Below, one piece after another: positions 1 to 45,751 of a stretch of 45,751 nt of DNA (positions are counted from its first letter, which is position 1; each line of letters starts with the position of its first letter). The stretch spans positions 1 to 45,751 of the forward strand of contig CAJXND010000013.1 of the NCBI GenBank assembly GCA_913056385.1, written 5' to 3'. Both the position numbers and the translations under genes were made by a program. Under the pieces are notes generated by a model. It had not been told where the DNA came from and did not search any database. It saw only the letters and a list, made by a program, of their open reading frames with translations. Source of the DNA: an uncultured Ectothiorhodospiraceae bacterium. GTDB lineage: Bacteria > Pseudomonadota > Gammaproteobacteria > Nitrococcales > Nitrococcaceae.

Positions 1-956
1 CAGACCATGAGCATGTCGAGATGCTCGTCGATGGTGTTGCGGGTGTAGGGCCGCGTGGGGTTGGTGGACGACGGCAGGACATTGCTCTCGCCGCAGGCCC
101 GGATGATATCCGGCGCGTGACCGCCGCCGGCACCCTCCGTGTGGTAGGTGTGAATGGTGCGCCCCTTGAACGCGGCAATAGTGTCCTCGACGAATCCCGA
201 CTCGTTCAGCGTGTCGGTATGAATGGCCACCTGAATGTCGTGCTCATCCGCCACGGTGAGCGCGTTATCAATGGCCGCAGGAGTCGTCCCCCAGTCCTCG
301 TGCAGCTTGAGCCCCATGGCGCCCGCCGCGATCTGCTCATGCAGGGAATCCGGGAGACTCGCGTTGCCCTTGCCCATGAACCCCAGGTTCATGGGAAAGG
401 CATCCGCCGCCTCCAGCATTCGCTCGATGTTCCACACGCCGGGTGTACAGGTGGTGGCGTTTGTCCCCGTGGCGGGCCCGGTGCCACCACCCAGCATGGT
501 GGTCACCCCGGACATCAGCGCCTCCTCAATCTGCTGCGGGCAGATGAAGTGGATATGGGCGTCGATCCCCCCGGCCGTCACGATGCTGCCCTCGGCGGCG
601 AGCACCTCAGTGCCCGGACCCACCACGATATCCACAGCCGGCTGGGTATCCGGGTTGCCGGCCTTGCCGATGCCGTGGATCCGGCCGTTGCGGATACCGA
701 TATCGGCCTTGATCACACCGCGATAATCCAGGATGACGGCATTGGTGATGACCAGATCCACCGCCTCGTGACCGGCCGCCTGGCTCTGGCCCATGCCATC
801 GCGGATGACCTTGCCACCGCCGAATTTCACCTCATCGCCATAACGCGTGTGGTCGCGTTCGACCTCGATGATCAGCTCGGTATCACCCAGACGCACCCGG
901 TCGCCCTGGGTGGGCCCGTACATCTCGGCGTAGGCGTCGCGTGGGATGGACGTCAT
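1..956 (-). CDS. ureC: Urease alpha (catalytic) subunit, 3'-truncated by window edge
   Basis: UreC carries the di-nickel centre that hydrolyses urea to ammonia and carbamate in the cytoplasm. About 318 N-terminal residues of a family usually near 567 are visible. It begins at an ATG overlapping the ureB stop (ATGA) and reads [16 protein letters not shown]. Visible hallmarks are the metal-binding His-x-His segment (GGIDAHIHF-like), the stretch GLKLHEDWG containing the lysine that is carbamylated to bridge the nickels, and [10 protein letters not shown] and [14 protein letters not shown] with further metal and substrate histidines. The window ends just before the mobile-flap Cys/His pair (CHH), so the catalytic acid cannot be inspected. 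It is the last gene visible in the operon; the accessory genes ureE, ureF and ureG would be expected further left. The family assignment is essentially certain. Confidence 0.97.
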
Positions 957-1261
957 GACAGTTCCCCCATGATCTGGCCGCGGAAGCCATACACCCGGCG
1001 CGCGCCGGCATAGGCGACCAGCTGGACGTCGCGGGACTGGCCCGGCTCGAAGCGAACCGCCGTCCCGGCGGCGATATCCAGCCGATAGCCCACCGCCGCC
1101 TCGCGGTCGAAGGACAGGGCGGGGTTCACCTCGTGGAAGTGATAGTGCGAGCCGACCTGCACGGGCCGGTCGCCGGTGTTGGCGATCCGCAGCGTGATCC
1201 GCTCGCGGTCGCGATTGATCTCGATTTCACCGGGGTCCGTGAGAATCTCGCCGGGAATCAT
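953..1261 (-). CDS. ureB: Urease beta subunit
   Basis: This is the small structural beta subunit of the bacterial three-chain urease (UreABC), which packs around UreC as part of the holoenzyme. It is 102 residues, the usual length. It starts MIPGEI and contains the family-typical segments [19 protein letters not shown] and [12 protein letters not shown]. Its ATG overlaps the ureA stop and its own stop overlaps the ureC start, both as ATGA, so the three structural subunits are translationally coupled, consistent with equal stoichiometry. Nothing is degenerate or unusual. Confidence 0.96.
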
Positions 1262-1593
1262 GAGCGGACCTCCTGCAGGACGGGCCCCGTCTCGGCGATG
1301 GGGTCATGGATGGTGACGAGCTTGGTGCCATCGGGGAATGTAGCCTCGACCTGCACCTCCCTGAGTATCTCGGGGATACCGTCCATGACCTGGGATCGAT
1401 CCAGAAGACGGGTGCCTTCACTCATCAATTCGGCGACGGTACGACCGTCACGCGCCCCTTCAACGACGGCATTGGCGATATACGCCATGGCCTCGGGATA
1501 ATTCAGCCGCACCCCGCGCTGCAGGCGTCGTTCGGCGACCATCGCAGCCGTGGCAAGCATCAGCTTGTCCTTCTCGCGTGGTGTCAGTTCCAT
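1258..1593 (-). CDS. ureA: Urease gamma subunit
   Basis: This is the gamma structural subunit of urease, 111 residues against about 100 in most orthologues. The start [13 protein letters not shown] and the internal [14 protein letters not shown] and DGRTVAELM are diagnostic. A clean Shine-Dalgarno (AGGAG, five bases before the ATG) overlaps the end of ureD, whose stop lies only nine bases upstream. Initiation is therefore probably helped by ribosomes finishing ureD. The operon order D-A-B-C matches the Klebsiella-type urease cluster. Confidence 0.96.
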
Positions 1594-1602
1594 GAGATCT
1601 CC

Positions 1603-2457
1603 TCAGGTATTCCAGATCCGTGGCGGACAGGCCGGTCGATCGAGCAACCGTGGACGCAGGGCGGCCCAGGCCCGTGCCCGGAGCTGATAGCCCTCCAGGG
1701 CGCCCGGGCCCCGCCAGCGCAGGACCAGCAGGTCGTCCAGGCCGGTGACGGCGACCTCGCCCGGCACGCCGACCAACGCCTCGCGCAGGGCCGTAATGTC
1801 ATCTGCAGTCGCCGGTGATGCCACCAGCGTTGCCATCGCCTGATGCCCGCCAAGCCCCCAGGGCGCCGTCATCGCCATGCCGCCGCCGTCGAGGCGCGCA
1901 TGTTCCAGCAGCAGCGGTGTCCCGTTGCGCCAGACCTCCAGGCGTTGGCGGAAGCGCCCATGATCGAATGGCTGGGTACTGGCCGGCCGGCCAAAGCAGT
2001 TCAGTTCCCAGCCCAGCACATGGGCGCCCGACGCCAGTTCGAAACAGGTCCGTGACGAGACGATCGCACCGGGAAAGGCGATCTGCTCCTGAGGGAGCCA
2101 CTCCATGACGCCACCGGGCGCGATGCGGATTCGTTGCTCGACCCGGGCCTCACCGCCGAGACTGCGATAGAACTTGGTGGCACCCGGGCTCGTGATCACC
2201 GCCCAGGCGTTGGACCCGACGTCGATGCCCACATCGAGCTCATCCCCACCGACGACCCCGCCGGGCGGATGCAGCAGATAGCTGTGACAGGGCGCCCCCT
2301 CGGGATGGAACGGTCGCTGAACGCGCAGCGGACCCTCGTGGCGACGGTCGCTGACCACCGATCGGTGGCCATGCGCGGTGTAGCCGAGTCGGAGTTTTGC
2401 CTGCCAGCCTGTCCGCCGAAAGCGGGCGGGCGTATTCTCCACGGCAACAACGCCCAT
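1603..2457 (-). CDS. ureD: Urease accessory protein UreD
   Basis: UreD (UreH) is the scaffold chaperone that binds apo-urease and recruits UreF and UreG for GTP-dependent nickel insertion. It is 284 residues, a normal length. Recognisable segments are LHPPGGVVGGDELDVGIDVG, TSPGATKFYRS and GGVMEWLPQEQIAFPGA, all typical of the family's beta-helical core. The ATG overlaps the stop of the upstream small membrane gene by one base (TGATG), so the two are coupled. The predicted start has no strong Shine-Dalgarno of its own, in keeping with coupling. The remaining accessory genes are not in view. Confidence 0.94.
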   Translation of the reverse strand: MGVVAVENTPARFRRTGWQAKLRLGYTAHGHRSVVSDRRHEGPLRVQRPFHPEGAPCHSYLLHPPGGVVGGDELDVGIDVGSNAWAVITSPGATKFYRSLGGEARVEQRIRIAPGGVMEWLPQEQIAFPGAIVSSRTCFELASGAHVLGWELNCFGRPASTQPFDHGRFRQRLEVWRNGTPLLLEHARLDGGGMAMTAPWGLGGHQAMATLVASPATADDITALREALVGVPGEVAVTGLDDLLVLRWRGPGALEGYQLRARAWAALRPRLLDRPACPPRIWNT

Positions 2458-2768
2458 CAGACGATGCCGATGACCAGCCCGGAACCGGCCAGCGCCAGTG
2501 CTGCCGAAAGGCTACCGAAGGTAAGCAGCGCGGGCCGTGAGCGCCGGGCAATGAACCGGGCCACGCCGATGGCAAGGGACAGGGCGGCGAGCGTGAGCAT
2601 CGCGACCCCCAGCATGGATGCCGGAATGCCCAGTACCAGCCCCGAGTGCGCCTCATGCCAATGCAGTAGCATGGGGCCATGGTCGATGCCGCCGGTGGCA
2701 TGGGCCACGGCCAACCCCGGGGCTGCCAGCATGACCAGGGTCGGGAGTATGGATCGCAGCTTCATCAT
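2457..2768 (-). CDS. Small exported His-rich membrane protein leading the urease operon
   Basis: This is a 103-residue protein of unrecognised family. I start it at the ATG at 2768 because an AAGGAAG ribosome site lies directly upstream and the N-terminus then reads as a signal peptide (MMKLRSILPTLVML...AVAHA). A longer reading frame extends upstream but lacks such signals. After the predicted cleavage site comes a short histidine-containing stretch (HATGGIDHGPMLLHWHEAHSG), then two hydrophobic helices separated by the basic loop RFIARRSRP. Its stop overlaps the ureD start, and it is the first gene after the sigma-54 promoter. By position it may act in nickel or urea handling. It is much shorter than HupE/UreJ nickel permeases and I do not see their motifs, so function is open. 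Confidence 0.7.
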   Translation of the reverse strand: MMKLRSILPTLVMLAAPGLAVAHATGGIDHGPMLLHWHEAHSGLVLGIPASMLGVAMLTLAALSLAIGVARFIARRSRPALLTFGSLSAALALAGSGLVIGIV

Positions 2769-2807
2769 CGCTTCCTTTTCGGTTGCCTCGGAACTCGGCC
2801 TCCCTTG

Positions 2808-2823
2808 AGCAAGGCCCGTGCCA
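2808..2823 (-). promoter_or_regulatory. Sigma-54 (RpoN) -24/-12 promoter of the urease operon
   Basis: On the minus strand the sequence reads TGGCACGGGCCTTGCT, an exact match to the sigma-54 consensus TGGCAC-N5-TTGC. The predicted transcription start is near 2797, about 29 bases before the first ATG of the operon. Sigma-54 promoters need an enhancer-binding activator, and two NtrC-like boxes sit upstream at suitable distances. No competing sigma-70 promoter of similar quality is evident. Confidence 0.85.
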
Positions 2824-2853
2824 TGTTGGAAAGTTGGGGAAGAAACAAGCGCT

Positions 2854-2870
2854 TGCACGATAGCGGTGCG
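2854..2870. promoter_or_regulatory. NtrC-like enhancer box, proximal
   Basis: TGCACG-ATAGC-GGTGCG matches the palindromic NtrC consensus TGCACC-N5-GGTGCA at 10 of 12 defined positions. Its centre is about 65 bases upstream of the predicted sigma-54 start. It is paired with a better box 44 bases further upstream, roughly four helical turns away, so both would lie on one face of the DNA. Confidence 0.6.
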
Positions 2871-2897
2871 CGCCGCACCGAGACCGGGCGGATGCCA

Positions 2898-2914
2898 TGC
2901 ACCACCATGGTTCA
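2898..2914. promoter_or_regulatory. NtrC-like enhancer box, distal
   Basis: TGCACC-ACCAT-GGTTCA matches the NtrC consensus at 11 of 12 defined positions. It is centred about 109 bases upstream of the predicted urease transcription start, a typical enhancer distance. It also lies about 70 bases upstream of the divergent D-amino-acid dehydrogenase gene, so it might influence both directions. Confidence 0.65.
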
Positions 2915-2980
2915 CGCCAGAGGGGCACCGCCCAAAATCGGGGCGGGGACAAATTTATGGCGGCTTTTCGAGGAGGCTGC

Positions 2981-4246
2981 GTGCACATCACGGTGATTGG
3001 TGGCGGCCTGGTCGGTGTGACCACCGCCTGGTATCTGCTGGACGGGGGCCACTCGGTGACCCTGGTGGATCGGGCCGAAGAGCTGGCATCGGAGGCAAGC
3101 CACGCCAACGGCGCCATGCTGCATGCCAGTCATGCCGAGCCCTGGAACACACCGCGGGCGATCGGTCAGTTCCTGCGCTGGATCGGCCGGGAGGATTCGC
3201 CGCTGCTGCTGCGCCCGCGGGAAATTCCGCGTCTCGCCGGCTGGGGCCTGGGATTCCTGCGTTACAGCCGTGCCCGACACCACGCCCGCAACACGGCGGT
3301 CAACGCACGCCTGGCCGTGTACAGCCTCGCCCTGATGCGTGAGCTCGAGCAGCAGGTCGCCATCGACTACACCCAGCGTCACCAGGGCATACTCAAGATC
3401 TTCCGCAGCGCGGAGGAACTCGAGACAGCCCGCGCCGACAGCGCGCTCATGGCAACGGCAGCCGGAGTCAGGCACGAGGCGCTGGGGCCGGAGCAGGTCG
3501 TCGAACGTGAGCCGGCACTGGCGGGCATCGAAAGTGATCTGAGCGGCGGCTTCTACTATCCGGATGACGCCAGCGGCGACGCGCGGCTGTTCTGCCAGCG
3601 CCTGGGGACCCTTGCCGCCGAACGAGGCCTCGATCTGCGACTGGGCGAATCCGTCCGGCAGCTGAACCGCCACGACGGGCGGATACGTTCCATCGAGACC
3701 GACACCGGCACCATCGAGGCCGATGTATTCGTGCTCGCCACCGGCGCGGAAGCGCCGCATCTGGCCAGCCAGGCGGGCGTGCGCCTGCCAATTCGGCCAG
3801 TGAAGGGCTACTCCGCGACATTGCCCGTCGCCGGGCTGGCGGGCGCGCCCCGTCTGCCCATCATCGATGACGGACGCAAGGTGGTGATTACGCGACTGGG
3901 CGACCAGCTGCGCATCGCCGGCACAGCGGAGTTCGCCGGCTACGACAAGAGCGTCCGGCCGAATCGGGTGGAGACCGTCCTGCGCCAGGGCCTTGCCAAT
4001 TTCCCCGCGCTGGCCGCGGAAGTGGATACGGCCACGGCGGACCGCTGGGCCTGTCTGCGCCCGATGACCATGGACGGACCGCCGATCCTCGGCGAGAGTG
4101 GTATTCCCGGGCTCTACCTCAACACGGGGGCTGGTCATCTGGGCTGGACCTTCGCAGCCGGGGCCGGCCGCCTGGTTGCTGATATGATCAGCGGCCAGGT
4201 GCCCGCAATCGACACGACGGGGCTCACGCTGGATCGATACGGCTAG
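2981..4246 (+). CDS. dadA: D-amino-acid dehydrogenase / DadA-like FAD oxidoreductase
   Basis: This is an FAD-dependent oxidoreductase of the DAO family, most like DadA, which deaminates D-amino acids and passes electrons to the respiratory chain. The frame is open further upstream, but I choose the GTG at 2981. AGGAGG lies four bases before it, and the product then starts with the FAD dinucleotide fold (ITVIGGGLVGVTTAWYL...VTLVDR), as DadA does. Length is 421 residues against about 430 for DadA. The C-terminus has the conserved WACLRPMTMDGPPILGES and LNTGAGHLGWTFA segments that bind FAD. An alternative ATG lies at 2957. Divergence from the urease operon places two nitrogen-releasing functions around shared NtrC-like sites. 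Exact substrate is inferred. Confidence 0.8.
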   Translation: MHITVIGGGLVGVTTAWYLLDGGHSVTLVDRAEELASEASHANGAMLHASHAEPWNTPRAIGQFLRWIGREDSPLLLRPREIPRLAGWGLGFLRYSRARHHARNTAVNARLAVYSLALMRELEQQVAIDYTQRHQGILKIFRSAEELETARADSALMATAAGVRHEALGPEQVVEREPALAGIESDLSGGFYYPDDASGDARLFCQRLGTLAAERGLDLRLGESVRQLNRHDGRIRSIETDTGTIEADVFVLATGAEAPHLASQAGVRLPIRPVKGYSATLPVAGLAGAPRLPIIDDGRKVVITRLGDQLRIAGTAEFAGYDKSVRPNRVETVLRQGLANFPALAAEVDTATADRWACLRPMTMDGPPILGESGIPGLYLNTGAGHLGWTFAAGAGRLVADMISGQVPAIDTTGLTLDRYG

Positions 4247-4275
4247 GCGCTGAACACGGGGGCAAGCGAGAAGAC

Positions 4276-6279
4276 ATGCACGGACTGCACAGCATTCTGA
4301 TCCTGCTGGCTGCATCCGTGGTCGTGGTTGCGCTGTTCCGGCGACTTTCGCTGCCACCGATCATCGGCTACCTGGTGGTGGGCATGGCCATCGGCCCCTC
4401 GGCCCTTGGCCTGCTCCAGGAAACCGAGGGCACGCACCTGCTGGCCGAATTCGGGGTGGTGTTTCTGCTGTTCACCATCGGGCTGGAATTCTCGTTCCCC
4501 CAGCTGCACGCCATGCGGTGGTCCGTGGGCGTTCTCGGCGCCGGCCAGGTCCTGGCATCCCTGATACTGTTCGGTCTCGTCGCATGGTGGCTCACCGGAT
4601 CGCCGGAGATTGGCATCGTTCTGGGCGGCGCACTGGCGCTGTCATCCACGGCTATCGTCACCAAGCAGCTGACCGAACAGCTCGAGATCCACACACGGCA
4701 TGGCCGTCGGGCCGTCGGGGTGCTGCTGTTCCAGGATCTGGCGGTTGTGCCCTTGCTGATTGCCATCCCCATCCTCGCCGGCGACGGCGATCACTCACTT
4801 TCCACGGAACTCGGCATCTCGCTGCTCAAGGGCATCGCCGTCTTCGCCGCGATGGTCTGGATCGGCCGCAAGGCCCTGCGCCCCATCTTCCACGAGGTGG
4901 CCCGGGCGCGCTCCAACGAGCTGTTCACCCTGACCGTTCTGCTGATTGCCATCGCGGCGGCCTGGGCCACCTATCTCGCGGGCCTCTCGCTGGCCCTGGG
5001 TGCCTTCCTGGCCGGGATCATGCTGGGCGAGACGGAGTATCGCCATCAGATTGATGCGGATATCCGGCCGTTCCGCGATGTCCTGCTGGGGTTTTTCTTC
5101 ATTACGGTGGGCATGGTCATCGACCTGCCCGTATTGCTGGCGGGGCTGCACTGGGTCCTTCTCATCGCCGGCGGGATGATGCTCGTCAAGCTGGTGCTGG
5201 TCTACAGCATTGCGCGCAGCGTTGATCCGCCAAGGGAGGCCGGACGCACTGCCCTCATTCTCGCCAATGGGGGCGAATTCGGCTTTGCGCTCATCGCGCT
5301 GGCCATCAGCGACAACCTCATGACGCCACAGAACAGCCAGCTGGTGCTGGCGGCCATTGTGGTGAGCATGATTGCCGCCCCGCTGCTGATCCGGCACAAC
5401 GATCGCCTGGTCGAGCGATTACTGGGCTCACCCCGGAGCCCGGTGGACCCGGTGAAGGCGGAATCGGATGTGACCCGCGTCGCCGACCCGTTGTCGGAGC
5501 ATGTGATCCTCTGCGGCTACGGGCGGACCGGCCAGAACATCGGCCGTTTCCTTGACCAGGAGGGGTTGCCTTACATCGCCCTCGATCTCGATCCGGAGCG
5601 AGTACAGGAGGCGCGAAGCGCCGGCGAGCCGGTGAGTTATGGCGACTGCGAACGTCGCGAGATACTGGAAGCGGCGGGCCTGGGCCGGGCTCGAATGGTC
5701 GTGCTGACCTTTGAGAGTCCGCCCACGACCCTCAAAGTGCTGGAACATACCCGGGCCGAGAGACCGGACATCCCAGTGCTCGCCCGGACGCGCGATGACC
5801 GCTGGATCGAGCAATTCGAGGCGGCCGGCGCAACCGCGGTCGTGCCGGAGGTGCTCGAATCGAGCCTCATGCTGACATCGCATGTCCTGGCCCTGCTGGG
5901 CGTGCCCATGGCACGCGTATTCCGCAGGGTGCGTGAGGTGCGTGGCGACCGCTATCGACTCCTCAAGGGCTACTTCCATGGCGCGGAACGCGTGGACATG
6001 GAAAACGCCGGCCGATTCCGCGAGCAGCTGCAGGCGATCACCCTCACCGGTCACGCTGGCGCCATCGGCAGGCGACTGGCGGACGTGAACCTGGAAGAGA
6101 TCGGCGTCACGGTCACCGCCGTTCGGCGTGGCGGCATCCGTGGCCCGCAGCCCGATCCCGATACGGTGCTGCGGGATGGCGACGTGCTGGTGCTCTACGG
6201 AAACCCCGAGGCGCTGGAGCACGCGGAGCACATGCTGCTGGGCGGCGAAACGGAGGAGTCTGCCGCGGGCCGAAACTAG
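4276..6279 (+). CDS. CPA2-family cation:proton antiporter with TrkA-N and TrkA-C domains
   Basis: This inner-membrane monovalent cation/proton antiporter has 667 residues. Residues 1-375 form the 11-12 helix CPA2 exchanger domain, with GYLVVGMAIGPSALGLL, the SSTAIVTKQL crossing region and FFFITVGM typical of KefB/KefC/YbaL. Near residues 405-525 is a TrkA-N (RCK) nucleotide-binding domain opening with HVILCGYGRTGQNIG. Residues about 570-655 form a TrkA-C ligand domain. The combination suggests K+ or Na+ efflux gated by NAD(H) and another small ligand. The start is 29 bases after dadA, so co-transcription is likely. Kef-type glutathione gating cannot be told from sequence alone. Confidence 0.9.
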   Translation: MHGLHSILILLAASVVVVALFRRLSLPPIIGYLVVGMAIGPSALGLLQETEGTHLLAEFGVVFLLFTIGLEFSFPQLHAMRWSVGVLGAGQVLASLILFGLVAWWLTGSPEIGIVLGGALALSSTAIVTKQLTEQLEIHTRHGRRAVGVLLFQDLAVVPLLIAIPILAGDGDHSLSTELGISLLKGIAVFAAMVWIGRKALRPIFHEVARARSNELFTLTVLLIAIAAAWATYLAGLSLALGAFLAGIMLGETEYRHQIDADIRPFRDVLLGFFFITVGMVIDLPVLLAGLHWVLLIAGGMMLVKLVLVYSIARSVDPPREAGRTALILANGGEFGFALIALAISDNLMTPQNSQLVLAAIVVSMIAAPLLIRHNDRLVERLLGSPRSPVDPVKAESDVTRVADPLSEHVILCGYGRTGQNIGRFLDQEGLPYIALDLDPERVQEARSAGEPVSYGDCERREILEAAGLGRARMVVLTFESPPTTLKVLEHTRAERPDIPVLARTRDDRWIEQFEAAGATAVVPEVLESSLMLTSHVLALLGVPMARVFRRVREVRGDRYRLLKGYFHGAERVDMENAGRFREQLQAITLTGHAGAIGRRLADVNLEEIGVTVTAVRRGGIRGPQPDPDTVLRDGDVLVLYGNPEALEHAEHMLLGGETEESAAGRN

Positions 6280-6306
6280 AAGGCCCCGTCCGGCGCGGAT
6301 CGGGAC

Positions 6307-6816
6307 TCAGGACTCCGGAATCTCGAGACCCGTTTCGCCCTCGATCATCCATTCGATCGCTGCGCGGATTTCCTCCTCGCTGGCCGCGCCGCCCTGGGCC
6401 GGCATGTTGCCGTAGCCATTGACAACGTTGATGGTCAATGTCTCCCAGCCCTTGTCGATGCGCTCACTCCAGCCCTCGACATCCCCGATACCCGGCGCGT
6501 TGAGGAAATTCCCCTGATGACAGGCGATGCAGACCGCCTGGGTGACCTGTTCGCCACTGCGGACCTCGGTGACGCCACCCGCGTCAGCCGGTTCTTCAGC
6601 CGATGCGATGGCGGGCGCCGGCTCACCACTGAGTCGCACGGCGAACGGACGCTCGAGATTCGCCGCAGCCCGCTCCTCGGCAAGCTCCTGGCGTGCCGGG
6701 TCCTCATCACCGAACAGGGAGTTCGCGATTACGATGAGCAGTACGGTGATACCGACCAGGCCGGCAATCACCAGGGCGAAATTGCGAACGAAGACACTGT
6801 CCTGCTCAGCGCTCAC
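6307..6816 (-). CDS. Membrane-anchored monohaem cytochrome c (c5-like)
   Basis: This is a 169-residue electron carrier. I use the GTG at 6816, which has GAGGA seven bases upstream and places the transmembrane helix (residues about 12-34) right after a short N-terminus. An Ala/Glu-rich linker of about 55 residues follows. The haem-binding motif CIACH is at residues 96-100 and the probable axial methionine is Met138 in NGYGNMPAQGG, as in cytochrome c5/c555-type domains. The uncleaved anchor would hold the haem domain in the periplasm. The gene is convergent with the antiporter gene, with a gap under 30 bases and no obvious terminator between them. Confidence 0.88.
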   Translation of the reverse strand: MSAEQDSVFVRNFALVIAGLVGITVLLIVIANSLFGDEDPARQELAEERAAANLERPFAVRLSGEPAPAIASAEEPADAGGVTEVRSGEQVTQAVCIACHQGNFLNAPGIGDVEGWSERIDKGWETLTINVVNGYGNMPAQGGAASEEEIRAAIEWMIEGETGLEIPES

Positions 6817-6908
6817 TTGACTATCCTCAATTTTTCGAACTGCGCAGGAGTATAGCGGCATTGCCCGGGCCAGCAAACTGGGGGCTATGCCACGATGCAC
6901 ACAGGCGG

Positions 6909-6914
6909 TAAACT
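6909..6914 (+). promoter_or_regulatory. Candidate -10 element of the tRNA-Arg gene
   Basis: TAAACT matches the TATAAT consensus at four of six positions and lies 12 bases before the mature tRNA 5' end. That would give a very short 5' leader. No good -35 element is seen at 17 bases, so this is tentative. Confidence 0.35.
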
Positions 6915-6926
6915 ACGCCGTCCAAC

Positions 6927-7003
<77 letters not shown>

Positions 7004-7111
7004 ATTCCCGATATCATGTCGACTGAATACCCGCGTAAGTCACGTGTATTAATGCACGGGGCCAGCCGCAACGCCTGGACGGGTATTACGGTTACCAGCG
7101 GATGAAAAGAC

Positions 7112-10100
7112 ATGATTGCGCGCATCCCGCCTGACAGAACAGACGCCATTCACAGCGACGCGGCCGCTTTCCTTGATGCGCTGCCCGCGGCGGGATTCAG
7201 GGGCGAGATCGGCCGGACTCATGGCCATCGCACGGTACTGGCCACCGACAACTCCATCTACCAGCGTCTTCCCCAGGCCGTGGTGTACCCGCGCGATGCG
7301 GACGACCTGCAGCGAATCGCCCGGCTGGCGGGTGACCCCAACCATCGGTCGGTGACGCTGGCACCGCGCGGCGGTGGCACCGGCACCAACGGGCAGTCGC
7401 TGACCAACGGCATCGTGATCGACACCGCCCGGCACATGAACCGGATCCTCGCCATCGATCCGGCGCGGCGCCGGGTCCGCGTCGAGGCCGGCGTCGTGAA
7501 GGACCAGCTCAATGCCGCGCTGCGGCCCCATGGCCTGTTCTTCGCGCCCGAGCTCTCCACTTCGAATCGAGCCACCATCGGCGGCATGGTGGCCACTGAT
7601 GCCAGCGGTCAGGGAAGCTGTGAATACGGCAAGACACGGGATCATGTCCTTTCCATCGACGCCTTCCTGATCGGCGGGGAACGGCTCACTGCGGAACCCG
7701 TGGAAGACGAGGATCTCGGGGCCCTCTGCGGGCGTGATGACGCCATCGGCCGGATTTATCGCTGCGCGCGCACCATCCATGATGAGCAGCGGGCGCTGAT
7801 TGATTCGGTGTTCCCCCCGCTGAATCGCTGCCTGACCGGCTACGATCTTGCCCATCTGCGCGACGATCGCGGCCGGCTGGATCTGAGCAGCCTCCTCTGC
7901 GGCGCGGAAGGGACGCTGGCCCTGACCAGCGAGATCACCCTGAATGTCCTCCCCATCCCCGCGCATACCGCACTGGTGAATATCCGCTATGCCGGGTTCA
8001 TGGATGCCCTGCGCGATGCCCGACCGATCATGGATGGCGATGCCGAACCGACTTCCGTGGAAACGGTGGACGAGACGGTCCTCGCACTTGCCCGGGAGGA
8101 TTTCATCTGGACCGACGTCGCCGAATTCTTCCCCGACGGTGTAGCCGCCGCCAGCGGAATCAACCTGGTGGAGTTCAACGATGACAACGCCGGGCGGCTG
8201 TCCCATCGCATCGAGCGCTTCTGCCGCCAACTCTCCGCCCATGACGACCGGGGGCGCATTGGCTATACCGTGGCCGACCGCCCCGAGGCGATTCGGCGGA
8301 TCTACGCCATGCGCAAGCGAGCGGTGGGATTGCTCGGTAATGCCAGCGGTGAAGCACGCCCGGTGGCCTTCGTCGAAGACACCGCGGTGCCACCGGAGCA
8401 CCTGGCCAGTTACGTCAGCGAGTTTCGGGACATTCTCGATGCAAGGGGCCTGTCCTACGGCATGTTCGGCCATGTCGATGCCGGCGTCCTGCATGTCCGC
8501 CCGGCACTGGACCTCAAGGATCCGGCGCAGGAGGGACTCGTGCGCGAGGTATCGGATGCGGTGGCGGCACTGACAAGGCGCTACAACGGCCTGCTCTGGG
8601 GAGAGCATGGCAAGGGCGTACGCTCGGAATACGCGCCGGCCTTCTTCGGCGCCCTCTACCCCTGTCTTCGCCAGATCAAGGCGGCTTTCGACCCGCATAA
8701 CCAGCTCAACCCCGGCAAGATCGCCACCCCGGCCCCCGCACCGGCGCCGGGGGACCATGTCGCGACCCACGACCCGGGCCTGGATCGCATTGATGGTGTC
8801 ACAACCCGCGGTCAGCTGGACCGGACGATCCCGGCGGAGGTCCGCGCACTCTACCCCGACGCCCTGCACTGCAACGGCAATGGCGCCTGCTACAACTACG
8901 ATGTGGATGACCCGATGTGCCCGTCGTGGAAAGCCACCCGCGACCGCATTCACTCGCCCAAGGGACGGGCCGGGCTGATGCGGGAATGGCTGCGTCTGCA
9001 GCAGGCTGCCGGCGTCGATCTGGCCGAGCAGACCCGGCGCCGCCGGCGCGAGGGACCGATGGGCTTCCTGGGGCGATTGCCGCAGCGCCTTGCCAATACC
9101 CGAGCCGCCCGGCGCGGAGAGGCAGACTTCTCCCATGAGGTGCACCAGGCCATGGCCGGTTGCCTTGCCTGTAATGCCTGTGGCGGACAGTGCCCGGTCA
9201 AGGTCAGTGTGCCCGGCTTTCGCGCCGCGTTTCTCGAGCTCTACCACGATCGCTATCTGCGGCCTCTGCGGGACTATTTCATTGCCGGTCTGGAGGCCCT
9301 GCTACCGATCATGGCCCGCGTGGCCCCGCTGTATAACGCAGTGGTCCGCTCAGACCGGGTTCAGGGATGGATGCAGCAGCGCATCGGCCTCGCCGATCCG
9401 CCGCGTCTGTCGCGCCGGCGGCTGGCACGGGATCCGCGCTGGCGGTTGGCAACGACGGCCAGCCCATCGGCACTGGCCCGGCTCGGCGAAGAGGAGAGAC
9501 GCCGCAGCGTGATCCTGGTGCAGGATGCCTTCACGACGCATTTCGAAGCCGAACTGGTCGGCGATACCATCGAACTGCTGACGCGCCTCGGGGCGCCGGT
9601 CTACGTGGCCCGGTACCGGCCTGCCGGCAAACCGCTCCATGTGCATGGGTTCCTCGGCGCCTTCCGGCGCACGGCATCGCGGCAGGCCCGATATCTCCGG
9701 AGCCTGGCGGCAAGCGGCGTGCCGCTTGTGGGCATCGATCCCGCCATGACACTGATCTATCGCAAGGATTACCCGCAGGCGATCGGCGAAGAGGCGGCGC
9801 CCGGGGTCTCGCTGCTGCCGGAATGGCTTGGCCACCATCTCGCGGAACTGGACATCCCGGACCTCTCCGACCATGACCCCGGGTTCCGGCTCCTCGGCCA
9901 CTGCACCGAGAAGACCGGTGCGCCGACGGCGATCGCGGACTGGCAGCGTGTCTTCGGCGCATTCGGCCTCGCCCTGGACGCCGTCGCCACCGGTTGCTGC
10001 GGCATGTCCGGCACCTACGGACACGAGTCCCGCAACCTGGAAACCTCCCGGATAATCTACGGCCAGTCCTGGCGTGGTGTCGTCGAGGCACCGCAGAATC

Positions 10101-10249
10101 GCGGGCGATTGCTGGCGACCGGCTACTCCTGCCGCAGCCAGGTCCGACGCCTGTCGGACAGGGACATCCCCCATCCGCTGCAGGGGCTGCTGGCGCTGAT
10201 CCGCGAGACGGGTGCCCGAGCATATGCCGAGGGTCGATTGCGCTGGTAA
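7112..10249 (+). CDS. ydiJ: D-2-hydroxyglutarate dehydrogenase, YdiJ-type FAD/Fe-S protein
   Basis: A 1045-residue multidomain flavoprotein matching E. coli YdiJ (1018 residues) in length and order. It oxidises D-2-hydroxyglutarate, a by-product of serine synthesis, to 2-oxoglutarate. The N-terminal FAD_binding_4 domain includes the closely conserved APRGGGTGTNGQSL and FFAPELSTSNRATIGGM. An FAD-oxidase C-terminal domain follows. A cysteine cluster lies near residue 586 (HCNGNGACYNYDVDDPMCP), and an Fe-S motif near residue 683 reads CLACNACGGQCPVKV. A CCG-type domain near residue 959 contains ATGCCGMSGTYGHE. The ATG follows GGATG with seven bases of spacing. It is 44 bases upstream of the deacetylase gene, so an operon is plausible. 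Confidence 0.93.
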   Translation: MIARIPPDRTDAIHSDAAAFLDALPAAGFRGEIGRTHGHRTVLATDNSIYQRLPQAVVYPRDADDLQRIARLAGDPNHRSVTLAPRGGGTGTNGQSLTNGIVIDTARHMNRILAIDPARRRVRVEAGVVKDQLNAALRPHGLFFAPELSTSNRATIGGMVATDASGQGSCEYGKTRDHVLSIDAFLIGGERLTAEPVEDEDLGALCGRDDAIGRIYRCARTIHDEQRALIDSVFPPLNRCLTGYDLAHLRDDRGRLDLSSLLCGAEGTLALTSEITLNVLPIPAHTALVNIRYAGFMDALRDARPIMDGDAEPTSVETVDETVLALAREDFIWTDVAEFFPDGVAAASGINLVEFNDDNAGRLSHRIERFCRQLSAHDDRGRIGYTVADRPEAIRRIYAMRKRAVGLLGNASGEARPVAFVEDTAVPPEHLASYVSEFRDILDARGLSYGMFGHVDAGVLHVRPALDLKDPAQEGLVREVSDAVAALTRRYNGLLWGEHGKGVRSEYAPAFFGALYPCLRQIKAAFDPHNQLNPGKIATPAPAPAPGDHVATHDPGLDRIDGVTTRGQLDRTIPAEVRALYPDALHCNGNGACYNYDVDDPMCPSWKATRDRIHSPKGRAGLMREWLRLQQAAGVDLAEQTRRRRREGPMGFLGRLPQRLANTRAARRGEADFSHEVHQAMAGCLACNACGGQCPVKVSVPGFRAAFLELYHDRYLRPLRDYFIAGLEALLPIMARVAPLYNAVVRSDRVQGWMQQRIGLADPPRLSRRRLARDPRWRLATTASPSALARLGEEERRRSVILVQDAFTTHFEAELVGDTIELLTRLGAPVYVARYRPAGKPLHVHGFLGAFRRTASRQARYLRSLAASGVPLVGIDPAMTLIYRKDYPQAIGEEAAPGVSLLPEWLGHHLAELDIPDLSDHDPGFRLLGHCTEKTGAPTAIADWQRVFGAFGLALDAVATGCCGMSGTYGHESRNLETSRIIYGQSWRGVVEAPQNRGRLLATGYSCRSQVRRLSDRDIPHPLQGLLALIRETGARAYAEGRLRW

Positions 10250-10293
10250 TCTGTCGGCATCCGTCGCCAAACAACTAGCAGGAAACCGCTACC

Positions 10294-11319
10294 GTGAAAG
10301 CGTACTTCGACAGCCGTCAGGACCTCCATCATCCCCGCACCTATTTCACGCGGGGCCAGATGCGCGCGCCGCAGGAAATTCCCGAGCGCACGGGCCATAT
10401 CCGTGCCGGACTGGAGCGCTCCGGTGTGCAGATGGCGGACGTCCATGACCATGGCATCCAGCCGATCAGCCGCGTCCATGATCTGGGCTACCTGCGCTTT
10501 CTGGAATCCTGCCACCGACGCTGGAAGGCCATGCCGGAGGACTGGGGCGACGAGGTGCTGTCGAATATCTTCGTGCGCTCGCCCAACCCGCTGCGCGGGA
10601 TCCTGGCCGAGGCCGCGCGGTACCTCGCGGACGGTAGCTGTCCGGTTGGCGAGCATACCTGGGAGGCGGCCTACTGGTCCGCTCAGGGGGCGCTGTCAGC
10701 CGCGGATGACGTGCTCGCCGGCGACAGCCTGGGTTTCGCCCTTTGCCGTCCGCCGGGTCATCACGCCCGGGTCGATGCCGCCGGTGGATTCTGCTACCTG
10801 AACAATGCCGCGATTGCGGCAGAGGCCCTGCGTGAACGCTTCCCCCGGGTCGTCGTACTGGATACCGACGTCCATCACGGTCAGGGCATCCAGGAGATCT
10901 TCTACGAGCGCAACGACGTGCTCTATATCTCCATTCATGGCGACCCGACCAACTTCTATCCGGTGGTGAGCGGCTTCGAGGAGGAGCGTGGCGCGGGTGC
11001 CGGCTACGGCTACAACATCAATCTGCCGCTACCCCATGGCTCCGATGCCGAGGCCTTCTTCGGGCGGCTTGACGAGGCCCTGGCGGCGATCCGGCTGTTC
11101 GCACCGGACGCGCTGGTCTTCTCCAACGGCTTCGATATCTACCACGAGGACCCACAGGCCAAGATCGGCGTCCAGTCCCCGGATATCGGCACGCTGGGCG
11201 CGCGGGTCAGGGCGCTGGCCCTGCCCACGGTGGTCATCCAGGAAGGCGGTTACCACTACGACAGTCTGGCAGATAACACGGAAGCCCTGCTGGGCGGTCT
11301 ACTGAAGGACGCGTGGTAA
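10294..11319 (+). CDS. Histone-deacetylase-fold amidohydrolase, acetylpolyamine amidohydrolase-like
   Basis: A zinc hydrolase of the arginase/deacetylase superfamily, 341 residues, the normal length for bacterial acetylpolyamine amidohydrolases. Catalytic signatures are the His pair in LCRPPGHHA (about residue 152), GGFCYLNNAA, the zinc ligands in LDTDVHHGQG (about residue 188), the second Asp in NGFDIYHEDP (about 280) and the transition-state Tyr in QEGGYHYD. The early segment RSPNPLRGILAEAARYLADGS and the GTWEAA-like HTWEAAYWS correspond to the substrate-gate insertion of the polyamine enzymes rather than AcuC. Substrate is inferred; deacetylation of acetylated polyamines in the cytoplasm is the best guess. 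It follows ydiJ in the same direction. Confidence 0.85.
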   Translation: MKAYFDSRQDLHHPRTYFTRGQMRAPQEIPERTGHIRAGLERSGVQMADVHDHGIQPISRVHDLGYLRFLESCHRRWKAMPEDWGDEVLSNIFVRSPNPLRGILAEAARYLADGSCPVGEHTWEAAYWSAQGALSAADDVLAGDSLGFALCRPPGHHARVDAAGGFCYLNNAAIAAEALRERFPRVVVLDTDVHHGQGIQEIFYERNDVLYISIHGDPTNFYPVVSGFEEERGAGAGYGYNINLPLPHGSDAEAFFGRLDEALAAIRLFAPDALVFSNGFDIYHEDPQAKIGVQSPDIGTLGARVRALALPTVVIQEGGYHYDSLADNTEALLGGLLKDAW

Positions 11320-11335
11320 AGCCTGGCGGGTGCGT

Positions 11336-11440
11336 TCAGCTGGCGGTGCTGGCCAGATAATCCAGCGCCACCAGCACCACAATCGCCGCCACCGTGGTGA
11401 TTAGCGCCAGACGGCTGTAGGGCGGACGGTGGCCGGCCAT
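11336..11440 (-). CDS. 34-residue single-pass membrane peptide coupled to the YeeE transporter
   Basis: A short reading frame, MAGHRPPYSRLALITTVAAI... ending LASTAS, with one hydrophobic helix (about residues 11-29) after a basic N-terminus. The positive-inside rule puts the N-terminus in the cytoplasm. The ATG follows the transporter stop by a single base (TGA-C-ATG), so reinitiation is very likely. It ends before the convergent deacetylase stop with 16 bases to spare. I do not recognise a family. Similar tiny helices often act as accessory subunits of membrane transporters, which is the inference here. Evidence is the coupling, the clean helix and the lack of any other explanation for these 105 bases. 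Confidence 0.6.
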   Translation of the reverse strand: MAGHRPPYSRLALITTVAAIVVLVALDYLASTAS

Positions 11441-11441
11441 G

Positions 11442-12653
11442 TCAGTTGCTCATCCCGAACCGCGGGCGCAGCGCCACCCCCACGATGGAACCGAGAAAAC
11501 CGAAGGCGAACCAGACCCAGCCATGCAGGCTGCCCGAGGCGATCCCACTGAAGAACGCGCCGATATTGCAGCCAAAGGCGAGGCGCGCCCCATACCCCAT
11601 ACACAGGCCGCCAATGACCGCCGCGGAGACATTACGCGGGCCCAGTCGGTTCTGACTGCCGGCATTGAAACGCCCGGCAAGCCCGGCGGCGATCATGGCA
11701 CCAAACAGCAGGCCCAGGGCCATGACCGAGGTCACGTTCACCAGAACGCTCTGCTCCAATGCCTGGGCCGGATAAGGCCAGTTCCAGTAGGTGAACTGCG
11801 ACATGTCCATCCCCAGCGCACCCAGCGCCTTCGCGCCCCAGATGGCAAAAGCGAAGGTGATCCCCCAGGGCGCCCCGGAGACCAGCAGCGTCAGCAGGCC
11901 AAGCCCCGCCAGCGCGATGACGCCCCAAAGCAGCGGCCAACCGCCGGTGATCAGCGTCTGCAGCCAGCTCCCTTCGGGACGAAGGGACAGCCGTTCGACG
12001 TTGCCGTGACGGTCACGCTCTACCGCCGCGAGCACCCAGGCAAGCGCGAGCAATACGCTGACCTGGAGCAGCACCCCGCCCAACGGATCCAGGGACGCCA
12101 CCAAATCCACCGGCCCCAGACCGGGGCTGTCGAGCCACCAGGGCAGATGAAGGGTGCCAAGCACCGATCCGGCAATGAAGGCGACCAGCGTCATCAGCAT
12201 GCGCCGGTTGCCCGCGCCCACGGTAAACAGAGTGCCCGAGCCGCAGCCTCCGCCCAGTTGCATGCCGAGACCGAACAGAAAGCTTCCGAGCACGATGTAG
12301 CCGCCCACCGGTGCAATCGCCCCGTTGGCATGACCACCCGCGATGACCGGAATGAACAGGACGGATGCAGCGGACAGCAACAGGAGCTGCGCCCGCAGGC
12401 CGCGGCTGCGACGGCGGACGATGAAATTGCGCCAGCCGGCGGTAAAGCCGAATGCCGCGTGATAGAGCGCCACACCCAGCCCGCCCCCGATCAGGTAGAG
12501 CCAGACGAGGCGGGGCGAACCGACCTGCCAGATCAGTCCGCCCAGCACGAGCGCACCGATAGCGGCCACGCCGACCACGAACCGGTCAACGCGGGGACGG
12601 GCCGGCTGATCCCGTACGGTCTCTCCGTTAATGGCCTCGGCGAGGGTGCTCAT
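11442..12653 (-). CDS. YeeE/YedE (TsuA-like) sulfur-compound transporter
   Basis: An integral inner-membrane protein of 403 residues with about nine hydrophobic segments. Two diagnostic motifs of the YeeE/YedE family are present: GGGCGSGTLFT around residue 138 and FGCNIGAFFSG around residue 360, each with a cysteine lining the pore. In the thiosulfate transporter TsuA these cysteines relay thiosulfate across the membrane. This is the long two-motif form. It lies 13 bases after an exported rhodanese and immediately before the 34-residue peptide, so the cassette probably imports thiosulfate or related sulfane sulfur. The substrate is inferred from family and neighbours. Confidence 0.9.
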   Translation of the reverse strand: MSTLAEAINGETVRDQPARPRVDRFVVGVAAIGALVLGGLIWQVGSPRLVWLYLIGGGLGVALYHAAFGFTAGWRNFIVRRRSRGLRAQLLLLSAASVLFIPVIAGGHANGAIAPVGGYIVLGSFLFGLGMQLGGGCGSGTLFTVGAGNRRMLMTLVAFIAGSVLGTLHLPWWLDSPGLGPVDLVASLDPLGGVLLQVSVLLALAWVLAAVERDRHGNVERLSLRPEGSWLQTLITGGWPLLWGVIALAGLGLLTLLVSGAPWGITFAFAIWGAKALGALGMDMSQFTYWNWPYPAQALEQSVLVNVTSVMALGLLFGAMIAAGLAGRFNAGSQNRLGPRNVSAAVIGGLCMGYGARLAFGCNIGAFFSGIASGSLHGWVWFAFGFLGSIVGVALRPRFGMSN

Positions 12654-12666
12654 CGACGATCAGGGC

Positions 12667-13620
12667 TCACTGCAAGAGCTGACTGAGTGCCTGCTGACCC
12701 TGAACCAGCGGCCTGGCCGGATCCTGCGTCCACTCGGTCATCGAGCCGTCGTAGAGCGCCACGTCCTCGAGCCCGCCGACCTCCGAGAGGGCGAACCAGG
12801 CAGTCGCGGCCCAGTGACCGGTGTTGCAGAAGGAGACCACGGGCCCATTCTGCTCGATGCCGGCCACTTCGATCAGGCGATTCACTTCGTCGGTATCGAT
12901 GAAGGTTGCCGTCCCCTGCTCGACCAGCAACCGCTCTTCCAGGCTGGCGGCACCGGGGATCGTGCCCGCGGCACGTGCCGCGGGATGCTTCGCCTGACCG
13001 GCGTACTGGGCGGCCGGGCGGGCATCGACCAGCTGGCTGCCGCTCGAATCGGCATTGGCCACGTCCGAGGTGTCCGCCAGCAGCTCGGGCTGCAGGTCTG
13101 CGTTGAAGGTCGCGGGAGTGACCGTTGCCTCACCCGTGGCGATCTCGCCACCGGCCTCAACCCAGGCACGGTAACCTCCGTTGAGGATCGTGACGTCCTC
13201 GTGCCCCAGGTATTTCAGGGTCCAGTAGACCCGGGCGGCACTGCCGAAGTCCGTGGACCCGACGCCCGCCGGCACAACAACCACCGTATCGTCGTTGTCC
13301 ACGCCGAGTGAGCCGATCAACGCCTCGAGCCGGTCCACCGGGGGGAGCTTGCCGGGCACGGCTCCCTCCGCCACGCGCCAGCCGGCGCCGGTGTAGCTGG
13401 CATAGGCCGCCCCCGGGATATGACCGGCCGCGAATCCCCCGGCATCCGTTCCATCAATCGCGGAACGCACGTCCAGCACCGCGACATCGGGATCGTTGAG
13501 ATGCTCGGCAAGCCAGTCGGGCCCGACCAGCGGCCCCGCGTCGGGCCCGGCCTGGGCAGTGGTCGCGGCCAGCACACCTGCAAAGCCGGCGGCAAGAATG
13601 GAACGACGCGTGAAGGACAT
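12667..13620 (-). CDS. Exported thiosulfate/3-mercaptopyruvate sulfurtransferase (rhodanese)
   Basis: A tandem-rhodanese sulfurtransferase of 317 residues. I use the ATG at 13620. A TTG 27 bases upstream is in frame but would bury the signal peptide. The N-terminus (SFTRRSILAAGFAG...TAQA) has a twin-arginine pattern and a cleavage-like Ala-x-Ala, so periplasmic location is likely. The first rhodanese domain holds VAVLDVRS and ILNGGYRAW. The second carries the catalytic loop FCNTGHWAATAWF with Cys265 as probable sulfur acceptor. The loop has Asn-Thr-Gly-His rather than the Arg/Gly-rich loops of cytosolic SseA. It heads the minus-strand cassette with the YeeE transporter, consistent with periplasmic thiosulfate or persulfide handling. 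Confidence 0.88.
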   Translation of the reverse strand: MSFTRRSILAAGFAGVLAATTAQAGPDAGPLVGPDWLAEHLNDPDVAVLDVRSAIDGTDAGGFAAGHIPGAAYASYTGAGWRVAEGAVPGKLPPVDRLEALIGSLGVDNDDTVVVVPAGVGSTDFGSAARVYWTLKYLGHEDVTILNGGYRAWVEAGGEIATGEATVTPATFNADLQPELLADTSDVANADSSGSQLVDARPAAQYAGQAKHPAARAAGTIPGAASLEERLLVEQGTATFIDTDEVNRLIEVAGIEQNGPVVSFCNTGHWAATAWFALSEVGGLEDVALYDGSMTEWTQDPARPLVQGQQALSQLLQ

Positions 13621-13661
13621 GGCGATACCCCGATCAGTGAATGACAAGGCCGCCAGCGTAT

Positions 13662-13734
13662 CGGATTTCTTAGCTTATTTAAGGACGGATTGGATTTATC
13701 GATAGAACGACGGGTTATAAACGGATTTAATCCG
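13662..13734. promoter_or_regulatory. CGGATT hexamer cluster and palindrome upstream of the sulfur cassette
   Basis: CGGATT occurs at 13662, 13686 and 13722, spaced 24 and 36 bases apart. The last copy forms the perfect inverted repeat CGGATT-T-AATCCG. The segment is markedly AT-rich against its surroundings and lies 40-115 bases upstream of the rhodanese start, where an operator would sit. No known regulator site is recognised with confidence. Confidence 0.35.
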
Positions 13735-13765
13735 TGCGGTCACAGGTGGTCATCCGCAATGGCTA

Positions 13766-13794
13766 TTCCTAGCCCGAAAGTTATTACTTATCAT
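13766..13794 (+). promoter_or_regulatory. Candidate promoter for a plus-strand small RNA
   Basis: TTCCTA (three of six -35 matches) and TATCAT (-10, four of six) are separated by exactly 17 bases. This would start transcription near 13801, directly at a stem-loop and 67 bases before an oriented terminator. A TTATAA at 13715 upstream could give a longer form. The promoter call depends on the terminator evidence. Confidence 0.35.
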
Positions 13795-13800
13795 TAATTC

Positions 13801-13867
13801 CACTTCGGGGCAGTGGCCTCGTACAGACTCTCCTCCTCTTGGCCGGCCATAGCGTCGGCTTTTTTTT
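13801..13867 (+). ncRNA. Candidate trans-acting small RNA with anti-Shine-Dalgarno linker
   Basis: No plus-strand gene precedes this point for 2.4 kb, yet a directional terminator ends here. The inferred transcript has three parts. First is a hairpin at 13800-13816 (CCACT, seven-base loop, AGTGG). Then comes a single-stranded pyrimidine linker containing CTCTCCTCCTCTT (13828-13840), complementary to Shine-Dalgarno sequences. Last is a terminator hairpin with eight U. This plan resembles Hfq-binding small RNAs, and the CUCCUCC-type seed recalls CcsR-like RNAs of alphaproteobacteria. No family is claimed. It lies between the sulfur cassette and rdgC, both on the opposite strand. Confidence 0.5.
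13842..13867 (+). terminator. Rho-independent terminator of the candidate small RNA
   Basis: GCCGGC at 13842-13847 pairs with GTCGGC at 13854-13859 (one G-T wobble) across the six-base loop CATAGC, followed at once by T8 (13860-13867). The T tract is on the plus strand only, so it cannot serve the minus-strand rdgC that ends at 13898. Confidence 0.7.
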
Positions 13868-13897
13868 GCCCGGCTCAAGGTCAATCTCCCGGGTAAT

Positions 13898-14791
13898 CTA
13901 ATCGAACCACGCGATCAGTCGCGGGAGAAAGCGTGCCAACTCGCCCGTCATGATGGCGAAATCGGCGTCGAACCGCTCCGCCGCGGTCTCTGCCTCCCGG
14001 TCGTCGGCATCACGCTGGACAACATCGGTGAACTTGAGCCGTTTAATCGACAGGTCGCTATCCAGCACCGCGCTGATCCGGCCATCCCAGGTCAGCGCCA
14101 GTCGGCGCACCCGCTTGCCAGCCTTGATATGGCCACGGATCTCGCCGCTTCGCAGATCCTGGCGCTTGCAGCGGATCTCGGCGCCCTCGGTCCTCGGATC
14201 CTCGAAGACCGCCTCCTCCCCGGGCTCAATGTCTGACGGAAAGCGATCATGCGCGAGCCATTCGGTCATCACCTGATGGGGCGCGCTATCGGTCTGCAGG
14301 GGACGGATGGGCAGACTGCCCAGCAGGGCCCGCAGGTCGTCGGTCAGCAATTCCGCCTCCCGCCAGGTCGCGGCGTCGACGACCAGCCAGCGACCGTCCA
14401 GGTCCAGGTACGCATACGAGCGCTTGCTGCGGGTGAAGGCCCTGGGCAACAGATCCAGCGTTACCTCTTCCTTCAGCCGAGCTTTCTCGCGGCGGCCAAG
14501 CGGCCTTCCCATCGACTCCTCGCGCTCCGCAACGCGGGCATCGACATTCTCGCGGACCACCGCCGGGGGCAATACCCGGGTCTCCGTCTGCAGACAGATC
14601 ATCAACCGCTGTCCAGCGGCATGCACGAGCTGCTCCCCGCCGGGCTCCAGCGGTGGGACCCAACCGCGGGATTCCGGATCGTGGCCGCCGACCGGATGAA
14701 AAATCCCGGCGGCGAGTCGATCCTCCAGCTGTGCGGCGTCAAGACTGAAGGCATCCGCCAACTGATAAACGCAGAGATTGCGAAACCACAT
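13898..14791 (-). CDS. rdgC: Recombination-associated protein RdgC
   Basis: RdgC is a ring-shaped DNA-binding protein that limits RecA filament activity; it is nearly confined to beta- and gammaproteobacteria. It is 297 residues, against about 303 in E. coli. The start MWFRNLCVYQL, the central RSKRSYAYLDLDGRWLVVDAAT and C-terminal KRLKFTDVV and FDADFAIMTGEL are characteristic. It is the last gene of a minus-strand run phaC-purE-purK-rdgC, 41 bases after purK. No terminator in its own direction is seen downstream, only the oppositely oriented one of the candidate small RNA. Confidence 0.95.
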   Translation of the reverse strand: MWFRNLCVYQLADAFSLDAAQLEDRLAAGIFHPVGGHDPESRGWVPPLEPGGEQLVHAAGQRLMICLQTETRVLPPAVVRENVDARVAEREESMGRPLGRREKARLKEEVTLDLLPRAFTRSKRSYAYLDLDGRWLVVDAATWREAELLTDDLRALLGSLPIRPLQTDSAPHQVMTEWLAHDRFPSDIEPGEEAVFEDPRTEGAEIRCKRQDLRSGEIRGHIKAGKRVRRLALTWDGRISAVLDSDLSIKRLKFTDVVQRDADDREAETAAERFDADFAIMTGELARFLPRLIAWFD

Positions 14792-14832
14792 TGTTCGTCG
14801 AAGTTTCCTTTAGCGGGGTAGGACAGGAGGCG

Positions 14833-15972
14833 TCATGCGCCCTTCAAGGCCGAGCGGGCCGCCATGACCCGGCGCATCGCACCATCGCGATCGGCACCGA
14901 ATGCGGTCAGATGACCCATCTTGCGGCCGGGGCGCGCCGCTACCTTGCCATAGAGATGCAGGTTCACGGCCGGATCGAATAGAGCAGCTGCCCAGTCGGG
15001 CTCACCGCCCTCCCAGAGATCACCGAGCAGATTGGCCATGGCGACCGGGGCCTTGCGCGTCGTATCACCGAGGGGCAAACCGCACACCGCCCGCAGCTGC
15101 TGGTCGAACTGGCTGCTCGGGCAGGCCTCAATGGTGAGATGCCCGGAGTTGTGTGGCCGGGGGGCAAGCTCATTGACAAGAAGCCTGCCGTCACGCGTGA
15201 GAAACAGCTCGACACAGAGCACACCGCACACATCAAGCGATTCCATGACCGTCGCAGCAATCTGCCGCGCTTCGTCTGCCTGCGCCTGGCCTACCGGCAT
15301 ATCGGCGATCGACACATCCAGGATGTGATCGGCATGCCGGTTTTCGATGAGACCGAAGTCCACCTGCTCTCCGTCGACCCCCCGCGCAGCCACCACCGAA
15401 AGCTCGGCCTCGAAATCCACGAAACCCTCGAGGACCGCCGGACCACCCCCCATCGCCTGCCAGGCCCACTCCAGCGCCGTATCGGCCTCGAGACGCACCT
15501 GTCCCTTGCCGTCATATCCGAAACCGGCGGTTTTGAGAATACAGGGCGTGCCGATGCGCGAGACCGCCGCCTCCAGCCCCTGCCGATCATCCACTGCCTC
15601 GAACGGCGCGGTCGGCAGTCCCGCCGCGGCCAGGGCCCGCTTCTCGCGCAGCCGGTTCTGTGTGATGTGCAGCACCTCGCCCCGCGGGCGCACCGGCGCA
15701 TGGCGGGCCGCAACCTCGGTGGCGGAAGAGGCGACATTCTCGAATTCGAAGGTGACCACATCCACCTCGCGGGCAAACGACGCGATCGCATCCAGATCGT
15801 CGTAATCGGCCACCACCTCGCGATCCGCGATCTGTCCCGTGGGGGTATCGGTCCCGGGCGAGAGGGTTTCGACCCGATAACCCATGCGACGGGCCGCCTG
15901 GGCAAGCATACGGCCAAGCTGCCCGCTACCCAGGATGCCGATGGTGGAACCGGGGAGAATCGGTCGGCTCAA
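14833..15972 (-). CDS. purK: N5-carboxyaminoimidazole ribonucleotide synthase
   Basis: PurK is an ATP-grasp enzyme that carboxylates AIR with bicarbonate and ATP in purine synthesis and hands N5-CAIR to PurE. It is 379 residues. It begins with TTG overlapping the purE stop (TTGA), and the product then starts [23 protein letters not shown], the conserved N-terminal nucleotide loop. No internal ATG would keep that loop, so TTG is the right start. Further signatures are [21 protein letters not shown] and [12 protein letters not shown]. The downstream neighbour is rdgC. Confidence 0.95.
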
Positions 15973-16460
15973 GGCAGTTCGTCCTCGATCACCTTGCGGG
16001 CCTGTGCATCACGGTAGGCCTCGAGTCGCTCGGCCAGTTCCTCATCCCCGCTCGCCAGCATGGAGACGGCGAAGAGCGCGGCATTGCGCGCACCGGCCTC
16101 ACCGATTGCGAATGTCGCCACGGGCACGCCACCGGGCATCTGCACGATGGAGAGCAGAGAATCCAGCCCCTTCAGTGCGCGGCTCTGGACCGGCACACCA
16201 AGCACGGGGACGGTGGTCTGTGCGGCGACCATGCCGGGCAGGTGCGCCGCACCCCCGGCGCCGGCGATGATGGCCTTCAGCCCCCGCTCCCGGGCGGTTT
16301 CGGCGTATTCGTTCATGCGCACCGGCGTCCGGTGTGCCGATACGATCCGGCACTCATGCGGCACACCGAAGTCTTTCAGCAGCGTGTCGGCATGGGCCAT
16401 GGTCTCCCAGTCGGATCGACTGCCCATGATGATGCCCACCCGCGGCGCGTCGTCAACCAT
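15969..16460 (-). CDS. purE: N5-carboxyaminoimidazole ribonucleotide mutase
   Basis: PurE rearranges N5-CAIR to CAIR. It is 163 residues, normal for class I PurE. I start at the ATG at 16460, with GGGAG seven bases upstream; the longer open frame overlaps phaC and is not family-like. Signatures are [14 protein letters not shown] (phosphate and ribose binding), the His-containing SAHRTPVRM, and [17 protein letters not shown]. It overlaps the end of phaC by eight bases and the start of purK by four, so the three are co-transcribed. Confidence 0.95.
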
Positions 16461-18252
16461 CACTGGGCTCCCGTACGTAATGGCCCGGCGCCTCCTCGAT
16501 GGGCTTGAGGTTGCCGTCGCCAGGGGTGCGTGCCGGCACCTCCCCGCCACGCTTGGGCTGCAGCCAGTTGACCCAGTCCAGCCACCACGAGCCCTCATGA
16601 TGCTTGGCACCATTGAACCAGGCATCCGGATCCTTGGGGTTGCGCCCGTTGAGCCAGTAGCCGTACTTCTGCTTCTCGGGCGGGTTGATCACGCCGGCGA
16701 TATGACCGGAGCCACCGAGCACGAAGCGTGTGCGCCCGCCCAGCAGTCGCGAGCCACGGTAACAGGCATGCCACGGCGCGATGTGATCCTCCTTCGCGGA
16801 GACGAAGTACGACGGTACCTCAACCTTGCCGAGGTCGATGGGGACCCCGTCGAGGGTGATGCCGCCCGGCGCCTTCAGCCGGTTCTCCAGATACATGTTG
16901 CGAAGGTAGAACGCATGCATGCGGGCGGGCATGTTCGTGGAATCCTGGTTCCAGAACAGCAGATCGAACGGGAACGGATCCTCGCCCTTGAGATAGTTGT
17001 TGACGAAGAATGACCAGATCAGGTCATTCGAGCGCAGACTCGACATGGTCGAGGCCATCTGATTACCCGCCAGATAGCCGCGTTCGTTCATCTGCTTCTC
17101 AAGCGACTGCAGCTGCTCGTCGTCGATGAAGACCTCGAGCTCGCCCGGGCTGTCGAAGTCGAGCAGCGTGGTGAGGAAGGTGGCGCTGTTCACCCCGCCC
17201 TCGCCGCGCTCGGCCATCCACGCCAGGGTCGAGGCCAGCAGTGTCCCGCCCAGGCAGTAGCCGATGATATTGACATCGCGTTCGCCAATGGCCTGCTCGA
17301 CGGCATCGAGTGCCGCCAGCGGGCCTTCTTTCATATAGTCCTCGAACTGCTTCTCGGCCAGGTCGACATCCGGGTTGCACCAGGAGATCACGAACACCGT
17401 ATAGCCCTGCTCCACCAGCCATTTAACCAGCGAATTCTTGGGCCGGAGATCGAGGATGTAGTATTTGTTGATCCAGGGCGGAACGAACAGCAGCGGCCGC
17501 CGGGCAACCTGCTCGGTGGCCGGCGCGTACTGGATGAGCTGCATCAGTCCGTTCTGGTAGATCACTTTACCCGGCGTCACCGCCAGGTCCTTGCCCACCT
17601 CGAAGGCCTCCGGATGGGTCTGACGAATCTTCAGCGTGCCATTGCCACGCTCGAGATCCTCGAGCAGCTTGTTCAGCCCATCCAGAAGGTTCTGGCCGCG
17701 GGTCTCAACGGTCCGCTCAAGCACTTCCGGGTTGGTGGCCAGGAAGTTCGAGGGCGACGTGGCGCTGATGAACTGACGCGTGTAAAAGTCGATCTTGCGC
17801 TGAGTCTTTTCGTCGAGCCCCTCGACATTGTTCACCGTATGATGGAGGTAATCCGCGGTGAGCAGGTAGGACTGCTTGACGAAATCGAAAAAGGGATTCT
17901 CCTCCCAGCCCTCGTGGGCGAAGCGCTTGTCGCCCTTGGCCGGCTCACGCACGGGCTCGCTGTCGACACCCATCATTCGCAGCGTCTGGTTCTGCATCAG
18001 GGACATGTAGTCCTGCCAGAATGACATCTGCGCCTGCACCAGCTGAACCGGGTCGGCCATCAGGCGGGCATAGAGATCCTGGAAGAGCTTGCTCATGTGC
18101 AACGCGTCATCCATGGAGAGCTGCTGCCCCGACTCCTGGCGGGCCAGGAAATCCTTGACCAGCTGCTGGCTGCGACCGGCGATCTCGGTCAGCGAGCGTG
18201 TGAGCTCGTTAGGATCGACCTCCGGCACTTCGGTATTCTTGGTATCAGTCAT
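16453..18252 (-). CDS. phaC: Class I poly(3-hydroxyalkanoate) synthase
   Basis: PhaC polymerises (R)-3-hydroxyacyl-CoA into storage polyester at the granule surface. It is 599 residues from the ATG at 18252 (GGAGG eleven bases upstream), the usual class I size. The lipase-like box is GYCLGG with catalytic Cys333. The Asp of the triad is in [10 protein letters not shown] and the His in [13 protein letters not shown]. The PhaC N-terminal domain includes [13 protein letters not shown] and [10 protein letters not shown]. It is unusual only in being followed directly by purE and purK rather than phaA/phaB or phasin genes. The first 28 bases upstream separate it from the divergent rsmJ. Confidence 0.96.
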
Positions 18253-18280
18253 GATGCGTATCGCCTCCGGGCGCAAAAGG

Positions 18281-19090
18281 GTGGGAAAGATCATACGGCA
18301 CTGCGACAAAGCGCCACAAACTTCCCTGACGCTGCCACTGGTGGCCGCGGCCGATGCCGATCCGGCGAGCCTGCGCACCGTCGACGAGTGGCTGGCAACT
18401 GCTGCATTCGACACGCCGCCCCGCGACGGCCTCTATCTTACCGCTGACAGCAAGGGCCTGGCCCTCTGCCGTGCGGGGCGTCCACCGGTCTCCATGCGAG
18501 CCGAATTCCTCCGCGGTGCACAGGGGTTTCGCATCGCCCGACAAGGTCACCAGCGTGAGGCGATTGCCCGCGCCTGCGGGATCGGCGCCGGATCTTGTCC
18601 CCGGGTCGTCGATGCCACCGCCGGACTGGGTCGGGACGCGTTCGTCCTTGCCGCAACGGGCGCGCAGCTTACCCTGCTGGAGCGCTCCCCGGTGGTGTAC
18701 GCGTTGCTTATCGACGGATTGCGAAGGGCCGGGAGCGGAGGCGCCATCGACATCGTGTCACGCATGACGCCCCTCCATGCCGACGCGACTCAATGGTTGC
18801 GTGATCACGGCGCCAACGACGCCCCGGACACGGTGTATCTCGACCCGATGTATGCGGGCCGCCGGCGGGCCGCCGCCGGCAAGGAACTCACCCTGCTACA
18901 GGCACTCGTGGGCCAGCCGGAATCCGACGCCGACCTGTTTGAGGCGGCGAGGGCAACAGCGCGTGAACGGGTGGTGGTCAAACGCCACCGCCGCGCACCG
19001 GCGCTGGCCGGCGTTGCGCCCGATTACCAGCTCACCGGGCGCAGCACGCGTTTTGACATCTACCGGGCGAGCGGAGGCAGACTGGGCTGA
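18281..19090 (+). CDS. rsmJ: 16S rRNA (guanine1516-N2)-methyltransferase
   Basis: An SAM-dependent methyltransferase that modifies G1516 of 16S rRNA. The class I fold signature VVDATAGLGRDAFVLAATGA and LLERSPVVYALLIDGL match E. coli RsmJ closely. The catalytic strand VYLDPMYAGRRRAA and the C-terminal RVVVKRHRRAPAL...TRFDIY do so too. Length is about 269 residues from the GTG at 18281. ATGs at 18251/18254 and a GTG at 18341 are in frame, and none has a convincing ribosome site, so the N-terminus is uncertain. The 3' end overlaps the convergent neighbour by 31 bases. Confidence 0.9.
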   Translation: MGKIIRHCDKAPQTSLTLPLVAAADADPASLRTVDEWLATAAFDTPPRDGLYLTADSKGLALCRAGRPPVSMRAEFLRGAQGFRIARQGHQREAIARACGIGAGSCPRVVDATAGLGRDAFVLAATGAQLTLLERSPVVYALLIDGLRRAGSGGAIDIVSRMTPLHADATQWLRDHGANDAPDTVYLDPMYAGRRRAAAGKELTLLQALVGQPESDADLFEAARATARERVVVKRHRRAPALAGVAPDYQLTGRSTRFDIYRASGGRLG

Positions 19091-19968
19091 TGACGGGGGA
19101 TGGTAACGGAGGCTTCGACGGCCAGCATGCAAGACCATGGATCGCTGGCCCGGGCCGGACGGGCCAGATCCGGCTGCCCGACGAGACGCAGGCGCAGATC
19201 ACTGAAGCCGTTGCGGGCAAGTCGGTTGACGGCGGCGGCCTGGGCGGAGGCATCAACCTCACCGGCCATCAGACCGATCAGTGTCGCGCCGGGACCCCGG
19301 GCGGGCTCGAACTCGGCCAGCCGCAGACTGCGCAAACCATCACCAAAGGCCTCGCTCAATACGGGCCAGACACCCTGCAGCCGCTGGCGATGGGCGCCAT
19401 TGAGCCGGGGTGTGGCCGGCATGGCCAGACGTAACGCCTGTTCGATGAGCATCTCCGGCGGCGCACCGCTCTGAACCACGGTTGCCGGGCTGCGCCCGCC
19501 CAGGCCCGGCTGCGGCGTGGCCAACCACTGACGCGCGCCGCTTTCACCGCCGGGATGTCGACACAGCAACCGATCAAGATAGTACCGCCTGCAGCTCACT
19601 GCATGGCTGCCGGCGACCTCCCGCCGGGCCCCGGGACGACCACAGCGCTCGCAGGTCACCGCTGCCGTCTCGCGAGCCGTGGCCACCAGCGGCGAGACGG
19701 ATTCCCGGAGACCGTCATAGGCCACCTCGAGAAGGCCCTGCCGGGAACGCAGCCGCCGCCAGCGAAATCCACCGCGCTCGGCGGCGGGCAGAACCTGCTC
19801 CACCTGTTCGAAAAGCCGCTCAAGCAGACCGTACCAGCCCGGCGGCACATCCACCGCCACCGGATCACTGTCCCCGGCGCGCCCACGCTGACGGAACTGC
19901 CAGGGGTAGCGCAGCTGCGCCGCGGCCAGGAAGGCGCGGTGACGGCGTTCGGCAGCGATCGGATCCAT
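19060..19968 (-). CDS. Mosaic protein: Cys-rich domain, MbcA/ParS/Xre-C-like domain, unknown tail
   Basis: A 302-residue soluble protein, not recognised as a whole. Residues 43-140 resemble a bacterial domain that pairs GWYGLLERL and FRWRRLRSRQGLLEVAYDG with a four-cysteine site (C106-x2-C109, C126, C136), probably zinc. Residues 145-180 read ARQWLATPQPGLGGRSPATV, close to the WL-x-x-PNPxLGGxTP signature of the MbcA/ParS toxin-binding domain of Xre-type antitoxins. The tail (190-302) has alternating strands and helices of unknown kind. No toxin gene (RES domain) is adjacent. The start at 19968 is chosen because the upstream extension is short and atypical. It is convergent with rsmJ and lies just beyond the RRM gene's terminator. 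Confidence 0.65.
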   Translation of the reverse strand: MDPIAAERRHRAFLAAAQLRYPWQFRQRGRAGDSDPVAVDVPPGWYGLLERLFEQVEQVLPAAERGGFRWRRLRSRQGLLEVAYDGLRESVSPLVATARETAAVTCERCGRPGARREVAGSHAVSCRRYYLDRLLCRHPGGESGARQWLATPQPGLGGRSPATVVQSGAPPEMLIEQALRLAMPATPRLNGAHRQRLQGVWPVLSEAFGDGLRSLRLAEFEPARGPGATLIGLMAGEVDASAQAAAVNRLARNGFSDLRLRLVGQPDLARPARASDPWSCMLAVEASVTIPRHQPSLPPLAR

Positions 19969-20024
19969 AACCCCATTGTGACCTCGCCGGCCGGTCGGGG
20001 TCATCCCGGAATGCATCGCTCCCC

Positions 20025-20063
20025 AAAAAAGAAGGGCCCGATGCCGCGGACGGCATCGGGCCC
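20025..20063 (-). terminator. Rho-independent terminator of the RRM protein gene
   Basis: A perfect 13-base-pair stem, GGGCCCGATGCCG / CGGCATCGGGCCC with a four-base loop, at 20034-20063. On the minus strand it is followed by TTCTTTTTT. It lies 20 bases after the RRM gene stop and separates that gene from the mosaic protein gene. Confidence 0.92.
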
Positions 20064-20082
20064 CTGCAGATAAGGCCTGCGG

Positions 20083-20361
20083 TTACCAGGAGCGGCGCGG
20101 GCCACCTCCACCGCCGGGCTTACGATCCTGCGCTTCGTTGATGCGCAGCGTCCGTCCGCCCATTTCAGTGCCATTAAGGGCCTCGATGGCGGCATCCGCC
20201 TCGGCGGGCTCCATACGTACGAAGCCGAAGCCGCGAGGACGACCGGTTTCCCGATCGGAGATCATCCGGACTTCCTTGACTTCACCATGAGCGGCGAACA
20301 GGTCACGGACTTCATCCTCGGAGGCGGAGAAGGGCAGGTTGCCCACGTAAATCGATTTCAT
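20083..20361 (-). CDS. Small RRM-type RNA-binding protein
   Basis: A 92-residue single RNA-recognition-motif protein. RNP2 is SIYVGNL (residues 3-9) and RNP1 is RGFGFVRM (about 43-50); the fold ends with GRTLRINEA. The short glycine-rich tail [10 protein letters not shown] resembles cyanobacterial and proteobacterial cold-induced Rbp proteins, which bind single-stranded RNA and may act as RNA chaperones. It is monocistronic, with a strong terminator directly downstream and a roughly 100-base structured leader upstream. A cold or stress role is inferred from the family. Confidence 0.93.
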
Positions 20362-20501
20362 CAGTCAGTCTCATCAAGCTCTGTCAGCCTTCCCGGCTGG
20401 ACAGGTCAAACATCGCGAAGGGCTTTGGCCCTCCTTCGGACGGCCCGATCGTCGGGCTGCCGGGCACCGGCAAACATCATGTCGGCACCTGGAGTTGACA
20501 A
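20362..20501 (-). promoter_or_regulatory. Structured 5' leader and candidate promoter of the RRM gene
   Basis: On the minus strand TTGTCA (20501-20496) is 17 bases from GATGTT (20478-20473), a weak sigma-70-like pair. The leader of about 105 bases that would follow contains two predicted stem-loops. One is GCCCGA/TCGGGC at 20443-20457. The other is at 20416-20438, with CGAA/TTCG outside and GGGC/GCCC inside. Long structured leaders are typical of cold-shock genes. The whole gap 20362-20577 shows no coding frame. Confidence 0.3.
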
Positions 20502-20577
20502 TACGGCACGCCGCTGTTCCACGCAATCGGAATTTTAGGCGTTATGCTGGAGAGATGACTGACGAGAGATTGAACTC

Positions 20578-20994
20578 ATGAGCGCACCGCTCCACAGCGG
20601 AGATGCCCTGCTGGATCGCCAGGCGGGATACCTGCACTGGCTACTGCGAACGCCTCTCGCGCTGGTCATGCTCTACCACGGCGTCGATCACTGGCTGGGG
20701 GGACCGGCCGCATTCGCCGGCAACCTGAGCCTGCCGGTCGCCATCGCCGTGCTGGTGGCAGGACTCGAGATCCTCAGCGGCGCGGCACTGCTGCTTGGCG
20801 CATGGCTGGGCGGCTGGGTGACCCGGCTGGGTTCCGCTGCCGCACTGCCGGTGCTGATTGGCGCCATTTTCATGGTTCACTGGGGTCAGTGGCACTTTCT
20901 GCCATCGCCCAGTCACCCGCTGGGCGGACTCGAATTCCAGGCCACACTGACCTGTCTGGCGATCTACCTCCTGGTGCGTGGCAACGAGGTCTGA
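20578..20994 (+). CDS. DoxX-family membrane protein
   Basis: A 138-residue integral membrane protein with four hydrophobic helices. It begins with a polar segment, then LLRTPLALVMLYHGVDHWLGG. Next come VAIAVLVAGLEILSGAALLLGAWLGGWVTRLGS, ALPVLIGAIFMVHWGQW and a last helix LTCLAIYLLV. The pattern of short loop glycines, the GLEILSGAALLLG stretch and the FMVHWGQW region fits the DoxX/DoxD family, linked variously to thiosulfate:quinone oxidoreductase or redox stress. The specific role here is unknown. The next gene starts ten bases after its stop, with its ribosome site overlapping the DoxX stop, so the two are coupled. Confidence 0.8.
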   Translation: MSAPLHSGDALLDRQAGYLHWLLRTPLALVMLYHGVDHWLGGPAAFAGNLSLPVAIAVLVAGLEILSGAALLLGAWLGGWVTRLGSAAALPVLIGAIFMVHWGQWHFLPSPSHPLGGLEFQATLTCLAIYLLVRGNEV

Positions 20995-21004
20995 GGAACA
21001 ACCG

Positions 21005-21900
<896 letters not shown>

Positions 21901-22458
21901 TCAGCCGCCAACCTGAAAGAGGCGGTAACACACACCGCCGGCGGTCTTCTCCCGCCGGCACAACCACTCATCAGGCAGGATCGGTGGTTTTTCCTCAAGG
22001 CCCGACTCGACATACACACTGGCCCCCGGAACCAGCCAGCCTCCGTGCTGCAGTCGTTCCACCACCTCCGGCAGCAAGCCGGCCCTGAATGGGGGATCCA
22101 GGAACACGAGATCGAATGGGCGGGGGACGGCCTGGAGGTAACGCCGCGCGTCCGCCATGACGATCTCGGCGCGGCTGCCGGCCTCGAGGCGCTGGACAAG
22201 CCCCTGGAGGGACTTCGCCACCGGGCGCGACTTTTCGACGAACACGGCGCCTGCCGCGCCTCGGGATAACGCCTCGAGCCCCAACGCCCCGGTACCAGCG
22301 AACAGATCGAGGACCCAACGTCCCTCAACGCCTCCCTGCAGCCAGTTGAACAGCGTTTCGCGATTACGGTCCGCGGTGGGCCTCAGCCCCGCCGCATGCG
22401 TCACCGCAAAGCGCCGACCGCGCCACTCACCCCCGATAATCCGGAGTTGCCCGGCCAC
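21901..22458 (-). CDS. rsmD: 16S rRNA (guanine966-N2)-methyltransferase
   Basis: RsmD methylates G966 of 16S rRNA during 30S assembly. It is 185 residues. Signatures are LRIIGGEWRGRRF, LRPTADRNRETLFNWL, the SAM loop VLDLFAGTGALGLEALSRGA and the catalytic FDLVFLDPPF. It starts six bases after the second M16 peptidase stop and precedes coaD by 75 bases, so it belongs to the M16-M16-rsmD-coaD run on the minus strand. Confidence 0.96.
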   Translation of the reverse strand: MAGQLRIIGGEWRGRRFAVTHAAGLRPTADRNRETLFNWLQGGVEGRWVLDLFAGTGALGLEALSRGAAGAVFVEKSRPVAKSLQGLVQRLEAGSRAEIVMADARRYLQAVPRPFDLVFLDPPFRAGLLPEVVERLQHGGWLVPGASVYVESGLEEKPPILPDEWLCRREKTAGGVCYRLFQVGG

Positions 22459-22464
22459 GCCCGA

Positions 22465-23784
22465 TTATTCCACCCCGTTGATCGTTGCCTCCGGCCCGAC
22501 CAGCACCGTGACGCTGCGGGCCGGATCGAGATGCGCCTGCAGGGCCGACCGCACATCGTCGCCGCCGAGGCTGTCGATGCGATCCACGAAACGCTGCAGA
22601 TAGTCATGCGGCAGATCATGGAAGCCAATGCTGGTGACGTATCCGAGCAGGTCGCGGTTGCTGTCGAGCTGCAATGGAAAACCGCCGGTGATATTCCGCT
22701 TCGATGCATCCAGCCGCTCCGCCGAGGGGCCCTCGTCGCGAAGCTCGTCAAGACTGTCGCGCATCACCCCCAGCGCTTCCCCCAGGGCATCGTTGCGGAC
22801 CTGGGTCGACATCTGGAACCGGCCACGGCGCGCACCGGAGGTGATCCTCGACGAACTGCTGTACGACAGGCCACGCTCTTCACGCATGCGCTCGGCGAGG
22901 ATGGAGGTCAGGCCACCGCCCCCCAGAATGTGGTTGCCCAGGTAGAGCGGATAGTAGGCGTCACTGCCCTGACGGACCGAGGGCTGACCAATGATCACAT
23001 GGGTCTGCCCGGCCTCGAACGGTATGCGCACGGTCTGCGGCGCTTCGGGCAGCTCCACCTCGGGCAGCGATGCCGGGGGCTGCCCTTCGGGTAAGGCGGC
23101 ACTGAGGCGCTCGGCGATCTCTTCCGCCCGAGCACGATCCAGATCGCCCACAATGGAGATCGTTGCATTGCTGGCGGTGTAGTAGCGCTGGTGGAAATCC
23201 ACCACTGCCTGCCGGTCGATCGCCTCAACCGACTCCAGCGTACCGCCCGGCGGTGAGGCATAGGGATGGTCACCGTAGATGGCCCGGGCAAAGGCTTTCT
23301 CCGCCAGCGACGAAGCAGAGGACTCCGCCTGCTGCAGGCCGAGCAGCATCTGCTGCCGGACCCGATCCACGGCGTGGCCGGGGAAATCGGCATGGGCGAT
23401 GACATCGGCCATGTTATCGATCACCGGGTCAAGCCGTTCCGCCTCGCTCAGCGCACGCACACTCACCTGCCCCGTGTCGCGCCCGCTGTCGGTGCTGGCC
23501 CTTGCCCCGTAGCGCTCGAACTCGCGGGCGATTTCACCGGCATTGCGATCGCTGGTTCCCTCAAGGAGGAGATTGCTGGTCATCCGGGCGAGCCCGGCCT
23601 GTCCGTCGTCCCGGGCGCTGCCGGCATCAAAGGCCAGGCGGATGTCGATGATGGGCAGCTCATGGCGCTCGACGAACAGCACCCGGCTGCCCGACTCCGT
23701 CTCCCACTCCTGGATATCGGCTTCCATTGCGCCCCCCACGCCGCTGAAAAAGGTCAGAAGGATAGCGGGAATCAGCCGCCTCAT
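22465..23784 (-). CDS. M16 family protein, non-catalytic partner, exported
   Basis: The second of a pair of M16 metallopeptidase-fold proteins, 439 residues, with signal peptide MRRLIPAILLTFFSGVGGAM. The position where the zinc motif HxxEH should be reads LARMTSNLLLEGT, so zinc ligands are missing. The C-terminal half has the conserved GGGLTSILAERMREERGLSYSSSS, the substrate-binding arginine/tyrosine region. Such inactive members form heterodimers with active ones and supply substrate binding. Its ATG overlaps the stop of the active partner (ATGA). The location is the periplasm. Confidence 0.9.
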   Translation of the reverse strand: MRRLIPAILLTFFSGVGGAMEADIQEWETESGSRVLFVERHELPIIDIRLAFDAGSARDDGQAGLARMTSNLLLEGTSDRNAGEIAREFERYGARASTDSGRDTGQVSVRALSEAERLDPVIDNMADVIAHADFPGHAVDRVRQQMLLGLQQAESSASSLAEKAFARAIYGDHPYASPPGGTLESVEAIDRQAVVDFHQRYYTASNATISIVGDLDRARAEEIAERLSAALPEGQPPASLPEVELPEAPQTVRIPFEAGQTHVIIGQPSVRQGSDAYYPLYLGNHILGGGGLTSILAERMREERGLSYSSSSRITSGARRGRFQMSTQVRNDALGEALGVMRDSLDELRDEGPSAERLDASKRNITGGFPLQLDSNRDLLGYVTSIGFHDLPHDYLQRFVDRIDSLGGDDVRSALQAHLDPARSVTVLVGPEATINGVE

Positions 23785-25124
23785 GCCTCGTCCTCCCGCT
23801 CCGCCGGCTGCATGACCCCGACGGTCAGCATGTCCGGGCGCAGATAGCGCCGTGCCGCGGCCTGCAGATCCTCGGCGGAAAGTGCCCGGACGTTCTGCTC
23901 GAAGGCATCCAGCGTTTCCCAGCCGGCCCCCGTGGTTTCCAGCATCCCGAGCTGCATCGCCTGGTAGAACACGGAATCGAGTTCGAAAAGATGATCGGCA
24001 AGCAGCTGACTGCGGGCCCGCTCGAGCTCCTCCTCGGATACCGGCTGACGCTGCAGACGCCTGATCTCCTCGCGAAGTGCCTGCTCAACCGCGGCCACGT
24101 CACCATCAGCGGGCACGCCGAACAGCGAAAACTCCCCGTCGAGACGAACCATCGGGTTGTAGCCGGCACCCGCCGCGGCAGCCACGCCACTGCCACGCAC
24201 CAGCGTCTCGGACAGTCGCGCGCCGTCACCGCCATCCAGGATGGTGGCCAGCATCAGCAATGCATAGGGATCGCGCGAGTTGTCGGCCGTCGCAAAGGAG
24301 GGCACCTCATAACCCATCCGGAGCTGGGGCACCCGGGCCTGCCCGTCGCGGTAGACGAGCCGGCGTTCGCCCGGCGGGTCCAGATTCTCGGGGTCGTGCA
24401 CGGCCGGCACCTCCCGCCCCGGGATATCGCCAAAGTACTCCCGGGCCAGTGCATGGACGGCCTCCGGCTCGACATCGCCCGCCACCACCAGCGTGGCATT
24501 GGACGGGGTGTACCACTGCTGGTACCAGCCCTCCAGATCATCCACGGTGAGCCCCGCGACATCGTCCGCCCAGCCGATGATCGGATGGGCATATCCCGTA
24601 CCGGGGTTGGCGATCGCGGCATAACGCTCCCCGAAGCGCCCCTCGGGCCGGTCCTCCGTTCTCAGGCGCCGCTCCTCCAGAACCACCTCGCGCTCGGTGG
24701 CCAGTGCCTCCGAATCGATCTGGAGATTGGCCATCCGGTCGGCCTCCAGCTCCAGCGCGATGGGCAGACGATCGGCCGCCATGATCTCGAAGTAGGCGCT
24801 GAAATCGCGGCCCGTGAAGGCGTTCAGCCGCCCCCCCTCGCGCGAGATGATCTCCGAGAACTCGCCTTCCGGATACGCTTCCGTGCCCTTGAACATCATA
24901 TGCTCGAACAGATGGGACAGGCCGGTATTGCCGCGGCCTTCGTAGGACGAGCCGACGCGATACCAGACCTGGGAGACGACAACCGGCGCCCGATGGTCCT
25001 CCCGCACCAGCACCTGCATGCCGTTATCGAGGGTGAACTCGGTGACCTCCGAGTCGGACTGAGCCGCCACCGGCGCGGCCATCAAGGCGGGGATCAGGGC
25101 GAAAATAGCGTTTCGGGCTGTCAT
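23781..25124 (-). CDS. M16 family zinc metallopeptidase, catalytic partner, exported
   Basis: A 447-residue exported peptidase with signal peptide MTARNAIFALIPALMAAPVAAQ. The inverted zinc motif HLFEHMMFKGT (HxxEH) follows the family-typical VSQVWYRVGSSYEGRGNTGLSH. The distal glutamate is supplied further on in EREVVLEERRLRTED. It is likely the catalytic half of a periplasmic heterodimer with the next gene. Placement between rsmD and the divergent ftsY is conserved in gammaproteobacteria. Substrates are probably short peptides or damaged proteins; this is inference. Confidence 0.93.
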   Translation of the reverse strand: MTARNAIFALIPALMAAPVAAQSDSEVTEFTLDNGMQVLVREDHRAPVVVSQVWYRVGSSYEGRGNTGLSHLFEHMMFKGTEAYPEGEFSEIISREGGRLNAFTGRDFSAYFEIMAADRLPIALELEADRMANLQIDSEALATEREVVLEERRLRTEDRPEGRFGERYAAIANPGTGYAHPIIGWADDVAGLTVDDLEGWYQQWYTPSNATLVVAGDVEPEAVHALAREYFGDIPGREVPAVHDPENLDPPGERRLVYRDGQARVPQLRMGYEVPSFATADNSRDPYALLMLATILDGGDGARLSETLVRGSGVAAAAGAGYNPMVRLDGEFSLFGVPADGDVAAVEQALREEIRRLQRQPVSEEELERARSQLLADHLFELDSVFYQAMQLGMLETTGAGWETLDAFEQNVRALSAEDLQAAARRYLRPDMLTVGVMQPAEREDEA

Positions 25125-25210
25125 TCACGGGCCTCTTGACTGACGCATCAGGACGGTTACGCGATGTTAGGATACCCCTACCTTTGTTTGGGCCGAACCC
25201 CGAGAGTTCC

Positions 25211-26218
25211 ATGCTGCCGTTCCGCCGCAAGAAACAGGCCGATCAGAGCGAATCGGCCACCGAGCAAGCACGTCCCGAGGAATCCCGTCCCGGTCTCCTG
25301 CAGCGCCTTCGTCGCGGCCTGAAGCGCACGGGCGGGGGCATTGGTCAACTCTTCCTCGGCCGCAAGCGCATCGATGCCGATCTGCTGGATGAACTGGAAA
25401 CGCTGCTGCTGATGGCGGATGTGGGCATGGAGGCGACCACCCGCATCATCGATGACCTCACGGCACGCCTCAAGCGCAACGAACTCGCCGACACCGAGGC
25501 ACTCCACCAGGCCCTTCGCGAGGACATGCTCAGTATCCTGCAGCCGGTGGCACAACCGCTCGAGATCCCTGCACAGGACAAACCGGTGGTCGTACTGACC
25601 GTGGGCGTGAATGGCGCAGGCAAGACCACCACCATCGGCAAGCTGGCCGAGCAGTACCGGCACCAGGGTCATCGCGTCATCCTCGCCGCGGGGGACACTT
25701 TCCGCGCTGCGGCGGTGGAGCAGTTGCAGACCTGGGGCGAGCGTACCGACACGCCGGTCATCAGCCAGCCCACCGGGGCGGATTCCGCCTCGGTGGTCTA
25801 CGACGCCCATCAGGCCGCCATTGCCCGGGGCGCGGACATCCTCATCGCCGACACCGCGGGACGTCTCCACACCCAGGGCAATCTCATGGAAGAGCTCCGC
25901 AAGATCCGGCGCGTCCTGGGCAAGCAGGACGAAGAGGCACCGCATGAAGTCCTGCTCGTTCTCGATGCCGGCACGGGGCAGAATGCCCTGACCCAGGCCG
26001 AGCAGTTCCGTCAGGCAGTGGACGTCACCGGGATCGCCCTGACCAAGCTCGACGGAACGGCCAAGGGCGGCGTGATCTTTGCCATGGCGCAGCGCTTCGG
26101 GATCCCGGTGCGTTTCATCGGCGTCGGCGAAGGGGTCGACGACCTCCGCCCCTTCGATGCGGAGGCATTCGTCGATGCACTGCTCGACCAGGCCGTCGCG
26201 GAGTCCGGAGAGCAATGA
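25211..26218 (+). CDS. ftsY: Signal recognition particle receptor FtsY
   Basis: FtsY is the SRP receptor GTPase that docks ribosomes making membrane proteins to the translocon. It is 335 residues from the ATG at 25211 (GAGAG upstream); the open frame extends 75 bases further but without family similarity. The acidic N-terminal A domain is short, followed by the N domain. The G domain has GVNGAGKTTTIGKLA, DTFRAAAVEQL, DTAGRLHTQGNLM and TKLDGTAKGG. It overlaps ftsE by four bases (ATGA), the classical ftsYEX arrangement. Confidence 0.97.
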   Translation: MLPFRRKKQADQSESATEQARPEESRPGLLQRLRRGLKRTGGGIGQLFLGRKRIDADLLDELETLLLMADVGMEATTRIIDDLTARLKRNELADTEALHQALREDMLSILQPVAQPLEIPAQDKPVVVLTVGVNGAGKTTTIGKLAEQYRHQGHRVILAAGDTFRAAAVEQLQTWGERTDTPVISQPTGADSASVVYDAHQAAIARGADILIADTAGRLHTQGNLMEELRKIRRVLGKQDEEAPHEVLLVLDAGTGQNALTQAEQFRQAVDVTGIALTKLDGTAKGGVIFAMAQRFGIPVRFIGVGEGVDDLRPFDAEAFVDALLDQAVAESGEQ

Positions 26219-26865
26219 TCCGCTTTGAAGGGGTAGGCAAGCGCTACCCGGGCGGAAACGAGGCTTTGCGGGGGCTTGATCTCCATATCAGGCAGGGCGA
26301 GCTGGTCTTTGTCACCGGCGCCAGCGGCGCGGGCAAAAGCACCTTTCTGCGGCTGATCCCCCTCCTGGAGCGGCCGAGTCGCGGCAACGTATTGATCGAC
26401 GGCGTCAATCTCTCGGCGCTACGCCGGCGCCGCATTCCATTCCTCCGCCGCCGTATCGGCATGATCTTCCAGGATCACCGACTGCTCCACGATCGTACCG
26501 TTTTCGACAACGTCGCCCTTCCCCTGGTCATCACCGGCCGTCCTCACCAGGATGTGGCGCGGCGCGTGCGGGCTGCCCTCGACAAGGTCGGGCTGCTTCG
26601 CCGGGAGCGGGCCTACCCGGTCACCCTCTCGGGCGGAGAGCAACAACGGGTCGGCATCGCGCGGGCGGTCGTGACCCGTCCGCCGATCCTGCTGGCGGAC
26701 GAACCCACCGGCAATCTCGACCCCGCCCTTTCGAGAGAGATCATGCATCTCTTCGAGCAGTTCAATCAGGTGGGCGTCACCACCGTGATCGCCAGCCACG
26801 ACCTGCCGCTCATTGAGGCCCTCGGACACCGCCGCATCCAACTGCACGACGGGCGTGCGGCTTGA
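26215..26865 (+). CDS. ftsE: Cell division ATP-binding protein FtsE
   Basis: FtsE is the ATPase of the FtsEX complex, which activates peptidoglycan hydrolases at the septum. It is 216 residues. Walker A is GASGAGKST, the Q loop [10 protein letters not shown], the signature [14 protein letters not shown] and Walker [14 protein letters not shown]. Both ends overlap neighbours, ftsY by ATGA and ftsX by TTGA, so the three genes are translationally linked. Confidence 0.97.
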
Positions 26866-27791
26866 GTGCGCGGGGCGCCATGCGCATGTGGCTCGGCCAG
26901 CATGCGCGCGCGGCCATCAGCGCCCTCGGCCAGCTTCGGCGCAAGCCGGGCGGCAGCCTGATGACCGCCGCTGCCATCGGCATTGCACTGGCCCTGCCAG
27001 CGGCCTTTCTGTTGATCGTGGACAACATCGAATCGGCCATGAGCGGCTGGGACGGCATGCCCACGGCATCGGTATTCCTCGCGCTGGACACCCCGCCCGA
27101 CCAACAGGCCGCCACTGCCGAGCGCATCGCGGCGCTCGGCGGCATCCAGGAGGTTATCCTGATCACGCCGGCCGAGGCCCTTGCCGAGTTCCAGGCCACC
27201 GCCGGCATGGACGAGACCCTGGCCATGCTCGACGCCAATCCGCTGCCTGCGGTGGTGGAGGCACGGCTTACGGGACGACTGGACGCAGCAACTACCGAAC
27301 GCCTGATGAATCGGCTGCAGGCCTTGCCGCATGTCGAGGAGATCCGGCTTGACCAGACCTGGATGCAGCGGCTGGATGCGCTCCTCGAACTCGGCAACCG
27401 GACCATCGCCATCATCGCCCTGCTGCTCGGTTTGACCGTGACCCTGGTGATCGGCAACACCATTCGACTGGATATCGAGAATCGCCGCAGTGAAGTCGAG
27501 ATCACCAAGCTTATCGGCGGCACGGATGCATTTGTCCGCCGGCCTTTCCTGTACACCGGGGTCTGGTATGGCCTTGCGGGGGGCGTGGTCTCGGGCGTTA
27601 TCCTCGTGGCTGGCATGCAGGCGGTCTCGGCACCGGCCACGCGCCTGGCAACGCTCTACCAGAGCGCATTCCAGCCGGCAGGGCCGGGGGTGTCCGGCAT
27701 CCTGACACTGCTCGTCACCGGGCTGCTGCTGGGGCTGTTCGGCGCCTGGCTGGCCGTGGGTCGTCATCTCGCCACCATCGAGCCGCAATAG
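26862..27791 (+). CDS. ftsX: Cell division protein FtsX
   Basis: FtsX is the membrane subunit of FtsEX. It is 309 residues if started at the TTG overlapping the ftsE stop (TTGA), or 303 from the ATG at 26880. The helix near residue 35-55 (AAAIGIALALPAAFLL) precedes the extracytoplasmic loop that contacts hydrolase activators, and three C-terminal helices follow. DIENRRSEVEITKLIGGTDAFVRRPFLYTG is the conserved cytoplasmic FtsX/MacB signature. The same TTGA junction is used by purK in this window, which favours the TTG start. Confidence 0.95.
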   Translation: MSARGAMRMWLGQHARAAISALGQLRRKPGGSLMTAAAIGIALALPAAFLLIVDNIESAMSGWDGMPTASVFLALDTPPDQQAATAERIAALGGIQEVILITPAEALAEFQATAGMDETLAMLDANPLPAVVEARLTGRLDAATTERLMNRLQALPHVEEIRLDQTWMQRLDALLELGNRTIAIIALLLGLTVTLVIGNTIRLDIENRRSEVEITKLIGGTDAFVRRPFLYTGVWYGLAGGVVSGVILVAGMQAVSAPATRLATLYQSAFQPAGPGVSGILTLLVTGLLLGLFGAWLAVGRHLATIEPQ

Positions 27792-27815
27792 GGAACTAAC
27801 CGGGGCCTTCGCGCT

Positions 27816-27835
27816 CCAATAAATATTGGTAAAAT
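27816..27835 (+). promoter_or_regulatory. rpoH promoter -10 element with overlapping palindrome
   Basis: TAAAAT at 27830-27835 is a good -10 element, giving a start near 27842. Immediately upstream lies the perfect inverted repeat CCAATA-AA-TATTGG (27816-27829), inside the would-be -10/-35 spacer, where a repressor or DnaA-like factor could act. No consensus -35 or sigma-32 motif is visible. The leader to the ATG at 27864 would be about 22 bases. Confidence 0.45.
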
Positions 27836-27863
27836 CAACCGGATGAATACTCTGGAGGGCTCA

Positions 27864-28751
27864 ATGGAAGCCAATACGGCATTGGTGAGCACCGATTACA
27901 ACAGGCTGCCGCTCCGGGCCGGCAGCGAGGAACACTACATACAGGCCGTGAACGCCATTCCGGCCCTGGGTGCGGACGAAGAGCAGGCACTGGCGATCCG
28001 CTATCGTGACCATGAGGATCTGGAAGCGGCGCGCTGGCTGGTGCTATCCAACCTGCGGTTCGTCGTTCATGTCGCCCGTGGCTACTCCGGCTATGGCCTG
28101 CAGCTGGCCGATATCATTCAGGAAGGCAATATCGGCCTGATGAAAGCGGTGAAGCGCTTTGATCCGGAGGTCGGCGTACGGCTGGTGTCCTTCGCCGTGC
28201 ACTGGATCCGGGCGGAGATTCACGAGTACATCCTGCGCAATTGGCGGATCGTCAAGGTCGCCACCACGAAGGCCCAGCGCAAGCTTTTCTTCAACCTGCG
28301 CGGCTCGAAGAAGCGACTCGGCTGGCTCAACCGCCAGGAGGTCGAAGCGGTGGCGGAAGACCTGGGCGTGAAGCCGGAGACCGTGATGGAGATGGAATCC
28401 AGGCTTTCGGGCCAGGACGTGGGCTTCGACCCCGGGCCGGAGGCTGAGGATGAAGACACCTCGGTACGGGCGCCGGCCGCCTACCTGACCGACCAGTCCA
28501 TGGATCCGGCCCGCGAGGTGGAAAGCGAAGACTGGGCCGACTGGCAGGATCAGGCCCTTCGGGAAGCGCTGGATTCACTCGATGCGCGTAGCCGTGACAT
28601 TCTCAAGCGGCGCTGGCTGGGCGATCGCAAGGATACGCTGCACACCCTGGCCGCCGATTACGGCGTCTCGGCGGAGCGCATCCGGCAGCTCGAGAAGAGC
28701 GCCCTCGGCAAACTCCGCGAAGGTCTTGGCGCCAGCGTCCTTGAGGCCTGA
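27864..28751 (+). CDS. rpoH: Heat-shock RNA polymerase sigma factor (sigma-32)
   Basis: RpoH directs transcription of chaperone and protease genes. It is 295 residues from the ATG at 27864, which has GGAGG five bases upstream; an in-frame ATG at 27843 lies before that ribosome site and is less likely. Region 2 reads [40 protein letters not shown]. The RpoH box is [19 protein letters not shown], diagnostic against other group 3 factors. Region 4.2 has [21 protein letters not shown]. It follows ftsX in the classical ftsYEX-rpoH order but seems to have its own promoter. Confidence 0.96.
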
Positions 28752-28760
28752 CGCAACCGG

Positions 28761-29435
28761 CTAGAGGAGACCGCGCTCGGCAAAACTGACCGGGCGCCCC
28801 TCGCCAACCACGAAGTGATCCAGAACGCGGATGTCCACGGTGGCCAGTGCATCGGCCAACCGCGCCGTCATCCGCTCATCGGCATGGCTCGGCTCCGTGA
28901 CGCCCGACGGATGGTTGTGGGCGAGGATGACCGCCGCGGCGTTGAGCTCCAGCGCCCGCCTCACGACCTCCCGGGGGTAAACGCTTGCCGCATCGATGGT
29001 CCCCCGAAACATCTCCTCGAAGCCGATCACCTGATGCCGGTTGTCGAGAAACAGGCAGGCGAAGATCTCGTGCGGGAGATGCCGCAGCCGAGCGATGAGG
29101 TAGCGGCGGGTATCCTCCGGCCCGGTCATGGGCTCCCCCCTTGCCAGCTGCGCCTGCAGGTGGCGTCGCCCCATCTCGAGGACGGCCTGCAACTGCACAT
29201 ATTTCGCCGGCCCCAGGCCGTGATGACCGGAGAAAGTCTCGGCGTCGGCCTCCAGCAGCGGCCGCAGGCCGCCGAAGGCGGCGAGCAGGTGGCGGGCCAG
29301 GTCCACCGCCGTCCGGCCGCGTACGCCCGTGCGCAGGAAGATCGCCAGCAACTCGGCGTCCGATAGCGACCCGGCGCCACGCTCGACCAGCTTCTCCCGC
29401 GGACGCTCCTGCACCGGCCAGTCGCTGATTGCCAT
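28761..29435 (-). CDS. radC: RadC-family JAB-domain protein
   Basis: A 224-residue UPF0758/RadC protein. I start at the ATG at 29435 (GGAG upstream), giving [16 protein letters not shown], the usual opening. It combines an N-terminal helix-hairpin-helix-like part ([19 protein letters not shown]) with a JAB/MPN+ metalloprotease-like domain. The latter bears [14 protein letters not shown] (HxH...SxxD) and an upstream Glu. Molecular function in DNA metabolism is unsettled despite the name. It is divergent from coaBC, a very common bacterial arrangement, and convergent with rpoH (nine-base gap). Confidence 0.95.
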
Positions 29436-29515
29436 GTCCTGCTCCGTGAAGTTTTCATGCAATGAGCAACAGTGTAGATTTCCGTGTTTGGGCCGACCTG
29501 CGAACGCGTTCCTCA

Positions 29516-30703
29516 ATGAGCCTCTCCGGTAAACGAATCCTGCTCGGGGTGACCGGCGGCATTGCCGCCTACAAGGCCCCGGATCTGGTCCGACGCCTGC
29601 GCGATGCAGGGGCCGACGTCCGGGTCGTGCTGACCGCCGGGGCCCAGGCATTCGTCACGCCGCTCACCTTCCAGGCCGTCTCGCACCAGCCCGTCCATAC
29701 CGACCTGCTCGATCCCGACGCCGAAGCGGGCATGGGCCACATCGAGCTCGCGCGCTGGGCGGATCGCGTCGTGATCGCTCCCGCCACCGCCGACACCATG
29801 GCGCGTATTGCACACGGACTGGCGGATGATCTGCTCACCACCCTGTGTCTGGCGACCGAGGCGCCGATCACGCTCTGCCCGGCCATGAATCATGTCATGT
29901 GGCGGGCGGCGGCCACCCGGGCCAACGCCGACCTGCTCCAGTCGCGGGGCATCACGATGCTTGGTCCGGCGGATGGACCACTGGCGGAGGGGGAGTCGGG
30001 CCCGGGACGCATGATGGAGCCCCGCGATATCGTCGACGCCCTGTCGAGCCCGTCGGTCCTGGCCAATCGGACCATCCTGATCACCGCGGGCCCGACCCGG
30101 GAACCCATCGATGCGGTGAGATTCATTGCCAACCGGAGCAGCGGCCGAATGGGATTCGCGATCGCCGCCGCCGCCGCAATGGCCGGCGCCCGTGTCACGC
30201 TCATCGCCGGGCCAAGCGCCCTGTCAACACCCGCGGGCGTGACGCGGGTTGACGTCCAGACGGCACTGGAAATGCATTCGGCCACGCTGAGCCGGGCCGA
30301 GGCGGCAGATATCTTCGTGGCGGCAGCAGCGGTTGCCGACTACCGGGTCGCCGAGCCGGCGACCGGCAAGGTCAGGAAAACCGATGCCCCGCCATCACTG
30401 CAGCTGACCCCCAACCCCGACATCGTCCGCGACGTGGCAGCGATGCCGGATGCCCCGTTTACACTCGGCTTTGCCGCGGAAACGGATGACCTGATCCACC
30501 ATGCGCACGGCAAACTGAACGCCAAGGGGCTGGACATGATCGCCGCCAACCAGGTGGGTGACGGCCTGGGCTTCGAGGTGGATGACAATCAGCTCGAGGT
30601 CATCTGGAACGGCGGCGGAGCCACGCTCGGGCCGATGCCCAAGCGGCAGCTCGCCACCGCCCTGATCGAACTGCTGGGAGAACACTGGCATGCAGCGCGT
30701 TGA
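29516..30703 (+). CDS. coaBC: Bifunctional phosphopantothenoylcysteine decarboxylase/synthetase
   Basis: CoaBC joins cysteine to phosphopantothenate and decarboxylates the product in CoA synthesis. It is 395 residues from the ATG at 29516; an upstream in-frame ATG gives a non-conserved extension. The CoaC flavin domain has [18 protein letters not shown], the active-site region [18 protein letters not shown] and PAMNHVMW. The CoaB half has [34 protein letters not shown] and the lysine-rich GKVRKTD. Dut overlaps its end by 14 bases. Confidence 0.96.
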
Positions 30704-31145
30704 ACTGCGCATTCTCGACCCGAGGCTGGGCAATGAATTCCCCATGCCCGATTATGCAACCGACGGCGCGGCGGGTGTGGACCTCCGGGCCTGCGTTGCC
30801 GGGCCCACCGAGCTTGCCGCCGGCGACACCGCGCTGATCCCGTCGGGCATGGCCGTCCATATCGGCGATGCGAACCATGCCGCCGTCGTACTCCCCCGCT
30901 CGGGCCTGGGACACAAACATGGCATCGTGCTGGGCAACCTGGTGGGCCTGATCGACTCCGACTACCAGGGCGAGATCTTCATCTCCTGCTGGAACCGGGG
31001 TCAGGCGTCGTTCACCATCGAGCCCGGCGAACGCATCGCCCAGCTGGTTTTCGTGCCGGTCGCCCGGCCGGCGTTCACGACCGTCGAGGCCTTCACCGAA
31101 AGCGAGCGTGGCACGGGCGGGTTTGGCCACACCGGTAGACAATAG
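30690..31145 (+). CDS. dut: Deoxyuridine 5'-triphosphate nucleotidohydrolase
   Basis: Dut hydrolyses dUTP to dUMP, keeping uracil out of DNA and feeding thymidylate synthesis. It is 151 residues, the homotrimeric type. All five motifs are visible, including [43 protein letters not shown] and the C-terminal P-loop-like [10 protein letters not shown]. The start lies inside coaBC, and algC begins 15 bases after the stop, so the three are one transcription unit. Confidence 0.96.
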
Positions 31146-31160
31146 ACAGGCAGGAAGCCC

Positions 31161-32537
31161 ATGCGCATCGACCCATCCATCCTTCGCGCCTATGACATCC
31201 GCGGCCTCGTGGATGACCAGCTCACCGGGGACACGGTTCGCGCCCTGGGCCGGGCCATCGGCTCGGTGGCGGCCGATGCGGGCCAGGAACGTATCATCGT
31301 GGGCTACGACGGCCGCGAATCCAGCCCGCGGCTGGCCGCCGCCCTGCGCGAAGGCATGATGGCGGCGGGCCGACAGGTCGTCGATATCGGGCAGGTGCCC
31401 ACGCCCGTGATGTATTTCGCCACCCACCACCTGGAAACAGGGGCGGGCGTGGCCGTGACCGGCAGCCATAACCCCTCCGAGTACAATGGCTTGAAAACGA
31501 TCATCGGTGGTCGCCCCCTCTGGGGAGAAGGCATTCAGGCGCTGGGCCGCCGTATCGAGGATGACGATCTCGTCCAGGGCAGCGGCACCGAGCACTCGGT
31601 GGATGTCCTGGACGCCTACCGCGAGCGGATCGCGGGGGACATCCATCTCCAGCGCCGACTGAAGGTGGTCGTGGACTGCGGCAATGGCATACCCGGCGCC
31701 GTGGCCCCGGGGGTACTCGGGACTATTGGTGCCGACGTCATTCCCCTGTTCTGCGATGTCGACGGGCGCTTCCCCAACCACCATCCCGATCCGACGCTGC
31801 CGGAGAACCTGCAGGACCTGATCCAGGCAGTCGCGACGGAGAAGGCGGATCTCGGGCTTGCCTTCGACGGCGACGGCGACCGGCTGGGCGTCGTGGACGA
31901 GAACGGCCATATCATCTGGGCGGACCGGCAGATGATGCTCTATGCCCGCAGTGTCCTGGCCAGACACCCAGGGGAGGGCATCGTCTTCGACGTCAAGTGC
32001 AGTGGCAAACTGGCCGAGATCATCCGCCAGGCCGGCGGCGAACCTGTCATGTGGAAGACCGGCCACTCCCTGATCAAGGAAAAGCTCCGGGAAACGGGAG
32101 CCCCGCTGGCCGGGGAGATGAGCGGACATCTATTCTTCAACGACCGCTGGTACGGCTTCGACGACGCCATCTACGCCGCCGCTCGTCTGCTCGAAATCCT
32201 CGCCGGGGACGGTCGTCGGGCCAGCGAGGTCTTCGGCGAACTGCCCGAACCGGTGAGCACGCCGGAGATCCGGCTTGATCTGGAGGAGGGCCAGCCCCAC
32301 CGGCTCATGGAGGCGCTGATGGGACAGGCCGAGGCATTTGATGATGCCCGGATAACCACCATCGACGGCCTGCGGGTGGATTTCGACGATGGCTGGGGGC
32401 TGGTCCGTGCCTCCAACACGCAACCCTGCCTCGTGATGCGCTTCGAGGGGGTCGACCAGGCGGCACTGGGGCATATCCGCGAGCGCTTTGAGGGTCTGAT
32501 CCGGGACGCCGGACAGTCTGTTGGCATTTCAATTTGA
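31161..32537 (+). CDS. algC: Phosphomannomutase/phosphoglucomutase
   Basis: An alpha-D-phosphohexomutase interconverting 1- and 6-phosphates of mannose and glucose for polysaccharide and LPS precursors. It is 458 residues, as in Pseudomonas AlgC. The N-terminus is DPSILRAYDIRGLVDDQL. The phosphoserine loop TGSHNPSEYNG has Ser102. The magnesium loop is AFDGDGDRLG (Asp236 region), the sugar-specificity loop GEMSGHLFF, and the phosphate loop RASNTQPCLVMRFE. It is the last gene of coaBC-dut-algC. Confidence 0.94.
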   Translation: MRIDPSILRAYDIRGLVDDQLTGDTVRALGRAIGSVAADAGQERIIVGYDGRESSPRLAAALREGMMAAGRQVVDIGQVPTPVMYFATHHLETGAGVAVTGSHNPSEYNGLKTIIGGRPLWGEGIQALGRRIEDDDLVQGSGTEHSVDVLDAYRERIAGDIHLQRRLKVVVDCGNGIPGAVAPGVLGTIGADVIPLFCDVDGRFPNHHPDPTLPENLQDLIQAVATEKADLGLAFDGDGDRLGVVDENGHIIWADRQMMLYARSVLARHPGEGIVFDVKCSGKLAEIIRQAGGEPVMWKTGHSLIKEKLRETGAPLAGEMSGHLFFNDRWYGFDDAIYAAARLLEILAGDGRRASEVFGELPEPVSTPEIRLDLEEGQPHRLMEALMGQAEAFDDARITTIDGLRVDFDDGWGLVRASNTQPCLVMRFEGVDQAALGHIRERFEGLIRDAGQSVGISI

Positions 32538-32628
32538 CCCCGATCAAGGATCCTTACGGTTCGGCTACCCAGGCGCAGACTTCGGTTCTATCCTCGACTC
32601 AAACACATCCACTCGAGGAGCGTGAACC

Positions 32629-34723
<2,095 letters not shown>

Positions 34724-34728
34724 GACCC

Positions 34729-35856
34729 ATGGGCGTGGCCAACCGTATCGGCAGCATCGACACCGCCCGCTTCCTGGCTATTTCGCTGGTCTTCTACGGT
34801 CACTTCGTCGAGCAGGTGATGTATCTCGACAATGCCGCGGCCGCAGCCCAGTACAAATGGCTCTACAGCTTCCACATGCCGCTGTTCTACGTGCTATCCG
34901 GGATCGTCCACAACGAGGCGCGCCCGCGGTTGGCCATCAAGCCCTTCCTGTATCGGGTACTGCGCAGTCGCCTGGTGCCGTATTTCGTGTTTGCCCTGCT
35001 ACCGGCCGTGATCGTGCTGGCCGGCGTCCCCGGCTGGTTTCCCACCGTCGATCTGAGCGCCCCGGCGGGTTACCTCGACGGGGTGATCAGCACGCTGATG
35101 GGGCTACCGGCTTTCAATATCCCGCTCTGGTTCCTCGCCAGCCTGATCCTGCTGGAACTCCTGCACTTTGCGATCGGCCGCCTGTGGACGACAAAAACCC
35201 GGCTGGTTGCCGGCATCGTGGCCTTCTATCTGATCGGTTATCTGTTCAACCGCTACGTGGACGTCCTCAGCGGCGGCCTGATCTTCTGGATGGCGCACGT
35301 CGTGCCGCTGGGCTATGCGTTCTACCTCACCGGGATTCTCGTCCGCCGCAGCGGCATTCTGGAACGAGCATTCCCCACCTGGACGGTGATCGCGGCGGGC
35401 GGCCTCTGCCTGGCCGGCGTGTTCCTGTCCTATGACCTCAACCAGGGCCCCTTCCGCCTGCTGGATGTGGTGGTGATGATGTTCGGCACCGTCGGCCACC
35501 CGATCCTCTTCCCCCTGACGGCCCTGGTCGGCAGCGCGCTCGTCATCCTGATCGCCCGTTTACTGCCAGCCTGGCGGTGGTTGCAGTATCTGGGGGAGAT
35601 CACGCTGCTGATCTACTGCCTGCACGGATTTTTCTACCACTTCGTCAATCCGCCGCTGGCCGCCTGGATGATCGCCAACCTGCCGGTCAGCTCGGCCTGC
35701 GTTCTGACCGCAGCCAGTACACTGGCCATTGCGCTGAGCCTGGCGGTGACGGCACCGCTGGCCATGGCCATCCAACGCTGGCTGCCGCAGATAACCGGCC
35801 GTTCAGGCAGACGAAGCGGAGAGCGTCCGCTACAGGGTGAATCTCAAGCGCCGTAG
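34729..35856 (+). CDS. Acyltransferase family 3 membrane protein
   Basis: An inner-membrane acyltransferase-3 protein, 375 residues with about ten helices. It begins with IGSIDTARFLAISLVFYGHFVEQ and the catalytic-histidine region SFHMPLFYVLSGIVH, the FHMPLFFxxSG signature of the family. Members O-acetylate or succinylate surface sugars, glucans or lipids. No polysaccharide cluster is adjacent, so the acceptor is unknown. It starts five bases after argB and overlaps the convergent pyrE end by 13 bases. The C-terminal tail is basic and cytoplasmic. Confidence 0.88.
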   Translation: MGVANRIGSIDTARFLAISLVFYGHFVEQVMYLDNAAAAAQYKWLYSFHMPLFYVLSGIVHNEARPRLAIKPFLYRVLRSRLVPYFVFALLPAVIVLAGVPGWFPTVDLSAPAGYLDGVISTLMGLPAFNIPLWFLASLILLELLHFAIGRLWTTKTRLVAGIVAFYLIGYLFNRYVDVLSGGLIFWMAHVVPLGYAFYLTGILVRRSGILERAFPTWTVIAAGGLCLAGVFLSYDLNQGPFRLLDVVVMMFGTVGHPILFPLTALVGSALVILIARLLPAWRWLQYLGEITLLIYCLHGFFYHFVNPPLAAWMIANLPVSSACVLTAASTLAIALSLAVTAPLAMAIQRWLPQITGRSGRRSGERPLQGESQAP

Positions 35857-36485
35857 CGAGACCGGTAATCCCGCATCGCCGCCAGATCCGCCGGTCGGTC
35901 GCCGGCACGCTCCAGGTATTCCATCAGGGTATCCAGGGTCAGAATGGCCGTCACCGGGACGCCATGCCGGCTGGCCACCTCCTGGGTGGCCGACTGCGCA
36001 TGCCGGCCCCGCTCCTGTCGATCCAGTGCCACCAGCACACCGGCCAGCTCGGCACCGGCGGCCTCAATGAGGCCCACGCTCTCCGCCACTGACGTCCCGG
36101 CGGAGATCACGTCATCGACAATGAGCACCCGCCCCGCCAGCGGCGCTCCGACCACGACACCGCCCTCGCCATGGTCCTTCTCCTCCTTACGGTTGAAGGC
36201 CCATGGACAATCAATGCCGTGATCCGTGGCCAGGGCGATGGAAACCGCCGAAACGAGCGGGATGCCCTTATAGGCAGGCCCGAAGAGCATGTCGAACGCC
36301 AGTCCCGCATCCACCGCACGCTGCGCATAGGCCGACCCGAGCCGCCGCAGAGCCTCGCCGGTACTGAACAGCCCGGTATTGAAGAAATAAGGACTCTGCC
36401 GACCCGACTTGAGCGTGAACGACCCGAAGCGAAGGACGTCGCGTGCCAGGGCAAAATCAATGAGCGCGTGCTGGTAGGCCTGCAT
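35844..36485 (-). CDS. pyrE: Orotate phosphoribosyltransferase
   Basis: PyrE condenses orotate with PRPP to give OMP in pyrimidine synthesis. It is 213 residues, the E. coli length. Motifs are FTLKSGRQSPYFFNTG, GPAYKGIPLV, the catalytic-loop AFNRKEEKDHGEGG and the PRPP loop VLIVDDVISAGTS. It lies downstream of ppc with five bases between stop and start, so the two may be co-transcribed. Its stop overlaps the acyltransferase end. Confidence 0.96.
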   Translation of the reverse strand: MQAYQHALIDFALARDVLRFGSFTLKSGRQSPYFFNTGLFSTGEALRRLGSAYAQRAVDAGLAFDMLFGPAYKGIPLVSAVSIALATDHGIDCPWAFNRKEEKDHGEGGVVVGAPLAGRVLIVDDVISAGTSVAESVGLIEAAGAELAGVLVALDRQERGRHAQSATQEVASRHGVPVTAILTLDTLMEYLERAGDRPADLAAMRDYRSRYGA

Positions 36486-36490
36486 GTCGA

Positions 36491-39133
36491 CTAGCCCGTG
36501 TTACGCATCCCCGCGGCGATGCCGTTGATACAGATCATCAGTGCTTCGCGGAGATCTTCCTCATGCCCATGGCGGACACGATCAAGCAGCTCCACCTGGA
36601 GCAGGTTAAGCGGATCGACATAGGGGTTGCGCACACCCACCGAGCGCTGCACCACCGGCGCCTCGTCGAGCGGATTATCATGTTCACTGACCGCGAGTAC
36701 GGCCTGGCGGGTTTCCTCGTGGCGTTGCCGCAGACCTTCGCCCAGTCCGCGCAGCGATTCGGGCACAAGCCGCGCGTCATACCAGGCCGCAACGGCCGGA
36801 TCGCTCTTGGCGAGCACCATCTCCATCATGTCGATGAAAGCACGGAAGAACGGCCAGGCCTCGTACATGTGATGCAGTGCCTCCCGCTGACCGGACTCCA
36901 GGCCCTCGGCCAGCGCACTGCCCGCGCCCAGCCAGGCGGGGAGCAGGAGCCGCGTCTGAGTCCAGGCAAAGATCCAGGGAATGGCACGCAGGCTCTCGAC
37001 ACCCTGGGTGGGCTTGCGCCGCGCCGGTCGGCTACCGATGGCCAGATGGCTGATCTCGTGCTCCGGCGTGGCATGCCGGAAGTACTCGATGAACTCCGGC
37101 GTTTCCCGGACCATGTCGCGGTAGACATCGCAGGAGGTCTCCGCGAGACGGTCCATGATCGCCCGCCAGTTGCTCTCCGGCGGTTTCGGCGGCACGAGAG
37201 TCGCCTCCGCGACCGCCGTGATGTAGAGCTCCAGGTTTCGTTCGGCGATACCGGGCAGCCCGAACTTGGCCTGAATGACCTCGCCCTGTTCGGTCACACG
37301 GAGCCGGCCATCCACCGAGCCCGGTGGCTGGGAGAGAATGGCGGCGTGGGTGGGACCGCCTCCCCGACCGATGGATCCGCCCCGTCCATGGAAAAGCGTG
37401 AGCCGGATGCCATGCCGACGGGCGGTGTCGACCAGCTGCTCCTGGGTCTGATAGAGCGCCCAGGCGGCCGTCAGGTGGCTGGCGTCCTTGCCGGAGTCGG
37501 AGTAGCCGATCATCACCTCCTGGATGCCCTCGATATGCTCTCGGTACCAGTCGATCTCGATCAGCTGCTCGAGGCAGGCCTGGGCCCCCTGCAGGTCGGC
37601 CAGCGTCTCGAAAAGCGGCACGACCCGCAGCGACGAGGTCACGCCGGCCTCCTTCTGGAGCAGCTTGACCGCGAGGATATCCGATGGTTTCGAGGCCATC
37701 GAGATCACATAGGCACCCAGGGAGTCCGATCCCATCTCGGCGATGACCCGGCAGGTATCGAGCACCTCCGTGACTTCGTCATCGGCCTCGAAATCATGCG
37801 GGATGAGCGGACGTCGATTATCCAGCTCGCGGATCAGGAAACGCTGACGCTCGGCCTCATCCCAGGCGGTATAGCTGCCGATACCGAGCGCCTGGGTCAC
37901 GGCATCAAGCGCATCGGTGTGCCGGGTGGACTCCTGGCGGATATCCACCCGCATAAGCGTCAGGCCGAATACCGAGAGCCGCCGCAGCAAATCCTTCAGG
38001 CGTCCCTCGGCCACCACCCCGGCACCGCTTTCATGCAGGGAGCGGTAGCAGATCATCAGCGGCTCGCGCAGGTCCTCGGTCCGCCAGTAGATAAGGCCTT
38101 CGGCGGGCCGCCGACCGGCGAGCCGGGACTCCAGCCAGTGACGCGTCGCCAGCAGGCGATCGCGGACCGCCTTGAGCGCGGTCCGGTAGGGCTCCCAGGC
38201 ATCGCCCACCCAGGCTCGCAGTTCATCGCTGGCACATTGCAGCGAGAGCTCCTCGATGAGTTCATCGATCTCTTTCTCGTAGAGTTCCACCGCCTTCCAG
38301 CGATTGAGCAGACAGACCTCCCGCGTCACCGTTGCCGTGACGCGCGGGTTGCCATCGCGGTCGCCGCCCATCCAGGACCCGAAATGGATGGGCGCGGCAT
38401 CCAGGGCCAGGGGGTTGCCGGTCTGGCGCTGCAGGATACGGTCAAGGCGGCGGAGGAAATGCGGGACGACGTCCCAGAGGGTCTGCTCGATGACCGCCAG
38501 CCCCCAGCGGGCCTCGTCCTGCGGCGCCGGGCGGCGGCGCCGGATCTCGTCGGTCTCCCAGGCCGCAGTGATCTCCCGCTTCAACGACTGATGGACCTCC
38601 TCGATCTCTTCCGGCGTGGGGTCCAGACGATCACCCTGATCCAGCAGTTCGGCGATGTGGTTGTACTTCTGCAGCAGGGACCGGCGCATCACCTCGGTGG
38701 GGTGGGCCGTCAGCACCAGCTCGATGTCGAGGTTGGCGATCGCGGCATGCAGATCCTCGCTGTTCCCGGTCGGCTGCATGCGCTTGAAGAACTCCTCCAG
38801 GGATCCACGCAGCGGTCCCGTCTCGGTATCCCGGACCCAGGCCCGACTGCGCCGCACCCGGTGATGCTGCTCGGCGATATTGGCGAGGTTGAGGAATTGC
38901 GAAAAGGCGCGCACCACCGGTACGATCAACTCGTCGGGTAGTTCACCCAGACGCTCCTCCAGGGCTCGGGCCGCCTCGGCGTCACCCGCACGCGCCTCCT
39001 TGGCGAGCCCCCGGATTTCTTCCACCGTCTGATAGACATGCTCGCCGGACTGCTCATGGATGGTGCTGCCGAGGAGCCCGCCCAACTGGCGAATATCCTC
39101 GCGTAAGGGCGCATCACTGCGATTTTCACTCAT
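36491..39133 (-). CDS. ppc: Phosphoenolpyruvate carboxylase
   Basis: Ppc carboxylates PEP to oxaloacetate, refilling the TCA cycle. It is 880 residues, against 883 in E. coli. Catalytic elements are VLTAHPTEVMRRS (His about residue 141), GYSDSGKDASHL (about 543), the glycine-rich FHGRGGSIGRGGGPTHAA (about 580) and LRAIPWIFAWTQTRL. It ends in the conserved RNTG that contacts the aspartate inhibitor site. It starts with ATGAGTGAAAAT after a GGGAGGGA-type ribosome site, preceded by a hairpin plus T tract in the leader. Confidence 0.97.
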   Translation of the reverse strand: MSENRSDAPLREDIRQLGGLLGSTIHEQSGEHVYQTVEEIRGLAKEARAGDAEAARALEERLGELPDELIVPVVRAFSQFLNLANIAEQHHRVRRSRAWVRDTETGPLRGSLEEFFKRMQPTGNSEDLHAAIANLDIELVLTAHPTEVMRRSLLQKYNHIAELLDQGDRLDPTPEEIEEVHQSLKREITAAWETDEIRRRRPAPQDEARWGLAVIEQTLWDVVPHFLRRLDRILQRQTGNPLALDAAPIHFGSWMGGDRDGNPRVTATVTREVCLLNRWKAVELYEKEIDELIEELSLQCASDELRAWVGDAWEPYRTALKAVRDRLLATRHWLESRLAGRRPAEGLIYWRTEDLREPLMICYRSLHESGAGVVAEGRLKDLLRRLSVFGLTLMRVDIRQESTRHTDALDAVTQALGIGSYTAWDEAERQRFLIRELDNRRPLIPHDFEADDEVTEVLDTCRVIAEMGSDSLGAYVISMASKPSDILAVKLLQKEAGVTSSLRVVPLFETLADLQGAQACLEQLIEIDWYREHIEGIQEVMIGYSDSGKDASHLTAAWALYQTQEQLVDTARRHGIRLTLFHGRGGSIGRGGGPTHAAILSQPPGSVDGRLRVTEQGEVIQAKFGLPGIAERNLELYITAVAEATLVPPKPPESNWRAIMDRLAETSCDVYRDMVRETPEFIEYFRHATPEHEISHLAIGSRPARRKPTQGVESLRAIPWIFAWTQTRLLLPAWLGAGSALAEGLESGQREALHHMYEAWPFFRAFIDMMEMVLAKSDPAVAAWYDARLVPESLRGLGEGLRQRHEETRQAVLAVSEHDNPLDEAPVVQRSVGVRNPYVDPLNLLQVELLDRVRHGHEEDLREALMICINGIAAGMRNTG

Positions 39134-39156
39134 TCCCGCGATCCCTCCCGGCGGAC

Positions 39157-39189
39157 AAAAAAAATCCGAACGGCGCCACCACCGCCCGG
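39157..39189 (-). promoter_or_regulatory. Attenuator-like hairpin with T tract in the ppc leader
   Basis: On the minus strand CCG-GGCG, a seven-base loop, CGCC, a three-base bulge and CGG form an interrupted stem, directly followed by ATTTTTTTT. It ends 23 bases before the ppc start codon. It could terminate antisense or read-through transcripts, or attenuate ppc itself. The stem is only 4+3 pairs, so strength is doubtful. Confidence 0.3.
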
Positions 39190-39286
39190 ACTCTCCCCTG
39201 TAACATCATCCATTCTGACCAAACGGGGTGGACCGATCAAGAAACGCACAACACCCGCACGACGCCGACTGACAACCGATGCGGGA

Positions 39287-41663
<2,377 letters not shown>

Positions 41664-41665
41664 GC

Positions 41666-41935
41666 ATGGAACAGCCCGCCCATCTCGCCCTCTATGAGCA
41701 TGAACTCTGTGGTTTCTGCCAGATGGTTCGGCGCTCCACCCGGGATATCGACCTGGAGGTCGAGTCACGCAACATCCTTCGCGAACCCGGTCGGCGGGAG
41801 GAGCTGATCGAGGGTGGCGGCAAGGGGATGGTGCCCTGCCTGCGCATCGAGTACCCGGGTGGCCGGGTCGAGTGGCTCTACGAGTCTGCGGACATCATCG
41901 ACTACCTGAAACGGCTCGACGCGGGCCAGTCGTAG
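41666..41935 (+). CDS. Glutaredoxin-like thioredoxin-fold protein with CGFC
   Basis: An 89-residue single-domain protein of the glutaredoxin / GST N-terminal type. The redox motif is Cys15-Gly-Phe-Cys18 after ALYEHELCGFC. The cis-Pro loop is GGKGMVPCLRI and the end YESADIIDYLKR is typical of GST N-terminal/GrxB-like domains. The spacing of two bases from trxB implies co-expression and perhaps reduction by the same system. CGFC in place of CPYC is uncommon but seen in this class. The 3' end overlaps the convergent exonuclease gene by 34 bases. Confidence 0.85.
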   Translation: MEQPAHLALYEHELCGFCQMVRRSTRDIDLEVESRNILREPGRREELIEGGGKGMVPCLRIEYPGGRVEWLYESADIIDYLKRLDAGQS

Positions 41936-42696
41936 TCGATGGTCAGCGGCGCGTGATCGGAGAATCGATCGGCCCGATGGATGCGCGCGTCCCGAGCCCG
42001 TGACGCGATGCCCGGCGTGGCGACGTGGTAGTCGATCCGCCAACCGGTGTTGTTGGCCCAGGCCTGGCCGCGGAATGACCACCAGGTATATTCATCATCC
42101 CCGTCATTGACCTCACGGAAGGCGTCGACAAAACCCGCCTCACCGAAGAGCCGATCCATCCACTCCCGCTCATGGGGCAGGAAACCGGAGTTCTTCCGGT
42201 TGGACCGCCAGTTCTTCAGGTCACGCCAGGTGTGGGCGATATTCCAGTCGCCGCAGATCACGTACTCGCGACCATCATCGGCCATGGACTGGAGGCGCTC
42301 GAGCAAGGGCGCCATGAAGGCATCCTTGACGCCCTGGCGATGTTCACCCGAGCTGCCCGAAGGCATGTAGAACGAGATGACGCTGAGTCGCCCGAAGCGG
42401 GCCTCCAGCCAGCGGCCCTCGCGATCGATCTCGGGCATGCCGAGGCCGCGCACATAGTCATCGGGCTCGCGAAGGCTGTAGATGGCGACACCGCTGTAGC
42501 CCTTGCGCTCGGCATCGACGAACTCGGCGTGATAGCCGGGCGGAAAATACGGCCCGCCATCGAGCTGATCGCGCTGCGCCTTGGTCTCCTGAATACAGAG
42601 GACGTCCGGGCGCTGCGATTCGAGCCAGTCGAAAAAGCCCTTTCGCTGGGCGGAACGGATCCCGTTCAGGTTGGCAGTCATGATTGAGAGCGTCAT
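41902..42696 (-). CDS. xthA: Exodeoxyribonuclease III / AP endonuclease
   Basis: A 264-residue exonuclease III-family enzyme that cleaves abasic sites and degrades duplex DNA 3'-5'. I start at the ATG at 42696; a TTG nine bases upstream is in frame. Catalytic motifs are SIMTANLNGIRSA, LCIQETKAQ (Mg2+-binding Glu), ISFYMPSG, CGDWNIAHT, WRIDYHVAT and the terminal SDHAPLTIDY with Asp-His. It is divergent from the adenosyltransferase-like gene, with only 37 bases between start codons. Confidence 0.94.
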   Translation of the reverse strand: MTLSIMTANLNGIRSAQRKGFFDWLESQRPDVLCIQETKAQRDQLDGGPYFPPGYHAEFVDAERKGYSGVAIYSLREPDDYVRGLGMPEIDREGRWLEARFGRLSVISFYMPSGSSGEHRQGVKDAFMAPLLERLQSMADDGREYVICGDWNIAHTWRDLKNWRSNRKNSGFLPHEREWMDRLFGEAGFVDAFREVNDGDDEYTWWSFRGQAWANNTGWRIDYHVATPGIASRARDARIHRADRFSDHAPLTIDYDWPASSRFR

Positions 42697-42733
42697 GCTC
42701 GGCAAGGATAAAGGAATTCACGGGAGAATCGGC

Positions 42734-43248
42734 ATGCGGCAGAGCCCCGATATGGACGAAGTCTGCTACCCCTTCATTCACGAGGGCGGCCCGTTATGCG
42801 ACTTCGAGGTCATCACCGACGAACTGTGCGGCAACATCGGCGCCGCAATCTCTGGATCTCCGGCGGACTGCGAGGATATCCGGGAGGACCTGGCTGTGCT
42901 GCAGCCGCTCGCGTTTCACCTGAACGGCTCCCTCCGCGGCCGGCTTGCCGTCACCGAAGATGACCTCGCCTGGGCAAAGCAGCGTCTTGCCCATTATCGC
43001 GATGAGGCCGCCGGGCGCGCGGCGGGATTCGTACTCCCCCGTGGCGAAATGCCCGTGCCATTCCTGAATCTCTCCCGATCCGGCGCGAAGAAGGCCATCC
43101 GACAGATGGTCCGCATCGAGGAGGCCGGCCGCGAAGTGCCCGATCTCCTGCCGCGCTTCTGCAACATCCTCTGCAATCTCTTCTTCGCGATGATCCTGGC
43201 AATCAACCAGCGCCGCGATGAGACGGAGGTGCCTTTTGTCTCGAAGAG

Positions 43249-43276
<28 letters not shown>
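42734..43276 (+). CDS. Divergent corrinoid adenosyltransferase-like protein
   Basis: A 180-residue soluble protein from the ATG at 42734 (GGGAGA seven bases upstream). Similarity to PduO-type ATP:cob(I)alamin adenosyltransferases is seen at TDELCGNIGAAI (residues 29-39), the GFVLPRGEMPVPFLNLSRSGAKKA block (98-121) and the final helix RFCNILCNLFFAMILAINQ (141-159). The usual N-terminal TKTGDxGxT nucleotide loop is absent. In its place is PFIHEGGPLCDFEV. It is convergent with a cobalamin-type ABC importer, overlapping btuD by 28 bases, which supports a role in making adenosylcobalamin. The enzyme activity is inferred. Confidence 0.7.
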
Positions 43277-44006
<730 letters not shown>

Positions 44007-44010
<4 letters not shown>

Positions 44011-44990
44011 GCCAGCTCCCGTCGGGTCTGATAGATCAGGTGCAGAAAGAGCGGCGCCCCGATCAGGGCCGTGACCACCCCGAGCTTGAGATCGGCCTGC
44101 GGCAGCACGCTCCGGACCAGGATATCCGCCGCCAGCACCATCATGGCACCACCGAGGGCACTGGCACCGAGCAGCCGGCCCGGCATTGCGCCCACCCAGG
44201 GCCGCAGCAGATGGGGCACCACCAGGCCGACGAACCCGATCGTACCGGCCACGGCGGTGCTCACACCCACCACCAGGGCCGACCCGACAATGAGCCGCCA
44301 GCGCACACGGGCCAGGCGCATCCCCAGCGCCTCCGCAGCATCCTCGCCCAGTGTAATGGCGTTGAGGGGCCGCCCAAGGGTCATCAGCATCACTGTGCCG
44401 ACGACAATAAAGGGCAGTGCCAGCACGACATGCTCCATGGAGCGGTCCGCCAGTGACCCCATCATCCAGAAAACGATCTCGCTGGTGGCAAAGGGGTTGG
44501 GCGACAGGTTCAGGGCCAGAGAGACCATGGCGCTGGCCAGCGCCGATATCGCGATGCCAGCCAGGATCAGACTGAGCGTTCCACCGCGGCGACCGGCAAG
44601 CAATGTGATCAGCAGCACCCCGATGAATGCCCCCGCCAGCGCTGATAGCGGCAGACCCAGCGGGAATGCGGCCGCCACGCCTGTCTGGATCGCGAGGACC
44701 GCGCCCAGCGCCGCACTGCCGGAGATTCCGAGCAGACCGGGCTCGGCCAGCGGATTGCGAAGATAGCCCTGCAGGGCGGCCCCGGACAGCCCAAGACTCG
44801 CTCCGACCAGAACCGCCAGGATCGCTCGCGGCAGACGGATTTCCTGCATGACCAGGGAAAGCGGTGTATCGCCTCCGGCAAACAGCGCTTGCAGGCTGGC
44901 CATCGGACCGATCGCGGCCGGTCCGATGGTCAGCGAGACAGCGAAAAGGCCTGCGGTCAGAGCCAGCAGAAGCCCGAGCAGGCGACTCAT
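44007..44990 (-). CDS. btuC: ABC transporter permease, BtuC/FecCD family
   Basis: A 327-residue inner-membrane permease with about ten helices. I start at the ATG at 44990, overlapping the binding-protein stop (ATGA); the longer frame upstream is not family-like. Typical segments are IRLPRAILAVLVGASLGLSGAALQGYLRNPLAEPGLLGIS, then GIAISALASAMVSL. The coupling-helix region GEDAAEALGMRL and GTIGFVGLVVPHLLRPWVG follow. It would form a dimer with the neighbouring ATPase and deliver substrate from the periplasmic binding protein. Confidence 0.92.
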
Positions 44991-45751
44991 CGCGCACCCA
45001 CCAGATCGCCGCGAAGCGCGCCGATCCGCTCTACGGCGGCCAGCACGCGCGGTGTTCCACAGACCCATTCACGGTTGAATAATCCCCGGTGGGTGCCAAA
45101 CCGCGCTACCTCCTCGAGGACCGGGTGCTCCATGATCGCCTGCGAACGCGAGTCGCCCCGATTGCGACTGCCGGTAATCACCAGCTCGGGGTCGGCGACC
45201 ACCAGCTGCTCCAGCGGCAGGTGTCCACCGGCATCAATGCCGAGTCCGGAGGCTATATTGTCGAACCCGGCGGCATGAACGATATCCCCTATGAGCGTAT
45301 CCTCGCCACGGGTATAGCCGTTGGGGAAGTAAAGGGCCGCTTCCGGCGGCTCAAGCGGCACACCGGAGAGCATGGCGAGGCGCTGGTCGAACGCCTCAAC
45401 CAAATCCTCCGCCCGCTCGGCCCGGCCCAGCAGCTCACCCATTCGAAGGAGGTTGGCGCGTACGTCCTCCAGCGAGGTCGCCGGCTCGAAGACGGCGACG
45501 GGAATGTCCAGGCGTTTTAACATGGACAGGGTTGCACCGGCGCTGAAACGCCCGGCAATCACCAGATCCGGGTTCAGCAGATGAACCTCCTCGGCCCGGC
45601 CGTGATTGATCGGATAGGCCTGCGCCTCCTCGGCCATCGCCGAGCTGACCGGATCCCGTGACAACGCGGAGACAGAGGCGAGTTGGTCTTCATCCGCCAC
45701 CAGCATGGCCAGCTGATCGGTGCAGAGGTTCATTGAGACGACCCGCTGGGG
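44987..45751 (-). CDS. btuF: Periplasmic cobalamin-type substrate-binding protein, 5'-truncated by window edge
   Basis: The visible 254 residues belong to a helical-backbone binding protein of the BtuF/FepB fold; the signal peptide and true start lie beyond the window. The reading opens PQRVVSMNLCTDQLAMLVA, the conserved first strand. Later segments are LLNPDLVIAGRFSAG, IPVAVFEPATSLEDV and the hinge helix VEAFDQRLAML. The C-lobe has FPNGYTRGEDTLIGDIVHAAGFDNIA and LPLEQLVVADPELVITGS. It overlaps btuC by ATGA. A cobalamin riboswitch, if any, would be outside the window. Confidence 0.85.
   Translation of the reverse strand, partial: PQRVVSMNLCTDQLAMLVADEDQLASVSALSRDPVSSAMAEEAQAYPINHGRAEEVHLLNPDLVIAGRFSAGATLSMLKRLDIPVAVFEPATSLEDVRANLLRMGELLGRAERAEDLVEAFDQRLAMLSGVPLEPPEAALYFPNGYTRGEDTLIGDIVHAAGFDNIASGLGIDAGGHLPLEQLVVADPELVITGSRNRGDSRSQAIMEHPVLEEVARFGTHRGLFNREWVCGTPRVLAAVERIGALRGDLVGAR

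Follow-up and report, generated by a model that had tools for sequence, protein, structure and literature searches.

The urease genes at the start of the window, that is, the whole stretch of 45,751 nucleotides analysed here, which is the entire contig C13 of an uncultured Ectothiorhodospiraceae bacterium belonging to Spiribacter (assembly GCA_913056385.1, contig CAJXND010000013.1), raise the question of which regulator switches them on and whether it acts on their promoter directly. The first-pass annotation had proposed direct control by NtrC and sigma-54, and this proposal is supported by boxes that share a consensus with those of the genome's own glnA and glnK genes, by the presence of ntrB, ntrC, and rpoN, and by conservation in the genus and in the order. 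On these grounds orf102-ureDABC(EFG) in Spiribacter is very probably transcribed from a sigma-54 promoter that NtrC activates from a pair of enhancer sites further upstream.

Putative promoter elements and the operon behind them

The candidate sigma-54 (-24/-12) promoter core, TGGCACGGGCCTTGC, lies at 2809..2823 on the minus strand, where the letters read TGGCAC-GGGCC-TTGC from 2823 to 2809; it contains the GG-N10-GC signature of sigma-54 (RpoN) promoters and agrees with TGGCAC-N5-TTGC at 10/10 positions, and the perfect element announced in the first-pass annotation is therefore borne out base for base. From the spacing to the -12 element, transcription is predicted to start at 2797 (minus strand), 32 nt upstream of the ATG at 2765. 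Two palindromes are located upstream, within the range of -50 to -220 from the core: the proximal NtrC-type box (2854..2870; TGCACG-ATAGC-GGTGCG on the plus strand) scores 10/12 and is centred at 2862, or -65 of the predicted start, and the distal box (2898..2914; TGCACC-ACCAT-GGTTCA) scores 11/12 and is centred at 2906, or -109. The two centres are 44 bp apart, corresponding to about 4.2 helical turns; scores, coordinates, positions near -65 and -109, and spacing all reproduce the earlier description with +1 at 2797. The NtrC consensus used for these scores is TGCACC-N5-GGTGCA, and its choice is supported by the glnA and glnK boxes of the same genome, which match it at 12/12 and 11/12.

The urease operon does stand behind this promoter, as had been claimed, except that its first gene is not ureD but orf102 (2457..2765, minus strand), encoding a His-rich membrane-like protein of 102 aa; the ribosome-binding site in front of its ATG at 2765 is good (AGGA, at a distance of 7 nt), and the ATG at 2768 is also possible. 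On the same strand follow ureD (1603..2448, in a frame open from 2457; PF01774, E 3.1e-53) for a urease accessory protein and, identified by profile matches, ureA (1258..1593) and ureB (953..1261) for the gamma and beta subunits; ureC (3..956), for the alpha subunit, is cut by the contig end, and the operon runs off the window inside it after its first 318 codons. The remaining part of ureC is found at the beginning of another contig of this genome, C27 (the ends of C13 and C27 share 77 identical bases), and is followed there by ureE, ureF, ureG, urtABCDE, yifB (on the opposite strand), glnK, and amt. In this series ureG, the PII protein gene glnK, urtA, urtB, and the ammonium transporter gene were named by profiles, while ureE, ureF, urtC-E, and yifB are presumed from their position and from resemblance; in two congeners with long contigs (G010 and G011) the searched genes have the same order as across C13 and C27.

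The protein encoded by orf102 has no Pfam or NCBIfam family match in the window, and a Pfam search with six orf102 sequences gave nothing below E 0.095; the gene heads the urease operon in 6/6 Spiribacter urease loci and its HWH motif is invariant. In two other genera (L066, L067) the gene before ureD is, by resemblance, presumably of the hupE/ureJ type, and because of this position orf102 may serve nickel delivery in place of such a gene. Two matches to Rfam models were also recorded in the window. One, to the 5' ureB small RNA (RF02514), lies at 521-807 on the plus strand, antisense to ureC, with 109.7 bits, recurs in L066 and L069, and probably only reflects the conserved ureC coding sequence; the other is a tRNA gene (6927-7000, plus strand; RF00005, 72.5 bits) just upstream of a D-2-hydroxyglutarate dehydrogenase gene (7112-10249).

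Rarity of the combination and the predicted nitrogen regulon of the genome

The sigma-54 core taken alone proves little, since the genome holds 7 perfect TGGCACN5TTGC elements against 3 for a reversed control and 34 relaxed cores against 26. Boxes of at least 10/12 number 128 genome-wide against 30 for the reversed control. The strict combination, defined as a perfect core with two boxes of at least 10/12 at -50..-220, occurred in 0/300 dinucleotide shuffles of the window and in 0/20,000 shuffles of the 215-bp intergenic stretch, and a core of at least 8/10 with two such boxes was found in 1/300 window shuffles. The loose combination, a core of at least 8/10 with one box of at least 10/12, is no proof by itself because 88/300 window shuffles contain one; on both strands of the real 45.7-kb window, the urease site is the only place where it occurs.

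The strongest single argument comes from the distribution of such sites in the genome. Among 34 matches to TGGCAY-N5-YTGC, a pattern that leaves out cores such as TGGCAA and of which two matches are so close to a contig end that fewer than 220 bp precede them, four have a box of at least 10/12 at -50..-220, and these four putative promoters all belong to ammonium- or urea-assimilation genes: glnA, ure, urtA, and glnK-amt. The last two are on contig C27, where the urtA core (L071 2763-2777, plus strand) has a 10/12 box at -130 and the glnK-amt core (L071 10507-10521, plus strand) an 11/12 box at -95; the glnA promoter has a 12/12 box at -130. Three of them (ure, urtA, and glnK-amt) are comprised within about 13 kb of chromosome. 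In enteric bacteria, glnA and glnK-amt have the classical NtrC/sigma-54 promoters, and the glnA and glnK-amt promoters of the present genome resemble that of ure in having a -24/-12 core, upstream boxes of the TGCACC-N5-GGTGCA type and, as predicted, the same regulator. They differ from it in that ure would drive urea hydrolysis, in the box positions, -130 and -95 as opposed to -109/-65, and in the core, which matches at 8/10 in both cases and at 10/10 in ure.

Two further genes are probable members of this nitrogen regulon. An amino-acid ABC substrate-binding gene (L004/L108; C16:14049-14063, minus strand), whose product resembles TIGR01096 below the cut-off, is preceded by a core identical to the urease 15-mer, with 9/12 boxes centred at -99 and -129. 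The other gene encodes a cytosine permease (L007/L125; C59:7579-7593, minus strand) and has a perfect core with one 9/12 box at -161. A few other sites have single 9/12 boxes, most of them inside reading frames.

The proteins needed by such promoters are encoded in the same genome. A genome profile search found one copy of rpoN (PF04552, E 7e-55), and on contig C10 both ntrB and ntrC score above the curated NCBIfam cut-offs, with NtrC directly after NtrB and glnA upstream of the pair; NtrC is present in 14/14 Spiribacter genomes. Nearly the entire DNA-binding domain of the host NtrC can be aligned with 1ntc, a solved structure of this domain (E 2.2e-17); the latter presumably carries alanine replacements in the recognition helix, where the host protein has R, N, and R, taken here to be the residues of the enteric wild type. 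Three further clear sigma-54 activators (NtrX-like, AtoC-like, and PrdR-like) are encoded as well, and members of this class can share similar palindromes; one of them might work the urease promoter, with boxes that merely resemble NtrC sites. This alternative is very unlikely, given that the boxes fit the consensus of the genome's own glnA and glnK boxes, that all four combined sites precede nitrogen genes, and that scrambled half-sites are without enrichment in the comparison of relatives described below.

Conservation, geometry, and neighbouring genes

A comparison of the upstream regions of related genomes, in line with the check by alignment proposed in the first-pass annotation, finds core and boxes kept both in the genus and in much of the order. 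UreD occurs in 6/14 Spiribacter genomes, several of the others being incomplete, and all six urease loci have a core of at least 9/10 with two boxes of at least 10/12 before orf102-ureD, together with a second putative promoter (core of at least 8/10, one box) before urtA. The distance between boxes is 44 bp in the present genome and in G010, 30 bp in G011, and 20 bp in G020, G014, and G012; because of this variation the exact layout does not appear to be under strict constraint, the wiring apparently being kept while the enhancer geometry drifts.

In the order, UreD is found in 23/51 genomes with 26 loci, 24 of which were counted, L093 and L097 being dropped as loci where the window UreD was not alignable. 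A locus was taken as positive with a core of at least 8/10 and a box of at least 10/12 upstream of ureD, over a scanned stretch of about 1.3 kb for most. The arrangement was present in 17/24 loci on the sense strand versus 1/24 on the antisense strand, and downstream of the ureD start in 1/24 and 0/24, respectively; shuffled upstream stretches gave a mean of 0.26 positives with a maximum of 3 in 200, and the true half-site TGCACC scored 17 where the other 119 of 120 permutations reached at most 4. The 17 positives come from 16 genomes in six genera and are related by descent rather than independent events; the 643-base stretches upstream in L027 and G020 are identical. As the source of the promoter pattern, a chance match was rejected on the basis of the half-site permutations and of the window and intergenic shuffles.

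The arrangement was absent from the scanned stretch in 7/24 loci, among which L090 (739 bp) and L094 (396 bp) have short stretches and were counted as misses; in two others, G002 and G008, it stands at the head of a longer operon, 3.3 and 3.7 kb further upstream. A wider set of named loci, which overlaps the order-level set, had 9/30 positives versus 1/30 antisense, and the loci of Pseudomonas, Thiohalocapsa, Vibrio, and Kushneria were negative; since some Pseudomonas urease is NtrC-dependent and these loci are nonetheless negative, real cases or other layouts escape the scan.

The longer operon of G002 and G008 includes a guanidine-I riboswitch (RF00442); in G002 it contains ABC-transporter and agmatinase-type ureohydrolase genes with profile matches below the curated cut-offs, and the counterpart genes of G008 were assigned by resemblance only. 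In two other genera of the family (L066 12642-12819 and L069 11357-11529, both on the minus strand), the guanidine-I riboswitch follows the NtrC/sigma-54-type promoter and precedes genes for an ABC transporter and a ureohydrolase-type protein, after which the urease genes come. A further sigma-54 core with NtrC boxes, of opposite orientation, points towards a gene for an ABC substrate-binding protein, which matches TIGR03427 in L069. Judged by its elements, the L066/L069 arrangement looks like a gate that would open upon nitrogen shortage AND guanidine.

The conservation of core and boxes also bears on a simpler reading, according to which most urease transcription comes from a sigma-70 (housekeeping) promoter or from read-through, with little contribution from the sigma-54 site, the support for this site consisting of consensus matches only. 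A sigma-70 scan of 2600-3100 returned 0 sites, a result of little power as shuffles also gave 0.0 on average. In contrast with this reading, the sigma-54 core and the boxes are conserved, and read-through is unlikely because the upstream gene is divergent, so that a housekeeping promoter or read-through as the main source is most improbable; it is considered, like a different sigma-54 activator, less likely than direct control by NtrC and sigma-54.

The divergent gene itself encodes a dadA-type D-amino acid dehydrogenase (2981..4246, plus strand; NF001933 above cut-off) and starts with the GTG at 2981, preceded by a Shine-Dalgarno-like GAGGAGG. That the distal box lies just upstream of it is correct, its centre being 75 bp from the dadA start codon, but dadA is not a constant partner: it adjoins the promoter in 2/6 Spiribacter urease loci (the present one and G010), and in the remaining 4/6 the boxes are present with no match to dadA in the retrieved sequence. 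In G011 kefC takes its place; for G020 and G012, the next frame upstream is a member of an asparaginase-like group (of these two copies, only that of G012 was run against the profile), and the frame of this group called in G014 is no more than a short one. Because the neighbour varies, the boxes do not seem to be kept for dadA. The boxes might nevertheless serve dadA as much as urease, with NtrC bound near 2906 repressing or activating it, an arrangement compatible with NtrC control of urease; the short distance, the same neighbourhood in G010, and the release of ammonia by D-amino acid breakdown speak for such a role, which is unlikely given that the window contains no combination of sigma-54 core and NtrC box directed towards dadA and that four loci have boxes and no dadA match. 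On the latter two grounds, service to dadA as the main function was rejected, and the gene is probably an incidental neighbour, likely outside the switch.

The proposed switch and known systems

As predicted from these sequence elements, the switch would operate as follows. Under nitrogen limitation NtrB would phosphorylate NtrC, dimers of NtrC~P would fill the boxes at -109 and -65 and then oligomerise, and looping of the DNA would bring them into contact with the sigma-54 holoenzyme waiting at -24/-12, the promoter being opened at the expense of ATP used by NtrC~P. The same circuit would drive the next transcription unit, urtABCDE, for urea uptake, as well as glnA and glnK-amt, and in this way the cell would switch on the import and hydrolysis of urea together with the assimilation of ammonium, with no need for a NAC relay. 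In enteric glnA, activation at high NtrC~P is reportedly restrained by weak low sites; the -65 box, which is near the promoter for an enhancer, might similarly act negatively under these conditions.

Spiribacter is a streamlined inhabitant of waters of intermediate salinity. According to passages of PMC3832224, its first two genomes are scarce in regulation; they encode sigma-54 and GlnLG, one of only two two-component systems, and the urease cluster lies on a genomic island of one of the two strains. The sigma-54 activators encoded in the genome analysed here outnumber those that these passages report for Spiribacter. A broader reading, tentative and with somewhat less than an even chance of being right, would regard the urea cluster as an accessory module with its own NtrC/sigma-54 promoters (orf102-ureD and urtABCDE), whose regulation travels with the genes into the core NtrBC/RpoN circuit of a streamlined halophile; it would include an enhancer geometry redrawn between lineages, two gene neighbourhoods of the cluster among Spiribacter species, and a guanidine/urea operon that two other genera of the family would gate (nitrogen shortage AND guanidine) by the NtrC/sigma-54 switch stacked on a guanidine-I riboswitch. 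For the physiology of the host, direct control by NtrC and sigma-54 would make the use of urea an immediate part of the NtrC regulon in Spiribacter and in some members of the order, and a shortage of nitrogen most probably makes the salt-loving host activate urea use with no relay in between. The glnA, glnK-amt, ure, and urt promoters would represent a small and clean set of candidate targets for following changes of geometry under constant wiring.

In Klebsiella, urease is induced under nitrogen limitation through NtrC, which activates NAC, and NAC in turn acts with sigma-70. The first-pass annotation had spoken of a different wiring, and this holds with respect to Klebsiella, where NtrC acts through NAC, whereas in Spiribacter the boxes and the sigma-54 core are at the urease promoter itself; it does not hold in general, since NtrC-dependent urease has been reported or predicted elsewhere, and the Klebsiella NAC case is not the general rule. 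Urea use in Rhodobacter capsulatus reportedly needs NtrC, and the NtrC of this bacterium works with sigma-70 polymerase; a link of urea use to NtrC would be common to both organisms, but a sigma-54 core is found in Spiribacter. On this regulation in R. capsulatus, PMC8443478 cites Masepohl et al. 2001.

In the available passages of the respective papers, urease genes fall in an ntrC mutant of Burkholderia cenocepacia H111, where urease is common to the NtrC and sigma-54 targets (PMC5491218), are apparently down in a table of an NtrBC study of Pseudomonas aeruginosa (PMC7214821), and fall in an ntrC mutant of P. stutzeri, in which a putative NtrC site precedes ureE (PMC8443478). The dependence of urease on NtrC predicted for Spiribacter has counterparts in these three, which belong to other lineages, and the site predicted in P. 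stutzeri stands before ureE, while that of Spiribacter is at the head of the ureD operon. Passages of a regulon reconstruction (PMC5343134) assign ureABC and urt to predicted NtrC regulons for Alteromonadales, Oceanospirillales, Rhizobiales, and Rhodobacterales, and those of a sigma-54 survey (PMC12316311) predict that sigma-54 governs urease COGs, for the most part in alpha- and betaproteobacteria; the available part of PMC9062700 yielded no statement about urease being controlled by NtrC. No published account of this promoter in this order was found in a search that had most subscription journals outside its range. The NtrC/sigma-54 wiring of urease is therefore of a kind already described in other bacteria, and with the NtrC-urease link known in other proteobacteria the surprise is limited. 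The predictions of PMC5343134 and PMC12316311 concern the same regulatory link and rest on the same kind of evidence as that used here; in comparison with them, whose available passages do not name the order of Spiribacter, the present analysis describes a putative promoter at the level of single bases and with controls.
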